Positions 1 through 64,000 of a stretch of 64,000 bases of DNA are shown here, piece after piece. Under the pieces are notes generated by a model, which searched no databases, was not told the DNA's origin, and saw nothing but the letters and a program-made list of their open reading frames with translations. This DNA comes from Rhodocaloribacter litoris (lineage in GTDB: Bacteria; Bacteroidota; Rhodothermia; Rhodothermales; ISCAR-4553), in assembly GCF_011682235.2 (NCBI RefSeq), contig NZ_CP076718.1, positions 2,786,622 to 2,850,621 on the forward strand. The letters run 5' to 3'. Made by a program: the position numbers and the translations under genes. How positions within the stretch are numbered: the first letter of the stretch is position 1; each line of letters opens with the position of its first letter.

Positions 1-25
1 ACGGCCCGGTCGCCGTGCGGCTGGT

Positions 26-559
26 TTACATCGACGAGGGCGGCACGATCCCGTTGAGGCGCATATAGGTGACCAGGTTGCCGTAGTGCTCGTAGTTGTG
101 CGCGGCGTTGAAGGCCAGGATGGCCGAGGCCGCCATCTTGCGCCCGAACAGGTCCCGCATCTGGCTGCCCTCGGCGTCGGTCAGCCTGGCGTAGACGCCC
201 GTGCAGTAGTCGAAGCCATCCTTCAGCGCGGCGAGGATCGCGTCGCGGGTGGTGGCCGTCTCCTCGTAGTTCCGGGTGTTGGGGTTGGCTTCCCCGGCTG
301 CCGTGGCGCAGAAAAAGAACTGGGCGTTGGCCACGTGGGCCAGGATCTGTCCGGCGGTCCGCACTTCGTCGGTGGGCCGGTAGGCGTACATCTTCTCGTC
401 GAGCATCTCGGCCGTCTTCAGGAGGTTGGTGACGGTGATGTCGTGCAGGCCCTTGAGGGAGGTGATGACGGGGTTTTCCGGAGGGGTGGCTTCCTGGGCA
501 TGGAGGCGGGCTGGCGGCAGGAGCACCAGCAGCAGGGTCAGCAGCGCGAGCGGTTTCAT
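26..559 (-). CDS. Secreted DinB-family protein
   Basis: A 177-residue protein with a cleavable signal peptide (MKPLALLTLLLVLLPP..., ending near AQEA) followed by a DinB/YfiT-like four-helix domain. Histidines that could form the family's metal triad are visible in QILAHVAN (about residue 75) and in AHNYEHYGN near the C terminus. The start at 559 was chosen because the signal peptide begins there; upstream in-frame codons read as untranslated sequence. It is divergent from the alginate operon and probably unrelated to it. DinB proteins are often thiol-dependent metalloenzymes, but the substrate is unknown. The DinB fold is fairly secure, the function is not. Confidence 0.75.
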   Translation of the reverse strand: MKPLALLTLLLVLLPPARLHAQEATPPENPVITSLKGLHDITVTNLLKTAEMLDEKMYAYRPTDEVRTAGQILAHVANAQFFFCATAAGEANPNTRNYEETATTRDAILAALKDGFDYCTGVYARLTDAEGSQMRDLFGRKMAASAILAFNAAHNYEHYGNLVTYMRLNGIVPPSSM

Positions 560-691
560 GGGAGGCAGGGGATTGGTGTGAGGAACGGTGCCTTCGAGCG
601 CACAAGGTAACCGATGGGCCGCCGGGATCAAAGCCGGCTGTCGTTATTGGCCCAACCTGGCTTTTTCCGGGCAGGGCATTTCAGATTCCAC

Positions 692-720
692 TTGTATGAC
701 ATGTTACTTATTTTTATATT
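692..720 (+). promoter_or_regulatory. Promoter with overlapping GntR-type operator, site 1
   Basis: A -35-like TTGTAT (692-697) and a -10-like TATATT (715-720) are separated by 17 bases. The motif TTGTATGACATGTTAC covers the -35 and half of the spacer. The same 16 bases recur at 12726 and 22797, each time in the same position relative to a -10. A TTGT-3-AC core within it resembles the FadR-subfamily operator consensus TNGTNNNACNA. Binding here would block RNA polymerase, so it is inferred to be the operator of the GntR regulator at 22013. Confidence 0.72.
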
Positions 721-766
721 GCACGTGAAAGCCCTTTTCCCGGATTCCCATCGTCGCATCACCATC

Positions 767-3604
767 ATGAAGTGGCCCGTCTTGCTGCTCTTGCTGCTCC
801 TTGGAGCGGTTGCGCCTGTCCATGCCCAAACGGGTAAGATCGCCGGATACGTGCGTGACGCCGACACGGGAGATCCCCTGCCCGGTGTCAACGTCGTCCT
901 GGAGGGTACCCTCAGGGGAAGTGCGACAGACATAGATGGCTACTATGTCATCTTGAACGTGCCACCGGGCGAGTATGCGGTCACGGCTTCTTTTCTGGGG
1001 TATCAACCGGTAACCAAGACCGGGGTGGAGGTCAACACGGGGCGGACGACGGAACTGGATTTCACCCTTGCCGTGGCGACCGTGGAGCTGGGCGAGGAGG
1101 TCATCGTGAGTGCAGAGCGGCCCGTCATCGACCCCGAGCGCATCGCCTCGAGCGAGATCATACAGCTCGACGAAGTGACCGTCTCGCCGGGGGTCTACGA
1201 CCTTGCCGACGTCCTCGACCTTACCGTGGACGTCACCGACGGGCACTTCCGGGGTGGCCGGACGGGCGAGGAGATCTATCTGCTCAACGGGATCAACATC
1301 ATCAATCCCATTAACAACAGCCGGGCTTTTCAGCCGTCGGCTATGGGGATCGAAGAGGTTGAAGTGATCACGGGCGGATTTCCGGCCGAGTACGGCAATG
1401 CGCAGAGCGGCGTCGTCAACATCGCGCTGCGCGAGGGGAACGCCCACCGGTGGGAAGGGGAAGCGTCGGTCCGCCTCCGCGCCCCGGGCCGGAAGCATTT
1501 CGGGCCGGGCGTCTTTGATGCCGATGCCCACGCCTACATACAGGCCTTTGACAGCGTTGAAGAATGGGCGGGCGACAGCGGCGAAGGCGAGTACTACAAT
1601 TTCATCGGATACGGCTTCGGCAACATTTACGGGGCGGACTCCGTGCAGGCTGCCCGGATTGCCTACGAACTCTGGCGTCAGGCGCGGGAGGAACTCAACA
1701 GCACCTACGGTCAGGGGATCGACAGCGACGTGCAGGTGGCGCTCGGAGGTCCGCTCACCTCCTGGGCCAGGACGTTTCTCGCCACCCGGTTCGAAAGCAC
1801 CTGGCCGGTGTTTCCGTACGACCGCCCGCTCGAGTCGCAACAACTGCTGGGCAACGTCACCTTCGGCCTGGGAGGGGGGACGAGCCTGCGCCTGGCCGGG
1901 GCCTACAGCTATGCCGAGGAGCTTCAGGCGAGCAGCAGCTTCTGGAACTGGCTCTGGGACCGGGCCATCGGCCTGGCTCCGGTACAGGAAAGGACCTTCG
2001 CTCTCGGCACCCGTTTCTCTTATGCCGTCTCCGACCGCACGTTTTACGAGGCGAATCTGACCGCCCTGCGAACCCACACCAGGCAGGGCGCGACCGTCCT
2101 CGACCCGAACCGCTATCGGGAAGACGCGGCCGATGCGGGGGTCTGGCGCTACTTCAACCCGCCCGACCAGTTCCGGGTGGGGTATATGGAGAATGACTTC
2201 CTCAACGAAAGGACGTGGACGTGGGCCCTGGACGCCGCCTATAACAGCCAGGTCACGAATAACCACCTGGTCAAAGCCGGCCTGCAGGCCCGCCTGTATG
2301 ACATCAACGTCCGAAACCGCCGGAACCTCTCCAGCCCGTCGGACGCCCAGGACGAGCGCTTCCACGTCAATCCCGTGGATCTCTCGCTCTTCGTACAGGA
2401 CAAGCTCGAGTACAGCGGGATCATCGCGAGCATCGGGTTGCGCCTCGATGCCTACAACCAGAACACCGAGTATTACACGAACCAGTTTGCCCCCTACCTC
2501 AACCCGAACTTCGACCCGAAGAAGCCCCCGGTCGGGGACAACGCCTACCTGAGTCCCGACCTGGCTGCCAGAGACCGGACACCGTGGGTCGTGCGGTTGC
2601 AGCCGCGTTTCGGTGCCTCCTTTCCGGTGTTCGTCGGCACCGTTTTCCATCTCAACTACGGGGCCTTCCTGCAACGTCCCTCGTTCGAGCGGACGCTGGC
2701 CTCCCGCATCCAGCGCTCCAATTCGAACGCCATCATTCGTTTCGGCAATCCCCGGCTCAAGCCCGAGGAAACGAAGATGTACGAAGTGGGCGTGGCACAG
2801 GCCCTGCCTGCGGGCTTCACGCTGGACGTCTCGGGCTATTACAAGGACGTGAAAAACCTCGTTCAGCTTGCTTTTTTCCGTCTGAGGGAAGGGCTCCCGT
2901 ATGAGACGTTCGTCAACCGGGACTATGCCGATATCCGCGGGTTCCGGGTTTCCCTCGTGCGGCGCTCGGGTCCGGTGCGCGGTTTCGTCCGCTACCACTA
3001 CAGCATTGCTACCGGCAAGACGTCCTCGGCCTTCGATGCCCCGCCGACGTTCACGCTCCTCGAAAGCGGTGAGGTTGACGTCTCCGGGGGGGCGCTCAAC
3101 CTCAACGACGTGCTGCTCGATTTCGACCGGACCCACAACCTGCTCGTCCAGCTTACCCTGAGCACGCCCTCGAACTTCGGTTTCGAGATCGCAGGCTTCA
3201 ACCCGCTCGGAGGGCTCAACCTCAGTGTGAAAAGCCGCATGCTGAGCGGGCGTCCCTACACGTATGCCGGCGAAGGTACGGGGCTGGAAGGGGTGCTTCT
3301 GGCCAACCGCCGCAGCCCGGCCGAATACCAGACAGACCTCAAGATCAACCGGCGGTTCGAGGGACTCGTCGGGGGGGCAGACCTCGTCCTCTTTGCAGAA
3401 GTGATCAACCTCTTCAACAACCGCCACTACGACTACAACTACGTCTTCGGCGATCCGCTCCTGATTCGTTCCTACGAAGGCGATGCCGACGAACCGATCG
3501 AGTTGATCATCCCGCCCAACGGCAGCTTCACCGCCAATCAGGAGTGGCGGATCTATGACAACCTGCCCCGTTCCTTCTACGTCGGTGTCAATCTCGACTT
3601 CTGA
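767..3604 (+). CDS. TonB-dependent outer-membrane receptor (alginate oligosaccharide import)
   Basis: A 945-residue receptor. A signal peptide (residues 1-20, ending VHAQ) precedes a CarboxypepD_reg-like beta domain (about 22-110, with GYVRDADTGDPLPGVNV), a plug domain (FPAEYGNAQSGVVNI) and a C-terminal barrel ending in an aromatic strand (FYVGVNLDF). It would take up alginate fragments across the outer membrane using TonB energy. The start at 767 fits the signal peptide and lies 46 bases after the -10; longer in-frame extension would run through the promoter. It heads a six-gene operon and has no SusD partner, so it is not a classical SusC. Substrate is inferred from the downstream PL6 lyases. 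Confidence 0.88.
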   Translation: MKWPVLLLLLLLGAVAPVHAQTGKIAGYVRDADTGDPLPGVNVVLEGTLRGSATDIDGYYVILNVPPGEYAVTASFLGYQPVTKTGVEVNTGRTTELDFTLAVATVELGEEVIVSAERPVIDPERIASSEIIQLDEVTVSPGVYDLADVLDLTVDVTDGHFRGGRTGEEIYLLNGINIINPINNSRAFQPSAMGIEEVEVITGGFPAEYGNAQSGVVNIALREGNAHRWEGEASVRLRAPGRKHFGPGVFDADAHAYIQAFDSVEEWAGDSGEGEYYNFIGYGFGNIYGADSVQAARIAYELWRQAREELNSTYGQGIDSDVQVALGGPLTSWARTFLATRFESTWPVFPYDRPLESQQLLGNVTFGLGGGTSLRLAGAYSYAEELQASSSFWNWLWDRAIGLAPVQERTFALGTRFSYAVSDRTFYEANLTALRTHTRQGATVLDPNRYREDAADAGVWRYFNPPDQFRVGYMENDFLNERTWTWALDAAYNSQVTNNHLVKAGLQARLYDINVRNRRNLSSPSDAQDERFHVNPVDLSLFVQDKLEYSGIIASIGLRLDAYNQNTEYYTNQFAPYLNPNFDPKKPPVGDNAYLSPDLAARDRTPWVVRLQPRFGASFPVFVGTVFHLNYGAFLQRPSFERTLASRIQRSNSNAIIRFGNPRLKPEETKMYEVGVAQALPAGFTLDVSGYYKDVKNLVQLAFFRLREGLPYETFVNRDYADIRGFRVSLVRRSGPVRGFVRYHYSIATGKTSSAFDAPPTFTLLESGEVDVSGGALNLNDVLLDFDRTHNLLVQLTLSTPSNFGFEIAGFNPLGGLNLSVKSRMLSGRPYTYAGEGTGLEGVLLANRRSPAEYQTDLKINRRFEGLVGGADLVLFAEVINLFNNRHYDYNYVFGDPLLIRSYEGDADEPIELIIPPNGSFTANQEWRIYDNLPRSFYVGVNLDF

Positions 3605-3634
3605 AGGTGCTAACCTGTTCAGCCCGGTACAACG

Positions 3635-5917
3635 ATGCGGCTTGTTCTCTTCTTTTCTCTCGGCGTGATCCTGCTCGGGGCTGCCCCCGAGGCAACGGCC
3701 CAGCTCCGCCAGTACGAGGTGCACCGGCGGGGGATGCTTCACGAGACCATCTACAATACCGGCGAGATCGGCCGGGCCTATCACCAGGGACAGGCGGGCA
3801 ACGATACGAACGTCCCGCTCATGGAATGGCCCGGCTATTCGGCCACCGTCGTCGATGACATCTCCTTCGACGGGAAACACTACATCATCGGCGGGGGGAT
3901 GAACATCTCGGGCGAAGCCGCCGACACCACCCAGCGCATGTTCGCCTTCGCCGGGGGGGTGGGCTCCAGCACGCCGGAGCAGGTCGCCGGCCGGTGGGTC
4001 TTTCCCTACGGCGTCTTTCGCACCGAAAACTATCCCGTGCTGGACAACGGCGAACTGAATCCGGACTACAACCCCGACGAAGCCGAGGAAATCATCGTCT
4101 CGACCTGGGGCACCTCCCTGGGCGTCCTCGTCACCCGGACCACACGGGCCTGGAGCTACCCGGACTACGACGACTTCATCATCTACGAGTACGAGCTCGA
4201 GTACACCGGCGACCGCGACGGCGACCTCATCCCGGACACGGAGGCACCGCTCACCGATGTCCTCGTCAGCTTTGTGTATGGCTTTGCCGGCAACATGTTC
4301 GGTTACCAGCGGGAGTACAACCGCTGGCTGTATACGGACTACGAGCGAAACGACCAGCGCGCGCGTTTCGACCCCACGCGCTGGCTTGCTTACAACCTTC
4401 ACATGAACGGCCTGCCCGATCCGGTCTACCGCGACGCGTGGGGTGCGAGCGGGGAGAACGGCGGCGGCCTCAACGCCCCCGGTGCGCCCGGCTTCATGAT
4501 GCTCTACTACGACATGGAGCATCTCGCCACCCCGGACGAGACGCACGCCGACGTGGCCGTTGAGGACTCGGCCATCGTGTGGACGACGCAGTACGGCGGC
4601 GGGCCCAAAATCATCCAGCCGTGGATGGTCCGGCTGGAGACGAGCAACCTCCGGCAGTCGAAGATAGAACAGCAGCTCGTCGTCGATCCCCGGAAGAACC
4701 CGCCCTACCGTGGCGGTTCGGTCGAGCCTCCGGCCGGGGATACCACCTCCGCCATATACCGGTGGTACCAGGAGTACTGGGTCGGGCGAGGCCGGTTCAA
4801 CCACCGCCAGACACGTAAAGCCGTGGGTCGCTTCTTCACGTTCGGTCCCTACACCCTCCGCATCGGTGACAGGCTCCGCTTCGCCTATGCCGAGGTCATC
4901 GGGTACGGCGCCGCCACCCGGGAGGAAACGGAGGCGGGACTGGTGGATTTCGGGGGCTCGTGCGGCGAGGATTGCGGCGAGGCGAGCGAGCGCGCCTTCT
5001 ATCCCGTTCCGAACTACGCCGAGGTCATTCGCTACGGCGGCACGGCTTTTCCCCCGACGTATCCCTACGGCTTCCAGTATGAATACGGTAACACGTATCT
5101 CTCCGAATACGGCCTCCCGGATTACGTCAACTCCGACGTGGTGACGGTCCGTGACGTGGCCGACAAGGCAAAAGAGGCCTACACCGGCAGCGCCGAGGGA
5201 CCACCCTATGCCATCGAATCCTTCCCTCCGACGGGGGTCTACCGGCTTCCGATCCCCGTGCCGGCGCCCGCCATCGAGGTGGCCAGCGACGAGCGCGCCC
5301 AGAACGTGATCTTCTGGGGGCCCCAGGTGGAGAGCTTCGAGCACGAGCGGCTGCAGGGCCGGCTCGATCACTATGCCGTCTATCGGGCCCGGCACCCCGT
5401 CGGTCCCTGGCAACTGCTGGCCAGGGTGACGCCGGGTGATCCGGACTTCATCAACAACGGGGACATCTCCTTCGTGCCCGAGGGGTACTACTTCGTTCGC
5501 GACCCGGAGCCGCGTGTGGGCGAGACGTACTACTACTCCGTGCTCAGCGTCGACGAGGCAGGGCGTACGAGCGGGCGGACCAACCTCACGCGGTACGAGA
5601 CGCAACTCGGCCCGGCCGATGAATTGCGCGAGGTCTACGTCGTCCCCAACCCGTTCGTGGTTCGCTCGGGTTTCGGCGGGGCGGTGGAAAGCCAGCTCCG
5701 GCTCGGCTTCTACGGCCTGCCGGCACGGGCCACGATCAAGATCTATTCCTTCGCGGGGCAGCTCGTGGAGACCATCGAGCACGACGACCCCACGTACTCG
5801 ACGGCTTATCTCCAGGTCACGCGCAACAACCAGCGCCTCGCCTCGGGGGTCTATTTCTACGTCGTCACGACCCCTTCGGGCGAGATGGCGCGTGGCAAAT
5901 TCGCCATCATCCGTTAA
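3635..5917 (+). CDS. Large secreted surface protein with T9SS-type C-terminal domain
   Basis: A 760-residue protein with a signal peptide (residues 1-23, ending ATAQ), a long central region without a recognised catalytic motif, a fibronectin-like stretch (about 540-660, DHYAVYRARHPVGPW...YYYSVLSVDEAGR) and a C-terminal beta domain (VVPNPFV..., IKIYSFAGQLV, SGVYFYVV) typical of T9SS cargo. It starts 30 bases after the TonB receptor and is presumably co-transcribed. Its place next to a receptor lacking SusD suggests a surface glycan-binding or receptor-accessory role; this is inference. No enzyme family was recognised. Confidence 0.7.
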   Translation: MRLVLFFSLGVILLGAAPEATAQLRQYEVHRRGMLHETIYNTGEIGRAYHQGQAGNDTNVPLMEWPGYSATVVDDISFDGKHYIIGGGMNISGEAADTTQRMFAFAGGVGSSTPEQVAGRWVFPYGVFRTENYPVLDNGELNPDYNPDEAEEIIVSTWGTSLGVLVTRTTRAWSYPDYDDFIIYEYELEYTGDRDGDLIPDTEAPLTDVLVSFVYGFAGNMFGYQREYNRWLYTDYERNDQRARFDPTRWLAYNLHMNGLPDPVYRDAWGASGENGGGLNAPGAPGFMMLYYDMEHLATPDETHADVAVEDSAIVWTTQYGGGPKIIQPWMVRLETSNLRQSKIEQQLVVDPRKNPPYRGGSVEPPAGDTTSAIYRWYQEYWVGRGRFNHRQTRKAVGRFFTFGPYTLRIGDRLRFAYAEVIGYGAATREETEAGLVDFGGSCGEDCGEASERAFYPVPNYAEVIRYGGTAFPPTYPYGFQYEYGNTYLSEYGLPDYVNSDVVTVRDVADKAKEAYTGSAEGPPYAIESFPPTGVYRLPIPVPAPAIEVASDERAQNVIFWGPQVESFEHERLQGRLDHYAVYRARHPVGPWQLLARVTPGDPDFINNGDISFVPEGYYFVRDPEPRVGETYYYSVLSVDEAGRTSGRTNLTRYETQLGPADELREVYVVPNPFVVRSGFGGAVESQLRLGFYGLPARATIKIYSFAGQLVETIEHDDPTYSTAYLQVTRNNQRLASGVYFYVVTTPSGEMARGKFAIIR

Positions 5918-5935
5918 TCAGGGCAGGGTCAGGTT

Positions 5936-6988
5936 ATGTTGCATCGCATGCGCACGGAAGCGTCCTGCCGGCTCCTCGGAGTCGTGGCAGCGCTCCTGAT
6001 CGGATGGGTTGCCCCGTCGGCGGCAGCCCAGAAAGTGGGGACGACCTCCTTCCAGTTTTTGAAAGTGATGCCGGTTGCCCGGGCTACGGCCATGGGGGAC
6101 GCGTATGCGGCCCTCGCCCGGGGGGCCGAGGCGCTCTTCTGGAACCCGGCCGGCCTGGCTCTCACCGACGGGATCGAGGTGACGGGCACGCACATTCCCT
6201 ACCTCGTCGACACCCGCATCTCCTCGGCCGGCCTGGCCTTCGCACTGGGGGACTTCGGCCGCCTGGGGCTTCAGATCCAGTATGTCGACTACGGGGACCT
6301 CGTCGAGACGCGGACGGACCTGCTGGGGTTCAACGCGGACGGAACCTTCAACCCCGGCCTTACGGGCAACACCTTCAGCCCACAGGCCTGGGCGTTCGGG
6401 CTCTCCTACGGGCGCGCCCTCAACGATCAGTTCCGCATCGGGCTCACCGGCAAGTACGTCTATGAGTCGCTCTACAACGGGAATACTACCTTCACCGACC
6501 CTCAAAGCGGGGCGGTATACAACACCGGCGCCGGTGTCCTGCTTTTCGACTTCGGGCTTCAGTATGACACCGGGTTCCGCTCGCTTCAGCTGGGTGCCGC
6601 CGTGCAGAACTTCGGGGCGGAGGTGGCCTTTGTCGAGGAGAGTTTCGCAGCCCCGCTGACGTTCCGGCTCGGTGTTGCGGCCAACCTGATCGGGCCGGGG
6701 GCGCTGCTCCAGCCCCATGCGGGCCAGCGCCTCACCGTGGTCTACGACCTCCATCAACCCAACGACTACGACCAGCAGATGCATCTCGGGCTGGAGTATG
6801 CCTTTGCGGAGGTGCTCACCCTCCGGGCCGGCCGGAAACTCAACTACGACACCGAGAACTGGACGTTCGGAGGGGGTATCCGTCTTGCCCTCGGTTCCTC
6901 GGACTTCTCGTTTGACTACTCCTATTCCGGGATGAGTGTTGATCTCGGCGTGGCCCATCGCCTTACCCTGAGTGCCCGGTTGAAGTAA
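5936..6988 (+). CDS. PorV/PorQ-family outer-membrane protein
   Basis: A 350-residue beta-barrel protein with a signal peptide ending near SAAAQ and the hallmark segment GTTSFQFLKVMPVARATAMGDAYAAL...EALFWNPAGLA (mature N terminus), which defines the PorV/PorQ group. Family members act in type IX secretion, PorV being the shuttle that brings cargo to the attachment complex. Its position between a receptor pair and T9SS-tagged proteins suggests a dedicated copy for this locus, although such PorV-like genes are also found with TonB receptors as structural barrels. Spacing to the previous gene is 18 bases. An alternative start at 5948 is possible. Confidence 0.8.
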   Translation: MLHRMRTEASCRLLGVVAALLIGWVAPSAAAQKVGTTSFQFLKVMPVARATAMGDAYAALARGAEALFWNPAGLALTDGIEVTGTHIPYLVDTRISSAGLAFALGDFGRLGLQIQYVDYGDLVETRTDLLGFNADGTFNPGLTGNTFSPQAWAFGLSYGRALNDQFRIGLTGKYVYESLYNGNTTFTDPQSGAVYNTGAGVLLFDFGLQYDTGFRSLQLGAAVQNFGAEVAFVEESFAAPLTFRLGVAANLIGPGALLQPHAGQRLTVVYDLHQPNDYDQQMHLGLEYAFAEVLTLRAGRKLNYDTENWTFGGGIRLALGSSDFSFDYSYSGMSVDLGVAHRLTLSARLK

Positions 6989-7013
6989 CACACGTCCAGC
7001 ATCTTTTCCTGCG

Positions 7014-8423
7014 ATGACTTTCCCCTTCTTTGCTTGCAGACTCGTCGGTGCCGCGGCGATCGTAGCCCTTTTCGCCGTCTCGGCCGTTGCACAGGACGTA
7101 GCGAACCCCCTCTCGTTTCAGGGACTGGATCAGGCAGCCACGCCGGGAGCTCGTGCCCGCGCCATGGGCGGTTTTCTCGTCGGCGACGCCCGCGACGCCA
7201 CGGCGCTCTTCGCTGACCCGGCCGCCCTCGGCCGGCTCGCCGGCCCCGAAATCCGGCTCGGCGGCGGCTTCACCGCGACGCACCGGGAGCAGCGGCAGCG
7301 GTGGATTCCCAACCGGGTCTATGCCGAACTCAGCCTCCTCTTCGAGAACGATCCGGAGGCCGTGCACCCCACCCGGGCCTTCGACACGATCCGGCCGGAC
7401 TGGGCGTATGACCGGAGCGCGGTGCGGCCGGTGCTCGGGGCCGTCGCGTTGCCGCTTCCGGGCCGGGTGGCCGGCTTCACGTTTACGGCCGGGCTGGGCT
7501 TCGCGCAGGTCGCCTCGCTCGATCACTACTACCAGAACAACAATGCCCTCGACCCGAACATCGGGCAGCTCCGGCCGGCTCCGATCCCGCGCGTGCAGGA
7601 TGGCGATTCCCTCCTCGTCGACTGGTTCCAGTTCAGCCGGGAACGGGAAGGGGCGCTCTACGGCATCACGCCGGCCCTGGCGGCGCGCCGGGGCCCGTTC
7701 TTGCTCGGCGTGGCCGTCACCATCCTGACGGGCACGTCCGACGACCGGGAGCACCGGCTCGGCCGCGGCCTGCTCACGCTCCGCTACAACAATGACTTCT
7801 CCCTGGTCCCTTCCCCCATCGGGGAAGAAATCACCACCGGCTCATCGGACTACAGCGGCGTGCGGGCGGTGCTCTCCGGCCGGCTCGACATGGATCAGTT
7901 CGCCGTCGGCATCGCCCTCCGGCCCGGCTTTACGCTGAAACGGACGTGGACGCAGGCGGGAGCCCGGAGCGGAAGCGGCACCGACGAGCTGCGCATGCCC
8001 ACGCAGGTCACCTTCGGTTTTGCCCTCTATCCTTCCGCCCGCTGGCGACTCGTCGCCGGGTACGACCTTCGCCGCACCGGTGCCGCCGAGTACGTCCCGG
8101 AGGGCGGCAGCCCGTTCTCCCCGTGGGTCGACGGTTCGGCGCTCCACCTCGGCGCCGAGTTTCAGGCGCGGGAGGGGCTGGCCCTCCGGGGTGGCTACCA
8201 CAGCGAACCGCGGGGCTTCGCTCCGGCCGGCGCCGCCTTCCTCGACGATCCGGCGAAGGCCTCCGTCTATGCCGCCGGGCTCGGGCTGTCGCTGGGCCGT
8301 ATCGGGCTCGACCTCACCTACGAATTCTCGCGTCTCCGCTACGAGGATCTCTGGATCTCAAACGAGAACGACAACCGTCGGACGACTCACACCGTTCTCT
8401 TCGAAACCTCGTACCGCTTCTGA
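7014..8423 (+). CDS. OmpP1/FadL-like outer-membrane barrel protein
   Basis: A 469-residue protein with a signal peptide (ending AVAQ) and the segment GARARAMGGFLVGDARDATALFADPAALGRL, which resembles both the PorV and OmpP1/FadL families. The rest consists of alternating amphipathic beta strands ending in a terminal aromatic residue (LFETSYRF). It is likely an outer-membrane channel. It follows the PorV-like gene by 25 bases and precedes the PL6 lyase by 13, so it is part of the same operon. A role in passage of alginate oligosaccharides is plausible from context but not shown by sequence. Confidence 0.65.
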   Translation: MTFPFFACRLVGAAAIVALFAVSAVAQDVANPLSFQGLDQAATPGARARAMGGFLVGDARDATALFADPAALGRLAGPEIRLGGGFTATHREQRQRWIPNRVYAELSLLFENDPEAVHPTRAFDTIRPDWAYDRSAVRPVLGAVALPLPGRVAGFTFTAGLGFAQVASLDHYYQNNNALDPNIGQLRPAPIPRVQDGDSLLVDWFQFSREREGALYGITPALAARRGPFLLGVAVTILTGTSDDREHRLGRGLLTLRYNNDFSLVPSPIGEEITTGSSDYSGVRAVLSGRLDMDQFAVGIALRPGFTLKRTWTQAGARSGSGTDELRMPTQVTFGFALYPSARWRLVAGYDLRRTGAAEYVPEGGSPFSPWVDGSALHLGAEFQAREGLALRGGYHSEPRGFAPAGAAFLDDPAKASVYAAGLGLSLGRIGLDLTYEFSRLRYEDLWISNENDNRRTTHTVLFETSYRF

Positions 8424-8436
8424 TCAGGTTCCGTTG

Positions 8437-10194
8437 ATGGCTTCTCCGCTTCGTTTCAGCCCGCTCGCCCTGCTCCTGATCCTGACGACTGGAACGGCAT
8501 GGGCACAGACCGACCATTACGTCACGACGCCGGCCGCGCTGGAGGCGGCCATCCGGAGCGCCCGCCCGGGTGACTTCATCACCCTGGCCAACGGTACCTG
8601 GACCGACCTCGTGATCACCTTCGACACGGATGGCGCGCCGGGGGATACCATCACGCTGCGGGCCGAAACCCCCGGCGAGGTGCTCCTCACCGGCACTTCC
8701 CGCCTTCAGATTGCCGGCGACTACCTCAAGGTGGACGGCCTCCGCTTCGAGGGGGGCGCGCTCCCTGACGGCGTTCCGGTCATCGAGTTCCGCCGCTCGT
8801 CGGGCGACCTGGCCAACCACAGCCGGCTGACCAACTGCACCGTCGTCGATTACAACCCGCCGAGCACGCGCACCGAGTACAAATGGGTATCCGTGTACGG
8901 CCGCTTCAACCGGGTGGATCATTGCTACTTTGCCGGCAAGACCAACGAAGGCGCCCTCCTCGTGGTCTGGCTCCGCGACCCGCCCGACGACGCGCCGCCG
9001 GAGCACCGGATCGACCACAACCACTTCGGCCCCCGGCCCGAGTTCGGCGACAACGGGGCCGAGACGATCCGGATCGGCACGAGCGCCCGCTCGATGCAGA
9101 AGGCCAACGTCGTCGTCGAGCGCAATCTGTTCACCGAGACGAACGGCGAGATCGAGATCATATCGAACAAATCGGGCGGCAACGTCTACCGGGGCAATAC
9201 CTTCCGCCGGGCGCGGGGCACGCTCACGCTGCGCCACGGGAACGGCTGCCTGGTCGAGGGCAACTTCTTCTTCGGTGAGGGCATCGCGGGCACGGGCGGG
9301 GTGCGCATCATCGGAGAGGACCACCGCGTCGTCAACAACTATTTCCAGGACCTGCGGGGCACGGGCTACTATGCTGCCCTCTCGATGGTGCAGGGCGTGC
9401 CCGATTCCCCGCTGAACCGCTACTTCCAGGTCAAGCGGGCCGTCGTGGCGCACAACACGTTCGTCAACACCGAGAAGACGTTCGTGATCGGCGTGGGCGC
9501 CAGCGCCGATCAGTCGTTGCCGCCCGAGGACATCACGGTCGTCAACAACGTAGTGCAGACCTACCCCACCGCGTCCGTCCTCGAGATTGAGCTGGCACCC
9601 GTCGGAGAGACGACGTGGGCGGGGAACATCGTCTACGGCCGCCCGGACGCGCTGCCGCAGGGGTTCACGTTCGCCGATCCCGGGCTGGAGCAGGGAGCCG
9701 ACGGGCTGTATCGCCCCGGGCCTGCGAGTCCGGTGCTGGATGCCGCCGACCCGGCGTTCGCGCCGGAAGCCGACATGGACGGCCAGCCCCGCGACGCCCG
9801 GGCACCGGATGCCGGGGCCGACGAGCACGCGGACGCCCCGGTGCTCTACACGCCCCTGACCCCCGCCGACGTCGGGCCGGCGTGGCGGGTGGCCGTCGCC
9901 GTCGAGGCGCCGTGGGAGCCCCGCCCGTCCCGGCTGGCTCCCAGCTTCCCCAACCCGTTCGACAGCACGACGACGGTGTCCTTCACCCTGGAGCAGGCCG
10001 CGCACGCCCGCCTGCGCCTCTACGACATCGCCGGGCGCGAGGTGCTTCGCCTGCTCGACCAGGCGCTGGCGCCGGGCCTCCATGAAGTCGCGCTGGACGG
10101 CCGGCAGCTGCCGACGGGCACCTACGTGCTGGTGCTGGAAACCAACGGTCGGGCTGACTACCGCCTCATCACGATCCTGCGAACGTCCCGGTAA
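8437..10194 (+). CDS. PL6 alginate lyase, T9SS-secreted
   Basis: A 585-residue polysaccharide lyase family 6 enzyme with a parallel beta-helix fold. A signal peptide (residues 1-23, ending AWAQ) precedes the catalytic domain. The expected catalytic pair is visible as Lys245 in SNKSGGN and Arg266 in LRHGN, 21 residues apart as in the characterised lyase AlyGC (Lys220/Arg241). Acidic residues in GEIEIIS just before the lysine match its calcium ligands. The last ~85 residues (SFPNPFDSTTTVSF... GREVLRLL... GTYVLVLE) form a T9SS sorting domain, so the enzyme should act outside the cell. The start at 8437 gives the signal peptide. It overlaps the next gene by one base. Confidence 0.9.
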   Translation: MASPLRFSPLALLLILTTGTAWAQTDHYVTTPAALEAAIRSARPGDFITLANGTWTDLVITFDTDGAPGDTITLRAETPGEVLLTGTSRLQIAGDYLKVDGLRFEGGALPDGVPVIEFRRSSGDLANHSRLTNCTVVDYNPPSTRTEYKWVSVYGRFNRVDHCYFAGKTNEGALLVVWLRDPPDDAPPEHRIDHNHFGPRPEFGDNGAETIRIGTSARSMQKANVVVERNLFTETNGEIEIISNKSGGNVYRGNTFRRARGTLTLRHGNGCLVEGNFFFGEGIAGTGGVRIIGEDHRVVNNYFQDLRGTGYYAALSMVQGVPDSPLNRYFQVKRAVVAHNTFVNTEKTFVIGVGASADQSLPPEDITVVNNVVQTYPTASVLEIELAPVGETTWAGNIVYGRPDALPQGFTFADPGLEQGADGLYRPGPASPVLDAADPAFAPEADMDGQPRDARAPDAGADEHADAPVLYTPLTPADVGPAWRVAVAVEAPWEPRPSRLAPSFPNPFDSTTTVSFTLEQAAHARLRLYDIAGREVLRLLDQALAPGLHEVALDGRQLPTGTYVLVLETNGRADYRLITILRTSR

Positions 10195-12512
10195 TGAGAT
10201 ACGCTGTCTGGCTGATCGCCCTGTTCGTCACCCTGGCCGGGTGTCGGTATCCGGCCGCCCCTGCGAGGGTGCTGGTTTCCAGCGCCGGGGAGCTGAACCG
10301 GGCCATCGCGGAGGCCACACCGGGGACGGAGATCGTCATGGCGAATGGCGCGTGGCGCGACGTTCGGATCCGCTTCGTCGGATACGGCACGGAAGACCGG
10401 CCCATCATCCTGCGTGCCGAAACGCCCGGCCAGGTGGTCATCCAGGGACAGTCGGATCTGAAACTGGGGGGCGAATACCTGGTGGTGGACGGCCTGTATT
10501 TTACCAGCGGTGCCTCACCGTCCGGCGCCGTCATCCAGTTTTTCATCAACGAGGATACGCTGGCCAACCACAGCCGGGTGACCAACTGCGTCATCAAGGA
10601 TTTCAACAAACCACAGCGCAACCTGCAGGATCTCTGGGTCCTGTTCAAGGGGCGGCACAATCAGCTCGATCATTGCTATCTGGCCGGCAAATCCAACCGT
10701 GGGCCGACGATCCGGGTGGACCTGGATGGAAACCCGAGCATCTACAATTATCACCGGATCAACAACAACCATTTCGGGCCAAGACCGCCCCGGGGAGGAC
10801 CGAGTGCGGAAACCATCCAGATCGGGGATAGCGGTACCTCCATGACGCCGAGCCATACCCTGGTGGAGAACAACCTGTTCGAACGGTGCAATGGAGAAGT
10901 GGAGGTTATTTCGAGCAAATCCAACTTCAACGAATTCCGAAACAATGTTTTCTATTTGAGTGAAGGCTCGCTGGTCACCCGGCATGGAAACTATGCCGTC
11001 GTGGCGGGCAACTACTTCATCGGAGATGGCGCGTCGCCGCACATCGGGGGCATCCGGCTCATCGGAACGGGCCACTGGGTGTTCAACAACTACTTCTACG
11101 GCCTGCGCGGCAAAGAATTCAGAGCGCCCCTGGCCGTGATGAACGGGATCCCGCGCTCGGCCGTAAACCGGTATTTTCAGGTGACGGACGTCGTGGTGGC
11201 CCACAACACCTGGGTCAATACCATCTCGCCCTGGCAGTTCGGCGTCGGGTCGAACGTGGATCAGCGGGACGTGCTGCCGCCCTCCGAGATCCGATCGGAG
11301 ACGCCCATCCGCACGCTGTTCGCCAACAACCTCATCTACAATGCGGAAGGGGACCCGATGCCCATCGTCCGCTACGATTCGATCGACGGCATCACGTTCC
11401 GGAACAACCTCATCAACAACCAGGGCGTGCCCTTCCGGGGGGTGGATGGACTTCCAGAACATGATTTCTCGATGGTCGAGCTGGAAAAAAACATCTGGGT
11501 GCCTGCTTCCGATCTGAGCGACGTCGAGGTGTACCACGGCTTCGAGTTCGAACGGATCGATCGGGATCTGTTTGGCAACCCCCGGGGCGAAAAAAACGCT
11601 GTGGGCGCCACCAACGGGACGATGCCCGAGCCGCCGAACATCCTGGACCCGGCCCGGTATGGTCCCGCGTGGTATGATCCTGCGCCGGCCGGTACGCAGG
11701 AGCCCGGGGTTCACCGGGTGAGCCAGCCCGCAGACCTGGTGCAGGCCGTGGTCCGTGCCGCCGACGGCGACGTGATCGAACTCGCGTCCGGGCGCTACGA
11801 GATCGACACGCCCATCCGGATCGACAGAACGATCGTCATCCAGTCCGCGGATTCTTCGGCCCGAGCACGCATCGTATATCGCGGGGCGGCCGGCACCCCG
11901 GCCTTTGAGCTGCATCCCGGCGGGCATCTCGTCCTGCGCGGGGTGGTGTTGCAGGGGCATGGCGAGAATTACGCCTTTGCCCCCCTTAAAGAAGGCATGT
12001 CCAGGCTGTATAACCTGAGGGTAGAGGATTCAGAGATATCCGGCTTCGATTATGTGCTCAAAGCCTACAAGCACTCCTTCGCCGAGTTCATAACGTTCGA
12101 ATCCACGGTGATCCGGGATTGCACCAATGGGCTGGATCTTTCCGCCGAGGATGATGACCGAGGGGAGTACAACGCGGAGAACGTCTACCTCCTCGATAGC
12201 CGCTTCGAGCGGGTCGGCAGGAACGTGGTGAACTATTATCGCGGTGGCTACGACGAGTCTACCGTGGGAGGAAATCTGATCGTAAAGGGCAGCACGTTTA
12301 CCCGTAGTGGCAGCCGGGATGAAAGCGGCATATTGATCAATACGTATGGCATTATAAACGTTCGCATCGAGGACAACGTGTTTCGGGACAATCCCGTCCG
12401 GATCGTGACGCGCCTGTGGGGGGCGAAGAACAACACGCACGCCGGCAATGTGCTCGAGAACTCGGGCGCCATCGTGGTAGAGCAGAATCTGCCCCTGAAA
12501 TTGATGTACTAG
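10194..12512 (+). CDS. PL6 alginate lyase, lipoprotein, two-domain
   Basis: A 772-residue PL6 lyase close in size and layout to the exolytic two-domain lyase AlyGC. The N terminus carries a lipobox (VTLAGC, Cys17), so the protein is a lipoprotein. Catalytic Lys242 (SSKSNFN) and Arg263 (TRHGN) are present with acidic residues in GEVEVIS. The second half, from about residue 510, is another beta-helix domain (VHRVSQPADLVQAVVRAADGD...). Unlike its upstream paralogue it has no T9SS domain, which suggests membrane-anchored processing of imported oligosaccharides. Its DNA is less GC-rich than its neighbours from about 10.9 to 12.4 kb. It is the last gene of the first operon. Confidence 0.88.
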   Translation: MRYAVWLIALFVTLAGCRYPAAPARVLVSSAGELNRAIAEATPGTEIVMANGAWRDVRIRFVGYGTEDRPIILRAETPGQVVIQGQSDLKLGGEYLVVDGLYFTSGASPSGAVIQFFINEDTLANHSRVTNCVIKDFNKPQRNLQDLWVLFKGRHNQLDHCYLAGKSNRGPTIRVDLDGNPSIYNYHRINNNHFGPRPPRGGPSAETIQIGDSGTSMTPSHTLVENNLFERCNGEVEVISSKSNFNEFRNNVFYLSEGSLVTRHGNYAVVAGNYFIGDGASPHIGGIRLIGTGHWVFNNYFYGLRGKEFRAPLAVMNGIPRSAVNRYFQVTDVVVAHNTWVNTISPWQFGVGSNVDQRDVLPPSEIRSETPIRTLFANNLIYNAEGDPMPIVRYDSIDGITFRNNLINNQGVPFRGVDGLPEHDFSMVELEKNIWVPASDLSDVEVYHGFEFERIDRDLFGNPRGEKNAVGATNGTMPEPPNILDPARYGPAWYDPAPAGTQEPGVHRVSQPADLVQAVVRAADGDVIELASGRYEIDTPIRIDRTIVIQSADSSARARIVYRGAAGTPAFELHPGGHLVLRGVVLQGHGENYAFAPLKEGMSRLYNLRVEDSEISGFDYVLKAYKHSFAEFITFESTVIRDCTNGLDLSAEDDDRGEYNAENVYLLDSRFERVGRNVVNYYRGGYDESTVGGNLIVKGSTFTRSGSRDESGILINTYGIINVRIEDNVFRDNPVRIVTRLWGAKNNTHAGNVLENSGAIVVEQNLPLKLMY

Positions 12513-12725
12513 GATGATGGTCAGGAGCGACCTTTTCGTGACGAGCTGGACCATGCGTGCTGTAAAGCAACCGGCCTCGTCTCCGGCCCTCGACGCCGCC
12601 TGCGCGGGTCCCGTCCGAACCCGACTGCAGGCCTAGCTGTGCGATCAGCCCGGCGCGGGAGCCGGTGAGTATGCGCCGGAGGCCCCCGGGTGTGGGAAGA
12701 AAATGAAGTGGGTGCCCGACTGTAC

Positions 12726-12755
12726 TTGTATGACATGTTACAAATTTCCTATATT
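12726..12755 (+). promoter_or_regulatory. Promoter with overlapping GntR-type operator, site 2
   Basis: TTGTAT (12726-12731), an 18-base spacer and TATATT (12750-12755). The operator TTGTATGACATGTTACAAAT is identical to site 1 over 16 bases and to site 3 over 20. It would control the PL17-to-DctM operon. The 5' end of the transcript should be near 12762, which favours a translation start at 12783 or 12801. Confidence 0.72.
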
Positions 12756-12800
12756 GTCGCCGTCAGCGCTTTTTCCAGGTCTATGCCGGTCTCCGTTGCC

Positions 12801-15014
12801 ATGACCGTCCTTTTCTCCGCCCGGATGTGGGGTGTCGTGCTGTTGCTGGTGCTGGTGATGCCGGTACGCGCGCAGGAGCAACACCCGAAGGTGTTCATTA
12901 CGGCCTCGGAGGCCGCCGCCATCCGGGAGGCACGCGGGCATTATACGCTCCTCGATGCGACGCTCGAGGCGGCGACGGAGATGGTGGAGGCGGCCCTGGC
13001 GGCGCCCATCGAGACGCCCCCGCCCGGTGAGGCCGGCGGCTACGCGCACGAGCGGCACAAGCAGAACTACCGCGAGATGTACCACGCCGGCCTGCTGTAC
13101 CAGATCACCGGCGACCGGCGGTATGCCGCCTTCGTGCGGGACATGCTCCTCCAGTACGCCGAGATGTACCCGGCCCTCGAGCCGCACCCGCTGAGCGAGA
13201 ACCAGGTGCCCGGCAAACTTTTCCATCAGCTCCTCAACGAGAACGTCTGGCTCGTTCACACTATCATCGGGTATGACTGCGTCTACGACGCGCTCACGCC
13301 CGACGAACGGGCCACGATCGAGGCCAACGTGTTCTACCCGATGGTGTCGTGGTTCATGAACGAAGGGGCGTACTCGATGAACCGGATCCACAACCACGGC
13401 ACCTGGACGGTCGCCGCCGTCGGGATGGCCGGTTACGTCCTCGGGGAGCCGGAATGGGTCGAGCAGGCGCTCTACGGGACGGACAAGCGTGGCGAGGCCG
13501 GCTTCATGCGCCAGCTCGACCTGCTCTTCTCGCCCGACGGCTACTACATGGAGGGCCCCTACTACGCCCGCTATGCCATCTGGCCGTTCTTCTATTTCGC
13601 CGAGGCCATCCAGCGCTACGAGCCGGAACGCAACATCTACGGCTACCGCGACGGCATCCTTCGCAAGGCGCTCTATGCGACGGTTCAGACGGCCCTGCCC
13701 GATGGTACCTTCCCGGCCCTCAACGACGCCAGCCTGAGCATGAACGTCGCCGCGCCGGGTGTCGTGCTGGCCACCGACCTCGTCTTCGAACGCTACGGTC
13801 CCGACCCCGTTTTGCTCGGGGTGGCCGGGTTCCAGAACGCCGTCGTGCTCAACGGGGCCGGCCTGGCGGTGGCCCGGGCCTACGAGGCGGCCGACGAGGT
13901 CCCCGAGATGACGTGGCCGAGCGTCGAGTTTCGGGATGGGGCCGATGGCGAAGGCGGTGGCCTCGGGATCCTCCGCGTCGGGCGGGGAAAGGACCAGACC
14001 GTGGCGCTCATGAAATACGGCGTTCACGGCCTGGGGCACGGCCACTTCGACAAGCTCTCGATCCTCTTCTACGATCAGCGCCGCGACGTGCTCGACGACT
14101 ATGGCTTTGCCCGGTTCGTCAACGTCGAACCCAAGTACGGCGGACGCTACCTTCCCGAGAATGACACCTGGGCCAAGCAGACGATCGCCCACAACACGGT
14201 CGTCGTGGATGGCCGCTCGCAGAACGACGGCGACCGCAAGGCGGCCGATGCGATGCACGCCGACCGCCACTTCTTCGACGGAGATCCTTCCGACGGCGTG
14301 CAGAGCATGAGTGCCTATGCGCGGGGGTACTACACTGGCGTGGACATGCAGCGGACGGTGCTGCTCGTCGAGGACGAAGCATTCGACTACCCGCTGCTGA
14401 TCGACCTCTTCCGCCTCGAAAGCGACGCCGAGCACCAGTACGACTACCCGATCCACTACGACGGCATCCCGATGGCCACGTCGTTCGACCTGGCCGGCCA
14501 TACGGACGTGCTCCGGCCCCTGGGCGAGGACGCGGGCTACCAGCACATCTGGGAAACCGCCCGGGCGCGCCCCGATGCGGTCGTCCAGTTCTCCTGGCTC
14601 GACGGCCAGCGTTACTACACCCTCACCACGGCCGCGGCCCCCGGAACCGAGGTGTTGATGGGCCGGACGGGGGCCCACGACCCCCATTTCAACCTGCGAA
14701 GCGAGCCGCTCCTGCTCCTGCGCCGCCGTGCCGCCGATCACCTCTTTGCCAGCGTCATCGAGCCGCACGGTTACTTCAGCGAGGCCAGCGAGCAGAGTAG
14801 CAACGCCCGGCCCTACATCGCGGCCGTGCGCGTGCTCGGCTTCGACGCGACGGCGAGCGTCGTCGAGATCGAGGCACAGGACGGGCGTCGCTGGCAGGTT
14901 TTCGTCAACAACGGGCCGGCGGGCGATGGCCCGCACACGGCCCACTTCGGTGGAAAAACCTACACCTGGACGGGCAACGCCGAGATGCGCCCCGTCCGCG
15001 ACGGTACGGAATAA
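12801..15014 (+). CDS. PL17 oligoalginate lyase
   Basis: A 737-residue (alpha/alpha)-toroid lyase with a C-terminal heparinase II/III-like beta sheet domain. Its signal peptide ends near VRAQ. The motif HNHGTW contains Asn198 and His199, and EGPYY contains Tyr255; their spacing equals that of Asn201/His202/Tyr258 in the characterised enzyme Alg17c. GHGHFDKL (around 412-419) matches its zinc and catalytic histidine region. The family releases unsaturated monouronates from oligoalginate. There is no T9SS domain, so a periplasmic location is likely. The start at 12801 gives the best signal peptide; 12783 is an alternative in the same frame. First gene of the second operon. Confidence 0.92.
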   Translation: MTVLFSARMWGVVLLLVLVMPVRAQEQHPKVFITASEAAAIREARGHYTLLDATLEAATEMVEAALAAPIETPPPGEAGGYAHERHKQNYREMYHAGLLYQITGDRRYAAFVRDMLLQYAEMYPALEPHPLSENQVPGKLFHQLLNENVWLVHTIIGYDCVYDALTPDERATIEANVFYPMVSWFMNEGAYSMNRIHNHGTWTVAAVGMAGYVLGEPEWVEQALYGTDKRGEAGFMRQLDLLFSPDGYYMEGPYYARYAIWPFFYFAEAIQRYEPERNIYGYRDGILRKALYATVQTALPDGTFPALNDASLSMNVAAPGVVLATDLVFERYGPDPVLLGVAGFQNAVVLNGAGLAVARAYEAADEVPEMTWPSVEFRDGADGEGGGLGILRVGRGKDQTVALMKYGVHGLGHGHFDKLSILFYDQRRDVLDDYGFARFVNVEPKYGGRYLPENDTWAKQTIAHNTVVVDGRSQNDGDRKAADAMHADRHFFDGDPSDGVQSMSAYARGYYTGVDMQRTVLLVEDEAFDYPLLIDLFRLESDAEHQYDYPIHYDGIPMATSFDLAGHTDVLRPLGEDAGYQHIWETARARPDAVVQFSWLDGQRYYTLTTAAAPGTEVLMGRTGAHDPHFNLRSEPLLLLRRRAADHLFASVIEPHGYFSEASEQSSNARPYIAAVRVLGFDATASVVEIEAQDGRRWQVFVNNGPAGDGPHTAHFGGKTYTWTGNAEMRPVRDGTE

Positions 15015-15105
15015 CCCCGGTGTGTGAATCCAGCCCCCGGCGGGTGCCGTGACGGGCTGGACGCGCACGCCACGACCTTTCCGTTCAACCAGACCTTTCT
15101 TGTCC

Positions 15106-15864
15106 ATGACCATCGACCTTACCGGAAAAATCGCTCTTGTAACCGGTGGCGGCCGGGATATCGGCAAAGCCATCTGCCAGTGTTTTGCCGAGGCGGGAGC
15201 CGCCGTGGCCGTCAACTACCGCGCCAGCCGCGAGGAGGCGGAGGCCACCGTGGCGGAAATCACCAGCCGGGGCGGCAAGGCCATCGCCGTGCAGGCCGAC
15301 GTCACCCGGCCCGGGGACGTCGAACGCCTCATCGCCGAGACGTGTGAGCGCCTGGGCGGCTCCATCGACGTGCTCGTCAACAATGCCGGCGGCTTGCTCG
15401 AACGCAAACCCATCGCCGAGATGCCCGAGGAGCTGTGGGATCGGGTGATGGCCGTCAACCTCAAGAGTGTTTACCTCGTCACGAAAGCGGCCCTGCCCAG
15501 GATGAACGACGGCGGGGCGATCGTCAACCTGTCTTCGCTGGCCGCCCGGAACGGTGGGGGCGGCGGGGCCGTCGCGTATGCCGCCTCGAAGGGGGCGGTG
15601 CTCACCCTGACACGCGGCCTGGCCAAGGAACTCGCCGGGCGTAAGATCCGCGTCAACTGCGTCTCGCCGGGGTTGATCGACACCACCTTCCACGACACGT
15701 TCACCCCGGACGAGGCCCGGAAACGCACCGCCGCCATGACGGCCGCCGGGCGCGAGGGTACCCCCGGGGATGTGGCCCGGGCCGTCCTCTTTCTCGCCTC
15801 GGACGCCGCGTCGTACATCAACGGCGAGTCCCTGGAAATCAACGGGGGGCTGTACTTCGTGTAG
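15106..15864 (+). CDS. SDR oxidoreductase, probable DEH reductase (forms KDG)
   Basis: A 252-residue classical short-chain dehydrogenase/reductase. It shows the cofactor motif TGGGRDIG, NNAG, and a catalytic set of Ser143 or Ser144, Tyr158 and Lys162 (YAASK). In alginate loci an SDR reduces 4-deoxy-L-erythro-5-hexoseulose uronate to 2-keto-3-deoxygluconate. Placement between a PL17 lyase and KdgF supports that role. The glycine-rich stretch NGGGGGAV just before the active Tyr is unusual. The start at 15106 begins right before the Rossmann fold. A hairpin with 8-base arms (15029-15036 and 15054-15061) without a T tract sits in the preceding gap. Substrate specificity is inferred from context. 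Confidence 0.85.
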   Translation: MTIDLTGKIALVTGGGRDIGKAICQCFAEAGAAVAVNYRASREEAEATVAEITSRGGKAIAVQADVTRPGDVERLIAETCERLGGSIDVLVNNAGGLLERKPIAEMPEELWDRVMAVNLKSVYLVTKAALPRMNDGGAIVNLSSLAARNGGGGGAVAYAASKGAVLTLTRGLAKELAGRKIRVNCVSPGLIDTTFHDTFTPDEARKRTAAMTAAGREGTPGDVARAVLFLASDAASYINGESLEINGGLYFV

Positions 15865-15933
15865 CCGGCCCGGCCGGGATTCGCCGGTGATCTCCGAACC
15901 GCTTTTTTCCCCATCCACGATCTTCGAAGGTCC

Positions 15934-16410
15934 ATGCCATACGATGAATCGACCCCGGCCCACAATGGGCTCAACGGATCCGGCGTCTTCGCCAGAAGTG
16001 GGGATATCGCCTGGGAACAACCCGAGGAAGGCATCCGCCGCCAGATTCTCGGCTATGACGATCAGTTGATGCTCGTCCGGGTGCTCTTCGAGGCCGGCGC
16101 CGTAGGCCGGCTCCACCGCCATCCTCACCGCCAGACGACCTACGTCGAGTCCGGTGTCTTCGAGGTCGAAATCGGCGGGGAGAAGGCCGTACTCCGCGCC
16201 GGCGACGGGTTCTTCGTGCCGCCCGACGTAATGCACGGGGCCGTGGCGCTCGAAGCCGGCAGCCTCATCGATGTCTTCACGCCCGCCCGGGGCTCTTTTC
16301 TGGGCATGGAGGATGATTTCGCTTTCGGCAAGGAAGGGCAACCTCATCAAGCCGAAAACCGTTCGACGGACGGCTCCCCGGCGGCGTCATCTACCCCCCC
16401 CGCGTCCTGA
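15934..16410 (+). CDS. kdgF: KdgF-like cupin (unsaturated uronate linearisation)
   Basis: A 158-residue single-domain cupin. The metal-binding motif HRHPHRQTTYVESG and a second cupin motif (PPDVMHG) match KdgF, and LIDVFTPAR carries the Asp and Arg described as catalytic in that family. KdgF speeds conversion of 4,5-unsaturated monouronates to the linear keto form (DKI or DEH), just upstream of the reductase step. A proline/serine-rich tail of about 25 residues follows the cupin and looks disordered. It sits between the DEH reductase and a second lyase in the operon. Confidence 0.88.
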   Translation: MPYDESTPAHNGLNGSGVFARSGDIAWEQPEEGIRRQILGYDDQLMLVRVLFEAGAVGRLHRHPHRQTTYVESGVFEVEIGGEKAVLRAGDGFFVPPDVMHGAVALEAGSLIDVFTPARGSFLGMEDDFAFGKEGQPHQAENRSTDGSPAASSTPPAS

Positions 16411-16427
16411 CCGTTGTACCTGCCTAC

Positions 16428-19040
16428 ATGCGTGTTCTTTGTATTCTCGTCGGGTTTGCCTTTGCCGTCGTGCCTTCCATCCGGGCGCAGAGCGAGTACG
16501 AAACCTATACGGGCTTTTCGGTGCCGACCGAGGCCGTGCTTCCCGGTGCGGAGGTGCATCCGTCGCTGTGGTTCACGGCCGACGAGATCGCGGTCGTGAA
16601 GGCCCGGTGGAACCATCCGGCCTATGCCGACCTGGTCGCGGAGATCACGAGCGACATTAGCAGCTTCAAAAGCCGGAATCCCGCCAGCACCGATCCCAGC
16701 GACCGGCCCCGGATGGCCAAGACCCTCGCGTTTGCCTGGATCGTCAACGGCGACCTCATCGCCCTGGTCAAGGCGATGGAAACGCTCGGGCTGGCCTACG
16801 AGAACGTGCCCCAGGAAGTGGGTTCGGATACGTTCGACGGCGAATATGATGAGATCTACCGGGCCACGTGGCTGCAGAATTACTGCGCCGCCTATGACTG
16901 GCTCTACGACCGGCTCACGCCGGAGATGGAGGCGAAGGTCCGGGCACGGCTCGTCGCCGAGGCCGAGTTGCTCTACGCCCACATGAACAGTTACGCCCCG
17001 CGCCCGCACAACCACCGCTCGAAGCCGGCCTATGCCCTCGGCACCGCCGCGCTAACGCTTTCCGACCACCCGGACGCGGCGGCCTGGCTGTCGTTCGCGC
17101 TCGATCGCCAGAACACGGTCACGCGCTACATGTTCAGCGAAGACGGGGTCTACCGCGAGGGATCGCACTATTACGTGTTCACCCTCGTCAATGCGATCCC
17201 GTTCCTCTGGCACTACCGCAACGTGGCGGGCGTGGATCTTTTCCCCTATTACCAGCCGGCCTTCGAGTGGCCCCTGCGCATCCGGAACGGGCGCGGCTGG
17301 ATGCCCAACCTGGAGGACGGTTTCATGAAGCCTGCGCCCACCCATACCGTGGCCGCTGCCTACCGGGACGCGCCCACCGCGCTGCACGGCACGGCACCGC
17401 TGGGCGAACTGCTCCAGTGGAACTGGGCGACGACGTCTTTCTTCACGCAGAACTACACCGGCGCCACGAACGACGTGACCTGGGAGATCGACGTCCTGCT
17501 GACCTGGGATGCCGACCTCCCGGCGACGGCGCCGGATGCTTCGCCCACCCAGATCGTCGGCAGCGGGCAGGTGGCCTTCCGCAGCGGCTGGGCGGGCGAT
17601 GACGTCCGGTATCTCCTCTTTCACGGCGTCGCCTCGGCCGATAACCACGATCACCCGGACCACCTTTCCTACGTCCTCGATGCCGAAGGCACCCCGCTCG
17701 CCGTCGATGCCGGCTACGGCCCCGCCGGCTTCAGCGATGATCGGCGCTCCTGGTATACCTCGGCGCAGGCGCACAACACCGTTACGGTCAATGGTTTTCC
17801 GCTGATCGACTACGACAACACGCAGAACGAGGGGCCGCACCTCCTGCACGCGCTCGACACGCCCGGCTACGACTTTGCCGAGATGGAGGCGCCGAGCAAC
17901 GGGGTGGCGGGAGGGGCCGAGGTCCGGCGCGGCATCGCCTTCCCGAACGAGCGCTTCTGGGTGGTCTACGACATCGGCACCTCGGCGAACACGGCCAGCT
18001 ATCAGGTGCATCTGCACGGGCGGGGCGCGCTCACCCGCGACGGCACGCGCATGACGTGGACGGCCCCGGCCGACACCTACGGCCGGGGCGGCCGCCTCCA
18101 TGCCGCCTTCGTAGGCAATGGTCCCCTCATTGTGGATGAGACGAGCCGGTGGACGAGCCTGTACTGGGGCCACGAGGAAGCACAGACCTACGTCTCCGTC
18201 CGGCAGTCCGGCACGGCGCCGGTGTTTCTGCACGTGCTCTACCCCACCCCGGTGGAGGCCCCGGCGCCGCAGGTCACCGACCTCAGCGCCGACGGGATCG
18301 TCAGCGCGGAGATCGTGGAAGACGACGGGGCCACCACGAACGTGGCCGTCCAGCGTGATCCCGCGTTCCGCACGGCCGGACCGCTCGGGACCGACGCCGC
18401 GTTTGCCTGGGTGGGGCACATGGACGGCGCGGTCCGCCGGTTTGCCGTCACCGAAGGGCACCGGGTGAACTGGGAAGGCCAGGATCTGCTGCAGGCAACG
18501 CTTGCGCTGACGGCGGCGGTGGACCGCTCGGATGCAGCACACCAGAGGCTGTATCTGGAGCCCTTTGAGGGGGAAGCCGGCATCACCCTGCAGGTAGGAG
18601 CAGACCCGATCGTCGGTGTGACCCTGAACGGCGAGCCGATTCCGTATGACGAACTGGGTGACGGGCGTGTGCACTTCAGCGTCAACGGTAGTGTCTTCCA
18701 GGAGACCGGTGTAGTCCTCATTGAAACCGGGACCGACACGGGCGTGGAGACTCCCGCCGGAGCAGGGCAGGCCCTCCGTATCGAGGGGCCTTTTCCCAAC
18801 CCGTCGCGGGGGGCCACGCACCTGCGTCTGTTCCTGCCGGAGCCGGGGCACGTGCGCGTCACGGCGTACGATCTGCTGGGGCGGCGCCTGGCTGTACTGG
18901 CGGACGGATACCGACCCCGTGGTGTGTCGGTGATCTCGTGGGAGGCCGGGGTGTCGGGCGGTGGTTTGCCGGCGGGGCCGTATTTCATCGAAGTCTTGAC
19001 GAAACGGGCGCGGGTCTACGTCCGGGGGGTGATGCTCTGA
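16428..19040 (+). CDS. Heparinase II/III-fold polysaccharide lyase (PL39-like), T9SS-secreted
   Basis: An 870-residue protein with a signal peptide (ending IRAQ), an alpha-toroid domain (about 60-380, with HNHRSKPAYALG and YREGSHYYVF), a heparinase II/III beta domain (DNHDHPDHLSYVLDAEGTPL, about 405-425) and a C-terminal T9SS sorting domain (GPFPNPSRGATHLRLF... GRRLAVLADG... AGPYFIEVL). The arrangement resembles PL39 alginate lyases, known in thermophiles including Rhodothermus; assignment to PL39 rather than another toroid family is moderate. The sorting domain predicts surface or extracellular action. The stop overlaps the start of dctP by one base. Confidence 0.8.
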   Translation: MRVLCILVGFAFAVVPSIRAQSEYETYTGFSVPTEAVLPGAEVHPSLWFTADEIAVVKARWNHPAYADLVAEITSDISSFKSRNPASTDPSDRPRMAKTLAFAWIVNGDLIALVKAMETLGLAYENVPQEVGSDTFDGEYDEIYRATWLQNYCAAYDWLYDRLTPEMEAKVRARLVAEAELLYAHMNSYAPRPHNHRSKPAYALGTAALTLSDHPDAAAWLSFALDRQNTVTRYMFSEDGVYREGSHYYVFTLVNAIPFLWHYRNVAGVDLFPYYQPAFEWPLRIRNGRGWMPNLEDGFMKPAPTHTVAAAYRDAPTALHGTAPLGELLQWNWATTSFFTQNYTGATNDVTWEIDVLLTWDADLPATAPDASPTQIVGSGQVAFRSGWAGDDVRYLLFHGVASADNHDHPDHLSYVLDAEGTPLAVDAGYGPAGFSDDRRSWYTSAQAHNTVTVNGFPLIDYDNTQNEGPHLLHALDTPGYDFAEMEAPSNGVAGGAEVRRGIAFPNERFWVVYDIGTSANTASYQVHLHGRGALTRDGTRMTWTAPADTYGRGGRLHAAFVGNGPLIVDETSRWTSLYWGHEEAQTYVSVRQSGTAPVFLHVLYPTPVEAPAPQVTDLSADGIVSAEIVEDDGATTNVAVQRDPAFRTAGPLGTDAAFAWVGHMDGAVRRFAVTEGHRVNWEGQDLLQATLALTAAVDRSDAAHQRLYLEPFEGEAGITLQVGADPIVGVTLNGEPIPYDELGDGRVHFSVNGSVFQETGVVLIETGTDTGVETPAGAGQALRIEGPFPNPSRGATHLRLFLPEPGHVRVTAYDLLGRRLAVLADGYRPRGVSVISWEAGVSGGGLPAGPYFIEVLTKRARVYVRGVML

Positions 19041-20071
19041 TGCGGATGCTTCATCTGAGCGCGGTGCTGCTCGTCGTCATGCTGGCCGGCTGCACGGTGC
19101 GGGAGGAGGTCGTCGTCCTGCGCCTGGCGCACGTGCTGGCGACCGATCACCCCGTCCATCTCGGCATGGCTCGCTTCGGTGAACGCCTGGAAGCGCTCTC
19201 GGGCGGGACCATGCGGGTCGAGATCTATCCCAACGGCCAGCTCGGCTCCGAGCGCGAGACCATCGAGCTGCTGCAACTGGGCACGCTCGACCTCGCCAAA
19301 GTCTCCGCCGCCGTCGTCGAAAACTTCGTCCCCGAGATGGGGGTCTTCAGCCTGCCCTATCTGTTCGACGATGCCGATCATCTGTGGCGGGTGCTGAACG
19401 GCCCCATCGGCAAGGAAATCCTGCTGGCCGGGGAGCCCTACCGCATCCGGGGGCTGTGCTACTACGATGCCGGCTTTCGTTCCTTCTACGTGAGGGACCG
19501 TGCCGTGCAGGCGCCCGAAGACCTTCAGGGGCTGAAGATCCGGGTGATGCGCAGCAACCTGTCTATCCGGACGATCAACCTGCTCGGGGGCAATGCCACG
19601 CCGCTCGCCTACGGGGAGATTTACACGGCGCTTCAGCAGGGCGTCGTCGATGGGGCTGAGAACAACCCGCCCAACTTCTACGGCTCCAAGCACTACGAGG
19701 TCAGCCGGTATTACATCCTCGATGAGCACTCTGCACCACCCGACGTCCTGCTCATTTCGACCTGGCGGTGGAACCAGCTGTCGGCGCAGCAGCGCGCCTG
19801 GATCGAGGAGGCCATCGAAGAATCCGTCGCCTACCAGCGGGAGCTCTGGGAAGAGGCGACGGCGGCGGCGCTGGCTGCCGTCGAGGAGGCCGGCATCACG
19901 GTGATCCAACCGGACAAGACGCCGTTCCGGCAGGCCGTCGCCCCGCTGTACGAGGACCTGAAGGGCACCGAACTCGGCCGGTGGGCAGAACGGATCCGTG
20001 CGCTGGCGACCGCACCCGCCGGCAAAGCCGCCGCGCGCGATACCCTTTCCACCAACGGCTCTGATTCCTGA
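19040..20071 (+). CDS. dctP: TRAP transporter substrate-binding lipoprotein (DctP)
   Basis: A 343-residue DctP-family solute receptor with a lipobox (MLAGC), so it is membrane-anchored in the periplasm. Typical family segments are LRLAHVLATDHPVH, VEIYPNGQLGSERE and a conserved arginine in LKIRVMRS that usually binds the substrate carboxylate. In this operon the cargo is probably an alginate-derived monouronate or DEH/KDG. It overlaps the preceding lyase by one base and the dctQ gene by one base, indicating translational coupling. Many marine alginate loci use MFS importers instead; use of TRAP here is notable. Confidence 0.9.
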   Translation: MRMLHLSAVLLVVMLAGCTVREEVVVLRLAHVLATDHPVHLGMARFGERLEALSGGTMRVEIYPNGQLGSERETIELLQLGTLDLAKVSAAVVENFVPEMGVFSLPYLFDDADHLWRVLNGPIGKEILLAGEPYRIRGLCYYDAGFRSFYVRDRAVQAPEDLQGLKIRVMRSNLSIRTINLLGGNATPLAYGEIYTALQQGVVDGAENNPPNFYGSKHYEVSRYYILDEHSAPPDVLLISTWRWNQLSAQQRAWIEEAIEESVAYQRELWEEATAAALAAVEEAGITVIQPDKTPFRQAVAPLYEDLKGTELGRWAERIRALATAPAGKAAARDTLSTNGSDS

Positions 20072-20592
20072 TGAAGAAGCTCGCCGCAATCGTAGACCGG
20101 ATCGTGGAGGTCCTGCTGGTCCTGCTCATGGCCGTGATGGTGGTCGTGGTGTCGTGGCAGGTGGCCACGCGCTACCTGCTCAACGATCCCAGTTCCATCA
20201 CGGAAGAGCTGGCGACCTACCTGCTCATCTGGATTTCCCTGATCGGGGCGGCTTATGCCCTGCGCCGGCGGGCCCACCTCGGCATCGATATTCTGGTGCG
20301 GTCCATGTCGCCGAAGAAACGCCGGATAGCAGCCTATGCCGGGCTCGCGGCGGTGGCACTCTTTGCGCTGCTCGTCCTCGTGGGAGGCGGTATCCGGATC
20401 GTGTACGTGACGCTGGCGCTGAAACAGATCTCGGCGGCCCTTCGCGTGCCCATCGGATACGTGTACCTCGTGCTCCCGCTCAGCGGTCTGCTCATGACGT
20501 TCTATGCCCTCGTGGCGGCGACCGAGATCCGCCGCGGCGAAGTGCCGCCCTCCGGGGAGGAGGACCGTGTCCCGGTTCCTCCCATCGACTGA
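20071..20592 (+). CDS. dctQ: TRAP transporter small membrane subunit (DctQ)
   Basis: A 173-residue protein with four predicted membrane helices (residues about 12-34, 48-66, 86-108, 127-150) and the family pattern SWQVATRYLLNDPSSITEELATYLLIWISLIGAAYALRR, interrupted here only by description. It pairs with DctM to form the sodium-driven permease. It begins on the stop codon of dctP. Confidence 0.9.
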   Translation: MKKLAAIVDRIVEVLLVLLMAVMVVVVSWQVATRYLLNDPSSITEELATYLLIWISLIGAAYALRRRAHLGIDILVRSMSPKKRRIAAYAGLAAVALFALLVLVGGGIRIVYVTLALKQISAALRVPIGYVYLVLPLSGLLMTFYALVAATEIRRGEVPPSGEEDRVPVPPID

Positions 20593-20626
20593 TCCTTCCT
20601 CCTTCGCACTGTATTGCCGGTTTTGT

Positions 20627-21922
20627 ATGGCTCTCGCTGTCGTCATTCTCCTCGTTACGTTCCTCGTCCTGCTCGCGCTCGACGTGCCGGTGGCGTTCTG
20701 CATCGGGCTGGCGACCCTCTTCTCGATGTTTGCCATGGTGGATTTCATCCCGGCCATCAGCACCGTGGCGCAGCGCGTGGCGACGGGACTCGACTCGTTC
20801 ACGTTGCTGGCCATTCCCTTCTTCATTCTGGCCGGCAACATCATGGGGCGGGGCGGCATTGCACATCGTCTCATTGCCCTGGCCCGGGCCCTCGTGGGGA
20901 GCCTGCCCGGCGGGCTCGCTTTCGTCAACGTCATCGCGAACATGCTCTTCGGTGCCATCAGCGGAAGTGCCATCGCCTCGGCCGTGGCTATCGGGGGTGT
21001 GATGCATCCGCGGATGGTCAGGAGCGGGTACGGCGCCGGCTACAGCGCGGCCGTGAACGTCACGAGCGCCACGACGGGCCTGGTGATCCCGCCCAGCAAC
21101 GTGCTGATCATCTATTCGCTGGCCTCGGGCGGCGTCTCCGTGGCCGCCCTGTTCGTGGCGGGGTACCTCCCTGGCCTGCTCATGGGGATGGCGCTCATGA
21201 TCGTGGCCGGCGTCGTGGCCTACCGGCGCGGCTTCCGTACCGATGAGCGCGTCCCCCTCACCGAGGTGGCGCGCCGGCTGCTGGATGCGCTCCCGAGCCT
21301 CGGTCTCATCATCGTCGTCATCGGAGGGATCGTCGCGGGCATCTTTACCGCCACCGAGGCGGCTGCCATCGCGGTGCTGTACGCTCTTGTGCTTTCGGTG
21401 GGCATTTATCGAGAGATCCGTCTCCGCGAGCTGTTCGACGTGTTGTTGCACTCGGTCGTGACGACCGCCGTCGTCATGCTCCTCATTGCCACGAGCATGG
21501 CGCTTTCGTGGGCGCTCTCCTTCGAGCGGATTCCGCAGGAGGTGGGGGAAGCGCTGGTTTCCGTGAGTGAGAACCCGGTCGTGTTGCTCCTGCTCGTCAA
21601 CGTGATGCTCCTGTTGGTCGGGACGTTCATGGACATGACGCCGGCCATTCTCATCTTCACGCCCATTTTCTTGCCGGTAGCTGTGCAGATGGGCGTGGAT
21701 CCCGTGCATTTCGGCATTCTCATGGTGGTGAACCTGTGCATCGGGCTGTGCACGCCCCCGGTAGGGACGGTTCTCTTTGCCGGGTGCAGCGTGGCCGGTG
21801 TGCCCGTGAGCGGGATCGTCCGGCCCCTGCTACCTCTGTACATAGCGCTCCTGCTCGCCCTCCTGATTGTGACCTTCGTACCGGCGCTGACGCTCTGGCT
21901 CCCCGGCGTATTCGGGCTATGA
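20627..21922 (+). CDS. dctM: TRAP transporter large membrane subunit (DctM)
   Basis: A 431-residue DctM-family permease with about twelve hydrophobic segments and conserved family motifs (PFFILAGNIMGRGGI, GAISGSAIASAVAIG, PPSNVLIIYSLASGG, GLCTPPVGTVLF). It carries the ion-coupled transport path for the DctP substrate across the inner membrane. The start at 20627 gives a hydrophobic N terminus (MALAVVILLVTFLVL) typical of the family. Last gene of the second operon. Confidence 0.92.
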   Translation: MALAVVILLVTFLVLLALDVPVAFCIGLATLFSMFAMVDFIPAISTVAQRVATGLDSFTLLAIPFFILAGNIMGRGGIAHRLIALARALVGSLPGGLAFVNVIANMLFGAISGSAIASAVAIGGVMHPRMVRSGYGAGYSAAVNVTSATTGLVIPPSNVLIIYSLASGGVSVAALFVAGYLPGLLMGMALMIVAGVVAYRRGFRTDERVPLTEVARRLLDALPSLGLIIVVIGGIVAGIFTATEAAAIAVLYALVLSVGIYREIRLRELFDVLLHSVVTTAVVMLLIATSMALSWALSFERIPQEVGEALVSVSENPVVLLLLVNVMLLLVGTFMDMTPAILIFTPIFLPVAVQMGVDPVHFGILMVVNLCIGLCTPPVGTVLFAGCSVAGVPVSGIVRPLLPLYIALLLALLIVTFVPALTLWLPGVFGL

Positions 21923-21968
21923 GCGGGCCTGTTCGCCCGGCGTGTGATGGGATCAAATGATCCGAGTG

Positions 21969-21990
21969 TGTGTTAACTGACGTCATACAC
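21969..21990 (+). promoter_or_regulatory. Probable autoregulatory operator of the GntR gene
   Basis: The sequence TGTTAACTGACGTCATACA lies 23 bases before the regulator's start codon. Read on the minus strand it begins TGTATGACGT, matching the first ten bases of the core of the three other operators (TGTATGACAT) in nine positions, and then has GTTAACA where they have GTTACA. It is built around the palindrome TGACGTCA. Autoregulation by the GntR protein is inferred. Confidence 0.5.
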
Positions 21991-22012
21991 TTCACCAGCT
22001 TTTGAGGGCGAT

Positions 22013-22744
22013 ATGTTCAAGGCCGTTGGGAAACGCCAGTTGCTCAGCCATGCCGTCGAGGAAGAAATCGAGGCCGCCATCCGGGACGGTCGCCTCGCCG
22101 TAGGCGACCGGCTTCCCTCCGAGATGGAGCTCTGCGAGCAGTTCGGGGTCAGCCGGACGGTGATGCGCGAGGCGCTCCGCATGCTGTCGGCCCGCCGGCT
22201 CGTTCGCATCGAGAAAGGGCGGGGTATCTTTGTAGATACGCCTTCGGTCGCCTCCGTGTCCGCTCCGCTGGAGCTCTACCTGCACCTGAACCGGGGGACC
22301 GGTCAGGCGCTGGACGTGGTACGGGCGCGTCAGATCATCGAACCCCCTATCGCGGCCGAGGCGGCGCGGCGGCACACCGCGGAGGACGCGGAGCGGATCC
22401 TGGCCAATCTCGATATGCTCAAGGCCTGCGAGCGTCCCTTCGAGAAGCTCTCGAAGCTGGACATGGAGTTCCACGTGCTCATTGCCGAGGCCACGCACAA
22501 TCCGTTGATGCCCCTCCTGATCCATCCCATCCAGCAACTCATGCCCAAGATCAAGACGGGCGTATACTATGCCGTGAGCGATGCCCACGAAGCCGCCGTG
22601 ACGTGGCATTCCGCGATCGTCGAGGCAATTTTGAACCGCGACCCTGAAGCGGCCCACGAGCGGATGGCCAGGCACCTGGAGATCGCGGAACATCATGTCC
22701 GGCAACTGATGGCGGTGGAAGCGGAGAGCGAAGTGGGAGGATAA
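22013..22744 (+). CDS. GntR-family transcriptional regulator, FadR/FCD subfamily
   Basis: A 243-residue regulator. The N-terminal winged helix (about 8-75) has the signature LPSEMELCEQFGVSRTVMREALRML, and the C-terminal FCD domain carries Asp/His metal-ligand positions (LDMEFH, TWH, ARHLEIAEHH). FadR-subfamily proteins are usually ligand-relieved repressors. Given the pathway, the likely effector is KDG or another alginate breakdown intermediate. It lies between the TRAP genes and another operator-controlled gene, and shared operators at 692, 12726 and 22797 are its probable targets. Ligand and target assignment are inferred. Confidence 0.85.
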   Translation: MFKAVGKRQLLSHAVEEEIEAAIRDGRLAVGDRLPSEMELCEQFGVSRTVMREALRMLSARRLVRIEKGRGIFVDTPSVASVSAPLELYLHLNRGTGQALDVVRARQIIEPPIAAEAARRHTAEDAERILANLDMLKACERPFEKLSKLDMEFHVLIAEATHNPLMPLLIHPIQQLMPKIKTGVYYAVSDAHEAAVTWHSAIVEAILNRDPEAAHERMARHLEIAEHHVRQLMAVEAESEVGG

Positions 22745-22796
22745 CGGGCGATCGCCGGAAAGCCATCCCGCGTCTGAATAAAAATCACATCTCATC

Positions 22797-22825
22797 TTGT
22801 ATGACATGTTACAAATCGCTATACT
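22797..22825 (+). promoter_or_regulatory. Promoter with overlapping GntR-type operator, site 3
   Basis: TTGTAT (22797-22802), a 17-base spacer and TATACT (22820-22825). The operator TTGTATGACATGTTACAAAT matches site 2 over 20 bases. It drives the surface protein gene at 22900, with a 5' untranslated region of about 70 bases. Confidence 0.72.
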
Positions 22826-22899
22826 ATAACACGGGATGATGGTCCACGGGTGGCCTTCGTCGCGAAGCGCTTTTTTTCCCTTCCAAAACGCACAATGCC

Positions 22900-24477
22900 A
22901 TGGTCTACCGATACTGCCTCTGGAGCCTCGCGGTCGCATTTACTCTCCTGACGGCCGGTACCGCACAGGCTCAGATCACCGTCGCCAACGACGGCGGCAA
23001 CTGGGACGATCCGAACACCTGGTCCACCGGGACGGTCCCGACGGCAAACGACGACGTCGTCATCGATAGCACGGTTTCGATCAACATCGCCAACGCCGAA
23101 GCACGCAACGTCACGGTTACGGGCGAAGCGGGGGAACTCCGCTACGAGCGCGATCCCTCCCTGGCCGGGTTCGGCCTGACCGTCTATGGTAATCTGGTCA
23201 TCGAAGGGCCGGACGCCGAACTCCGGCCGCTTTCCCAGGAAGACCCGGATACCGGCGTGGGGTACGGTATCGTATACCATCGCCTGACCGTCTACGGAAA
23301 CATTGACAACAGCACCGGCGGCACGTTCGACATGCGGCGCGGGGCCACGAGCACGGACCCGCCCACGGCCGCCTTCGTCGATCTCATTTTCGAAGGCTCC
23401 GATGATTCGGTGGTCACGCTGGGCGAATACGACAACAATACCAACCAGCTCTTCCAGGTGTTTATCCGGAAGACGGACGGGGGGCGCGTGGTGCTGGGCA
23501 GCGACGTCACACAGGACAACAACAGCCTGGCCAAGCTGCACCTCGAAAGCGGTAACATCGTTACGAACGAGTACCGCTGGCGGGTGTGGACCAACAGCTC
23601 CAGCGGCGTCGTGGGGGGATCGCCGAACTCCTATGTGATCGGGGCCCTCTCGCGCGGCATCCCCAGGAGCGGCGACGCCTACGAACGCGTCTATCCCGTC
23701 GGCGATGAGAGCGCCTACCGGCCGGTGACGATCTATTCCTCCGACCTGGTGCCGGACGATCAGGACTTCGAGGTGCGCGTCATCGCTGGCGATGCCGATC
23801 CCGGTTCGGCCACCCTCGAAAACGGCCTCATGGACATCTCGCCCGTCCGGTACTATGCCTTCACGATGTTCGAGCGGGATACCGGCGACCCGTATACGGT
23901 GGACCGCATTGCGATCAGTTACGGTCCGGACGACGGCGTGCCGGAGGGGAGTTCGGAGTTCGTCGTTGCGACCTCCGTGGCAGAAGACCGCTCCGTGTGG
24001 CGCAACAGCGGCGGCTTCGATCCCGACACCGGCAGCCCGCACGTCACGACGCTGGCCGCCCCGCCGACGCTGGTGCAGTCGGGTGACCTTGCGGATTTCA
24101 CCTTCGAGATCACCCTGGAGGGCGATCCGCCGACGTTCGTTCAGGACACCTATTATGCTGCCATCGGGACCACCGAGGCGTTCGTGACGTCCACCGAAGA
24201 AACGACGCTGCCCGATGGGTTCATCCTCAGCGCCATCTATCCGAACCCCTTCCGCGGCACCGCTGCCCTTTCGCTCGAAGTGCCGCGGCCGGTGGAGGTG
24301 CGCGTGCGGGTCTTTGACCTGCTCGGGCGCGAGGTGGCCTCCCTGGCAGACGGCTATCTGACGCCCGGCAGCCACACCTTCCGGTGGGAAGGGGGGCAGG
24401 CCCCGGCCGGCCTGTACTTCATCCGGGTAGAGACCGACACCTTCACGGCGACCCGAAAGGTCACCCTGCTTCGCTAG
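22900..24477 (+). CDS. Secreted surface protein with T9SS domain, same operator as alginate genes
   Basis: A 525-residue protein with a signal peptide (ending AQAQ), a beta-rich N-terminal part opening with GGNWDDPNTWSTGTVPTANDDVVID, a G8-like pattern common in Bacteroidota surface proteins, a central region of beta-helix character (LTVYGNLVIEG, LTVYGNIDNSTGG) and a C-terminal T9SS sorting domain (SAIYPNPFRGTAALSLEV... GREVASLADG... AGLYFIRVE). No catalytic motif was recognised. Being preceded by the same operator as the lyase operons, it is probably made during alginate growth, perhaps for binding alginate or holding it at the surface. A terminator follows 11 bases after its stop. Confidence 0.68.
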   Translation: MVYRYCLWSLAVAFTLLTAGTAQAQITVANDGGNWDDPNTWSTGTVPTANDDVVIDSTVSINIANAEARNVTVTGEAGELRYERDPSLAGFGLTVYGNLVIEGPDAELRPLSQEDPDTGVGYGIVYHRLTVYGNIDNSTGGTFDMRRGATSTDPPTAAFVDLIFEGSDDSVVTLGEYDNNTNQLFQVFIRKTDGGRVVLGSDVTQDNNSLAKLHLESGNIVTNEYRWRVWTNSSSGVVGGSPNSYVIGALSRGIPRSGDAYERVYPVGDESAYRPVTIYSSDLVPDDQDFEVRVIAGDADPGSATLENGLMDISPVRYYAFTMFERDTGDPYTVDRIAISYGPDDGVPEGSSEFVVATSVAEDRSVWRNSGGFDPDTGSPHVTTLAAPPTLVQSGDLADFTFEITLEGDPPTFVQDTYYAAIGTTEAFVTSTEETTLPDGFILSAIYPNPFRGTAALSLEVPRPVEVRVRVFDLLGREVASLADGYLTPGSHTFRWEGGQAPAGLYFIRVETDTFTATRKVTLLR

Positions 24478-24488
24478 TCGGGTGTACG

Positions 24489-24523
24489 AGGGCGCCAGGT
24501 CTTGTGAAAGGACCTGGCGCCCT
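24489..24523 (+). terminator. Rho-independent terminator after the surface protein gene
   Basis: A perfect 13-base stem (24489-24501 with 24511-24523, arm AGGGCGCCAGGTC) closes a 9-base loop TTGTGAAAG and is followed by TATCTTTT. The same bases (TTG in the loop, then TATCTTTT) could serve as a promoter for the aldolase gene 65 bases downstream. Confidence 0.88.
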
Positions 24524-24588
24524 TATCTTTTGGCCCAAGGTCGCCCCGGCAGGGGTTCGTTATTTCTATGCTCACACCCCCGTGTCGT

Positions 24589-25239
24589 ATGAACGTCCGG
24601 AAGGAGATCCTGCAGCGCATCATCGAGAGCGGTGCCGTGGCGGTGGTGCGAATGGCGGATGCGCAGCGTCTGCTTCGTGTGGCCGAGGCTCTTCATGAAG
24701 GAGGCATCACGGCCATCGAAATCACGATGACCACCCCCGACGCGCTGGCGGTCATCGAAGAAGTCGCCGGGGCAATGGGTGACGAGGTGCAGGTCGGCGT
24801 GGGGTCGGTGCTCTCGGCCGAGGTGGCCCGCCAGGCCATCGACGCCGGCGCCCGCTACGTCGTCAGCCCCGTCTTCAAGCCCGAGGTCGTGGCCGAGGCG
24901 CACCGCCACGACGTGCCCGCCATGCCGGGCTGCTTCACCCCCACGGAGATTCTGGCCGCCACCGAGGCCGGCGCCGACCTCGTCAAGGTGTTCCCGGCCG
25001 ACGTGGTGGGCATGCCGTTCTTCAAGGCGGTGCTGGCCCCGATGCCGCACCTGAAGCTGATGCCCACCGGCGGCGTCACGCTCGAGAACGCGGGCGACTG
25101 GATCCGCGCCGGCGCCGTGGCCGTCGGCGTTGGCAGCGCCCTGCTGGACAAGGCCGCCATTGCCGCGGGCGACTATGCCGTCCTCATCGAGAACGCCCGG
25201 AAGCTGCGCCGCAGTGTCGAGGCCGCACGGGCTGAATGA
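24589..25239 (+). CDS. kdgA: KDPG aldolase
   Basis: A 216-residue class I aldolase of the KHG/KDPG family. It has the catalytic Glu segment (ITAIEITMTTPDAL), the Schiff-base lysine in DLVKVFPAD (about residue 127) and the phosphate-binding GGV motif (MPTGGVTLENAGDW). It splits 2-keto-3-deoxy-6-phosphogluconate to pyruvate and glyceraldehyde 3-phosphate, the last step of alginate catabolism. The start at 24589 was preferred over 24568 because homology begins around MNVRKEILQRI. It is followed 27 bases later by the kinase. Confidence 0.92.
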   Translation: MNVRKEILQRIIESGAVAVVRMADAQRLLRVAEALHEGGITAIEITMTTPDALAVIEEVAGAMGDEVQVGVGSVLSAEVARQAIDAGARYVVSPVFKPEVVAEAHRHDVPAMPGCFTPTEILAATEAGADLVKVFPADVVGMPFFKAVLAPMPHLKLMPTGGVTLENAGDWIRAGAVAVGVGSALLDKAAIAAGDYAVLIENARKLRRSVEAARAE

Positions 25240-25266
25240 TCCGTTTCACCTGTTCCCTCTGCCAGT

Positions 25267-26295
25267 ATGAAAGTCATCACCCTCGGCGAGATCATGCTCA
25301 GGCTCTCGACGCCGGGCTTCCAGCGGTTCGTGCAGGCTTCGTCGTTCGACGTCACCTTCGGAGGCGGTGAGGCCAACGTGGCCGTGTCGCTGGCGAACTA
25401 CGGCTTCGAGAGCTACTTCGTCACGAAGCTGCCCCGCCACGAGATCGGGCAGGCGGCCGTCAACCACCTGCGCCGCTTCGGCGTGTCGGATCGCTTCATC
25501 GTCCGCGGTGGCGAGCGGGTCGGCATCTATTTCCTGGAGACGGGTGCCAGCCAGCGGGCCTCCAAGGTCATCTACGACCGTGCTCACGCAGCCGTGACGA
25601 CCCTCGCACCGGAGGAACTCGATCTGGACGCCGTCTTCGAAGGCGCCCGCTGGTTTCACTGGACGGGCATTACGGCCGCCCTCGGCGAGACCGTCCGCCG
25701 AACGCTCGTGGCGGCCTGCGAGGCGGCCAGGGCGGCCGGAGCCACGATCTCGTGTGACCTCAACTACCGCAAAAAGCTGTGGACGGTGGAGGAGGCCCGG
25801 GCCACCATGCGTCCCCTCATGGCATACGTCGACGTTTGCATCGCCAACGAAGAGGATGCCGATCGTAGCCTGGGAATGAAGGCGGAGCAGACCGACATCG
25901 AAGGGGCACGGCTGGATGAAGCCGGTTATTTCCGGCTGGCCCGCCGGCTCAAGGAAACCTTTGGTTTCGAGGTTGTTGCCATCACGTTGCGGGAGTCGTT
26001 CAGTGCCAGCCTCAACGGATGGAGTGCCGTCCTGCACGACGACCGGGACTGCAAGGAGCCGGTGCGATCGCAGCGCTACGAGATCCAGATCGTAGACCGC
26101 GTCGGTGGTGGCGATGCGTTTGCTTCCGGTCTCATCGCCGGGCTTCTGCAAAAGGCCAACTCGAAGGAAGCGCTGGAATTCGCCGTCGCCGCGTCCTGCC
26201 TGAAACAGACGATTCCCGGTGACTTCAACCTGGTCAGTCGCGAAGAGGTCGAGAAACTCGCCGGCGGTAGCGGGTCCGGCCGAGTCGAACGCTGA
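25267..26295 (+). CDS. kdgK: 2-keto-3-deoxygluconate kinase (PfkB family)
   Basis: A 342-residue ribokinase-like (PfkB) sugar kinase. It shows the N-terminal GGGEANVAVSLANYG motif and the C-terminal DRVGGGDAFASGLIAG motif with the catalytic Asp. It phosphorylates KDG to KDPG, feeding the adjacent aldolase. The two genes form a separate unit after a terminator and have no copy of the 16-base operator, so they may also serve other uronate or Entner-Doudoroff-type routes. Confidence 0.92.
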   Translation: MKVITLGEIMLRLSTPGFQRFVQASSFDVTFGGGEANVAVSLANYGFESYFVTKLPRHEIGQAAVNHLRRFGVSDRFIVRGGERVGIYFLETGASQRASKVIYDRAHAAVTTLAPEELDLDAVFEGARWFHWTGITAALGETVRRTLVAACEAARAAGATISCDLNYRKKLWTVEEARATMRPLMAYVDVCIANEEDADRSLGMKAEQTDIEGARLDEAGYFRLARRLKETFGFEVVAITLRESFSASLNGWSAVLHDDRDCKEPVRSQRYEIQIVDRVGGGDAFASGLIAGLLQKANSKEALEFAVAASCLKQTIPGDFNLVSREEVEKLAGGSGSGRVER

Positions 26296-26346
26296 CACCG
26301 GTGGGCCCGGGTTTGTGCCGGCAGTGTGCGCCTTCCGGCCTCCGGC

Positions 26347-27624
26347 TCAGGAGGCGCCGTCGCCTTCGGGGCGGGCGGGTTTGGCGGGTACCGCCGCCGG
26401 TTCGTCGTCGGCTGCGGCGCGGCCGAGCATGCCGGCGATGTCGATGCCGGTGGTGGCCTTGAGGCTTTCGAGCAGGGCGGGCGTGGCCCCGGCGATCTGG
26501 TTGAAGACGGCCGGTACCCCGGCCCGGCCGGTGCCGCTGTCGACGACCGTGATCCGGTCGATCTTGAGGTGGTCCACAGTCTTGATGACCTCACGGAGGA
26601 TATCCGGCAGCATCTGGATGAGGAAGAGGCGTTCGGCGTCGGGGCCGGCCTGTTGCCACAGTTCGAGCTTGCGCCGGAGCACCTCCACTTCGGCATGGCC
26701 GTCTTCCAGGATGCGGGCGGCGTTTCCCTTGGCGATCTCCTCTTTGGCCTTGCGTTCCGCTTCCGCAGCGACCACCACCTCGGCCCGGCGGCGTTTCTCA
26801 GCCAGGAGGATTTCCTGTTCGGCCAGCTCCTGTTCGGCCCGGGCACGGGCCACCTGGGCCGCCACGGCCACCTTGGCCTCTTCGGCCTCGGCCTGGGCGG
26901 CGAGCCGGGCTTTCAGGAGGCGCACCTCGTTCTGTGCCTGCACGATGGCGCGCTCCGCCTCGGCTTCGGCCAGCTTGGCCTGTTCGCGCTTGCTGGCCTC
27001 GACCACCTCGGCCGCCGCGATGATGTTCGCCGTGCTCTGCCGCCCGATGGCGTCCAGGTAGCCGGCGTCGTCTTCGACGCTCTGGATCTTGAGCGTGTCC
27101 AGTTGCAGGCCCAGGGCGCTCAGGTCGTTATCGGCTTCTTCGAGGAGTTCCTTGGCGAACTTGAGGCGGTCTTCGTTGACCTCCTCGGGGGTCAGCGAAG
27201 CCAGCACGCCCCGCAGGTTGCCTTCCAGCGTTTCCTTGGCGATGACTTGGATCTCGTCCAGCGTCTTGCCCAGGAGGCGTTCGACGGCATTGTTGAGCTC
27301 GGGCTCGTTCGAGGCGATCTTGACGTTGGCGATGGCGCGGACCGTCAGCGGGATGCCGCCCTTCGAGTAGGCGTTCTTGACGGTCAGGTCGATGGGAATC
27401 GTGTTGAGCGGGAGGCGGTCCACCTTCTCGATGATGGGAATGCGGAAGCCGCGCCCGCCCCGGATGATCCGGTAGCCCACGACGGCGCCGTCGGGCAGCT
27501 TGCGCTTGCGCCCGCTGAAGATGAGCACCTCGTTCGGCTGGCAGATCTTCAGGTTGGCACGGACGATGCCCAGCACGGCCAGAAAGCCGAGGATCAGGAT
27601 GGCGGGAATGACGAAGAGTTCCAT
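26347..27624 (-). CDS. Flotillin-like SPFH-domain membrane protein
   Basis: A 425-residue protein with an N-terminal membrane segment (MELFVIPAILILGFLAVLGIV), an SPFH/band 7 domain (about 30-190) and a long Ala/Glu-rich coiled coil (about 200-320, with repeats such as AEAEAERA and AEQELAEQEI), then a flotillin C-terminal region. Flotillins scaffold membrane microdomains. It follows the NfeD-like gene by 9 bases, the usual pairing for bacterial flotillins. It converges with kdgK. Confidence 0.88.
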   Translation of the reverse strand: MELFVIPAILILGFLAVLGIVRANLKICQPNEVLIFSGRKRKLPDGAVVGYRIIRGGRGFRIPIIEKVDRLPLNTIPIDLTVKNAYSKGGIPLTVRAIANVKIASNEPELNNAVERLLGKTLDEIQVIAKETLEGNLRGVLASLTPEEVNEDRLKFAKELLEEADNDLSALGLQLDTLKIQSVEDDAGYLDAIGRQSTANIIAAAEVVEASKREQAKLAEAEAERAIVQAQNEVRLLKARLAAQAEAEEAKVAVAAQVARARAEQELAEQEILLAEKRRRAEVVVAAEAERKAKEEIAKGNAARILEDGHAEVEVLRRKLELWQQAGPDAERLFLIQMLPDILREVIKTVDHLKIDRITVVDSGTGRAGVPAVFNQIAGATPALLESLKATTGIDIAGMLGRAAADDEPAAVPAKPARPEGDGAS

Positions 27625-27633
27625 GGTTAACCC

Positions 27634-28188
27634 TCAGTTCGGCTTGACGACCTCGGCCACGTTGTCGCGCAGGCGTACCACGACCACCTCGTCGCCGGGC
27701 CGGAATGTCTCGGCCGTCTCGTTATCGAGGGCCCGGGCCACCAGTTGCAACCGGTGTCCCCGGGCCACCAGTGCGATCTTGCCTTTCTCTGCGCCCTGAA
27801 AGGGCAGCAGCACCCGGGCCGTCTTGCCCTGCAGGTCTTGCAGCGTGATCTCACTGGAGACGTGCTCATAGGCGAGCCGCTTGATGACGTAGTTGCCCCC
27901 CAGCCCGACCGCCAGCCCGGTGAGCACAGACAGCAGGAGGGTCATCGGTTCGCCGGAATTCAGCCACGTCAGCACCGTTCCGGTGAGGCCGAAGAAGGCG
28001 GCAAAGAGGAACAGGGCCCGCAGGGAGAGGAGGTCGACGAGCCCCGGGCCGGTGTCGAAATCCGTGTCGGCGTCGAAATCCGTGTCCATGTCGGCTTCCA
28101 CGTCGGTGTCCGACTCGCCGCCGCCGAAGATCGAGAGCAGCACGAAGAAGCCGCCGACGATCAGGCTGATGAGATAGACGGTGTCCAT
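27634..28188 (-). CDS. NfeD-like membrane protein with OB domain
   Basis: A 184-residue protein with an N-terminal helix (about 5-22), an acidic repeat (DTDVEADMDTDFDADTDFD), two further membrane segments (about 56-100) and a C-terminal OB-like beta domain (LQGKTARVLLPFQGAEKGKIALVARG). NfeD-type proteins partner flotillins, matching the downstream gene. The Asp/Thr repeat facing the cytoplasm or periplasm is unusual in length and might bind cations; that is a guess. Confidence 0.82.
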   Translation of the reverse strand: MDTVYLISLIVGGFFVLLSIFGGGESDTDVEADMDTDFDADTDFDTGPGLVDLLSLRALFLFAAFFGLTGTVLTWLNSGEPMTLLLSVLTGLAVGLGGNYVIKRLAYEHVSSEITLQDLQGKTARVLLPFQGAEKGKIALVARGHRLQLVARALDNETAETFRPGDEVVVVRLRDNVAEVVKPN

Positions 28189-28301
28189 GGTTGCCGCATT
28201 GCGTCATGCCCGGAGGGTACGCCGGCCCACGGGCAGGGTTACACCTTTCAAACATGATACGTTCGAAAGTGCTGGCCGTCAAACGAGCGCGAGGAAAAAG
28301 A

Positions 28302-28333
28302 TCGGGGTCGTCTCCCGGGAGAGACGACCCCGA
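28302..28333 (-). terminator. Rho-independent terminator of the amtB-PII operon
   Basis: A perfect 13-base stem (28321-28333 with 28302-28314, arm TCGGGGTCGTCTC) with a 6-base loop. On the minus strand it is followed by CTTTTTCC. It lies 43 bases after the PII stop codon. Confidence 0.88.
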
Positions 28334-28375
28334 AAAGCCGCGGCGGCCGGGCGCGCGAAGCGCCCCGGGAAACCG

Positions 28376-28732
28376 TCACGCCGGCACCACGGGCGTGACG
28401 GCCGCCGTGTCTTCCTCGCCGGTCCGGATGCGGTATATCTTTTCGACCGGCAGGACGAAGATTTTGCCGTCGCCGACCTCGCCGGTGCGGGCCGCCGACA
28501 GGATGGCCTCGATGGTCGGTTCGACGAAGGGGTCGGAGACGCCGATGTCGAGCATCACCTTGTCGGTCAGTTCCATCCGGACGGTCGTGCCCCGGTAGGT
28601 TTCTTCGGTTTCACGTTCGCCACCGTGACCGCGCACGCGGGTGACGGTGAGGCCGCGCACTTCGGCGCGGAAGAGCGCCTTGAGCACGTCGTTGAGGCGC
28701 TCGGGGCGGATGATGGCTTTGATGAGTTTCAT
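28376..28732 (-). CDS. glnK: PII nitrogen regulatory protein (GlnK type)
   Basis: A 118-residue PII protein with the typical N terminus (MKLIKAIIRPERLNDVLKAL), a T-loop region around residues 36-54 (RGHGGERETEETYRGTT) and the C-terminal signature GEVGDGKIFVLPVEKIYRIRTGE. PII trimers bind ATP, ADP and 2-oxoglutarate and plug AmtB channels. The T-loop is charged and differs from the enterobacterial sequence. It follows amtB by 22 bases. The start at 28732 matches the family N terminus. Confidence 0.93.
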   Translation of the reverse strand: MKLIKAIIRPERLNDVLKALFRAEVRGLTVTRVRGHGGERETEETYRGTTVRMELTDKVMLDIGVSDPFVEPTIEAILSAARTGEVGDGKIFVLPVEKIYRIRTGEEDTAAVTPVVPA

Positions 28733-28754
28733 GGCTTTCGCAGGCGGGTTGGGT

Positions 28755-30116
28755 TCAGGCCATCGACGGGCTGACGGCGGGTGCGGGCACGCGCACGGGC
28801 CGGGTTTCTTCGTCCAGGAGCAGGAGGGCACCCTCGCCGTCCGTGTAGGCTTCCTCGCCGTGGTGGACGATGTCGAGGCCGAGCCGCTCCGCCTGGTCGT
28901 CGGTCCGGACGGCCATGACCAGGCTCAGGCCCTTGAGGATGGCAAAGGTCAGCGCACCGCTGTAGGCGAAGACGGCCACGACCGAGAGGGCCTGGATGCC
29001 GAACTGGGCGACGTTGCCGAAGAGCAGGCCGTCGGTGGCCCCGTTCCAGGCGGCGCTGGCGAAGACGCCGGTGAGCAATGCGCCGGTGATACCGCCGAGG
29101 CCGTGGGCGGCAAAGACGTCGAGCGAGTCGTCGAAGCGGGTGCGGGCGCGCCACTGGATGGCGAAGTAGCTGGGGAGGGCGGCCAGAGCCCCGAGCGCCA
29201 GCGCCGAAAGCGGCGAGACGAACCCGGCGGCCGGGGTCACGGCCACGAGCCCCACCACGATGGCCGTCGCCACGCCGACCGCCGTGATCTTGCCCGTGCG
29301 GAGGTGGTCCAGGGCCGTCCACACCACCAGCGTTGCCGCCGGAGCCAGCAACGTGTTGACGAAGGCCAGGCCGGCGGTGCCGTTCGAGGCCAGGGCACTG
29401 CCGCCGTTGAAGCCGAACCAGCCGAACCAGAGCAACCCGGCGCCCAGCAGCACGAACGGAACGTGGTGCGGCAGGAGCGCCTGCCGGCCGTAGTCCTTGC
29501 GCGGGCCCAGGAAGAGCGCCGCCGCCACGGCCGCTGCGCCCGCGTTGATGTGCACGACGGCCCCGCCGGCGAAGTCCAGCGCACCGAGCTCGCCCAGCCA
29601 GCCGCCGCCCCACACCCAGTGACATACCGGTGCATAAACGAACAGCACCCAGAGCCCGACGAAGGCCACATAGGCCGGGAACCGCATCCGTTCCACGACG
29701 GCCCCCGAGATCAGTGCCACGGTGATGATGGCAAAGGTGCCCTGGAACGCCATGAACAGCAGGTGGGGGATCGACCCGCTGGCCTCCAGGCCCACCCCGC
29801 TCAGCAACGCCATCGACAGGTCGCCGAGCCAGGCCGTACCCGATCCGAAGGCCAGCGAGTAGCCGAGCAGGGCCCACAGGACCCCCGCCACGCCGAGGGC
29901 GATGAAGCTCATCATCATCGTGTTCAGGGCGTTCTTGGCCCGCACCAGCCCGCCGTAGAAAAAGGCCAGCGCCGGGGTCATCAGCAACACCAGCGCCGTC
30001 GAAACCAGCAGCCAGGCCGTGTCCGGGGCCGAAATTGCAGCAGCGGCTTCCTGGGCCCGGGCGACCGGAACGCCCAGGAAGAACAGGGCGGGAAGGCAGA
30101 TGAACCGTCGTCTCAT
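28755..30116 (-). CDS. amtB: Ammonium transporter
   Basis: A 453-residue Amt/Rh-family channel with a signal-like first segment and eleven predicted membrane helices. Recognisable motifs are DTAWLLVSTALVLLMTPALAFFYGGLVRAKN, shown here in part as ALAFFYGGLVRAKN, and FNGGSAL, with the conserved pore histidines in DFAGGAVVHINAG and in AAHGLGGITGAL. It moves ammonia/ammonium and is regulated by the PII protein encoded just after it. A strong promoter lies 48 bases upstream. Confidence 0.95.
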   Translation of the reverse strand: MRRRFICLPALFFLGVPVARAQEAAAAISAPDTAWLLVSTALVLLMTPALAFFYGGLVRAKNALNTMMMSFIALGVAGVLWALLGYSLAFGSGTAWLGDLSMALLSGVGLEASGSIPHLLFMAFQGTFAIITVALISGAVVERMRFPAYVAFVGLWVLFVYAPVCHWVWGGGWLGELGALDFAGGAVVHINAGAAAVAAALFLGPRKDYGRQALLPHHVPFVLLGAGLLWFGWFGFNGGSALASNGTAGLAFVNTLLAPAATLVVWTALDHLRTGKITAVGVATAIVVGLVAVTPAAGFVSPLSALALGALAALPSYFAIQWRARTRFDDSLDVFAAHGLGGITGALLTGVFASAAWNGATDGLLFGNVAQFGIQALSVVAVFAYSGALTFAILKGLSLVMAVRTDDQAERLGLDIVHHGEEAYTDGEGALLLLDEETRPVRVPAPAVSPSMA

Positions 30117-30163
30117 GTTACCTGGGGTTAAAAGATTGAGGACGATGTTGATTCGGGTTGATC

Positions 30164-30192
30164 ATTTTAAGATAGATTCGCTTGTTTGTCAA
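30164..30192 (-). promoter_or_regulatory. Sigma-70-like promoter of amtB
   Basis: On the minus strand TTGACA (30192-30187), a 17-base spacer and TAAAAT (30169-30164), matching housekeeping consensus unusually well. It lies in an AT-rich 227-base gap between amtB and the Rad52-like gene. No sigma-54 type -24/-12 element was seen. Confidence 0.75.
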
Positions 30193-30343
30193 ATTAATTA
30201 ATGGAAAACGATTATTTTTGATGTGAAGAAAAGCGCTTTCAGGTGTTTCGTTTAAAAAAATAAGGCAGGATTTGGCATCGTCCGGGGTGACACACAGGTG
30301 TCATCGCCGCGCGATAATTTCCCGCCACGTATCCCCTTCAACC

Positions 30344-30946
30344 ATGGAGAAGCCCATGCCCGGTCCCATCGACCTGCATCGACTGCAAGCCTTTTTTGAC
30401 CCGGAAGACATCGGGTGGAAACCCATCGCCGTCTCGAAGAAGACCGGCAAGGCCCTGGTGGCCGCCTATGTGACGAACCGCGCCATCATGGACCGGCTCG
30501 ATAGCGTATGCGGCCCCGAAAACTGGCGCAACGAGTTCGTCTCGGGACCGGAGGGCGGGGTCCTGTGCGGCCTCTCGATCCGTATCGTGCGGGAAGACGG
30601 CACGGCGGAGTGGGTGACGAAATGGGACGGCGCCGAGAATACGGACGTGGAGCCGGTCAAGGGCGGCCTCTCGTCGAGTATGCGCCGGGCGGCCGTGCAG
30701 TGGGGCATCGGGCGGTATCTCTACGACCTGCCCTCGCAGTGGGTATCCGTGGACGAGCGGGGGCGCATCACGCAGACGCCGCCTATCCCCCCGGAATTCC
30801 GGCCCCGATCCTCCGGCGACGACCCGGCTCCCGGCGTGCGGTCGGAGGCTTCGCCTTCGGACGGGGACGCCTCCACTCCCCGGCGTGTCCGGCCCCGGGA
30901 CCCCGAAGCGGCCCGCTATTTCATGCCCCGGCAGGTCAAATCCTGA
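30344..30946 (+). CDS. Rad52/22-like DNA repair protein
   Basis: A 200-residue protein whose first ~140 residues resemble the Rad52/22 single-strand annealing domain, with WKPIAVSKKTGKALVAAYVTNRAIMDRLD and the well-conserved SSSMRRAAVQWGIGRYLYDLP shown in part as AVQWGIGRYLYDLP. The tail (about 145-200) is proline/serine/arginine-rich and probably disordered. Such proteins anneal single strands in recombination and are common in phages and some bacterial chromosomes. No phage genes flank it. The start at 30344 was chosen; 30356 is possible. Confidence 0.75.
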   Translation: MEKPMPGPIDLHRLQAFFDPEDIGWKPIAVSKKTGKALVAAYVTNRAIMDRLDSVCGPENWRNEFVSGPEGGVLCGLSIRIVREDGTAEWVTKWDGAENTDVEPVKGGLSSSMRRAAVQWGIGRYLYDLPSQWVSVDERGRITQTPPIPPEFRPRSSGDDPAPGVRSEASPSDGDASTPRRVRPRDPEAARYFMPRQVKS

Positions 30947-31320
30947 GGCGGGCCGCGGCGTACCCGGCGTGCCAACGGGCGCCGGGCGTGATGCAGGCCC
31001 CGGCCGCCCGGGTTGCCCCGGAGGCCGTAATGTCGTACTTTGTACGCCGGTTCTCGAAGAAGCCGGTACAAGCGGACGTGTAGGGGCGTTCGGCCGGAGG
31101 GTCGCGTCACAGGCGGCGCGGCGTGGCCGTTGCGTCCGGCGTCCGACGTGTCCCCGCGCCGATGGCGAGGGATCTGTGGCCCATCGGATAGCACGTCTTC
31201 CTCCCCGATTTTCTTTCGGCAACCCGCCCTTTCTCCCTTCGCCCGGCATGCCGAAGAGAGGAAAGCACCCTGCTTTTGAAGCGTCGGGACGACTTGAAAA
31301 CGGACGGCCGGGTGGAGACG
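30947..31320 (+). other. Intergenic region with an imperfect hairpin
   Basis: About 370 bases without a convincing gene. An interrupted stem-loop at 31040-31070 pairs TTGTA/TACAA, CCGG/CCGG and TTCT/AGAA around a CGA loop; it is not followed by a T tract. A 17-codon open frame (31030-31083) overlaps the hairpin but has no support as a gene. The region beyond 31090 is GC-rich and shows nothing recognisable. Confidence 0.4.
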
Positions 31321-31863
31321 ATGGGCTTTTTCAGAAGACTCTTCGGAAGCATGCGGATGAACGGAGAGCCGTCCGGACCTGCCCTGCCGCTGCAGCACAC
31401 GGCCGGACAAGCGACGACACACCCCCAACCACCCCGGGAGGAGCGACTGATGGCTGAGGATCTCATTACGTCGGACAACCTGTCCGTCGATACGTTGCGG
31501 GCCACCTTCGAAGCCGCCTACATGGACGTTTCCCTGTCCGAAAGCGGGCATCTGCGTATCCGGGATGCCTGCATTGTGCTGGTCATTCCGGACATGGAGC
31601 GGAGAAACCGGATTCGCCTTATGAGTGTTTTCGGCTTCAAGGACGGTACCAGCCCGATCGACCGGCTGCAATGTGTCAACCGCATCAACGACGAATACAT
31701 CATGGTCTGTGCCAGCACCACGAACGACGGGCTTCTGCTCTTTCGCTACGACCTGATGCTGGACGGGGGGCTGCCCAGGAAGGCCCTGGTGCTGGCCGTC
31801 AAACGGTTTGCCTCCATCCCGCATGGCGCCATCCAGGAACACGGCGCCGGCATCGTCGAGTAG
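31321..31863 (+). CDS. YbjN-like domain protein
   Basis: A 180-residue protein whose last ~135 residues fit the YbjN/bacterial sensory transduction fold (DNLSVDTLRATFEAAYMDVSLSESGHLRI shown in part as TLRATFEAAYMDVS, then CVNRINDEYIMVCAST). YbjN-type proteins are type III chaperone-like and have poorly defined roles. A start at 31321 gives a basic N terminus (MGFFRRLFGSMRM); an internal ATG at 31450, preceded by GGGAGGAG, is a good alternative and would remove a low-complexity stretch. Confidence 0.6.
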   Translation: MGFFRRLFGSMRMNGEPSGPALPLQHTAGQATTHPQPPREERLMAEDLITSDNLSVDTLRATFEAAYMDVSLSESGHLRIRDACIVLVIPDMERRNRIRLMSVFGFKDGTSPIDRLQCVNRINDEYIMVCASTTNDGLLLFRYDLMLDGGLPRKALVLAVKRFASIPHGAIQEHGAGIVE

Positions 31864-31891
31864 GCCGTCCCGGGACGGGGCCCGTGAAATC

Positions 31892-31913
31892 TTCTTCCCG
31901 GGGAAGAACTTTT
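31892..31913 (+). terminator. Probable terminator after the YbjN-like gene
   Basis: A six-base stem TTCTTC/GAAGAA (31892-31897 with 31903-31908) around CCGGG, followed by CTTTT. A second palindrome CCGTCCCGGGACGG precedes it. The T tract is short, so the call is moderate. It would separate the YbjN-like gene from the cysteine leader. Confidence 0.5.
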
Positions 31914-31986
31914 GGAAAGACCGGTCGTAGATTATGCCCGGTTTGCCCGATTCCCCTTACCTGAACAGTTCTATTTTCCATACGCG

Positions 31987-32085
31987 ATGCCTTTCCTCCG
32001 GACCATCCTGGCCTGCTGTTGTGCGATGTGTTGTTGTGCCCCCGGCCGGAGGGGAGGCGCGGTGACGCCGTCGCGATACGGATAG
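31987..32085 (+). CDS. Cysteine-rich leader peptide of the cysM operon
   Basis: A 32-codon open frame, ATG at 31987 to TAG at 32083. It starts MPFLRTILA and then reads CCC-AM-CCC: codons 10-12 and 15-17 are all cysteine (TGC TGT TGT, then TGT TGT TGT), followed by a Gly/Arg-rich end. Cysteine is one of the rarest amino acids, so six in eight codons is very unlikely by chance. It lies 77 bases before a cysteine synthase gene and directly ahead of an intrinsic terminator. Its role would be to sense charged tRNA-Cys by ribosome progress, not to act as a protein. No strong Shine-Dalgarno is visible and a TATTTT element at 31972 could make the transcript nearly leaderless. Confidence 0.82.
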   Translation: MPFLRTILACCCAMCCCAPGRRGGAVTPSRYG

Positions 32086-32157
32086 GCCCGGAAAGCTGAC
32101 GATCGCGCTCACATTGCTGCCAGTGCCCCTCCCGGATTGCCGTGAGGGGCTTTTTTT
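31990..32157 (+). promoter_or_regulatory. Cysteine-responsive transcription attenuator
   Basis: Three competing stems can be drawn. Region 1 (31990-32001, CCTTTCCTCCGG) pairs fully with region 2 (32046-32057, CCGGAGGGGAGG) with two G-U pairs, holding all six Cys codons in the loop. Region 2 (32046-32054) can instead pair with region 3 (32126-32135, CCCCTCCCGG) with one bulge. Region 3 also forms the terminator with region 4 (32144-32150). A ribosome stalled on Cys codons would cover region 1, free region 2 to capture region 3 and allow read-through; otherwise 1:2 and the terminator form. The logic matches classic amino-acid attenuators. Confidence 0.8.
32125..32157 (+). terminator. Intrinsic terminator of the attenuator
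   Basis: Stem GCCCCTC/GAGGGGC (32125-32131 with 32144-32150), one C-T mismatch, then CGG/CCG (32133-32135 with 32140-32142) and an ATTG loop, followed by seven T (32151-32157). The cysM ATG begins five bases later, so the terminator can only serve to control the operon. Confidence 0.9.
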
Positions 32158-32162
32158 GTTCC

Positions 32163-33140
32163 ATGACCCAGTCTCTGATGGAAGGCACACACGTTGATGT
32201 TCTGGCTTCCCCGGCCGGACGCGCCGGGGCGTTGCGTAACGGCGTGCTGCGCCGCATCGGGCGGACGCCGCTCGTCCGGCTGCGGCGGGTGACGGCGCAC
32301 CTGCCCGAGACGGTGGCCGTCTATGCGAAGGCCGAGCACCTCAACCCGGGCGGTTCGGTCAAGGACCGGGCGGCGCTGGGCATGATCCGGGACGGGCTGC
32401 GCCGCGGGGCCCTCACGCCGGGCAAAACGCTCATCGACGCCACGAGCGGCAACACCGGCATCGCCTACGCCATGATCGGGGCGGCCCTGGGGATCCCGGT
32501 GACGCTGGCGCTGCCCGCCAACGCCTCCGCGGAACGGAAGCGGATCCTGGCCGCCTATGGCGTGGACCTGATCCTGACCGACCCGCTGGAGGGCACCGAC
32601 GGGGCGCAGCGTTACGTGCGCGAGCGCGTCGCCGCCGAGCCCGACCGCTATTTCTACCCCGACCAGTACAACAACGACGCCAACTGGCGGGCGCACGCGC
32701 GCACCACCGGGGTCGAGATCCTCGAACAGACGCGCCACCGCGTCACGCACTTCGTCGCCGGGCTGGGCACGACGGGCACCTTCACCGGCGTCACGCGGCG
32801 CCTCAAGGCGTTCGACCCCGCCATCCGCTGCTTCTCCGTCCAGCCGGACAGCCCGCTGCACGGTATGGAAGGGCTCAAGCACATGGAGACGGCCCTCGTG
32901 CCGGGCATCTACGACCCGGCGCTGGCCGACGACGACCTGCGGGTGCAGACGGAGGAGGCCTATGCCATGACGCGTCGCCTGGCCCGGGAGGAAGGGCTCC
33001 TCGTGGGCATCTCCTCCGGGGCCAACGTGGCGGCGGCCCTCCGCGTGGCCGAGACGCTCCGCGAGGGCGTCGTCGTGACGATCCTGTGCGACACCGGTAC
33101 CCGGTATCTGAGCGATCCATTCTGGAACGAAACGCTGTGA
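32163..33140 (+). CDS. cysM: Cysteine synthase, CysM type (PLP-dependent)
   Basis: A 325-residue fold-type II PLP enzyme. The lysine that binds PLP is in LNPGGSVKDRAAL (about residue 63), the phosphate loop is GLGTTGTFTG, and the substrate loop is ATSGNTGIA. With CysO-type carriers this enzyme joins an activated serine (O-phosphoserine in mycobacteria) to protein-bound sulfide. The three following genes encode that carrier system, so a CysM role is favoured over sulfide-dependent CysK. Start at 32163, immediately after the attenuator; 32178 is an alternative. Confidence 0.9.
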   Translation: MTQSLMEGTHVDVLASPAGRAGALRNGVLRRIGRTPLVRLRRVTAHLPETVAVYAKAEHLNPGGSVKDRAALGMIRDGLRRGALTPGKTLIDATSGNTGIAYAMIGAALGIPVTLALPANASAERKRILAAYGVDLILTDPLEGTDGAQRYVRERVAAEPDRYFYPDQYNNDANWRAHARTTGVEILEQTRHRVTHFVAGLGTTGTFTGVTRRLKAFDPAIRCFSVQPDSPLHGMEGLKHMETALVPGIYDPALADDDLRVQTEEAYAMTRRLAREEGLLVGISSGANVAAALRVAETLREGVVVTILCDTGTRYLSDPFWNETL

Positions 33141-33148
33141 GGCCATCC

Positions 33149-33601
33149 ATGCTGACCCATACCGCCGTCCTCGACGCGATCCGGGAGCACGGGCGCGACA
33201 CGTACCCGGAGGAATGCTGCGGCTTCCTGCTGGGCACCTTCGCGCCGGAGGGCAACCGGGTGGTGGCCGTGCAACGCGTGCCCAACCGGCGGGCCGAGCA
33301 CCGCGAGCGCCGTTATACCATCGCGCCGGAGGACTACCGCCACGCCGAGCGGGCCGCCCGGGGCCTGGGCCTCGACGTCGTCGGCTTCTACCATTCCCAC
33401 CCGGACCACCCCGCCCGGCCCTCGGCCACCGACCTGGCCGAAGCCACCTTCCCCGGCTATACGTACGTGATCGTCGCCGTCCGCGACGGCGTCCCCGCCG
33501 ACCTGACGGCCTGGTCCCTCGCCCCGGACCGCTCCCGGTTCCTCCCCGAGGCGATCACCGTCGACGACGAAGCCCTGCGTGCGGCACAGGCCGAAGGATG
33601 A
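33149..33601 (+). CDS. mec: JAMM/MPN+ metalloprotease (Mec type)
   Basis: A 150-residue JAB1/MPN/Mov34 metalloenzyme. The zinc motif is complete: Glu in YPEECCGFLLG and HSHPDHPARPSATD (His, His and Asp ligands, with the conserved Ser). In Mycobacterium the homologue Mec+ cuts cysteine off the CysO-cysteine adduct; related JAMM proteins trim C-terminal residues from sulfur carriers. Both activities would be useful here, since the carrier ends in GGRG. It starts 8 bases after cysM; a poor-SD ATG at 33149 begins the domain. Confidence 0.9.
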   Translation: MLTHTAVLDAIREHGRDTYPEECCGFLLGTFAPEGNRVVAVQRVPNRRAEHRERRYTIAPEDYRHAERAARGLGLDVVGFYHSHPDHPARPSATDLAEATFPGYTYVIVAVRDGVPADLTAWSLAPDRSRFLPEAITVDDEALRAAQAEG

Positions 33602-33658
33602 AGTCCGGCGAACCCTGCAAACCATCATTCACTCACCATCCCAGACGAACCGACCGAC

Positions 33659-33955
33659 ATGAGCACGACGCAGACCCTGACCGCGATCCACATCCCGACG
33701 CCGCTGCGGGCGTTCACCGGCAACCAGGCGACCGTGGAGGTGGCCGGCGAGACCGTGCGTGAGGCGCTGGCCGACCTCGTCGCCCGGCACCCGGCGCTGA
33801 AGAACCACCTGTTCGACGAGGCGGGCCGGCTCCGCTCGTTCGTCAACGTGTACGTCGGCGACGAGGACATCCGCTACCTCGACGGCCCGGCGACCGCCCT
33901 CAAGCCCGGCGACACGCTCTCCATCGTCCCGTCCATCGCCGGGGGGCGCGGGTGA
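33659..33955 (+). CDS. cysO: CysO/MoaD-like sulfur-carrier protein
   Basis: A 98-residue ubiquitin-fold carrier: TLTAIHIPTPLRAFTGNQATVEVAGETV at the start (given here in outline), and IVPSIAGGRG at the end. Active carriers end in Gly-Gly, which is adenylated and turned into a thiocarboxylate. Here two extra residues, Arg-Gly, follow the GG, so the protein appears to be made as a precursor. The neighbouring JAMM protease is the obvious candidate to remove them. Located between mec and the activating enzyme. Confidence 0.88.
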   Translation: MSTTQTLTAIHIPTPLRAFTGNQATVEVAGETVREALADLVARHPALKNHLFDEAGRLRSFVNVYVGDEDIRYLDGPATALKPGDTLSIVPSIAGGRG

Positions 33956-34003
33956 GCACCCCGGCGATCCGTCTCGAACCACCGTATCTTTCCGCACGAA
34001 ACC

Positions 34004-35182
34004 ATGGAAACCATCTCCGCTCCGAACGTGACGCTCTCGCCCGAGGAGGTGCGGCGCTACAGCCGCCACCTGATCCTGCCCGAGGTGGGGCTGGAGGGGC
34101 AGAAGAAACTCAAGGCCGCCTCGGTGCTGCTCATCGGTGCGGGCGGCCTCGGCTCGCCGCTGGCGCTCTACCTGGCCGCCGCCGGCGTGGGTCGCCTCGG
34201 CCTGGTCGACTTCGACGTGGTCGACGAGTCGAACCTGCAACGGCAGGTGCTCCACGGCACGAAGGACGTCGGTCGCTCGAAGCTCGCCTCCGCCCGCGAG
34301 CGCATCCTCGACATCAACCCGCACGTGGAGGTGGAGACGTACGAGACGCGCCTCACCAGCGAGAACGCGCTCGACCTCATCGGGGCCTACGACCTGGTAG
34401 CCGACGGCACGGACAATTTCCCCACGCGCTACCTGGTCAACGACGCCTCGGTGCTCACCGGCACGCCGAACATGTACGCCTCCATCTTCCGCTTCGAGGG
34501 GCAGGTGTCGGTCTTCGGCGCGCCGGACGGGCCGTGCTACCGCTGCCTCTACCCCGAGCCGCCGCCGCCGGGGCTGGTGCCCTCGTGCGCCGAGGGCGGG
34601 GTGCTGGGCGTGCTGCCGGGTATCGTCGGGGCGCTGCAGGCCACCGAGGTCATCAAGTGGATCGTGGGCGCCGGGGAGCCGCTCGTGGGGCGGTTGCTCC
34701 TCTTCGACGCCCTCACGATGACGTTCCGCACGCTCAAGGTGCGCAAGAACCCGGACTGCCCGGTCTGCGGCACGCACCCGACCGTCACGGCGTTGATCGA
34801 CTACGAGGCGTTCTGCGGCATCCCGCAGGCCCGTGCTGCCGCGTCGGCCGAAGCGGACGCGGTGCCCGAGATCACCGTTACCGAGCTGAAGGCCCGCCTC
34901 GACCGCGGCGAGCGTCCCTTCATCCTCGACGTCCGGAAGCCGCACGAGTACGAGATCGCCAACCTGGGCGCGCCGCTCATCCCCGTCGATGAACTGGCCG
35001 ACCGCCTGGACGAACTCGCCCCGTACCGGGATCAGGAGATCATCGTGCACTGTCGCTCCGGCGCCCGCTCGGCCCGGGCCGTGAAGCTGTTGCGCGAGCA
35101 CGGCTTCCACGGGGCCGTCAACCTCAAGGGCGGCATCCTGGCCTGGAGCGACGAGGTCGACCCGGGCGTGCCGAAGTACTGA
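34004..35182 (+). CDS. MoeB/ThiF-type adenylyltransferase with rhodanese domain
   Basis: A 392-residue fusion. The E1-like ThiF domain (1-250) has the nucleotide loop GAGGLGSPLALYLAAAGVG, the D-x-D-N motif DFDVVDESNLQRQ, and zinc cysteines in CYRC and CPVCG. The C-terminal rhodanese domain (about 285-390) has the active Cys in VHCRSGARSARA. Such enzymes adenylate a carrier's C-terminal glycine and pass sulfur to it. In this operon the target is the CysO-like carrier, though it could also serve MoaD or ThiS. A TATCTTTC element at 33985 could be a weak internal promoter. Confidence 0.9.
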   Translation: METISAPNVTLSPEEVRRYSRHLILPEVGLEGQKKLKAASVLLIGAGGLGSPLALYLAAAGVGRLGLVDFDVVDESNLQRQVLHGTKDVGRSKLASARERILDINPHVEVETYETRLTSENALDLIGAYDLVADGTDNFPTRYLVNDASVLTGTPNMYASIFRFEGQVSVFGAPDGPCYRCLYPEPPPPGLVPSCAEGGVLGVLPGIVGALQATEVIKWIVGAGEPLVGRLLLFDALTMTFRTLKVRKNPDCPVCGTHPTVTALIDYEAFCGIPQARAAASAEADAVPEITVTELKARLDRGERPFILDVRKPHEYEIANLGAPLIPVDELADRLDELAPYRDQEIIVHCRSGARSARAVKLLREHGFHGAVNLKGGILAWSDEVDPGVPKY

Positions 35183-35429
35183 CGGCGGGGGGCATCGCGG
35201 GTCGCCACGCCCCACGTGGTTCCGGAGCCGACCGGCATGACGACGGCCGCGGAGAACCTGGATGCGGGAGGAACGGGAGCATGGGGCTCTTCACGGGTGC
35301 TTCGGTGATCGTTTCATGGCGGAGGCCTAACTTACCGGTTCGGCCGATACGCGTCGGGTCAGGTGCTCGATCTCGACGCCAGGTGGGTCTCGACCGGCTT
35401 CGACTCTTGAACATCATCGTTACCGTACT

Positions 35430-37337
35430 GTGCGTGCGCCCGGTTGTCTTTTTCTGTTTCTGGTGGGGATGGTGCCCGCGTGGGCCCAGGATGTCCCCCT
35501 CGAAGGTACGCTGCCGGACTCCATCGTGGTAACGGCCTCGCGGGTGCCGGAAGACCTTCGCCACACCGGCCGCGTCGTGTCCGTCTGGACGGCCCGCGAC
35601 CTGGCGGCCCTGCCCGTCTCGTCGTTCGACGAGCTGCTCCGCACCGTCGGCGGGGTGGAGGCGGCCGCGCGCGGCGGCTTCGGCGTGCAGAGCGACCTGA
35701 CGATGCGGGGCTCGACGTTCAACGGGGTGCTGGTGCTGCTCGACGGCGCCCGTTTCAACGACCCGATGACCGGCCACTTCCTCTCGGACTTCCCCGTGCC
35801 GCTCTCCGAGATCGCCCGCATCGAGGTGCTGCGCGGGCCGGCGGCGGCGGTCTACGGCCCCGACGCGCTGGGCGGGGTGATCCAGGTGTTCACGTACGCC
35901 GGGCTCTGGCGCGAAGGGCACGGCGCGGGCCTGGCCGGGGGCGGGACGGCCCGCCTGGGACGCCACGCCCTCTACGAGGTGGACGCCGCCCTCCGGCGCG
36001 ACGGCGCCCGGACGCTCCTCAGCGCCGCCACGGCCTGGCAGGGCAGCGACGGCCAGCCCCTGACGGCGGCCGACGGCACGCCCGTCCGCCGCGGCGCGGA
36101 AAGACTCCGCACCGACTTCAGCCGGCAGGCCCACACGCTGGCGCTGGCCCACCGCCTCGGCGGAGCCACCCTCTACGGGCGGGCCGGGGTGGACGACCGC
36201 GCCTTCAACGCCTTCCACTTCTACACCCCCTTCGCCAGCGACACGGCCCGCGAGGCCACCACCACCTACTGGGCCCAGCTCCGCGTGCAGGGCCCCGGGG
36301 CGGACCTGCCGTGGGAGGTGCAGCTCTCGGCCCGGCAGCACGAGGACACGTACGTGTTCAACCCGCAGACACCCGCCAACCGCCACACCAGCCGCCAGGC
36401 CAACCTGCTGGCCCGCCTGAGCCGCCCGGTGGCGCCGGGCCTTCGCCTGGGCGCCGGTCTCTCGGCCTCGGTGCGCGGCATCGACTCGAACAACATGGGC
36501 ACCCACGCCGATGCCGCCGCCGGCGCCTTCGCGACGGCCCGCTGGCAGGCCACGCCCGCCCTCACCCTCCACGCCGGCGCTCGCCTCGACCACGACCCCG
36601 GCTTCGGGACCGAGTGGACGCCGCAGGTGAGCGCCGCCTACGCCGCCGGGCCGGTCATCCTCCGCGCCGCCGTGGCCCGCGCCGTGCGGGCGCCGACCTA
36701 CGTGGAGCGCTACTTCAACACCACGCTCGCCCGGCCGCGCGGCCGCAATCTGGGCAACTCCGACCTGCGGGCCGAGCGAGCCTGGTCCTACGAGGCCGGC
36801 CTCGACCTGTACCCGGCCGGGGGGCTCGTCGCCCGCGCCACCCTCTTCCGCCGCGACACGGACGACCTGATCGACTACGTGATGCTCACGCCGGCGGACA
36901 CCGTCTTCCTGGCCCGCAACGTGCTGCGGGTGGAGACGACCGGGCTGGAGCTGGACCTGGAGGCGCGGCGGCAGGTGGGGCCGGTGCGCCTGCGGGCCAC
37001 CGCCGCCTACACCTACCTCGACGCCACGCTGGCTGACACCGACCGGGTGGCGCGGTACAAGTACGCGCTGACGAACGCCCGCCATCTGGGGCAGGCCACC
37101 CTGGCCGTTGACGCCGGGGCGGCCACGCTGAGCGTGCAGGCCCTGGCGAAGGAGCGTCTCGCCGGGGATGCCTACGAGGTGGTCCACCTTCGCGCGGCCT
37201 ACCGCCTCCCCGCCGGCCGCGCCCGCCTCACCCTCTCGGCCGAGGTCCGCAACGTGTTCGACGTGCGCTACGCCGAGGTCTTCGACGCGCCGATGCCGGG
37301 CCGGTGGTGGCTCCTGGGCCTGCGCCTCGCCCGGTGA
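35430..37337 (+). CDS. TonB-dependent receptor, BtuB-like
   Basis: A 635-residue receptor with a signal peptide (ending AWAQ), a TonB-box-like/early plug segment (DSIVVTASRVPEDL), plug domain (DLTMRGSTFNGVLVLLDGARFND in outline, IEVLRGPAAAVYGPDALGGVI) and a 22-strand-type barrel ending LLGLRLAR. It lacks the carboxypeptidase-like domain of the alginate receptor and is the size of BtuB/siderophore receptors. It starts with GTG at 35430. The 247-base gap upstream shows no cobalamin riboswitch motifs. Substrate is unknown. Confidence 0.85.
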   Translation: MRAPGCLFLFLVGMVPAWAQDVPLEGTLPDSIVVTASRVPEDLRHTGRVVSVWTARDLAALPVSSFDELLRTVGGVEAAARGGFGVQSDLTMRGSTFNGVLVLLDGARFNDPMTGHFLSDFPVPLSEIARIEVLRGPAAAVYGPDALGGVIQVFTYAGLWREGHGAGLAGGGTARLGRHALYEVDAALRRDGARTLLSAATAWQGSDGQPLTAADGTPVRRGAERLRTDFSRQAHTLALAHRLGGATLYGRAGVDDRAFNAFHFYTPFASDTAREATTTYWAQLRVQGPGADLPWEVQLSARQHEDTYVFNPQTPANRHTSRQANLLARLSRPVAPGLRLGAGLSASVRGIDSNNMGTHADAAAGAFATARWQATPALTLHAGARLDHDPGFGTEWTPQVSAAYAAGPVILRAAVARAVRAPTYVERYFNTTLARPRGRNLGNSDLRAERAWSYEAGLDLYPAGGLVARATLFRRDTDDLIDYVMLTPADTVFLARNVLRVETTGLELDLEARRQVGPVRLRATAAYTYLDATLADTDRVARYKYALTNARHLGQATLAVDAGAATLSVQALAKERLAGDAYEVVHLRAAYRLPAGRARLTLSAEVRNVFDVRYAEVFDAPMPGRWWLLGLRLAR

Positions 37338-37431
37338 GGCGGGGGCGTTGCGCGTGGGGACGTTGGGGCGTTGCACGTTTGCACGTGGCACGCGGGGGTC
37401 GTATCTTCCTAACCCCATCCCCCCGACCCTC

Positions 37432-37692
37432 ATGAACCGGATAGACAGAGCCCTTCAGCCCGGCAGCGGGTACATGGTCTTGCTGGGTCTGGCGCTGACG
37501 GTCTTTTTTGCCGTCATGTCTGTCACCGACGCCGGGCATCGCCATCCGGCCCTGTTGTTCACGTTGCTGGGCCTCATAGGGACATGGCGTCACTACGTGG
37601 TCTGGCGGCGAAAGCGGGCACAGCGCGGAATCGACCTGCTCGGCACAGAGGCGAGTTCCGGCGGGCGGCAGGGGCCGAAGTGGGCGAGGTGA
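37432..37692 (+). CDS. Small membrane protein of unknown function
   Basis: An 86-residue protein with two hydrophobic segments (about 14-32, GYMVLLGLALTVFFAVM; and 41-52, ALLFTLLGLIGTW) and a basic C-terminal tail (WRRKRAQRG). A TATCTTCC element lies about 30 bases upstream. The upstream gap contains short GTTGCACGTTTGCACG-like repeats. No family was recognised. Confidence 0.5.
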   Translation: MNRIDRALQPGSGYMVLLGLALTVFFAVMSVTDAGHRHPALLFTLLGLIGTWRHYVVWRRKRAQRGIDLLGTEASSGGRQGPKWAR

Positions 37693-37803
37693 GCGGCGCC
37701 GGATGACTGCGCCGCGGACCGGTGCGTGTTCCGGTGGGACGGCATCGGGCCGGGGCGGCGGGTGCAGGCGGTGCCGGTCGTCCCGGTGCGGTAGCGGCCC
37801 GCC

Positions 37804-38166
37804 TCAAAGCACCAGGATACTGCGGACGCGGGCGCCGCGGATGTCCTCGTCGCTGTCGATCACTTCGCGGAACGCCTTCTCGCCGCGTGCGGGGATGTCG
37901 TCCACCACGATGATCATGCTCCCGATGCGGCGGTTGTCGGCGTCGAAGAGGGACACCTGGAGCTGTGCGTGGGCGATGGGTTCGTCCGTGGGGTTGACCA
38001 CCCGCCCGGTGAGTACACGGACCTCCCCCGGCAGCAACAGGTATTCGAAGTCCTCGACATGGACGGTGGGTTCCGCACCGGCATCGCCGCGACCGCCGCA
38101 GGCGGCCGGCAGCAACGCCGCCAGGAGCAGCCAGGTCCCGAGAAAGGCGCGTCGGATCGGTTGCAT
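37804..38166 (-). CDS. Small lipoprotein with FxLYD-like domain
   Basis: A 120-residue protein with a lipobox (LLPAACGG, Cys23) and a beta-sandwich domain: VLTGRVVNPTDEPIAHAQLQVSLFDADNRRIG in outline, typical of FxLYD domains. The role of these lipoproteins is unknown. The start at 38166 gives the lipoprotein signal; the open frame continues upstream through unrelated sequence. Confidence 0.65.
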   Translation of the reverse strand: MQPIRRAFLGTWLLLAALLPAACGGRGDAGAEPTVHVEDFEYLLLPGEVRVLTGRVVNPTDEPIAHAQLQVSLFDADNRRIGSMIIVVDDIPARGEKAFREVIDSDEDIRGARVRSILVL

Positions 38167-38192
38167 AACGGGGTTCGAAAGGACGTGGTGGG

Positions 38193-38663
38193 TCAGGGAG
38201 CCGCCCGGTAGTCGACGGCACGGAGCCGGCCGGTCTCGTCGATGACGTTCGTCTCCATGCCTGGAACGACGTCGGTGTTGTGGGCGGCGGCGCAGCGCCA
38301 CGCTTCGCCCACCCGGTGCACGACGAACGTGAAGAGGTTCGTGCGCGGCTGCGGGCGGGCGATGCCGGCGACGGGCGTCTGCCCGGTCAGGTGCATCCGG
38401 GCGTGGACGACGGCGACGTCCTCGGACAGGGGTTTCACCTTCACCCGGAGCAGGCGGAGTGTGGACCGGTCGAAGAGGTGCGCCAGGCCGTAGGCGTGCG
38501 CCCGTTCGATGGCCGCACGGTCGTGCCACCACAGCCCGACGACGTTGATGAAGTCCGCATCCTCGTCGAAGATTGCGGCCAGCGTGCGGGCGTCCCGCCG
38601 GTTCCATGCTTCGACGAACACGCGGGGAACGTGCTCGGGCCGGTCGAGCGGGGTGTAGGTCAT
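38193..38663 (-). CDS. SnoaL/NTF2-like protein (DUF4440 or SgcJ/EcaC type)
   Basis: A 156-residue cone-fold protein without signal peptide. FVEAWNRRDARTLAAIFDEDADFINVVG (in outline) and the later RTNLFTFVVHRVGEAWRCAAAHNT are characteristic of the SgcJ/EcaC branch of NTF2-like proteins. Function cannot be deduced. It lies 26 bases upstream of the FxLYD lipoprotein gene on the same strand. Confidence 0.75.
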   Translation of the reverse strand: MTYTPLDRPEHVPRVFVEAWNRRDARTLAAIFDEDADFINVVGLWWHDRAAIERAHAYGLAHLFDRSTLRLLRVKVKPLSEDVAVVHARMHLTGQTPVAGIARPQPRTNLFTFVVHRVGEAWRCAAAHNTDVVPGMETNVIDETGRLRAVDYRAAP

Positions 38664-38690
38664 GGGCGTCTCGGATCGGAGCCGGGCGGG

Positions 38691-39644
38691 TCAGCGCCCG
38701 CAGCACTTCTTGTACTTTTTGCCGCTGCCGCAGGGGCAGGGCTCGTTGCGGCCCACCTTCGGCTGCTCCCGCACGAAGGTGCCGGAAACGCCCGGGAGCG
38801 CGTCCTCGAACGAAAGGGGCTCGTCGTTTTTGACCGGCTGATTCCAGAAGTTTTCCCGTCGTTGCAACGCCGCATAGAAGGCGATGGGGTCGCCGTCCAC
38901 CGGCTCGTAACGGTCTTCCTCGGAGGGGGCGGCGAGGATCCGGCGGTACGCGTCCAGGTCGCCAAAGAAGGTCGGGTCGATGAAGCCGTGCTCGAACAGC
39001 GCCGTGATGACGGGCTCGCTCTCCCGGTCCTGGTGCCGCGCCAGCGTGTAGGCGATTTCGGTCCACAGGAGGCTCAGGTCGTTCTCCAGGCTATCCAGGT
39101 CGAGGTCTTCCGGGACGTCCGGGGTGCCGTCGTCGCGGAGCGGGGGGAACTGGGCGCGCAGGGCCGCCAGGATGCGGTCGCGTTCTCCGGGGTGGAAGTA
39201 TGCGATGTGGCCCAGGACGGTCGCCGCGGTGAGGCGCCCGAACACCCAGGCCGTCTCGTCCTCCAGCAGGGCCAGCATCGCGGGCACGGCGGCCGGGCCG
39301 TAGTGGGCCAGCCGTTCCCCCTCGAACCATTCCAGGTAGTATTCAAAGGCGGGATCCCGGAAATAGGCTACAAAGACGGGCAGGGCCGCCGGCTCGCGGA
39401 AGGCAAGGAGCAGGTTCCCGGCATGGATGCTGGCGTACCAGCGGGGGTCATCGTCGGCCCATGTCTCCTGCTGGGCGCGCCGGGTTTCGTCGAGGTCGGC
39501 CCGGAACAGGTCGAGCAGGCCGGGGGTGAGGTCGCCGGGCCGGTCGAGGCAGGCCTGCAGCAGGTCGGGGTCGGGATGGCGCCCGGCCACCTCGATGGCC
39601 GTCAGCAGGTCCTCGGCGTCCCAGTCGCGGTAGTTCGTGTCCAT
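38691..39644 (-). CDS. DUF1186-like protein with SEC-C zinc motif
   Basis: A 317-residue protein. The bulk is alpha-helical with HEAT-like character (VPAMLALLEDETAWVFGRLTAATVLGHIAYF in outline), resembling DUF1186. It ends in a textbook SEC-C motif, GRNEPCPCGSGKKYKKCCGR in outline (NEPCPCGSGKKYKKCC), which binds zinc and in SecA contacts SecB or ribosomes. Many SEC-C proteins are ribosome- or nucleic-acid-associated. Start at 39644. Confidence 0.82.
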   Translation of the reverse strand: MDTNYRDWDAEDLLTAIEVAGRHPDPDLLQACLDRPGDLTPGLLDLFRADLDETRRAQQETWADDDPRWYASIHAGNLLLAFREPAALPVFVAYFRDPAFEYYLEWFEGERLAHYGPAAVPAMLALLEDETAWVFGRLTAATVLGHIAYFHPGERDRILAALRAQFPPLRDDGTPDVPEDLDLDSLENDLSLLWTEIAYTLARHQDRESEPVITALFEHGFIDPTFFGDLDAYRRILAAPSEEDRYEPVDGDPIAFYAALQRRENFWNQPVKNDEPLSFEDALPGVSGTFVREQPKVGRNEPCPCGSGKKYKKCCGR

Positions 39645-39730
39645 GGTCGGGGCAAAGGGGGAAAGGGTTACGCGTTGCACGCCGGGGCGCGGACGGGGAT
39701 CCTGCGTGCGGGCCGGGGAGCGCCATGCGG

Positions 39731-42436
39731 TCAGGTCAGGTCGGCCAGGTTGGCGCGCAGGCGCTGGAGCTCGGCCTTGGCGTCGGCGGCCTTCTGGCGC
39801 TCGCGCTCGACGACCTCCGCCGGCGCCTTCTGCACGAACTGCTCGTTCTGCAGCTTGCGCTCGACGCCCGCCAGGAACCGCTCTTTCTGCGCGATCTCCT
39901 TCTCCAGCCGCTCCCGTTCCACGTCCAGGTCGATCATGCCGGCCAGGGGCACGTAGACCTCGTGCTTGCCGACGACCACCGAGGCGCTGGCCTTCGGCTT
40001 GTCGAGCCCGTGGCCCACGGTCAGGTCGCTCACGCGGGCGAGGCGCTCGAAGTAGTGGGGGTGGGCCTGCAGCGCCGCGGCCAGCGCCGGGGCGTCGGCC
40101 GCCACGTTGATGCGCGCGGCGATGGCCTTGCCCGGCGAGACGCCGTACTGGCTCTTCACGTTGCGGATGCCCGAGACCATCTCCTGGAGCGTGGCAAAGA
40201 TCTCCGCAGCGTCGTCGTCCGTCTCGGCCGCGTCGGGCCGGGGCCAGGGCGAGACGATGCACGCCTCGCCCTCCCGGCGGGGCCGCAGCTTCCACCACAG
40301 CTCCTCGGTGATGAACGGCATGAACGGGTGCAGGAGCTGCAGGAGCTTCTCGTAGAGCTCGACGGCCAGGGCGATCTTGTCCTCGTCCATCGCCTCGCCG
40401 TAGGGGGGCTTGATGAGCTCCAGGTACCAGTCGCAGTAATCGCCCCAGAAGAGGGTGTAGATCTTCGTCAGCGCCTCGTTGAGGCGGTAGCGGCGGATGT
40501 CCTCGTCGACGGCCTCGATGGTGCGGTGCAGGCGCGTGAGCATCCAGCGCTCGACCAGCTCCAGCTCGTCGAACGACCGGCGCCGGCGGTAGTCCTTCAC
40601 CGGCCGGCCGTCGGTGTCGGTCTCCATGAACTGGCCGAAGACGTTGAAGGCGTTCCAGATCTTGTTGGCGAAGTTGCGCCCCATCTCGAACTTGGTGGGG
40701 TCGAGCTTGATGTCCTGCCCCTGGGCGCAGAGGATCGTCAGCGAGAAGCGCACGGCGTCGGCCCCGTACTGCTCGATCATCTCCAGCGGGTCGATGCCGT
40801 TGCCCAGGCTCTTGGACATCCACCGGCCGTACTTGTCCTTGATCATGCCGGTGATGAAGACGTCCCGGAAGGGGATCTCGCCGGTGAAGTGGAGCCCGGC
40901 CATGATCATGCGGGCGATCCAGAAGAAGAGGATGTCGTAGCCCGAGACGAGCACGTCGCCGGGGTAGAAGTAGGCCAGGTCGCGGCGCACCGCCTCGCTG
41001 TCCTCGGGCCAGCCGAGCGTGGCGAAGGGCCACAGCCACGACGAGAACCAGGTGTCGAGCACGTCCTCGTCCTGCACCATGCCGGGCTCGGGCTGCTCCA
41101 CCGAGACGACGAAGCCGCGCTCCTCGTCGATCTCGCCGTGCTCGTCGGTGTAGTACCAGACGGGGATGCGGTGGCCCCACCAGAGCTGCCGGCTGATGGT
41201 CCAGTCGCGGATGTTTTCGAGCCAGCGGAAGTACTCGTTCTCCCACCGCTTCGGGTAGAAGGTGATCTTCCCGCTGCGGACGGCCTCGATGGCGGGCTCG
41301 GCCAGCGGCTTCATCTTGACGAACCACTGCCGCGAGAGCAGCGGCTCGATGACGGCCTTCGAGCGGTGCGAGATGGGGACGGACACCTTGTAGGGCTCCA
41401 CCTTTTCGAGCAGCCCCTGCGCCTCCAGGTCGGCCACGATCCGCTGGCGGGCCTCGAAGCGGTCGAGCCCGGCATAGGGGCCGCCGTTTTCGTTGATGGT
41501 GGCGTCCGGGTTCATGATGTTAACGACCTCGAGGCCGTGGCGCTGGCCGATCTCGAAGTCGTTCTTGTCGTGCGCCGGGGTCACCTTGAGGGCGCCCGCG
41601 CCGAAGTCCTTCTTGACGTACTCGTCGGCGATGACGGGGATCTCGCGGCCGAGCAGGGGCAGGCGCACCTTTTTGCCGACGAGGTGGGCGTAGCGCTCGT
41701 CCTCGGGGTGGACGGCCACGGCGGTGTCGCCCAGCATCGTCTCGGGGCGGGTGGTGGCGATGGTGAGGTGGCCGCTGCCGTCGGCCAGGGGGTAGCGGAT
41801 GTACCACAGGTGGCCGTCCCGCTCCACGTTCTCCACCTCCTCGTCGGAGAGGGCGGTCATGTCCACGGGGCACCAGTTGACCAGGTAGTGGCCCCGGTAG
41901 ATGAGCCCCTCCTGGTAGAGCTGCACGAAGACGCGCTGGACAGCCTCGGCGTAGCGCTCGTCCATGGTGAAGCGCTCGCGGCGCCAGTCGCACGAGTCGC
42001 CCAGGCGGCGTTTCTGCTGGAGGATGATGTCGCCGTACTCACGGACCCAGTCCCAGACGCGCTCGAGGAAGCGCTCGCGGCCCAGGTCGTGGCGCGTCTT
42101 GTCCTCCTGCTCCTTCAGCGTGCGCTCGACGACGTTCTGCGTGGCGATGCCGGCGTGGTCCTTGCCGGGCATCCAGAGGGCCTCGAAGCCCTGCATGCGG
42201 CGCAGGCGGGTGAGGGCGTCCTGGATGGTGTCCTGCAGGGCATGGCCCATGTGCAGCCGCCCGGTCACGTTCGGGGGCGGCATCATGATCACGTGCGGCT
42301 TCTTGTCCGGGCGCACGTCGGCGTTGAAGAAGCCGTGGCGTTCCCAGTAGTCGTACCACTTCGCCTCGATGGCGTGCGGGTCGTAGAGGGCGCGCTTGCC
42401 GGTCTCGGCCGGCGGCGTGGTCGTTTCGGCAGCCAT
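39731..42436 (-). CDS. valS: Valyl-tRNA synthetase
   Basis: A 901-residue class Ia synthetase. The HIGH motif appears as PPPNVTGRLHMGHAL and the KMSKS motif as GRWMSKSLGNG. The CP1 editing domain is visible (TIATTRPETMLGDTAVAV), and the C-terminal coiled coil of ValRS (VERERLEKEIAQKERFLAGVERKL in outline) ends the protein. It charges tRNA-Val. The start at 42436 fits family N termini. No T-box or other leader structure was found in the 287 bases upstream. Confidence 0.97.
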   Translation of the reverse strand: MAAETTTPPAETGKRALYDPHAIEAKWYDYWERHGFFNADVRPDKKPHVIMMPPPNVTGRLHMGHALQDTIQDALTRLRRMQGFEALWMPGKDHAGIATQNVVERTLKEQEDKTRHDLGRERFLERVWDWVREYGDIILQQKRRLGDSCDWRRERFTMDERYAEAVQRVFVQLYQEGLIYRGHYLVNWCPVDMTALSDEEVENVERDGHLWYIRYPLADGSGHLTIATTRPETMLGDTAVAVHPEDERYAHLVGKKVRLPLLGREIPVIADEYVKKDFGAGALKVTPAHDKNDFEIGQRHGLEVVNIMNPDATINENGGPYAGLDRFEARQRIVADLEAQGLLEKVEPYKVSVPISHRSKAVIEPLLSRQWFVKMKPLAEPAIEAVRSGKITFYPKRWENEYFRWLENIRDWTISRQLWWGHRIPVWYYTDEHGEIDEERGFVVSVEQPEPGMVQDEDVLDTWFSSWLWPFATLGWPEDSEAVRRDLAYFYPGDVLVSGYDILFFWIARMIMAGLHFTGEIPFRDVFITGMIKDKYGRWMSKSLGNGIDPLEMIEQYGADAVRFSLTILCAQGQDIKLDPTKFEMGRNFANKIWNAFNVFGQFMETDTDGRPVKDYRRRRSFDELELVERWMLTRLHRTIEAVDEDIRRYRLNEALTKIYTLFWGDYCDWYLELIKPPYGEAMDEDKIALAVELYEKLLQLLHPFMPFITEELWWKLRPRREGEACIVSPWPRPDAAETDDDAAEIFATLQEMVSGIRNVKSQYGVSPGKAIAARINVAADAPALAAALQAHPHYFERLARVSDLTVGHGLDKPKASASVVVGKHEVYVPLAGMIDLDVERERLEKEIAQKERFLAGVERKLQNEQFVQKAPAEVVERERQKAADAKAELQRLRANLADLT

Positions 42437-42723
42437 AAGTGCGGGACGAAATCCGTGTTTTTTCGGCGGAAACAATGGCGTACGGGAGGATCCCGAACGT
42501 TGAATCATGGCAAACCCGGGGGCTCGGAGACGGGTTCCGTTCGGAGGCGCAGATTGATCGATTGTTCGTGGGGGGGCGAGCGCGCCGGTGCCGTCGGGCG
42601 ACGGATACGGCTTCGACCCGCGGGGAAACGTTGCGTTCCGGCCGGCGGGAGGGGATACTGGAACCCCTTTCAAACATGGGCATGAATGAGTAACTTGGCG
42701 CGCACCCGTTCGTAAGGAGGCCC

Positions 42724-43395
42724 ATGAAACACGTTTTGCTCCCGTTGCTGCTGGTGCTGGCGCTGGCCGGATGCCGCAGCACCGAACCGATGACGCCTGC
42801 CCCGGCGGCGGACACAGCGACCCCGGCGACCGCCGGGCTGGAAGCCCTCTACTGGGCCCGGCAGGACAGCGCCCGCACCCGCTTCACCGAGGCCGACGTG
42901 CACTTCGTCACCGGCATGATCGTGCACCACGCGCAGGCGCTCGTCATGTCCGCGCTGGCGCCCACGCACGACGCCGGCCCGGCGGTGCGCCGCCTCACGG
43001 CCCGCATCCTCAACGCCCAGCGAGACGAGATCGCCACCATGCAGCAATGGCTCCGCGACCGGGGCCTGACCGTGCCCGACATCGAGATCGACGGCATACG
43101 GCTCACCGTCCACGGCGTCGACCACCACATGATGCACATGCCGGGGATGCTCTCGCAGGCGCAACTCGAAGCCCTCGATGCCGCCCGTGGTCCTGAGTTC
43201 GACCGGCTCTTCCTCGAATACATGATCCAGCATCACCAGGGCGCCGTCGACATGGTCGAAGAGCTGTTCGCCACCGACGGCGCCGCCCTCGACGAGCAGG
43301 TCTTCAAACTGGCCTCCGATATCCAGGTGGACCAGCGGACCGAGATCGAGCGGATGCGCCTGATGCTCCAGCAGATGAACGGCGCGGGCCGGTAA
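42724..43395 (+). CDS. DUF305 lipoprotein
   Basis: A 223-residue protein with a lipobox (LALAGC) and a DUF305 domain with its His/Met-rich motifs (FVTGMIVHHAQALVMS, HMMHMPGMLS, YMIQHHQGAVDMVEEL). These resemble metal-binding sites and DUF305 proteins are often linked to copper. A full AAGGAGG lies three bases before the ATG, rare in this window. It is followed by the LVIVD gene 47 bases on; this pairing occurs in related genomes. Confidence 0.85.
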   Translation: MKHVLLPLLLVLALAGCRSTEPMTPAPAADTATPATAGLEALYWARQDSARTRFTEADVHFVTGMIVHHAQALVMSALAPTHDAGPAVRRLTARILNAQRDEIATMQQWLRDRGLTVPDIEIDGIRLTVHGVDHHMMHMPGMLSQAQLEALDAARGPEFDRLFLEYMIQHHQGAVDMVEELFATDGAALDEQVFKLASDIQVDQRTEIERMRLMLQQMNGAGR

Positions 43396-43442
43396 GCCGC
43401 GCCCCCGTTTACCCCATCGCCCACACAATCCGGAAACTTCTC

Positions 43443-45443
43443 ATGAAAGGTCTGTTACGCCCTTGTTCTCACCGTGCGGGTTTTGCCGCCTCCCTGGCCG
43501 TCGCCGCCCTGCTGGGGCTGTCGGCCTGTGCGCCCCGGCCCGTTTCGCAGCCGGCGGAGGCCCCGCCCGCACCCGCCGCCTCGGCGATGCCCTCCACGTC
43601 GGCGACGCCGGCCGCCGCCCTCTCGCCCGACCCGCGCGTGGGCCTCGGCGCCGGCCTGTTCGACGCCGAAGAGGCCATCTGGAACCTGCGCAAGCTCTCC
43701 TCGACGCCCCCGCCCGAGGCGTTCGTGGGGGTGACCAACTCCGACCTGGCCTTCAAGGACCACTACGTCATCCAGGGCAACTACAACGGCATCCAGATCT
43801 GGGACATCTCGAACCCCGAGGCGCCCGTGCTGGTGAACGGGTACGTGTGCCCCGCCTCGCAGAGCGACGTCTCCGTCTATGAGAACCTGCTCTTCGTCTC
43901 GGGCGAGGGGCTCGGCGGGCGGATCGACTGCGGCACGCAGGGCGTCCCGGAAGCGGTGAGCAAGGACCGCCTCCGCGGCATCCGTATCTTCGACATCTCG
44001 GACATCCGCAACCCCCGCTACATCGCCAACGTGCAGACGTGCCGGGGCTCGCACACGCATTCGGTCCTCAAAGACCCGAACGACGACGAGAACGTCTACA
44101 TCTACGTCTCGGGCTCGGCGCCGGTGCGCCCGGCCGAGGAGCTGCCCGGCTGCTCGGCGGCCCCGCCGGACGAGGACCCCAACTCGGCCCTGTTCCGGAT
44201 CGAGGTCATCAAGGTGCCGCTGGCGCACCCCGAGCAGGCCGCCATCGTGAACTCGCCGCGCATCTTCGACAACCTGGCGGCGCCGCCCCGGCACGGCCTG
44301 GCGCCGGATGACCGCGCCGAGATCGAGGCGGCCCGGGCCCGCGGGGCCTTCGTCGTCGAGATCTTCGGGCAGGAGCGCATCCTCCCGGATCGCTTCGTGG
44401 CGCCGATGCTGGCGGAGTTCGTCAAGCAGCGGGGCCGCACCGAGGCGACGGCCGAGGACAGCGCCGCCTTCCGGGCAGCCCTGCCGGAGATCGTCCGCCA
44501 GCGCTTCGGGGTGCAGGAAGAGACCGGCCCCGACCAGTGCCACGACATCACGCTCTACCCCGAGATCGGGCTGGCCGGCGGCGCCTGCGAGGGCTACGGC
44601 CTCCTGCTCGACATCACCGACCCCGTCCGGCCCCGCCGCCTCGACGCCGTGGCCGACTCCAACTTCTCGTACTGGCACTCGGCCACGTTCAACAACGACG
44701 GCACGAAGGTGCTCTTCTCGGACGAGTGGGGCGGCGGCGGCCAGCCCAAGTGCCGCGCGACCGACCCGAAAGAGTGGGGGGCCAACGCCATCTTCACGAT
44801 CGAAGAGGGCAAGATGCGCTTCCACAGCTACTACAAGCTGCCGGCCCCGCAGACCCCGCTCGAAAACTGCGTCGCCCACAACGGCTCGCTCATCCCCATC
44901 CCGGGCCGTGACGTGATGGTGCAGGCCTGGTACCAGGGAGGCATCTCGGTCTTCGACTGGACCGACCCCGACCATCCCTTCGAGATCGCCTTCCACGACC
45001 GGGGGCCTGTCTCGCCCGAGCGTATGCTCATGGGCGGGAGCTGGTCCGTCTACTGGTACAACGGACTCATTGTCAGCTCCGAGATCGCCCGGGGGCTCGA
45101 CATCTTCGAGCTGACCCCGAGCCCGTACCTGAGTGCGAACGAGATCGCCGCGGCGAAAACGGTGCGGCTGAGCTACCTGAACGCGCAGGGCCAGCCGAAA
45201 TTCGAATGGCCGGCCACGTTCGTGCTGGCGCGGGCCTACGTGGACCAGCTCGAGCGCTCGGGCGGGCTGAGCGCGGAACGCATCGCCGCCGTGCGGCAGG
45301 CGCTCGACCGTGCCGAGGCGGCGTCGGGTGCGGCCCGGCGGCAGGCGCTCGACCGGCTGGCCGCCGACCTGGATAGCCAGGCCGCCACTTCCTCCGACGC
45401 GGCGAAGGTCCGGATGCTCATCGACGTGGTGCGTCAGCTGTAG
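43443..45443 (+). CDS. LVIVD-repeat beta-propeller lipoprotein
   Basis: A 666-residue protein with a lipobox (GLSACAP) and a Pro/Ala-rich linker, then beta-propeller repeats of the LVIVD type (YNGIQIWDISNPEAPVLVNGY, LRGIRIFDISDIRNPRYIANV shown in part; GISVFDWTDPDHP). The C-terminal ~90 residues are helical (LDRAEAASGAARRQALDRLAADL). It probably sits at a cell envelope surface. Its neighbour DUF305 suggests joint action, but no activity is known. Confidence 0.78.
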   Translation: MKGLLRPCSHRAGFAASLAVAALLGLSACAPRPVSQPAEAPPAPAASAMPSTSATPAAALSPDPRVGLGAGLFDAEEAIWNLRKLSSTPPPEAFVGVTNSDLAFKDHYVIQGNYNGIQIWDISNPEAPVLVNGYVCPASQSDVSVYENLLFVSGEGLGGRIDCGTQGVPEAVSKDRLRGIRIFDISDIRNPRYIANVQTCRGSHTHSVLKDPNDDENVYIYVSGSAPVRPAEELPGCSAAPPDEDPNSALFRIEVIKVPLAHPEQAAIVNSPRIFDNLAAPPRHGLAPDDRAEIEAARARGAFVVEIFGQERILPDRFVAPMLAEFVKQRGRTEATAEDSAAFRAALPEIVRQRFGVQEETGPDQCHDITLYPEIGLAGGACEGYGLLLDITDPVRPRRLDAVADSNFSYWHSATFNNDGTKVLFSDEWGGGGQPKCRATDPKEWGANAIFTIEEGKMRFHSYYKLPAPQTPLENCVAHNGSLIPIPGRDVMVQAWYQGGISVFDWTDPDHPFEIAFHDRGPVSPERMLMGGSWSVYWYNGLIVSSEIARGLDIFELTPSPYLSANEIAAAKTVRLSYLNAQGQPKFEWPATFVLARAYVDQLERSGGLSAERIAAVRQALDRAEAASGAARRQALDRLAADLDSQAATSSDAAKVRMLIDVVRQL

Positions 45444-45494
45444 GCGGTATGCTTTCCGTCCGGCTCCGGGCGTGGTTCCGGAGCCGGACGGGCC

Positions 45495-46166
45495 TCAACG
45501 GGGCGCCCGCGCGGCCAGCGCCCGGATGGCGCGGCTTTCGAGGACGGGTGTGGGGGCGCCGGCCAGGCCCGCTTCCACCAGGGCACGGCCGACCTCGCCG
45601 GCGGTGGTTACGTGGTCCGGGAAGAGCCTGCGGAGCACCGGATAGAGGGGAGCGGTGACGGCATAGGCCAGCCGGTAGAGCGGGATCCGGGGCCGGGCGT
45701 CGCCCTCGGGGCGGATGAATCCCGGCCGGAAATGGTAGACCGCCCGGAACGGCAGCCGCGAAAGCGCCGCCTCCGTCTCACCTTTCACCCGGGCCCACAT
45801 CATCCGGCTTCCGGCGTCGGTGCCGCTGCCCGAGACGTAACAGAACGTCATCGCCGGATTGCGCCGGGCGAGCGTTTCGGCGGCAGCCAGCGTCAGATCG
45901 TACGTGAGGCGCCGGTACGTGGCCTCGTCTTTTCCGGCCGCCGTCACGCCCAGGCAGAACAGGCACGCGTCGAACCCCGTCAGGTTCGCTTCGACGGCCG
46001 TGTAGTCGAAGAAGTCCTCCAGCACCAGCACGTCGAGGCGGGGATGGGTGTAGTCCGGGGGGCGGCGCACGACGGCGCGGACGTGGGTAACACGGGGGTC
46101 GGTCAGGGCCGCGGCCAGCGCCGCCCGACCCACCATGCCGGTGGCGCCGAAGATCAGAACCTTCAT
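45495..46166 (-). CDS. NAD(P)-binding NmrA/SDR-like protein
   Basis: A 223-residue atypical SDR with the motif GATGMVGRAALAAAL and a YVSGSGTD segment carrying a Ser. It resembles YwnB-like or HTATIP2-like proteins that bind NAD(P)H. It is on the same strand as the MBL hydrolase that ends one base before its start and is presumably co-transcribed. Substrate unknown. Confidence 0.78.
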   Translation of the reverse strand: MKVLIFGATGMVGRAALAAALTDPRVTHVRAVVRRPPDYTHPRLDVLVLEDFFDYTAVEANLTGFDACLFCLGVTAAGKDEATYRRLTYDLTLAAAETLARRNPAMTFCYVSGSGTDAGSRMMWARVKGETEAALSRLPFRAVYHFRPGFIRPEGDARPRIPLYRLAYAVTAPLYPVLRRLFPDHVTTAGEVGRALVEAGLAGAPTPVLESRAIRALAARAPR

Positions 46167-46167
46167 A

Positions 46168-47400
46168 TCAGGGACGGGGGATGAGGTTGAGGACACTGTC
46201 GGGCAGGCCGGTCGAGATGATGGGCGTCTCGGCGGCGGTCTGCCAGGGCACCGGCGGCCACCACGGGTCGGCGGGGTAGGTTTCGGGCGTGAGGCTTTCG
46301 CCGGGGCGCGGGAAGGCCACGGGGATGCCGGCGGCCCGGGCGGCGGCGCGTACGCGCTCGGCGGGCTCGGTCCAGCCGTGCAGGGCCAGGTCGAACAGGC
46401 CCCAGTGCACCGGCACCAGCAGGCCGCCCCGCACCATCCGGTGGGCGGCCACGGCCTGCTCCGGCCCCATGTGCACGTCGGTCCAGGCCGCGTTGTAGGC
46501 ACCCGTCTCGATGAGGGTCATGTCGAAGGGGCCGAGGCGCTCGCCGATGGCGAAGAAGTCGGGCGTCAGGGCCGAGTCGCCGCTGTACCAGAGGCGCCGG
46601 TCGCGGCCGAGGAAGGCCCAGCCGGACCACAGCGTGGCGTTGCGGTCGGTGAGGGCGCGGCCCGAGAAGTGGCGGGCGGGCGTGCTCACCAGGCGGACGC
46701 CCCGTACGCCGACCTCCTCCCACCAGTCCAGCTCCACAATCCGCTCGGCGGGCACGCCCCAGGCTTCGAGGTGGGCCCCCACCCCCAGCGGCGCCACGAA
46801 CCGGGGCACGCGCCCGGCCAGCGCCCGGATGGTGGGCATGTCGAGGTGGTCGTAGTGGTCGTGGGAGAGGACCACCGCGTCGAGGGGCGGCAGTGCGTCG
46901 AGGGGCAGCGGCGGGGCGTAGAACCGCTCGACCCCCAGCAGGGGTGACGGGGCGGCGTGGTCGCCCCAGACGGGGTCGACGAGCAGCCGCACGCCGTCGA
47001 GCTCGACGAGGAGGGTCGAGTGACCCAGCCACGTCACGCGGAGGCCGGGGACGGAGGCGGCGAAGTCGGCCGCCGTGCGCCGGACCACGGGCAGCGGTGC
47101 GCCGGGCCGCCGGTAGTCGCTGCCGCCCACCAGAAAGTCGCGCAGGACGGAGAAGGACATGCCCTGCGAGCGGGCCGGCAGGGTGTTGACGAACTGGCCG
47201 TCCCGGTAGTGCGGGGAGCGCTCCAGGCGGGCCAGCCGCTCGCCCGAGGGCCGTGCCCCGAAGGCATCCCACATGCCGGCGACGAGCGTGGCCGCCGCCG
47301 AGGCGGTGAGCGCCAGGACGCCGCCGAACACGGCCCACCACCGGCGACGCCGGGACGGGAGGCTGCGGGCGAAGGCGAGAGGGGAACGAGGATCGGGCAT
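46168..47400 (-). CDS. Metallo-beta-lactamase-fold hydrolase, NAPE-PLD-like
   Basis: A 410-residue protein with an N-terminal membrane segment (WWAVFGGVLALTASAAATLVAG) and an MBL fold: WLGHSTLLVELDG, the metal motif SHDHYDHLD, STPARHFSGR and YSGDSALTPDF. This matches the UlaG/NAPE-PLD-like branch of zinc hydrolases. It is likely membrane-anchored with the active site in the periplasm. It ends two bases before the NmrA-like gene starts. Confidence 0.82.
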   Translation of the reverse strand: MPDPRSPLAFARSLPSRRRRWWAVFGGVLALTASAAATLVAGMWDAFGARPSGERLARLERSPHYRDGQFVNTLPARSQGMSFSVLRDFLVGGSDYRRPGAPLPVVRRTAADFAASVPGLRVTWLGHSTLLVELDGVRLLVDPVWGDHAAPSPLLGVERFYAPPLPLDALPPLDAVVLSHDHYDHLDMPTIRALAGRVPRFVAPLGVGAHLEAWGVPAERIVELDWWEEVGVRGVRLVSTPARHFSGRALTDRNATLWSGWAFLGRDRRLWYSGDSALTPDFFAIGERLGPFDMTLIETGAYNAAWTDVHMGPEQAVAAHRMVRGGLLVPVHWGLFDLALHGWTEPAERVRAAARAAGIPVAFPRPGESLTPETYPADPWWPPVPWQTAAETPIISTGLPDSVLNLIPRP

Positions 47401-47508
47401 GGTGCGGGAAGGAAAGCGCAAAAGGTGTGTGGTGGTCGGAACCGGCGCCTGAGAGGCCGGCGGGGGCCGCGCCGGATATTCCGGCCGCGTTTACTGCTTC
47501 GATCGTTG

Positions 47509-47539
47509 CTTGTTTCGATTTTTGGAACATTTATTTTTG
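47509..47539 (+). promoter_or_regulatory. Bacteroidota-type promoter with direct repeat upstream of the marR gene
   Basis: CTTG (47509-47512), 19 bases, then TATTTTTG (47532-47539), matching the TTTG-N19-TAnnTTTG promoter type. A direct repeat of TTTTTGGAAC (47519-47528 and 47534-47543, period 15) overlaps the -7 element and could be a regulator site, perhaps for the MarR protein itself. Confidence 0.65.
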
Positions 47540-47603
47540 GAACCTTTGTGGCGACGCATGGTTGGCCGGGAAAACGCGGTTTCACATCCGGCTTTCTCCG
47601 ATC

Positions 47604-48053
47604 ATGTCCACGACCGATCACGTCGAATCCTTTATCCGCGCCTTTCGTCATCTCGGGGCCCTGTACACGCGGCTGGCGGCCCGGCAGTCGGCGGTGCGGG
47701 GGGAGGCCACCAAGCAGGAGTTGCTGGCGCTGGGGGTGCTCGGGCAGAGTGGCCCGCTCCGGATGAGCGACCTGGCCGAGCGGCTGGGCATCGGGCAGAG
47801 TGCCGTCACGCCGGTGGTGGACCGCCTGGAGGCGCGGGGGCTGGCCCGTCGCACGCGCAGCCGGGCCGACCGGCGCGTCTGGCTCGTGGAACTGACGTCC
47901 GAGGGCGAGCAGGTCTTTGCCGAGGAAGACGCCGTCTACCGGGAGGTGGTCGCCGCCATGCTGGCGCCGCTCGATCCCTCCGAACGGGCGACCCTTGCGG
48001 CGCTGATGGAAAAGATCACCGCGGCCGGGATGGCGGAGGTGCCCGGTGAATGA
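47604..48053 (+). CDS. MarR-family transcriptional regulator
   Basis: A 149-residue winged-helix regulator with the typical core PLRMSDLAERLGIGQSAVTPVVDRLEARGL in outline (SDLAERLGIGQSAVTPVVDR) and the wing TRSRADRRVWLVELTSEG. Ligand unknown. It overlaps the downstream methyltransferase by eight bases and is divergent from the MBL gene, so it may control either. Confidence 0.88.
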   Translation: MSTTDHVESFIRAFRHLGALYTRLAARQSAVRGEATKQELLALGVLGQSGPLRMSDLAERLGIGQSAVTPVVDRLEARGLARRTRSRADRRVWLVELTSEGEQVFAEEDAVYREVVAAMLAPLDPSERATLAALMEKITAAGMAEVPGE

Positions 48054-48633
48054 GTACGACCGGATCGCCGGCTGGTATGCCGGGGCGCGCGGCCCCGAGG
48101 CGGGCGTGCCCGAGGTGACGGCGCTGGCCGCGAAGCTGGAGCCGGGAGCCCGGGTGCTCGATGCCGGTTGCGGCACCGGCCTGCCCCTTGCCCGTCTCCT
48201 CGTCGACCGGGGGTGCGCCGTGGTGGGGCTGGATGCCTCGACCGAGATGCTCGCCCGGTTTCGGGCCAATGTGCCGGAGGCCGAGGCCCGTCTGGGGCGG
48301 GTGGAGGCGGTGCGGTTTGCGCCGGGGACGTTCGACGCGGTGGTGGCCTGGGGGGTGCTGTTTCACCTGCCGCCGGAGAAGCAGGCCGCGGCCCTCCGGC
48401 GCGTGGCGCAGTGGCTGCGGCCGGGGGGATGGCTCCTCTTCACCTCGGGCGACGTGGCGGGAGAACGCCGGGGGGAGATGCACGGCCGGGTGTTCCGGTA
48501 CTGGTCGCTGGATGAGGCGGGGTACCGCCGCCTGCTCGCACGGAACGGGCTATGCCTGGCGGAGGTGGCGACCGACGCCCGGGACAACGTCGTCTACCTG
48601 GCACGGCGCGTGGGGAAAGGGGGGGCGGGGTGA
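48046..48633 (+). CDS. SAM-dependent methyltransferase
   Basis: A 195-residue class I methyltransferase: motif I VLDAGCGTGLPLARLL, motif II-like VVGLDAS, and FDAVVAWGVLFHLPP. It starts with GTG at 48046, overlapping the marR gene, which implies translational coupling. Substrate unknown. Confidence 0.85.
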   Translation: MNEYDRIAGWYAGARGPEAGVPEVTALAAKLEPGARVLDAGCGTGLPLARLLVDRGCAVVGLDASTEMLARFRANVPEAEARLGRVEAVRFAPGTFDAVVAWGVLFHLPPEKQAAALRRVAQWLRPGGWLLFTSGDVAGERRGEMHGRVFRYWSLDEAGYRRLLARNGLCLAEVATDARDNVVYLARRVGKGGAG

Positions 48634-48643
48634 GCCGGCCGGG

Positions 48644-49162
48644 TCAATCCCCGCCCTCGTCGAGCCGGCGGGCGTCGACGCCGCCGAGGTGCTCGAGCAG
48701 CCACCGGCGGTAGACGTCGGCCTCGGCGGTCTTGCCGGTCCAGCGGGCGCGGTTGTACATGGTCAGCGCCATCACCAGGGCGTGGTGCTGTCCGGCGCGG
48801 TCGGCCACCTGCTCGAAGCGCTCGTAGAGCCGGTCGATGAGGGCCACGCTGCGACGGGCCGTCTCCACGTCCTTGAACCCGAGCCGCCCGGCGAAGAACT
48901 TCGAGTAGACGTTCATCGGGCGGGAGGTGGACGTGTAGAGGTCGAAGTAGTCGGTGCGCAGGTCGGCTTCCTGGAGCACCGAGGCCACGTAGCTGGGCCG
49001 CACACCGGTGAGCATGGCGATGTCCTCCACCTCGCGGATGCCGGCGGCGAAGAGGGAGAGGATCTGTTCCTTCTTGGTGGTGGCGGTCTCGTCCCGGTCC
49101 GGTCCGGCGGCGGAGCCGGTCTCTTCCGGAGGGGATGGATCCCGTGTCGCGTCGTCGGGCAT
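48644..49162 (-). CDS. Hypothetical protein with HTH-like segment
   Basis: A 172-residue acidic-N-terminus protein. Residues about 30-68 (KKEQILSLFAAGIREVEDIAMLTGVRPSYVASVL in outline) resemble a helix-turn-helix of the kind that reads DNA step by step; the rest is helical (RRSVALIDRLYERFEQV). It is convergent with the methyltransferase and divergent from tgt. No family was recognised. Confidence 0.55.
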   Translation of the reverse strand: MPDDATRDPSPPEETGSAAGPDRDETATTKKEQILSLFAAGIREVEDIAMLTGVRPSYVASVLQEADLRTDYFDLYTSTSRPMNVYSKFFAGRLGFKDVETARRSVALIDRLYERFEQVADRAGQHHALVMALTMYNRARWTGKTAEADVYRRWLLEHLGGVDARRLDEGGD

Positions 49163-49279
49163 GGCACAGGGACGGAATCTTCGCAGGGGGTAGGGTCGTT
49201 CTCGGACCTTTCGACGAACCAGCACCGCGCCGGTTCTCCCCGGGACGGACCCGGCAGGTGCTTTTTCCTGGCCGAAAGG

Positions 49280-50410
49280 ATGCGGTTTACCCTGCTGCAC
49301 ACCGACACGGAGACGAACGCCCGCGCCGGCTTGCTCGAGACGGATCACGGTCCGGTCGAGACGCCCATCTTCATGCCGGTGGGGACCGTCGGGAGCGTCA
49401 AGGCCGTCCAGCCGCGCGAGCTGATCGACGACGTGCAGGCGCAGATCATCCTGGGCAACACGTACCACCTCTACCTGCGGCCCGGCACCGAGGTGCTCGA
49501 ACGGGCCGGCGGCCTGCACCGGTTCATGCGGTGGCCCGGCCCCATCCTCACCGACTCGGGCGGCTACCAGGTCTTCTCGCTGGCGGCGCGGCGCAAGCTC
49601 TCCGAGGAAGGCGTCCGCTTCAAGAGCCATCTCGACGGTTCCTACCACACCTTCACGCCCGAGTCCGTCATCGACATCCAGCGCCGCATCGGGGCGGACA
49701 TCATGATGGTGCTCGACGAGTGCCCGCCCGGCGACGCGGCGTACGACTATGCCCGCACCTCACACGAGCTGACGCTCCGCTGGGCAGCCCGGTGCAAGCA
49801 GCGCTTCGACGAAACGGCCTGCCCCTACGGCCACGGGCAGGCCCTGTTCGCCATCGTGCAGGGGGTCGTCTACCCCGACCTCCGCCGCGAATCGGCCCGG
49901 TGCCTCGTCGAGATGGACTTCCCCGGCTATGCCATCGGGGGGCTGTCGGTGGGCGAGCCGGCCGAACAGATGTATGCCATGGTGGAGGTGGTCTGTGCGG
50001 AGCTGCCGGCGCACAAACCCCGCTACCTGATGGGGGTGGGAACGCCGGAGAACCTGATCGAGAACATCGCACGGGGGGTGGATATGTTCGACTGTGTGAT
50101 GCCCACTCGCAACGGGCGCAACGGCATGATCTTCACCACCGAGGGCATCCTGAACATCAAGAACCGCAAGTGGCGCACCGACTTCTCCCCGCTCGATCCG
50201 GGGCTCGACCGGTACGTTTCACAGACGTTTACGAAGGCGTACGTGCGCCACCTCTTCATCGCCGGGGAGATCCTGGGGCTGCAGATCGCCTCGCTGCAGA
50301 ACCTGTCGTTCTACCTGTGGCTGATGCGCGAGGCGCGGCGCGCCATCATGGAAGGGCGCTTTGCCGCCTGGCGGGCCGAGGTGCTTCCCCGCATCCGCCG
50401 GAGATTATAG
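49280..50410 (+). CDS. tgt: Queuine/preQ1 tRNA-ribosyltransferase
   Basis: A 376-residue TIM-barrel enzyme that exchanges guanine 34 in certain tRNAs for preQ1. The catalytic region is clear: LTDSGGYQVFSL with the general acid/base Asp, and GVDMFDCVMPTRNGRNG with the nucleophile Asp. The structural zinc site is missing: the CxCxxC positions correspond to Leu309, Arg311 and Ser314, and the usual His is Gln340 (ASLQNL). Loss of the cysteines occurs in Bacteroidota relatives as I remember them. The start at 49280 fits the family N terminus MRFTLLHTDTETNARAG. Confidence 0.93.
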   Translation: MRFTLLHTDTETNARAGLLETDHGPVETPIFMPVGTVGSVKAVQPRELIDDVQAQIILGNTYHLYLRPGTEVLERAGGLHRFMRWPGPILTDSGGYQVFSLAARRKLSEEGVRFKSHLDGSYHTFTPESVIDIQRRIGADIMMVLDECPPGDAAYDYARTSHELTLRWAARCKQRFDETACPYGHGQALFAIVQGVVYPDLRRESARCLVEMDFPGYAIGGLSVGEPAEQMYAMVEVVCAELPAHKPRYLMGVGTPENLIENIARGVDMFDCVMPTRNGRNGMIFTTEGILNIKNRKWRTDFSPLDPGLDRYVSQTFTKAYVRHLFIAGEILGLQIASLQNLSFYLWLMREARRAIMEGRFAAWRAEVLPRIRRRL

Positions 50411-50768
50411 CCGTCGGGCCCGGGCTGAAGCTCGCGGCTACGTGGCCCGTGCCGCTATCCTTCGCACCACCGGCAATGACGCTGCTTTTGACGGGGCGCC
50501 TTTGCACGGTAGATTTCCGGCTCCATACCCCGCCTCTATCCGGCAGCCGGAACCGTCGCCAGCGCCACGTGCCGGTCTTTCCGCACGGGGGGTTGGAAGA
50601 TTGAGGATTTTGGGTTTTGTTTGAAGGTCGGGATGGTTCTATGGCGGGGGTGATAATCGTTGGGAGCTCCGGCGCTCTGATGATCGCGCGGTGAAAGCGC
50701 CTGCTCCGGACGAGGCCGGGGGCGGCCCCAACGTTTCTCGCGCCCGCCGCTGCAATATCGTCAGGGTT
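50411..50768 (+). other. Intergenic region between tgt and the sensor kinase
   Basis: About 360 bases without a gene. It contains a copy of the short repeat described at 50419-50441. A GAGGATTTTGGGTTTTGTTTG tract, shortened here to ATTTTGGGTTTTGTTTG, around 50600 is the only AT-rich part. No clear promoter or terminator was found. Confidence 0.4.
50419..50441 (-). repeat. REP-like palindromic repeat, copy 1
   Basis: A 23-base element whose reverse complement matches 54604-54626 in 22 positions. Copy 2 carries a perfect CGGGCT-TC-AGCCCG hairpin; copy 1 has one changed base in that palindrome. The two copies are inverted relative to each other and flank the block of genes from the sensor kinase to the TPR protein. 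Confidence 0.6.
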
Positions 50769-52448
50769 ATGCACGGTATCGTGTTCAGGTGTCTTCTCCG
50801 GCCCGGGTACGCCCGGCGCCGCCCGCGGGTGTGGTGCACCGTGCTGGTGCTGGGGGGGGTGCTGGCCGGATGCGGGGGGACAGGGGCAAGCGGCCCCGGT
50901 CCGGTCGATTTCGAGGACGTCCGGCAGGCGGCGTGGGCGTTCACGGCGTTCGGCATGGCGTTGCTGGCGGCGTTGTTGTTCGGCCTTCAATGGCTCTGGT
51001 GGCGGAAGGAGGTACGGGCGCTGTCGGTGTGTTTGCTTGCGCTGGCGGCGGCGGCGTGCCTGCCCGCCACGTCCGGGATGCCGGCGGTCCTGCCGTACGG
51101 GGTGGTCTCTCCGTGGGCGACGGCGGGCAGCCTGGCGCTCAATGGCCTGGTGGCGTTCGCCTTCATGGCGTTCTTTCCGGAGGCGTTTGCCCGCTTGCCG
51201 GTGGGCCGGCGTCGTCCGGATCCGGAGGCGGCCGGGGGGGAAGGGGCGGCCCGGGAGGGCCGATGGCCCCGGGTGCTCACGTTGCTGGCGCTGCTGGCCG
51301 TGGGAGGGAGCGGAGCCCTCGTCGTGGCGGCGTTCCTGGTCTCGCCGGCGTTCGTGGCGTTGCTCGTGACGCTCGGCCGGTGGCTCGGGGTGGTGCTGGC
51401 CGTGCCGGCCGTCGTGCTGGTGGGGCACGCGTTGCTGCGTCGTCGTCCGGGGGCGCCGGTGTTTGCGGCCGGCTTCGGGCTGCTGCTGGCCGGCGGGGTG
51501 TATGACTTTCTGCGGTCGGCGGGGGTGCTCACCCCGTACGCCCTGCTTGTCTTCGTGCTGCTGCTGGGGGGCAGGCTGGTGCACGAGCACGTGGCGGCCC
51601 GGCGGCGGGCCGAGCGGCTCGAGAAGGCCGTCGCCCAGCGTGCACGGCGGCTGCGTGCGACCGGCATCGCCATGAAGGCGTCCCGCCTGGCCGGCGGGCA
51701 GTTCCTGGCGATCGTCGGCCACGAACTGCGCACGCCGCTGGCGGCCATCCTGGGCTACACCCAGCGGCTCGAAGACGAAGGGGGCCACCGTCTCGAACCG
51801 GAACACCGCGCGCACCTGCAAACCATCCGCGTGAGCACGGAGCGCCTGCTCGCCTTCCTCAACGACCTGCTGGACCTTGCGCGGATCGAAACCGGCCGGG
51901 CGCCCCGCAACCCCGCGTGCTTTGCGCTGCGACCCCTCGTCGAAGAGACGGTCCGGCAGCTTTCCCCGCTGGCGGCCCGGCACCAGCGGGCGCTGGCCGT
52001 CGATTTCAGGGACGAAGCCGTCCGGGTCTACGCCGATCCGATGCGCCTGCGCCAGGTGCTCGTGGGCCTCGTCTCGAGCGCGCTCAAGATCACGGAACGG
52101 GAGCGGGTGACGGTGGAGGTTGCGGCCGCGACCTGGCAGGCCCGCCCGGCCGCCGTGATCGTCGTGCGGGACACGGAGGCGGGCCTCCCGCCCGGCGCTC
52201 GCCCGCAGGTCGCGGCGGATACAGGCCGGTTCGAGCGTTTTCTCCACGAGGAACGGTTCTTCGGCAAGCACCGCGATAGCGAGCTCGGGCTGGCGATAAC
52301 CCGCGAGCTCGTCGAATGGATGGGGGGGCGGATCAGCGTCACGGGCGAGCCCGGGGCGGGGGTGGTCTTCACCGTGGTGCTGCCCTCCGGGCCGCCGGAG
52401 CAGGCCGATCCCGATCCCGGCCGCACGCCGGTCCGCACCGCCCGGTAA
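50769..52448 (+). CDS. Membrane sensor histidine kinase, degenerate ATP-binding domain
   Basis: A 559-residue protein with a lipobox-like N terminus (LAGCGG), about seven membrane helices (residues 55-280), a dimerisation domain with the phospho-acceptor in AIVGHELRTPLAAILGYTQR, and a C-terminal HATPase-like domain. The N box is changed: the usual Asn of SNAxKF is Ser in VSSALKIT, and the G1 box DxGxG reads DTEAG. The G2-like GLAITRELVEWMGGRI is kept. It may therefore bind ATP weakly or act as a pseudokinase. No response regulator gene is adjacent. Start at 50769. Confidence 0.8.
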   Translation: MHGIVFRCLLRPGYARRRPRVWCTVLVLGGVLAGCGGTGASGPGPVDFEDVRQAAWAFTAFGMALLAALLFGLQWLWWRKEVRALSVCLLALAAAACLPATSGMPAVLPYGVVSPWATAGSLALNGLVAFAFMAFFPEAFARLPVGRRRPDPEAAGGEGAAREGRWPRVLTLLALLAVGGSGALVVAAFLVSPAFVALLVTLGRWLGVVLAVPAVVLVGHALLRRRPGAPVFAAGFGLLLAGGVYDFLRSAGVLTPYALLVFVLLLGGRLVHEHVAARRRAERLEKAVAQRARRLRATGIAMKASRLAGGQFLAIVGHELRTPLAAILGYTQRLEDEGGHRLEPEHRAHLQTIRVSTERLLAFLNDLLDLARIETGRAPRNPACFALRPLVEETVRQLSPLAARHQRALAVDFRDEAVRVYADPMRLRQVLVGLVSSALKITERERVTVEVAAATWQARPAAVIVVRDTEAGLPPGARPQVAADTGRFERFLHEERFFGKHRDSELGLAITRELVEWMGGRISVTGEPGAGVVFTVVLPSGPPEQADPDPGRTPVRTAR

Positions 52449-52507
52449 CGCCGGCCGCCGGTGTGCCAAAATTCGGTGGCGTCCACGCAATCTTGCCGCC
52501 GGCGCCT

Positions 52508-52515
52508 TATCTTTG
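52508..52515 (+). promoter_or_regulatory. -7 promoter element upstream of bioY
   Basis: TATCTTTG matches the Bacteroidota TAnnTTTG element and lies 48 bases before the bioY ATG. No TTTG was found at the ideal upstream distance. An ACAAC-ACG-GTTGT inverted repeat just before the ATG might be a regulator site. Confidence 0.45.
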
Positions 52516-52563
52516 CGCTGACGCTATCGCTCCTTCTGATTCCCGGAACACAACACGGTTGTT

Positions 52564-53145
52564 ATGGCAACGCTTCTCTCGCTTCACACCCCGCGCCCGG
52601 CGGCCGTCGACGCGCTGCGCGGCGAACGTGCTTCCGTGATGGTGCAGGTGCTGGGCATCGCCGGGTTCGCCCTGTTGACGGCGCTCGGCGCGCAGGTGCG
52701 GCTCTACCTCTGGGAGGTGCCCTTCACGCTGCAGACGGTGGCCGTCTACGGCAGCGGCCTCTTTCTCGGCTGGCGCAACGGCCTGCTGGCGCAGCTGCTC
52801 TACCTGACGCTCGGCCTGTTCCTGCCCGTCTATGCCGGCGATACGTTCGGGCCGGCCTATCTCTTCGGCGCCGTCACGGCGGGCTACCTGCTGGCCTATC
52901 CGCTCGCGGCGGCCGTCACCGGCCTGCTCTCGAAACGGTGGAACACGCTCGCCGGCAGTACCCTGGCCATGCTGGCGGGCTCGCTCGTGCTTTTCAGCCT
53001 GGGCGTCGCCTGGCTGCACGCGGCGGCCGGGCACGCCACCTGGCTCGAATCGCTCGAGCGCGGCTGGCTCCCCTTCATCCCCGTCGACCTGGCCAAGATC
53101 CTCTTCGTCGGGCTCGTCTATGCCGGCGTGCGACGGCTGCGGTAG
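52564..53145 (+). CDS. bioY: BioY biotin transporter
   Basis: A 193-residue membrane protein with about six helices and the family pattern (VPFTLQTVAVYGSGLFLGWRNGLLAQLLYLTLG in outline: PFTLQTVAVYGSGLFLG). BioY is the substrate-binding subunit of an ECF-type transporter and can work alone. No ATPase or T subunit genes are adjacent. A terminator follows. Confidence 0.9.
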   Translation: MATLLSLHTPRPAAVDALRGERASVMVQVLGIAGFALLTALGAQVRLYLWEVPFTLQTVAVYGSGLFLGWRNGLLAQLLYLTLGLFLPVYAGDTFGPAYLFGAVTAGYLLAYPLAAAVTGLLSKRWNTLAGSTLAMLAGSLVLFSLGVAWLHAAAGHATWLESLERGWLPFIPVDLAKILFVGLVYAGVRRLR

Positions 53146-53171
53146 GGGGCCGGTCCACACGGGCTTGCGGA

Positions 53172-53205
53172 AAGGCGCCGCTTCCTCCGAAGCGGTGCCT
53201 TTTTT
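53172..53205 (+). terminator. Rho-independent terminator after bioY
   Basis: A 13-base stem with one G-T pair (53172-53184 with 53189-53201, arm AAGGCGCCGCTTC) and a CTCC loop, ending in six T (53200-53205). It lies 27 bases after the bioY stop. Confidence 0.9.
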
Positions 53206-53290
53206 GCTTGAGGAGAGGCCGGAAGCTCCGGCTCCGGTGGAACAGCCGTTTCCGGTGGCCGGTACGAAACCCCGTGCCCGGGAGGAGACG

Positions 53291-54499
53291 ATGGTGACCG
53301 TTTTTCGATACGGCTTGATGCGGCTGGTGCCGGCGGTGCTGGGGGGGCTCCTGGCGGGTGTGCCCCCCGCACCGGCACAACCGGCCCGCCCCGCCGCGCT
53401 GGACGGGTTCGCCTCCGTCCTCGACGACCCGCGTGTGCAGGCGCTCGGCGAAGCGGGGCTCGACCTGCTCTACAACATGAAGCTCGACGAGGCACGCCGC
53501 ACCTTCGACCGGATCGAGGCCCTCTATCCCGCACACCCCATCGGCCCGTTCCTCCGTGGCCTCATCACCTGGTGGCAGATCCTGCCCGACCTGCACGACA
53601 CGTCGCACGACGAGGCCTTCATCCGGCAGATGGACGAGGTCGTCCGCCGCAGCGACCGGCTCCTCAAACGCAACCGTGACGACTTCGACGCCATGTTCTT
53701 CAAGGGCGCCGCACTGGGCTTCCGGGGCCGGCTCCTCTCGAACCGCGGCGAATGGCTCCGGGCCGCCCGCGATGGCAAGGAGGCCATGCAATATGTCTTC
53801 CGCATCGCCGAGCACGACACCGCCAACGCCGACTTCATCTTCGGCAAGGGCGTCTACGACTACTTCGCCGACGTGGTGCCGGAGAAGTACCCGGTCGTGA
53901 AGCCGCTCATGCTCTTCTTCCCGGACGGCGACCGCACCCGCGGCCTGCGCGAGCTCCGGCGCGTGGCCGACGAGGGACGCTTCATCCGGACCGAGGCCGC
54001 CTATTTCCTGCTCCAGATCTACATGATCTACGAGCCGGACTTCGCCCAGAGCCTCGCCTACGTGCAGCGGCTCCGCGCCTGGCATCCGGACAACCCCTTC
54101 TTCCACACGCTCGAAGGACGGGTGCACGCGCAATGGGGCCGCTGGCGCGAGGCCCGGCGCATCTACGCCGAGGTGCTGGAGCGCTACCGGGCCGGACAGG
54201 CCGGGTACACGGACGCCCTGGCCGTGCAGGCCCTCTATTACCTGGGGCGTGCCGCCCTCAACGACGGGGACCCCGCCCGCGCCGCCGGCTACCTCGAAGA
54301 ACTCGAACGGATCACCGCCCGTGAAAAGCGGGACTCGTACTTCAAGACGCTGGGCACCTTGCGCCTGGGCATGGCCTACGACGCCCTGGGCCGCCGCAGC
54401 GAGGCCCTGGAGCGCTACCGCCGCGTGCGCAAGATGAAAGACTACGCCGGGGCGCACGACCGGGCCAGACAGTACCAGAAGACCCCCTACGGCGGGTGA
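53291..54499 (+). CDS. Secreted TPR-like repeat protein
   Basis: A 402-residue protein with a signal peptide (ending PAPAQ) and helix pairs of TPR type through its length (LYNMKLDEARRTFDRIEALYPAHP, WGRWREARRIYAEVLERY, RAAGYLEELERI, ALGRRSEALERYRRVRKMKDY, in outline). It probably acts as a periplasmic scaffold. No catalytic motif was seen. The start at 53291 was chosen for the signal peptide. Confidence 0.72.
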   Translation: MVTVFRYGLMRLVPAVLGGLLAGVPPAPAQPARPAALDGFASVLDDPRVQALGEAGLDLLYNMKLDEARRTFDRIEALYPAHPIGPFLRGLITWWQILPDLHDTSHDEAFIRQMDEVVRRSDRLLKRNRDDFDAMFFKGAALGFRGRLLSNRGEWLRAARDGKEAMQYVFRIAEHDTANADFIFGKGVYDYFADVVPEKYPVVKPLMLFFPDGDRTRGLRELRRVADEGRFIRTEAAYFLLQIYMIYEPDFAQSLAYVQRLRAWHPDNPFFHTLEGRVHAQWGRWREARRIYAEVLERYRAGQAGYTDALAVQALYYLGRAALNDGDPARAAGYLEELERITAREKRDSYFKTLGTLRLGMAYDALGRRSEALERYRRVRKMKDYAGAHDRARQYQKTPYGG

Positions 54500-54603
54500 A
54501 CGAAGTGGTCGCACGGGCGTAGGGAAGGGAGAGCACCGTGCGCAGGACAACCTCCTTGCGCACCACGCACCAGCGCCGGGGTCCATAAATGGAGGGAAAC
54601 GCT

Positions 54604-54626
54604 GTAGCCGCGGGCTTCAGCCCGGG
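54604..54626 (+). repeat. REP-like palindromic repeat, copy 2
   Basis: Carries the hairpin CGGGCT-TC-AGCCCG with flanking GTAGCCG. It is the inverted partner of 50419-50441 and lies 94 bases before the VWA gene. Confidence 0.6.
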
Positions 54627-54697
54627 CAGGCCGGTGCAAGGTGAAGATGGTCTGCACGACGGCTCGCGTTTCTCGTCTCATCAACCGGTCCGCCGCC

Positions 54698-55795
54698 ATG
54701 TTTTTCCGTTATTCCGAGTGGGACGAGCAGCGCCACGGGGGGGCACCGACCACCTTCGAAAAGCTGTTCGAACTGTTTCAGCAGCTGCTCCAGTATACGG
54801 CCGGTGATGCCGCGGAAGCCCTTCACTGGATGACGCAGCTCGACCAGCGCTACGGCCTCACCGACGAGGGGATGGGCCTGGGCGACTTCATCGAAGAGTT
54901 GAAAAAACGGGGGTACCTGGAGCAAGACGCGCAGGGCGTGATCCGGATCACCCCGCGCACCGAGGGCACCCTGCGCCGGCGTTCCCTCGAAGAGATCTTC
55001 ACGCGCCTGCGCAAAGGCCGGCAGGGCCGCCACAAAACCCCCTTCGCCGGCCAGGGCGACGAGCGCCTGCCCGAGACGCGGGCCTGGCAGTTCGGCGACG
55101 ATCCCCACCTGCTCGACGTCACCGGCACGCTCTCGAACGCCTTCCGCCGCACCGGCATCGACGACTGGGACCTGCGCGAGGACGACTTCGTGGTGCACGA
55201 GACGGACCACCACACGAGCGTCGCCACCGTGCTGATGATCGACCTCTCGCACTCGATGGTGCTCTACGGCGAGGACCGCATCACCCCGGCCCGCAAGACG
55301 GCCCTGGCCCTGGCCGAGCTCATCATGACCCACTACCCGAAGGACACGCTCGACATCGTCGCCTTCGGCAACGACGCCTGGGAGGTCTCGGTGAAAGACC
55401 TGCCCTACCTGAACGTGGGGCCGTACTACACCAACACCCGCGCCGGCCTGCAACGCGCCCGCGACATCCTGCGCCGCCGCAAGAACCGCAACAAGCAGAT
55501 CTTTCTGATCACCGACGGCAAGCCGAGCTGCCACTTCGAAAACGGGCGGATGTACCGCAACGCCTTCGGCCTGGACCGACGCATCGTCAACAAGGTGCTG
55601 GACGAGGCCGTCATCTGCCGGCGCGAAGGCATCGTCATCACCACGTTCATGATCGCCCGCGACCCCTACCTCCAGGATTTCGTCCGCCGGCTCACCGAGG
55701 CCAACCGGGGCCGGGCCTACTACGCCTCGCTCGACGAGCTGGGCACCTTCCTCTTCGAAGACTACATCCGAAACCGCCGGAAAACAGTGCGGTAG
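54698..55795 (+). CDS. VWA-domain protein
   Basis: A 365-residue protein with an N-terminal helical part and a von Willebrand A domain (about 190-350). The MIDAS metal motif is DLSHS (MIDLSHSMVLYGED). ITDGKPSCHFENG is typical of the strand before helix 5. Such proteins often work with MoxR-type AAA ATPases, but none is next to this gene. The start at 54698 (MFFRYSEWDE) fits the family; upstream codons are intergenic. Confidence 0.82.
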   Translation: MFFRYSEWDEQRHGGAPTTFEKLFELFQQLLQYTAGDAAEALHWMTQLDQRYGLTDEGMGLGDFIEELKKRGYLEQDAQGVIRITPRTEGTLRRRSLEEIFTRLRKGRQGRHKTPFAGQGDERLPETRAWQFGDDPHLLDVTGTLSNAFRRTGIDDWDLREDDFVVHETDHHTSVATVLMIDLSHSMVLYGEDRITPARKTALALAELIMTHYPKDTLDIVAFGNDAWEVSVKDLPYLNVGPYYTNTRAGLQRARDILRRRKNRNKQIFLITDGKPSCHFENGRMYRNAFGLDRRIVNKVLDEAVICRREGIVITTFMIARDPYLQDFVRRLTEANRGRAYYASLDELGTFLFEDYIRNRRKTVR

Positions 55796-55894
55796 GAGAC
55801 GGAGGGATGCCGGCCGGGCCGGTGACCGCGATCCGGGACGGGCTGGAGGCCACGTTCGTCGCCGGGGGCAAGGCGTGAGGGGAGACGGACGCGC

Positions 55895-56665
55895 TCACAG
55901 CGTGTCCAGCGGGCTGACGACGCCGAGGGCGCCTTTCCCCATCACGTGGGTGTAGATCATCGTCGTGCAGACGTCTGCGTGGCCGAGGTGTTGTTGCACG
56001 GTGCGGGTGTCGTAGCCGGCTTCGAGCAGGTGTGTGCGAACGAGTGCCGCAGCGTATGCGGCGAGACCGGCTGCGTCAGCCCTGCCCGGTGTGCGGCCTG
56101 TGCCGGCAGACGCTGGACTGCCGCCAGGTGATGCTGCCGCTCCAGGCCCGTCCGCGGGTCCGTCGACCGGCGTGGTGAGGCGAAGACGCCAGGGCCACGA
56201 CGTGGCCGCCCGCGGGTACCTGCGCGCCAGCGCGTCGGGCAGGTAGACGCCCGGAACGCCGTCGGCTCGGTCGCCGTCGTACCACGGCCGGACCTGAGCG
56301 AGGTGGGTACGGAGGGACGGTTCCAGCCGGGTTGGCAGGAGTGTCCCGCGGTCCTTGCGGCTTTTACCGCCGCGCACGACGAGACGCCGGCCGTGCAGGT
56401 CGAGGTCCTGCAGGCCGCTGCCGTGGAGTAGTTGGGCCACCAGCAGCGGCGTCCCATGCAGGTGGTCGAACAGGGCGGCGACGTCCGCCGGGGCCAGGAC
56501 GACGGGGAGGCGTCTGGGGCGCTGGGCACGGGGGAAGGGGCCTAATGTGCCTCCAGGTCCATGCCCAGCACATGGCGATAGAGGAAGACGAGCGCGCAGA
56601 GGGCCTGGTTCTGCGTGGAGTCGGCGCTTGACGGCCAGATGTCTCAGGAAGGCCCAGCGAGCGGG
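55895..56665 (-). pseudogene. Decayed integron-type tyrosine recombinase (IntI-like)
   Basis: Reading frames on the minus strand join into an integrase of the integron kind: FLRHLAVKRR, then frame-shifted STQNQALCALVFLYRHVLGMDLE, LPVVLAPADVAALFDHLHGTP, RRLVVRGGKSRKDRGTLLPTRLEPSL, PHTLRHSFA in another frame, and CTTMIYTHVMGKGALGVVSPLDTL, a typical IntI ending. Decay is evident from an in-frame loss between GSGLQ and DLDLHG, removing the box I Arg region, plus several frameshifts and a stop. Its N terminus is missing where the IS3 element begins at 56684. No attI or attC site could be identified. Confidence 0.75.
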
Positions 56666-56683
56666 GGGGCGGTCATGGTGGAA

Positions 56684-57907
56684 TGCCCCCAATAATCTGA
56701 TCCAGGTTGTATGTTAGGGCTACGCCTCAAACCACGCAGCCCGATGAAGAAGAAAAACCACACCCCCGAACAGATCATCACCAAACTCCGCAAGGTCGAA
56801 GCCCTCACCGCACAGGGGGCCACCGTCGCCGAGGCCACCAGGCAGATCGGCGTGGCCGAACAGACCGTCTACCGCTGGAAGAAGCACTACGGCCAGATGG
56901 ATCACAGCCAGGCCAAACGCCTCAAGGAGCTTCAGAAGGAAAACGCCCGCCTCAAGAAACTCCTGGCTGAGAAGGATCTCGATGCGGAACCGGGCGTCAG
57001 TGAGCGGCGGGCTTGTAAAGTACTCGGGCAGTCTCGTTCGACCCAGGGCTACGCTTCGAAGAAGCCGGAGAAGGACCGAACACGGACCAAACGTATGCAT
57101 CAGCTTGCCGAAGACAATCCGCGTGCCGGCTACCGCATGATCACCGGTCTGCTGCGCCGAGAAGGCTGGCGGATCAACCGCAAGCGCGTGCATCGTTTGT
57201 GGAAGCGCTCCGGCCTCCAGGTGCCCAAGAAGCAGCGTAAACGCCGCCGTCTGGGTACAAGTGGTAACGGCTGTGTGCGTCTGAAGGCGCAGTATCCAGG
57301 TCACGTCTGGAGTGTGGATTTCCTCTTCGACACGACCGAGGACGGTCGCCAGTTGAAGTTCATGCCCGTGCTCGACGAATACACAAGAGAGTGCCTTGTG
57401 ATCGATGTCTCGCGTTCGGTCACCTCCGAGCGGGTGATTCGAGAACTCACACGGCTCTTCCAAGAGCATAGCCCGCCGGGGAATCTGCGCTCGGACAACG
57501 GCCCGGAGTTCATCGCCGAGGCACTCAAGCACTTCTTGGCTGACCAAGAGGTTGAGACGCGTTATATTGAACCGGGTGCTCCCTGGCAGAACGGCTACGT
57601 CGAGTCGTTCAATGCGACGTTTCGCGACGAGCTGCTGGATCGAGAACTCTTCTCGACGCTCTTGGAAGCGAAGGTACTCAGTGAGCAATATCGTCGTCGT
57701 TACAACCAGTACCGTCCCCACAGCAGCCTGGACTACCTGACGTCCGCCGAATACGCCGCAGCCACACAAAAGCAGCCTGTGGAGATATGGACAACGCCTT
57801 CGGAATTGCCCACATCCCCACAGTTCGACAACGGCAACGAAATCAAAGACGGCCATCAAGAACCGGTGCCTGCACTAACATAGCGCCTGGTACAAAGAAT
57901 GGGGGCA
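56684..57907 (+). mobile_element. IS3-family insertion sequence
   Basis: About 1.22 kb, bounded by imperfect terminal inverted repeats of 33-34 bases: TGCCCCCA...CCAGG...TATGTTAG at 56684-56717, and its inverted match CTAACATA...CCTGG...TGGGGGCA at 57875-57907. The ends are TG...CA as in IS3 elements. No target duplication was seen beside the ends, so it may have recombined or aged. It encodes one transposase. Confidence 0.85.
56744..57883 (+). CDS. IS3-family transposase, OrfA and OrfB in one frame
   Basis: A 379-residue protein. The N-terminal helix-turn-helix (TPEQIITKLRKVEALTAQGATVAEATRQIGVAEQTVYRWKK in outline) and leucine-rich region are those of OrfA; from EPGVSERRACKVLGQSRSTQGY the sequence is OrfB. 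The DDE core is kept: Asp in WSVDFLFD, Asp in RSDNGPEF and Glu in YVESFNATFRDELL. About 30 residues normally spanning the OrfA/OrfB frameshift region appear deleted, giving a direct fusion. The stop lies inside the right inverted repeat. Confidence 0.9.
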   Translation: MKKKNHTPEQIITKLRKVEALTAQGATVAEATRQIGVAEQTVYRWKKHYGQMDHSQAKRLKELQKENARLKKLLAEKDLDAEPGVSERRACKVLGQSRSTQGYASKKPEKDRTRTKRMHQLAEDNPRAGYRMITGLLRREGWRINRKRVHRLWKRSGLQVPKKQRKRRRLGTSGNGCVRLKAQYPGHVWSVDFLFDTTEDGRQLKFMPVLDEYTRECLVIDVSRSVTSERVIRELTRLFQEHSPPGNLRSDNGPEFIAEALKHFLADQEVETRYIEPGAPWQNGYVESFNATFRDELLDRELFSTLLEAKVLSEQYRRRYNQYRPHSSLDYLTSAEYAAATQKQPVEIWTTPSELPTSPQFDNGNEIKDGHQEPVPALT

Positions 57908-58071
57908 CCTCACCTCGTTGGCTTAACCCACAAGAAACGCTATGTTACCCAACAACTCAAGCAGGGGGCTTAGCGTTCTCACCTGCTACGTAACATCAGT
58001 GGATAATAGGGATCTGCATCGTTTACGCAAAAATCCTGACGTGCCCCGATGCCGGGGGTAGAGATCCTGGC

Positions 58072-58839
58072 TCACCGGCCCCGTATCCAGTTTTTGAAGG
58101 CCGAAGCCCGTGCCTTGCTGATCAACACCTTGTTCTCCGAAGGCGGTTTCACGCCGACGAGTAACCGACCATTGAAGTAATAGGTTACCTCGACAATCGC
58201 TCGGTAGTTGACGATAACCTGCCGGTTGGCACGGTAGAACATGGTCGGATTCAGTTGATCTTCGAGTTCTTGCAGTGTCTCGTCCATTATGAAATGCTTG
58301 TTCTCAAAGGTTACGCCGCGCACGACGCCATTTTTGATTTCGAAGTAGGCAAAATCATCGGCCAGCACGGGCAGGAGGCGATCGCCGTAGCTGATGAGAA
58401 AACTCTTTTGGTAGTTCGGGGATTCACGAAGCAGTGAAGCCAGGTGGTCGAGTATACGGCTGTCGACCCCATGCCGCCGGTGCTGCTCGAGCCGGTTAAA
58501 CTTGGCCAAAGCCTTCTGTAAGGCGTCTTTGCGAATCGGCTTGAGTAGGTAATCAATGCTGTTGACATCAAAAGCCTGAATTGCGTAGTTGTCGTAGGCG
58601 GTCGTGAAGATGATGGGGGTATCAATTGACATCTGCTCAAAGATCTCGAAGGCGATGCCGTCAGCGAGATAGATGTCCAGAAAGATTAGATCAAGCGGTG
58701 GGCCGGTGGCCAGCACCCGCACAGCCTCTTCTATGCTGTCAATGACTCCTACAACGTCGGCTTCGTCTGTACAGGCACCAAGCAGAGTCCGCAGGTGGCT
58801 GGCGGCATGGTCTTCGTCTTCGATGATCAGGATCTTCAT
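58072..58839 (-). CDS. LytTR-family response regulator
   Basis: A 255-residue regulator. The receiver domain (1-120) has the acidic pair IIEDEDH, phospho-acceptor Asp in LIFLDIYLADG, and the conserved Lys in YLLKPI. The C-terminal LytTR DNA-binding domain spans about 150-255 (FLISYGDRLLPV, MFYRANRQVIVNYRAI). It is transcribed after the paired sensor kinase, two bases downstream. Targets unknown. Confidence 0.92.
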   Translation of the reverse strand: MKILIIEDEDHAASHLRTLLGACTDEADVVGVIDSIEEAVRVLATGPPLDLIFLDIYLADGIAFEIFEQMSIDTPIIFTTAYDNYAIQAFDVNSIDYLLKPIRKDALQKALAKFNRLEQHRRHGVDSRILDHLASLLRESPNYQKSFLISYGDRLLPVLADDFAYFEIKNGVVRGVTFENKHFIMDETLQELEDQLNPTMFYRANRQVIVNYRAIVEVTYYFNGRLLVGVKPPSENKVLISKARASAFKNWIRGR

Positions 58840-58841
58840 AC

Positions 58842-59942
58842 TCAACGCCCAGGCTCTTCTGGCGCAATTACGGGCACGGTGACCCGGAATGTGTCGGTCG
58901 TTTCCTGGACATGGATCTCTGTACCACACAGGTACCGGTATCGCTCGTTGAGGTGGTACAATCCCATTCCGTTCGAAGTACGTGGCCCCGTTCGTCGTTG
59001 CAGATTGTTCGACACAACGATCGCCCCGTCGTTGCTGGAATACACTTCGACGCGAAGGGGTCGCTTCCTGGAAACGACGTTGTGTTTGACCGCGTTTTCA
59101 ATCAGCATCTGTACGGCTAGCGGTGGCACCATACCGGCATACAGGGATGCATCTACCTGCATCGCCACGGTGAGTTTATCGGCGTACCGCTGGGTGAGCA
59201 TATCGGCATAGGCTGCAGCAAACCGGAGTTCTTCCGCCACGGTCGTTAAGTTCTCTGAAGATACTCGGAGTACATACCGGTAGACCTCGGCCATGGTATC
59301 GACCAGCCGCAGGGCGGCGTGCGCATCGCTCGTAATCAGCGCAGTCAGCGTGTTGAATGTGTTAAATAGGAAGTGCGGGTTCAGCTGGTGTTTGACAGCG
59401 CTGTACCGCATCTCGGCCTCCTTGTGCTGGAGCATCAAGTTTTCGAGTTCGACCTGATGCTTCTGCTGGATAAGTGTGTAGATGGATGATCCCAGCATCG
59501 AGAGGACCATAACCAGTGTGTTTGTGCCCATCATGAGCGCCTTGAAGAACCGTTCGTGCAGGTATGGATCGAACAGCGCTAGGTGGAGTTCGATCAGGGC
59601 GCTGCTTGCCACAACCAGAACCGCAATATTTACGATCAGGCGCTGATACCACGTCTCCATGGGAATGGTCAGGCCGGCGATGCGAATCTGTCGCACTTCT
59701 AGGTTCAGCAAGAAGAATAGCAGCGCTAGGACAAATGCATATACGGAGCGCAGTACAAAATCGAGCCCATGGAGAGTGATATCAGGCTGCGTCTTTTGTA
59801 TTTGGAACCAGAACCCTATCCGAGGCAGCGTAACGAAGGCGGTCGTCATCAGCGACGAGCACAGGATCAGCATCTGTCTGGGAGGCAGCTTCCCGCCCCG
59901 GGTGCAATGTTTTCCCATAGATGTCGTATTGTTCGTGGACAT
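58842..59942 (-). CDS. LytS-type sensor histidine kinase
   Basis: A 366-residue membrane kinase with about four helices in the first 180 residues, a His_kinase domain (phospho-acceptor His in LKHQLNPHFLFNTFN shown in outline: NPHFLFNTFNTL) and a HATPase with the N box IENAVKHNV. It pairs with the LytTR regulator. Start at 59942 chosen; a GTG at 60014, two bases after the esterase stop, would add 24 residues. Confidence 0.9.
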   Translation of the reverse strand: MSTNNTTSMGKHCTRGGKLPPRQMLILCSSLMTTAFVTLPRIGFWFQIQKTQPDITLHGLDFVLRSVYAFVLALLFFLLNLEVRQIRIAGLTIPMETWYQRLIVNIAVLVVASSALIELHLALFDPYLHERFFKALMMGTNTLVMVLSMLGSSIYTLIQQKHQVELENLMLQHKEAEMRYSAVKHQLNPHFLFNTFNTLTALITSDAHAALRLVDTMAEVYRYVLRVSSENLTTVAEELRFAAAYADMLTQRYADKLTVAMQVDASLYAGMVPPLAVQMLIENAVKHNVVSRKRPLRVEVYSSNDGAIVVSNNLQRRTGPRTSNGMGLYHLNERYRYLCGTEIHVQETTDTFRVTVPVIAPEEPGR

Positions 59943-60016
59943 CCTCACGATGGTGAGTCTACTGACCTGTACGGCAGGTGGGCCAGTAGGATACGCTTGG
60001 CCCACCTCTATCACGG

Positions 60017-60976
60017 TTAGGGGGGCGGGAAGCGCTGGAAGAACGCCCAGATCAATGTATTGGCATCAATGGCGGTCGATGGTGTGTCCGCGCGAGGTCT
60101 CGGCTTTCGTCCTCCGGGCCAGGCATGCCCACCATCTTCGGTCAAATACATTTCAATTTCTGCGCCCGCGTCACAGGAGAACCATGTGGTGAGGGAATAG
60201 TCCTTGAATGTGATCGACCGAGGGGAGGGGGCACAGCCATTGACTTCTCCCCAAACCGTGAGCACGGAGTCAACCGATGGAAATACATATCCTCCCAGGC
60301 CTTCACCACCCTTATACGGCACGACCGTGTCGCGCACCGAATGCAGATGTAAGATGGGCATGGGGTGTGCTGGGCGGCAGTCGTTGACTACCATGGTACC
60401 ACTCACTATCGCCACTGCTGCGATCCGATCGGCGACTTCACAGGCCAGCCGGTAGGCCATCATGCCGCCGTTGGACATGCCGGCCACATAGACTCGCTGA
60501 GGGTCGATCCGATAGGTAGCCACCAGATGACCGATCAGTGCGCTGATGAAGGCTACATCATCGACGTTCTGTTCGACAGGCTCGCCACAGCAGGTCCCTG
60601 CATTCCACATACGCAGGCGCAACGGTCCACGGCTGGGGATTCCTTCCGGGTATGCGACGACGAATTCATCGGCTGTAGCCTTGTCGGTGAACCGGTAATC
60701 CCGCTCGAACTGCCATGCATCACCCCCCAGGCCATGGAGTGCTATGACGAGCGGATAGGGATCGGCACTGTCGGCGTAGCTAGGTGGCAGATTGAGGAGG
60801 TAGGTACGCAGGCGTCCGTCTACCATCAGCGTGTCGTATAGACGATGCGAGGGAGCAGGCACGGGCGTGTAGCTACTGCAACCAACCGCTCCCAGCAGAG
60901 CAATCAGGTTGCAGCACAAGACGAGACGATCACTTGAAGTACGCACACGTACCGGATGCATTGCGAACAGCTTCAT
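60017..60976 (-). CDS. Secreted alpha/beta-hydrolase esterase (LpqC/PHB depolymerase-like lipoprotein)
   Basis: A 319-residue hydrolase with a lipobox (LLGAVGC, Cys33), oxyanion region ALHGLGGD, nucleophile motif GMSNGGMMAYRLA, Asp in HSVRDTVVPY and His in GGHAWPGG. This set matches the poly(3-hydroxybutyrate) depolymerase/feruloyl esterase group. It lies upstream of the LytS-type kinase and its start overlaps the preceding small gene by four bases. The substrate and the link to two-component signalling are unknown. Confidence 0.85.
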   Translation of the reverse strand: MKLFAMHPVRVRTSSDRLVLCCNLIALLGAVGCSSYTPVPAPSHRLYDTLMVDGRLRTYLLNLPPSYADSADPYPLVIALHGLGGDAWQFERDYRFTDKATADEFVVAYPEGIPSRGPLRLRMWNAGTCCGEPVEQNVDDVAFISALIGHLVATYRIDPQRVYVAGMSNGGMMAYRLACEVADRIAAVAIVSGTMVVNDCRPAHPMPILHLHSVRDTVVPYKGGEGLGGYVFPSVDSVLTVWGEVNGCAPSPRSITFKDYSLTTWFSCDAGAEIEMYLTEDGGHAWPGGRKPRPRADTPSTAIDANTLIWAFFQRFPPP

Positions 60977-61374
60977 TGAGATCCCTCCCGGCGGGCTTTC
61001 ATCCGTTTTTTCAGTTCCTGCTTCAGTTGCTCCTTGTTTCGTTGATACGTCGCGAACTGAGCATCGGTCAGGACCCTACGCAGTTCCTTATCTTTCTGCT
61101 CGTTCAAGGCTCGCAATGCTTTGAGTTTTGCCAGCCTTCTGTCGTTGCTCATTATGACGGTCTCATTCTTCCGGGCGTAGGTGAGGTTGATCTGCCGGAC
61201 CTGCTCAATCTGTGTGCTGTCGGTCAGGGCAAGCAATTCGGTGAGGTAGTCGGTCAGAAGCGCTGCGCGCTCCTCCGGGGTGCTCTCGGCGAAGATGTCC
61301 TGTTGAGCACGGGCAGGACCGCTCGTCGCTCCCACGGTAAGCAGGAGCACAACGACATAGGTGAGGTTTCTCAT
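60973..61374 (-). CDS. Small periplasmic protein, Spy-like character
   Basis: A 133-residue protein with a signal peptide (ending PARAQ) and a helical, highly charged body (ALNEQKDKELRRVLTDAQFATYQRNKEQLKQELKKRMKARR in outline), including an LTDAQFATYQ motif seen in Spy/CpxP-like proteins. A chaperone-like or stress-sensing role is plausible. It is the first gene of the four-gene operon with esterase, kinase and regulator. Confidence 0.65.
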   Translation of the reverse strand: MRNLTYVVVLLLTVGATSGPARAQQDIFAESTPEERAALLTDYLTELLALTDSTQIEQVRQINLTYARKNETVIMSNDRRLAKLKALRALNEQKDKELRRVLTDAQFATYQRNKEQLKQELKKRMKARREGSQ

Positions 61375-61529
61375 CGGACGCTGGAGTTCAGGTTCAGGAG
61401 TAGTTTCGGAACGAAAGCTATGCTTGAATGCCTTGTCCGGCAGCCGAAGCGACATGAAACCGAAAAAAACGAGGGTGAAACACTCGTTCTGAAGTATGAG
61501 ACGATCAAGTCTTGAGTGTACTGGCAAGC

Positions 61530-61706
61530 TTATAGTGATGGGTAAAGCCGTCACAGGTTTAGACGGACATCGTCCGTGGTCATGTGCCACGACACCGTGG
61601 CGGCCGCGTTGTGTGCCGCTACCCATGCCTCGACCTCGCGCCGTACCGCCTCGATCGAACCGACGATGGCCCAGGCATTGCTGCACAACACACTGAATTC
61701 CATACT
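61530..61706 (-). pseudogene. IS630-family transposase C-terminal remnant
   Basis: The minus strand reads SVLCSNAWAIVGSIEAVRRE, then EVEAWVAAHNAAATVSWHMT and TTDDVRLNL, a stop, then RLYPSL, which fits the end of IS630-type transposases (normally ...WRFTTADARIKLKRLYP). One internal stop and loss of everything upstream make it a remnant. Confidence 0.65.
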
Positions 61707-62257
61707 ATGGTCTCGCGGGAGAAGCAGCCCCGCACTTTCACCGTATGCAGCCGCACCGTGGCGAAGGTTGCTGTGGTCGGGTTGGTCGTGCGCAGGTGCC
61801 GCTCGTGCTCGGCCGGGAAGTTGTAGAAAGCCGAGCGCTGCTCTCGGTCCCTGGCCAGGCAGTCGGCCGCCTTCGGGTACCTGGCCTCGTGGGCGGCGAT
61901 GAAGAAGTCGAAGGCTGCCTCGGCCTTCTCCTTGGTCTCGGCCAGGGAGATCTCGTGCATGCGCTGCTTCGTCTTCAGCTGCTACGACCTGGGCAGGGTG
62001 TTTAAGACGTTGGCCGTCTTATGCACTCGGCACGGCGGCCAGTGCGTCTGGCTGTAGACTTCCGTGCAAGGTGCTCCAGAAGCCGAGGGTTCCGTCGCCC
62101 ACGGCTGCTCAGCCCTGGAGCAACCGTTCCCAGGAGCGCGGCCGGTGCCTCTGAGGGGGCACCGGTCGAGACGCCCTTGAGATACAAGTGCTTCCAGCGA
62201 ACGCGTCTTGCGCATGTACTTCGGCAGGGCTGTCGAAGCGACATGCCCGGGCTGTTC
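61706..62257 (-). pseudogene. IS256-family (mutator) transposase remnant
   Basis: Pieces in shifted frames align along a mutator transposase: GDGTLGFWSTLHGSL, VHKTANVLNTLPRS, MHEISLAETKEKAEAAFDFF, ARYPKAADCLARDREQ, FYNFPAEHERHLRTTNP and TFATVRLHTVKVRGCFSRET. The 5' part is absent and several frameshifts are present. It abuts the IS630 remnant at 61706. Confidence 0.75.
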
Positions 62258-62392
62258 CTATACCCTGGATTTTGAAGCTACTGATGTTGCGTAGATGTTG
62301 CGTACTTGAAGCTGTTCCACCACACGACGGCCAGTCTTGCCAGTGTCACCAATCACAAAAAAATTTCTCTAATTCTGTGAATCATTTTGCAT
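62258..62392 (-). pseudogene. NmrA-like NAD(P)-binding gene fragment
   Basis: After a possible ATG at 62392 and an in-frame stop, the minus strand reads FFVIGDTGKTGRRVVEQLQ, the dinucleotide-binding start of NmrA-like proteins. The rest of the gene is missing, apparently cut by the IS256 remnant. It follows the DUF1772 gene, a known neighbour type for such oxidoreductases. Confidence 0.55.
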
Positions 62393-62460
62393 TTATTGTA
62401 TGATATGTTGTTATGTTAAGTTTTTTGCGTTCATGATGGCTTTTGACAGGGCTGCGTTCT

Positions 62461-62961
62461 TCAAATCATGAATAGTAGAATTATTAACAAAGCAGATGCC
62501 AGGCTCGCAAAGACTGTCCTGATTGAATTCCATAGGTTCCAACGTGATTCAAAGTCTTGACGAAACGCTCTTTGCATTGTTTCACTCATGGTATCGACAT
62601 CCAGAGTTTGTATTTTGTTATTCAGCGGTATGTTAATAGTGATTGTCGGTAATTGGACGCCGAGAAGATAGGCGAGTGTGGCGAATATTATAAGTATATA
62701 TCTAGTTTCAAATTGTGCGATACCAAGCACAGTCGCGATAATCAAGGCCACAACTGAACCAACCCATAACGACACAAAAAACGGCTGATTATTTTGAATA
62801 ATGCGATCCATCACTTGAAAAGCTCGAATGAAATCCGAGTCATTTAAACTCTTTATGCCAGGCATCACCACTAGGGCAAAAGCAAGCAAAAAGCCTGCAA
62901 CCAGGGAACACAGAAATGTAGCCAAGATCAATGCAATTTGAAAGATTCCCTCACTTGACAT
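62461..62961 (-). CDS. DUF1772 (anthrone oxygenase-like) membrane protein
   Basis: A 166-residue protein with four membrane helices (about 6-30, 55-78, 80-103, 145-165) and the DUF1772 pattern FLLAFALVVMPGI near the N terminus and WNLWNSIRTVFASLASALLI at the end. Some relatives are linked to anthrone oxidation, most are uncharacterised. Its DNA is far richer in AT than anything else in the window, which suggests acquisition from another genome. Start at 62961; 62997 would add 12 residues. Confidence 0.7.
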   Translation of the reverse strand: MSSEGIFQIALILATFLCSLVAGFLLAFALVVMPGIKSLNDSDFIRAFQVMDRIIQNNQPFFVSLWVGSVVALIIATVLGIAQFETRYILIIFATLAYLLGVQLPTITINIPLNNKIQTLDVDTMSETMQRAFRQDFESRWNLWNSIRTVFASLASALLIILLFMI

Positions 62962-63022
62962 GGAAAAATCCTCGTTCTTGTATGAATGTGCTAACACCGA
63001 GGTGAAGGATGCCGTTAGGCGT

Positions 63023-63210
63023 TACCTTGAACCGTCTCGGGAAAACCGGAGGCTTGGTTGGTTGAATACCGCTTCGATGAGATCTTCCTCACAGCGGCTG
63101 TAGTAGACTTCTTCGTACTCGACCGGTGGAAGGTAACCCTGTGATCCGAGTAAGCGATGATGGCTAAACTACCATACCCACTCCAGAACGGCAAACTCGA
63201 CGTTCTCACG
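63023..63210 (-). pseudogene. IS3-family transposase C-terminal remnant
   Basis: The minus strand reads ENVEFAVLEWVW, a stop, then FSHHRLLGSQGYLPPVEYEE and VYYSRCEE, ending FNQPSLRFSRDGSR and a stop. This is the end of an IS3-type OrfB (normally WFN..RLL..IG..PPAEYE). It is unrelated to the full IS3 element at 56684. Confidence 0.65.
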
Positions 63211-63311
63211 CGTTTACGCACGGACCAGGTCGTGTCCCGATTGCTGTAAAAAGGTTTGAGATGGAAAAGGCCAGCGTCTTCCGTTAGGCCGGGGTTGCTT
63301 TCAGACAATCC

Positions 63312-63995
63312 ATGAACCCAACGACCCACGATGGCCCTATGCTCCAGGTTACGCTCGACGCCAACCAGGTCCAAGACCTCTTCACCGGAGACGATCCCTT
63401 GCGTGCGCTCCTCGAACCAGTACTCAACCAGATCCTCGAAGCCGAGACGACCGGGCATCTCGGTGCCGAGCCCTACGCGCGCACCCAGCCCCGGCAAGCC
63501 TACGGCTATCGGGCCCGGCGCTTGACCACACGCGTGGGCATGCTGACGCTGTGCGTGCCCCGGAGCCGCGACGACTCATCCTCGTCTGCCAGGAGTTCAA
63601 TTGATGCGCAACGTCCTCGGGGCCACGCCCGGGGCCCACCACGCGCAGCTGGTCGATCATCTGCGCCGGCTCTTTCGCCGTGAGAGCGGGACCGAGGCCC
63701 GTCTCGGACGCACGTCCGAGACGCATTGCGCAACTGGTCGCGGTCTTTGAGGGACAAGGCCGATGTGGCGCGGGCAGTCCCGGAAGGCGGTCTGGAGGCT
63801 GCGATGCAGGTGTTGGTCTGGCCTTTCCGTCGTCGTCTTCGCACGATGAACATGCTTGAGCGCTTGAACGAGGAGATCCGCCGGCGCGAGCGGGTGCTTT
63901 GGATCTTTCCCGACGTGGCTTCAGCGGTTCGTCTTGTCAGGGCGCTGCCGGCCGAGCAGCACGAGACGCGGCTTTTCGGGCCGTCGGTATTTTGA
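63312..63995 (+). pseudogene. Internally deleted IS256-family transposase
   Basis: The first ~90 codons match the N terminus of mutator transposases (LQVTLDANQVQDLFTGDDPL, HLGAEPYARTQPRQ, LTTRVGMLTLCVP). After a break the sequence resumes near the end: RNVLGATPGAHHAQLVDHLR in another frame, then NMLERLNEEIRRRERV and a degraded tail. The catalytic core is missing. The C terminus runs to the window edge. Confidence 0.78.
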
Positions 63996-64000
63996 CCTGG

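Follow-up and report, generated by a model that had tools for sequence, protein, structure and literature searches.

Among the classical attenuators (trp, his, leu, thr, phe and ilv in proteobacteria; trp and ilvB in actinobacteria), a short ORF carrying codons for the product of the operon is followed by an antiterminator and a terminator ahead of the first gene. For cysteine, poly-Cys leaders without terminators were predicted in 2005 in Mycobacterium, P. acnes and B. longum (PMC1262725), and the mycobacterial ones were seen by ribosome profiling in 2015 (PMC4633059); Canestrari 2020 is cited for cysteine-responsive translational attenuators in M. smegmatis (PMC13236596, PMC9031893). Furthermore, a leader with Cys codons and an intrinsic terminator, uORFC-8-2, was proposed for cysS in Rhodobacterales (PMC8632094). 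With regard to the genes themselves, the mec-cysO-cysM operon of M. tuberculosis, together with moeZ, belongs to the regulon of the ECF sigma factor SigH (PMC4803200).

Here, we analyse the region upstream of cysM in a stretch of 64,000 nt from Rhodocaloribacter litoris (the window), a genome whose nearest relatives are Rhodothermales, and propose that it very probably (at roughly nine in ten) holds a ribosome-mediated transcription attenuator sensing charged tRNA-Cys. The arrangement of its parts is that of the classical attenuators. With the mycobacterial leaders it shares a short ORF that stands ahead of cysteine genes and contains a run of Cys codons, and with uORFC-8-2, the closest mechanistic precedent, Cys codons in a short ORF, a terminator thereafter and the same proposed logic (PMC8632094). 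The M. tuberculosis operon likewise comprises a JAMM peptidase, a carrier and CysM (with MoeZ encoded elsewhere) and depends on an ECF sigma factor (PMC4803200), which for the promoter candidate of the window is a likeness at the level of sigma-factor class.

The leader and its pairing regions

The elements between the upstream gene and cysM that make up the proposed device are as follows:

31987-32085, + strand: leader ORF of 32 codons, MPFLRTILACCCAMCCCAPGRRGGAVTPSRYG and a stop codon, from sequence and translation; a Cys-rich short ORF lies at the matching place in relatives
31990-32001, + strand: region 1, CCTTTCCTCCGG, strand of the predicted protector stem, able to pair with region 2; lineage-specific
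32014-32022, + strand: Cys codons 10-12 (TGC TGT TGT), predicted stall site from translation and simulated folds
32029-32037, + strand: Cys codons 15-17 (TGT TGT TGT), predicted stall site from translation and simulated folds
32045-32064, + strand: region 2, antiterminator strand, starting 7 nt past the last Cys codon; covaries with region 3 across relatives
32125-32135, + strand: region 3, the 5' arm of the terminator, from the terminator fold and covariation
32125-32157, + strand: intrinsic terminator, hairpin 32125-32150 and seven T at 32151-32157; nearly all relatives that have a Cys leader carry an equivalent terminator

The earlier note, which was made from the letters of the window, had already described most of this anatomy, and its reading of the leader (32 codons, Cys at codons 10-12 and 15-17) is exact to the base. 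The other parts that it named are present as well, namely a possible pairing of regions 1 and 2 over 12 bases, two of them G-U (region 2 part 32046-32057, CCGGAGGGGAGG), a possible pairing of region 2 with region 3 over 32126-32135, and a terminator whose seven T end five nt before cysM. The hairpin (GCCCCTCCCGG-ATTG-CCGTGAGGGGC) has one mismatch and a predicted energy of -18.6 kcal/mol; it ends 12 nt upstream of the cysM ATG at 32163, from which the T tract is separated by GTTCC. The Cys run lies in the middle of the ORF, with the last Cys 15 codons before the stop codon, which itself lies about 25 nt beyond region 2.

The pattern (TGY)3-N6-(TGY)3 occurs once in the window, where shuffles give an expectation of 0.00. 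A looser form, (TGY)3-N6-(TGY)2, has 13 matches in the 4.5-Mb genome (one contig), and only one of these, the present leader, lies in a short ORF with two Cys runs. No convincing second target of a poly-Cys leader was found in this genome and five others, which were searched with narrow patterns and the matches partly inspected.

Taken alone, the pairings in the window are marginal against dinucleotide shuffles (p 0.060 for regions 1 and 2, p 0.086 for regions 2 and 3) because GC-rich DNA pairs easily, and the case therefore rests on comparative data. The predicted protector stem of regions 1 and 2 is clear in the window, long in the Rhodothermus-like group and absent in many relatives; since its pairing was mostly not significant against shuffles across the leaders, we do not claim it as a general feature.

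The downstream operon

Behind the terminator follow four genes in the same orientation:

32163-33140, + strand: cysM, cysteine synthase B type (TIGR01138, 361.6 bits, E 3e-108, below the equivalog cut-off of 394.2)
33149-33601, + strand: JAMM/Prok-JAB peptidase of the Mec+ type (PF14464, E 2e-26), adjoining cysM in relatives
33659-33955, + strand: sulfur carrier of the ThiS/MoaD fold, CysO type, C-terminus AGGRG (PF02597, NF041918)
34004-35182, + strand: MoeZ/MoeB-like adenylyltransferase with a rhodanese domain (PF00899, PF00581, NF005646)

By their profile matches, these four genes are the putative gene set of the CysO-type cysteine pathway, with the MoeZ-type protein, like CysM, scoring below its strict equivalog cut-off. 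The earlier claim of a CysO-type operon, in which the amino acid sensed by the leader is the product of the genes behind it, thus agrees with these matches. No exposed C-terminal Gly-Gly was found on the carrier; as the protein ends in AGGRG and not in the Gly-Gly needed for activation, two residues would need to be removed first, and the adjacent JAMM peptidase may have to trim this end.

Elsewhere in the window, a Rad52/Rad22-family protein (PF04098, E 5e-17) is encoded at 30344-30946, and near it lie an ammonium-transporter-like ORF (28755-30116) and a P-II-like ORF (28376-28831), both judged by eye.

Distribution among relatives

Orthologues of cysM were collected across the order (41 of 114 genomes), the phylum and named genomes (80 loci), which gave 132 distinct upstream regions and included Roseithermus and a Salinivenus MAG. 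With a poly-Cys ORF defined as a short ORF with at least five Cys in eight residues, 36 of the 132 loci carried one upstream of cysM, compared with one of 1932 control windows of the same size and none of the 132 reverse strands. Runs of other residues upstream of cysM showed no enrichment comparable to that of Cys; the few matches to Leu, Val and Ala runs (4-5 of 42 Rhodothermales loci each) may come from other frames of TGT/TGC repeats, where such runs would be expected. The leader peptides share little beyond the Cys run (MLSSVHRCCCCCCPHP..., MRFITRCCCCCCPCCC..., MAPEAVRCRCWCRCC..., MINRAVYACCCCRIC..., MKLTRLKKQICCCCC...), and we therefore regard them as leader peptides and not as functional proteins.

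Of about 60 loci with a Cys leader, 48 had a terminator behind the leader and ahead of cysM, as compared to at most 9 of the 72 remaining loci, and in 45 of these 48 the JAMM, carrier and MoeZ genes follow downstream. The remaining 84 of the 132 loci were not counted as having both parts, and 39 of the 48 leaders with both parts come from one order and are not independent. On the CysM tree, these 39 occupy all but two of the 41 Rhodothermales rows; the Cys runs, whose conservation the earlier note had made decisive, are hence kept here while the rest of the peptide is not. The same pair of leader and terminator is also found in Ignavibacteriota, Bacteroidota-type genomes, Pyrinomonadaceae and another acidobacterium, with a single weak case in Chloroflexota. 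The tree requires ten changes of state, and well-supported branches force five or more of these, so that the leader was gained or lost several times. Among these loci, the device is near-universal in one order and scattered elsewhere.

Two Rhodothermales of one family (L024 and L025) have cysM but neither a convincing Cys leader nor a convincing terminator, and appear to have lost both. In two acidobacterial loci (L067 and L079), 16 nt and no terminator separate the end of the poly-Cys ORF from the cysM match, and this ORF overlaps the likely cysM start codon in a different frame, possibly a translational version of the sensor. An acidobacterial genome, the one that also holds L045, carries at L169 the short ORF MVGTITSFGGGGGACRCCCCCWCCCCC, behind which no cysteine gene is apparent.

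Loci such as L067 and L079 bear on the question of whether the leader in the window might act, as in mycobacteria, on translation, with the Cys-rich ORF controlling ribosome access to cysM and the hairpin merely hiding the start site. Mycobacterial poly-Cys leaders are described as translational in papers citing Canestrari 2020 (PMC13236596, PMC9031893), the hairpin in the window ends within a dozen nucleotides of the cysM start, and the Cys ORFs of L067, L079 and L104 adjoin or overlap the cysM start without a terminator. However, nearly all relatives keep the U tract and terminator, at distances upstream of the cysM match that are mostly in the tens of nt and reach about 240 nt, too far away to hide a start codon, which makes translational control unlikely as the explanation of the window.

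Covariation, anatomy and codon choice

Across the leaders, the median gap from the last Cys codon to region 2 is 5.5 nt, and the antiterminator also engages about 80 % of the 5' positions that are paired in the terminator. One core position, taken in the order region 2, region 3 and region 4 (the 3' arm of the terminator), reads G, C, G in 14 leaders, A, T, A in 14 and G, T, A in 3; such joint changes on three strands would be expected of a region 3 that has to pair with each of its two partners. This three-way exchange across families is a stronger covariation test than one genus-level group. Within the Rhodothermus-like group, one antiterminator pair is exchanged between U-A and C-G, and 97.8 % of cells in the antiterminator are paired as compared to 42-58 % in slid controls; its covariation was reached by 92 of 500 shuffles, the six close sequences being too shallow. 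Covariation of the stems, proposed earlier as a check, is thus borne out for regions 2, 3 and 4.

The hairpin sits between two genes on the same strand and might conceivably be the terminator of the upstream YbjN-domain gene, with the Cys-rich ORF arising by chance or encoding a structural (e. g., metal-binding) peptide. This is very improbable in view of the joint occurrence of terminator and Cys ORF upstream of cysM across phyla, the co-variation and the short, fixed gap between the Cys codons and region 2, and the peptide, unlike a functional small protein, is not conserved outside its Cys run.

The common features across relatives are the Cys run, region 2 directly behind it and the terminator. 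That only these are constant in a short leader also argues against control of the terminator by a metabolite-binding riboswitch or T-box with an incidental Cys ORF. S-box and T-box elements are generally known to control sulfur genes in other phyla (cited in PMC1262725), yet searches of the window and 12 relatives against Rfam 15 at the gathering score returned no family match save one tRNA, and we consider this explanation the least probable of all.

Codon choice sets the leaders apart from the genes that they precede. Their 274 Cys codons comprise 203 TGT and 71 TGC, whereas cysM itself uses 20 TGT and 106 TGC (126 in total) at these loci, an opposite bias that would be expected if selection acts separately on the leader codons. 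A preference for TGT, which is avoided elsewhere, fits a stall site; it may also keep the stretch unstructured.

Simulated folding with a ribosome

For the 48 leaders with both parts, folding was simulated with the transcript cut just after region 3 and a ribosome footprint placed at each codon in turn. A ribosome on the Cys codons left region 3 mostly sequestered, and one placed a few codons further on left it mostly free. The mean drop was 0.32 as compared to 0.03 for controls in which the stretch from the Cys codons to the terminator, with region 2 in it, was shuffled (median z 3.1; Wilcoxon p 7e-11, n = 48, a value that overstates independence as the leaders are related). Drops above 0.25 were obtained for 31 of the 48 leaders versus 4.7 % of shuffles. 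For the window, the drop was 0.31, which 3 % of shuffles equalled or exceeded, and the antiterminator was strongest (0.7-0.88) with stalls at codons 6-11, compared with 0.29 with no ribosome, a low value that the predicted protector stem explains. The closest relative (L003) showed almost no drop, and in many relatives an untranslated leader is predicted to antiterminate.

In the equilibrium fold of the full leader, the terminator outcompetes the antiterminator in the window, and complete leaders show no switch at equilibrium in most cases because the terminator is locally too stable. The switch must therefore be kinetic, with kinetics represented in our simulation by transcript truncation alone.

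A candidate promoter

Upstream of the leader lies a further conserved motif:

31906-31929, + strand: candidate ECF-type promoter, -35 GAACTT at 31906-31911, 14-nt spacer, -10 CGTA at 31926-31929; motif conserved upstream of leaders

GAAC-N16-CGT is the spacing of ECF-type promoters. With fixed spacing, GAACTT-N14-[CT]GT precedes 10 of 60 Cys-leader ORFs and none of 965 control windows; the window holds one match where 0.31 would be expected, about 50 nt ahead of the leader start codon. A generic scan for terminators and promoters picked up neither this candidate nor the terminator, because the promoter candidate does not resemble a sigma-70 promoter and the terminator stem contains a mismatch. 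The motif suggests that a dedicated sigma factor may serve the Rhodothermales cysteine operon, and the predicted promoter assignment makes for a suggestive ECF parallel with the M. tuberculosis operon.

GAACTT-N14-CGT is also present upstream of the leader in L003-L009, L011 and L026.

Proposed mechanism

On the proposed model, transcription would start about 50 nt upstream of the leader ORF. When Cys-tRNA is scarce, the ribosome would stall at the six Cys codons, covering region 1 and leaving region 2 free; the latter would then capture region 3, and RNA polymerase would read on into cysM-JAMM-cysO-moeZ. With plentiful Cys-tRNA, the ribosome would pass over region 2, or regions 1 and 2 would re-form their stem behind it, such that region 3 would be free to enter the hairpin and transcription would stop before cysM. 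Given the distance from region 2 to the leader stop codon, the terminator would be freed by one of these two routes and not by a ribosome parked at the stop.

The computation shows which parts are present, that they are conserved across phyla, that the strands co-vary and that the fold depends on where the ribosome stands; from this we infer where transcription starts, that the leader is translated, that ribosomes stall on it, that transcription terminates and that the operon responds to cysteine. Every part of a classic attenuator had been claimed for this locus at the outset: the leader, the terminator and, by covariation and simulated folds, a ribosome-dependent antiterminator have stood up, and the predicted protector stem has turned out to be lineage-specific.

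More tentatively, and with less than even odds, the leaders may descend from an old Cys-sensing ORF that spread over CysO-type operons of Rhodothermota, Ignavibacteriota, Acidobacteriota and perhaps Chloroflexota with different outputs, that is, termination in most cases and translational coupling or start overlap in L067 and L079 (Acidobacteriota) and L104 (Ignavibacteriota). The ECF promoter of Rhodothermales would then be stacked upon it, combining stress and cysteine control.

Comparison with known systems

As a concrete candidate, with operon and codons named, for how these phyla may sense cysteine, the leader would extend leader-peptide attenuation to groups for which the literature consulted describes little beyond unverified short ORFs. 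It furthermore indicates that poly-Cys leaders are not peculiar to mycobacteria; it would place the CysO-type pathway under cysteine feedback and perhaps, as in M. tuberculosis, link this pathway to an ECF sigma factor. A Cys attenuator for cysM or for these phyla was not found described in the open-licence literature, which is not proof of novelty. The earlier claim to novelty accordingly holds for cysM and these phyla and not for the kind of device, since this had already been proposed for Rhodobacterales cysS (PMC8632094).

In comparison with the classical attenuators, cysteine is the amino acid sensed here, the hosts are Rhodothermota and relatives as well as Acidobacteriota, and the protector stem is not universal. 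In the mycobacterial leaders, as summarised in the papers citing them, the Cys run stands close to the stop codon, a conserved terminator is lacking, the mRNAs are leaderless and the output is translational, whereas in the window the run lies mid-ORF, a terminator follows and the start codon is well downstream of the promoter candidate, which places this leader outside the mycobacterial type. In M. tuberculosis, the gene order of mec-cysO-cysM differs, and a Cys attenuator is not mentioned for it in the literature searched. uORFC-8-2 has two Cys codons at positions 14-15 and is confined to cysS and to Rhodobacterales (PMC8632094); the leaders described here have between three and nine Cys, precede cysM and belong to other phyla, and that of the window falls outside the definition of uORFC-8-2. 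The Cys-sensing attenuator is thus a type already known, of which the present locus would be an example that is well supported by comparison and apparently widely distributed.

Follow-up and report, generated by a model that had tools for sequence, protein, structure and literature searches.

We found that a ThiS-fold sulfur carrier of Rhodocaloribacter litoris is encoded with two residues beyond the Gly-Gly needed for activation, in one operon with a JAMM protease, a CysM-like cysteine synthase and a MoeZ-like E1 enzyme. The operon lies in a 64,000-nucleotide stretch of contig NZ_CP076718.1 (the window). We consider it probable that the carrier is a capped precursor that is trimmed by the adjacent JAMM protein, thiocarboxylated by the E1 and loaded with cysteine by the CysM-like enzyme, and that the JAMM protein then releases the cysteine. 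The tail, the operon, the pattern at the putative cleavage site in relatives, the single E1 of the genome and the missing match to a serine acetyltransferase (CysE) are direct observations.

The gene order is CysM-like enzyme, JAMM, carrier and E1-rhodanese, all on the forward strand. The first gene (32163–33140; scanned as 32181–33140, its start codon being uncertain between GTG at 32142 and ATG at 32163 or 32178) encodes a cysteine synthase B-like PLP enzyme of the CysM family that matches PF00291 at 244.7 bits and TIGR01138 (cysM) at 361.7 bits, the latter under the cut-off of 394.2. The second (33149–33601) encodes a JAMM/MPN+ metalloprotease, the proposed maturase and cysteine-releasing peptidase, which matches Prok-JAB (PF14464) at 92.6 bits and holds HSHPDHPARPSATD, the canonical H-x-H-x7-S-x2-D motif. 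Its nearest solved chain is 2kcq (E 2.1e-55), which we take to originate from Salinibacter. The carrier gene follows after a gap of 57 bases, and the last gene (34004–35182) encodes a MoeZ-like E1 with a ThiF domain (PF00899, 289.4 bits) and a C-terminal rhodanese domain (PF00581, 56.1 bits). Scanning the operon for promoters and terminators returned nothing useful.

The carrier (33659–33955) is a 98-residue open reading frame that runs from ATG to TGA and ends in SIVPSIAGGRG. Its 3′ codons are GCC (33938), GGG (33941), GGG (33944), CGC (33947), GGG (33950) and TGA (33953), placing the Gly-Gly at 33941–33946 and the Arg-Gly cap, which we propose is removed, at 33947–33952, with Arg at the P1′ position directly after Gly-Gly. 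The protein scores 50.9 bits against Pfam ThiS (cut-off 22.5) and bears its Gly-Gly end on this fold, as in the CysO-type cysteine pathway. The nearest solved chains, 4n6e_B and 3dwg_C, which we take to be CysO proteins, both stop at the aligned GG. An earlier note on this DNA had described a carrier ending AGGRG, two residues past Gly-Gly, beside a JAMM gene, and had stated that mycobacterial CysO ends directly in GG; the reading frame, the adjacent Prok-JAB gene with its intact motif and the end of 3dwg_C bear out these points.

In the scheme that we propose, the cutting enzyme, the sulfur chemistry and the cysteine product are what we infer. The carrier would be made as a capped precursor ending in GG-Arg-Gly, and the adjacent JAMM would hydrolyse the bond after Gly-Gly, dropping the Arg-Gly and exposing the C-terminal glycine. 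The MoeZ-like E1 would adenylate the carrier and, with its rhodanese domain, turn it into a thiocarboxylate, to which the CysM-like enzyme would add activated serine to give carrier-GG-Cys. The same JAMM would then cut the GG-Cys bond, letting cysteine out and regenerating the carrier. Mec+ is known to cut the CysO-Cys adduct of mycobacteria (PMC3227635), and because this adduct is itself a GG-X peptide bond, trimming of GG-Arg-Gly and release of cysteine would be one and the same reaction, so that maturation would need no extra enzyme. A double role of the JAMM, in carrier maturation and in cysteine release, appears reasonable on this analysis, and the adjacent JAMM is probably the trimming protease.

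Searches of the organism's own genome covered one contig of 4.50 Mb. PF02597 gave four matches there, among them MoaD (L001, ending VSGG) and ThiS (L003, ending TQGG), both with a bare GG, and a weak fourth match (L004) that was not read as a carrier. No ThiF-family protein other than the operon E1 was found in the genome. This E1 hence probably serves all three carriers, only one of which would need trimming; one E1 acting on several carriers is also a feature of the mycobacterial pathway (PMC3227635). No CysE match above cut-off was found in this genome, which favours a carrier route for cysteine and is no proof of it. The weak CysE matches are, by their sequences, presumably a NeuD-like sugar O-acetyltransferase, a polysaccharide acetyltransferase and a gamma-carbonic-anhydrase-like protein.

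The earlier note had called for a comparison of carrier C termini, and tails recur in many relatives. Carrier relatives were found in 72 of the 244 genomes of the window's class, at 74 loci in named genomes and, in the phylum to which an acidobacterium (L039) belongs, in 119 of 247 genomes. Tails and neighbours were read at 30 class loci plus 52 other rows, and the acidobacterial-phylum sample comprised 30 loci and 40 chosen stretches, a subset of the matches. The 227 loci with a carrier came to 221 once identical sequences were dropped; L154 is a truncated contig. Carriers with an adjacent JAMM (n = 157) comprise 91 with tails, 43 fused to the E1 and 23 ending in bare GG, so that 134 of 157 are extended, against 12 of the 57 (9 tails, 3 fused, 45 bare) for which at least 1 kb was read and no adjacent JAMM was seen. 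Loci with too little flanking DNA add 1 tail, 2 fusions and 4 bare ends. All 166 JAMM reading frames found keep the HxH...SxxD motif. Strong as these counts are, JAMM linkage is not a proven cause of tails: with relatedness allowed for, 214 of the 221 loci (leaving out 7 with less than 1 kb upstream and no JAMM found) gave 6 independent pairs and no significant association (sign test, median p 1). ThiS/MoaD controls, 94 carriers that are a subset of the matches listed, end in bare GG in 84 of 84 examined from the window's class and in 8 of 10 from five other genomes; the remaining two look like known partner fusions, MoaD-MoaE (L191) and ThiS-ThiG (L197), the partners being named by eye.

The presence of a JAMM does not mean that the carrier is capped, as planctomycete-type carriers are bare though 23 of 23 genomes of that search hold Prok-JAB somewhere; the same count rejects JAMM absence as the cause of their bare GG. 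Nor is the cap essential, since the nearest relative (L006; same family, 77% identical) has the same operon and a bare GG. Three acidobacterial carriers (L313, L314, L315) with a CysM gene near and no adjacent JAMM or E1 also end in bare GG, and all three genomes have Prok-JAB elsewhere. A second, JAMM-free carrier in genomes of family f10 (L139, L141–L144, L148, L150) has a bare GG as well, with about 565–605 in-frame residues upstream, and is perhaps a C-terminal carrier fusion.

The tail may have no role of its own: the position of the stop codon may simply have drifted neutrally, with little harm as a protease happens to cut there. We lean towards this account of the tail; it is compatible with a capped precursor and likely fits the Arg-Gly of the window. 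Many relatives are bare, and the tails of congeners differ, with GGRL, GGKSR, GGGL and GGHF within one genus of family f10; Roseithermus (L035, Roseithermus sacchariphilus) has GGR. A single base change in TGA suffices to give R, C, G, S, L or W at P1′. Drift does not account for the tails rich in TGT-coded cysteine that some lineages have, which we describe below.

Whatever the origin of the tails, the residue directly after Gly-Gly is restricted. Asp, Glu, Pro and Gln are absent from P1′ in all 149 extended carriers (0/101 tails, 0/48 fusions) and occur at P2′ in 36 of 131 (17/83 tails, 19/48 fusions). On the carrier tree, at least 73 changes at P1′ include none to these four residues, while about 22 separate changes to them are found among 77 at P2′, 11 among 60 at P3′ and 17 among 49 at P5′. 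With one value per identity cluster, Fisher's test gives 6e-11 at 80% identity, 4e-9 at 70% and 2e-5 at 62%. Loss of a TGA stop mostly leaves R, G, W, C, L or S in its place. We therefore set tails with these P1′ residues aside, and the tails with other residues (n = 49, 22 changes) still have none of the four, against 34% expected from downstream DNA. In the fusions P1′ is A, S, T, V or C in 48 of 48. The pattern is not universal: an additional actinobacterial set of 50 loci with a more distant JAMM, drawn after the pattern had been noticed and read by eye, includes 28 extended carriers of which 5 have Glu or Gln at P1′, which breaks a general rule; at P2′ one of the four residues is present in 2 of 20. 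An exclusion that starts right at the GG bond is the trace expected of a cleavage site, a reading that the sequences support, and the archaeal protease CsRpn11 no longer cuts its precursor when P1′ is Glu (PMC6043591).

At 48 loci, 43 of them with a JAMM gene next door, carrier and E1 form one chain with the carrier at its N terminus, and the carrier tree has about 21 changes between the fused and the unfused state. These fusions must be cut, because the glycine has to be freed for adenylation, and they are the strongest natural case for an endopeptidase. An AlphaFold model of one fusion (L023; pLDDT 82.7, pTM 0.58) has a confident carrier and a confident E1, with a low-confidence segment (residues 83–95) that holds the GG between them. 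Iyer, Burroughs and Aravind (2006) already suggest that JAB frees fused carriers (PMC1779556), and Ubl-E1 fusions are mentioned for archaea and bacteria (PMC2948915). One chain (L085) appears by eye to have a rhodanese-type domain between the carrier and the E1 part, an order unlike that of the other fusions. In the window, the carrier and the E1 share one frame across 33953–34003, in which one TGA is the only stop. Read-through of this stop to give a carrier-E1 fusion was considered and rejected: over 97 linked loci the three frames are used 34, 26 and 37 times, near thirds, and the shared frame of the window is thus chance.

The fusions and the P1′ pattern bear on whether the JAMM is the trimming enzyme at all. 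A general peptidase or carboxypeptidase might remove the cap, leaving the JAMM only to free cysteine from the carrier-Cys adduct. JAMM adjacency alone proves little here, given the 23 of 157 JAMM-adjacent carriers that end in bare GG, where trimming is not its job, and 12 extended carriers have no JAMM inside about 700 bases; of 14 genomes searched, mostly those of such carriers, 13 have a Prok-JAB match above cut-off and one (G411) has none. We find this alternative improbable, as the fusions call for an endopeptidase, the P1′ limit begins right at the GG bond, and a system that uses capped carriers lost its thiocarboxylate products when its JAMM gene, ptmS1, was deleted (PMC6006322). The precursor trimming that the earlier note proposed is supported by the P1′ pattern, by recurrent tails and carrier-E1 fusions beside JAMM genes, and by published capped carriers and archaeal precursors that JAMM-family proteases cut.

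The set might instead serve mainly SAMP-like protein modification, with the JAMM mainly stripping the modifier from proteins. The carrier passes the NCBIfam SAMP1 model (NF041918; 62.6, cut-off 60), and the best NCBIfam name for the JAMM is desampylase (NF041370). That second match is under its cut-off (96 against 130), a CysM-type cysteine synthase lies near 66 of the 69 JAMM-linked carriers with enough upstream DNA, and the E1 bears a rhodanese domain, all of which make such a function unlikely as the main one. A 3′ sequencing or assembly error, which the earlier note had named as fatal to its proposal, is scarcely credible: the GG does sit inside a run of six G, but gain or loss of one G removes the stop and gives no bare GG, so that the error would require a worse gene rather than a better one, and the tails of several relatives also start with Arg.

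Trimming of a capped precursor also bears on the cysteine-rich tails of some relatives, from which the window's Arg-Gly, with no Cys, differs. Cys is present in 39 of 101 tails. It accounts for 10.2% of all tail residues (53 of 521), and its share is 0.1% in the bodies of the carriers, 0.9% in the linkers of the fusions and 2.7% in downstream DNA translated in three frames. Counted by clusters at 70% identity, the excess is 13.4 against 5.2 residues (P 0.002); after merging of carriers at 62% identity it is lost and not significant. It is borne by Rubrobacter (10/10 tails) and one acidobacterial group. The tail codon is TGT in 41 of 53 cases (10/10 in Rubrobacter, 25/29 in the acidobacterial group), against 48 of 481 Cys codons in the neighbouring JAMM, CysM and E1 genes, a comparison for which a p-value would not be fair because the rows are related. 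The spacer to the E1 start has a median of 90 bases after Cys tails against 20 (p 0.057 within acidobacterial loci). The Rubrobacter tails (L036, L040, L043, L046, L049, L050, L053, L056, L057, L061) vary in length and share ...RC(L/R) or at least a Cys, always TGT where the neighbours have mostly TGC, and CGATGT recurs in most. Among the acidobacterial tails, SACCSCCPLL (L300) and TDAVSPCCSCCPSL (L302) each have four TGT codons, and CCPLAACCCR (L310) has five. Plain stop loss was rejected as their source, since a change of TGA to TGY partly explains a P1′ Cys and not the later ones. Some tails consist of a single Cys (L058, L138, L293, L301, L393, L397); a precursor of this kind is chemically the carrier-Cys adduct and would join the cycle just before cysteine release.

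As the JAMM would discard the tail, its codons would be free for another use. Poly-Cys leader reading frames of mycobacteria respond to cysteine (Canestrari 2020, cited in PMC9094748). As speculation that we ourselves doubt, the 3′ ends of the Rubrobacter and acidobacterial carrier genes, and perhaps others, could be cysteine sensors, in which in-frame Cys codons before the stop, mostly TGT, which is rare locally, and a long spacer to the E1 gene would let the ribosome read the supply of Cys-tRNA and tune E1 synthesis, the peptide being cut off afterwards; the Arg-Gly of the window would be the plain form. Rfam searches at the tails found no family but a tRNA in 20 loci, and none in the window, and RNA folding from tail to E1 start gave no support (mean z −0.77 for Cys tails, −1.06 for other tails, 0.10 for bare ends). 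If true, the attenuator would lie in the last codons of one of the pathway's own protein genes, whereas leader peptides are encoded separately.

HcyS is a carrier made as a precursor, and QbsE is made with a tail after its GG. Capped carriers with a cognate JAMM are already known (QbsE/QbsD, PtmS2/PtmS1), and the window's carrier is less surprising for it than first proposed. QbsE/QbsD, and PtmS2 (tail MV) and PtmS3 (tail C) with PtmS1, resemble the window's set in that one or two residues follow the GG and that the capped carrier has a JAMM gene as its neighbour; the role of QbsD as the JAMM for capped QbsE is described, and genetic evidence shows that PtmS1, the JAMM of its cluster, is needed (PMC6006322). 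Those carriers serve natural products, whereas the set in the window includes a cysteine synthase. The mycobacterial CysO/CysM/Mec+/MoeZ pathway shares homologues of all four components (carrier, PLP cysteine synthase, JAMM and E1-rhodanese); it differs in that M. tuberculosis CysO (3dwg_C) ends at GG, two residues short of the window carrier, and in that the window's E1 gene lies inside the operon. The closest operon description is type 4c of Iyer, Burroughs and Aravind (2006), with ThiS/MoaD, E1-rhodanese, JAB and cysteine synthase, listed under the abbreviations Srub, Rxyl, Susi and Caur; the part of that paper covered here holds no discussion of a C-terminal tail for this type (PMC1779556). 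In archaea, CsRpn11 and CsJAMM, of the JAMM family, cut post-GG tails from the CsUb and CsSAMP precursors, CsUb exactly after GG and with a P1′ residue that matters (PMC6043591), but the CsUb system is archaeal and lies in a ubiquitination operon. Carriers are also freed at GG from MoaD-MoaE fusions (MoaX, DR2607/DR0402), where the partner is MoaE rather than the E1 of the window's relatives; DR0402 is a JAMM (PMC8832034), and the MoaX protease is called unidentified (PMC4326299). A literature search that covered few subscription papers, and is weak evidence of absence, returned no tail survey for this operon type and no P1′ rule. We regard the P1′ rule and the cysteine-coded tails as leads that go beyond the known capped carriers.

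The capped, JAMM-trimmed carriers of natural-product clusters and archaea would with these results extend to a cysteine-synthase operon type present in several bacterial phyla. The sequence rule, that no Asp, Glu, Pro or Gln follows GG outside the additional actinobacterial set, would predict which linear fusions the protease cuts, and the carrier-E1 fusions would be enzymes whose N-terminal domain is their own substrate and can be cut off. Should the cysteine-coded tails turn out to be regulatory, nutrient sensing would have a new site, in a tail that is trimmed away.
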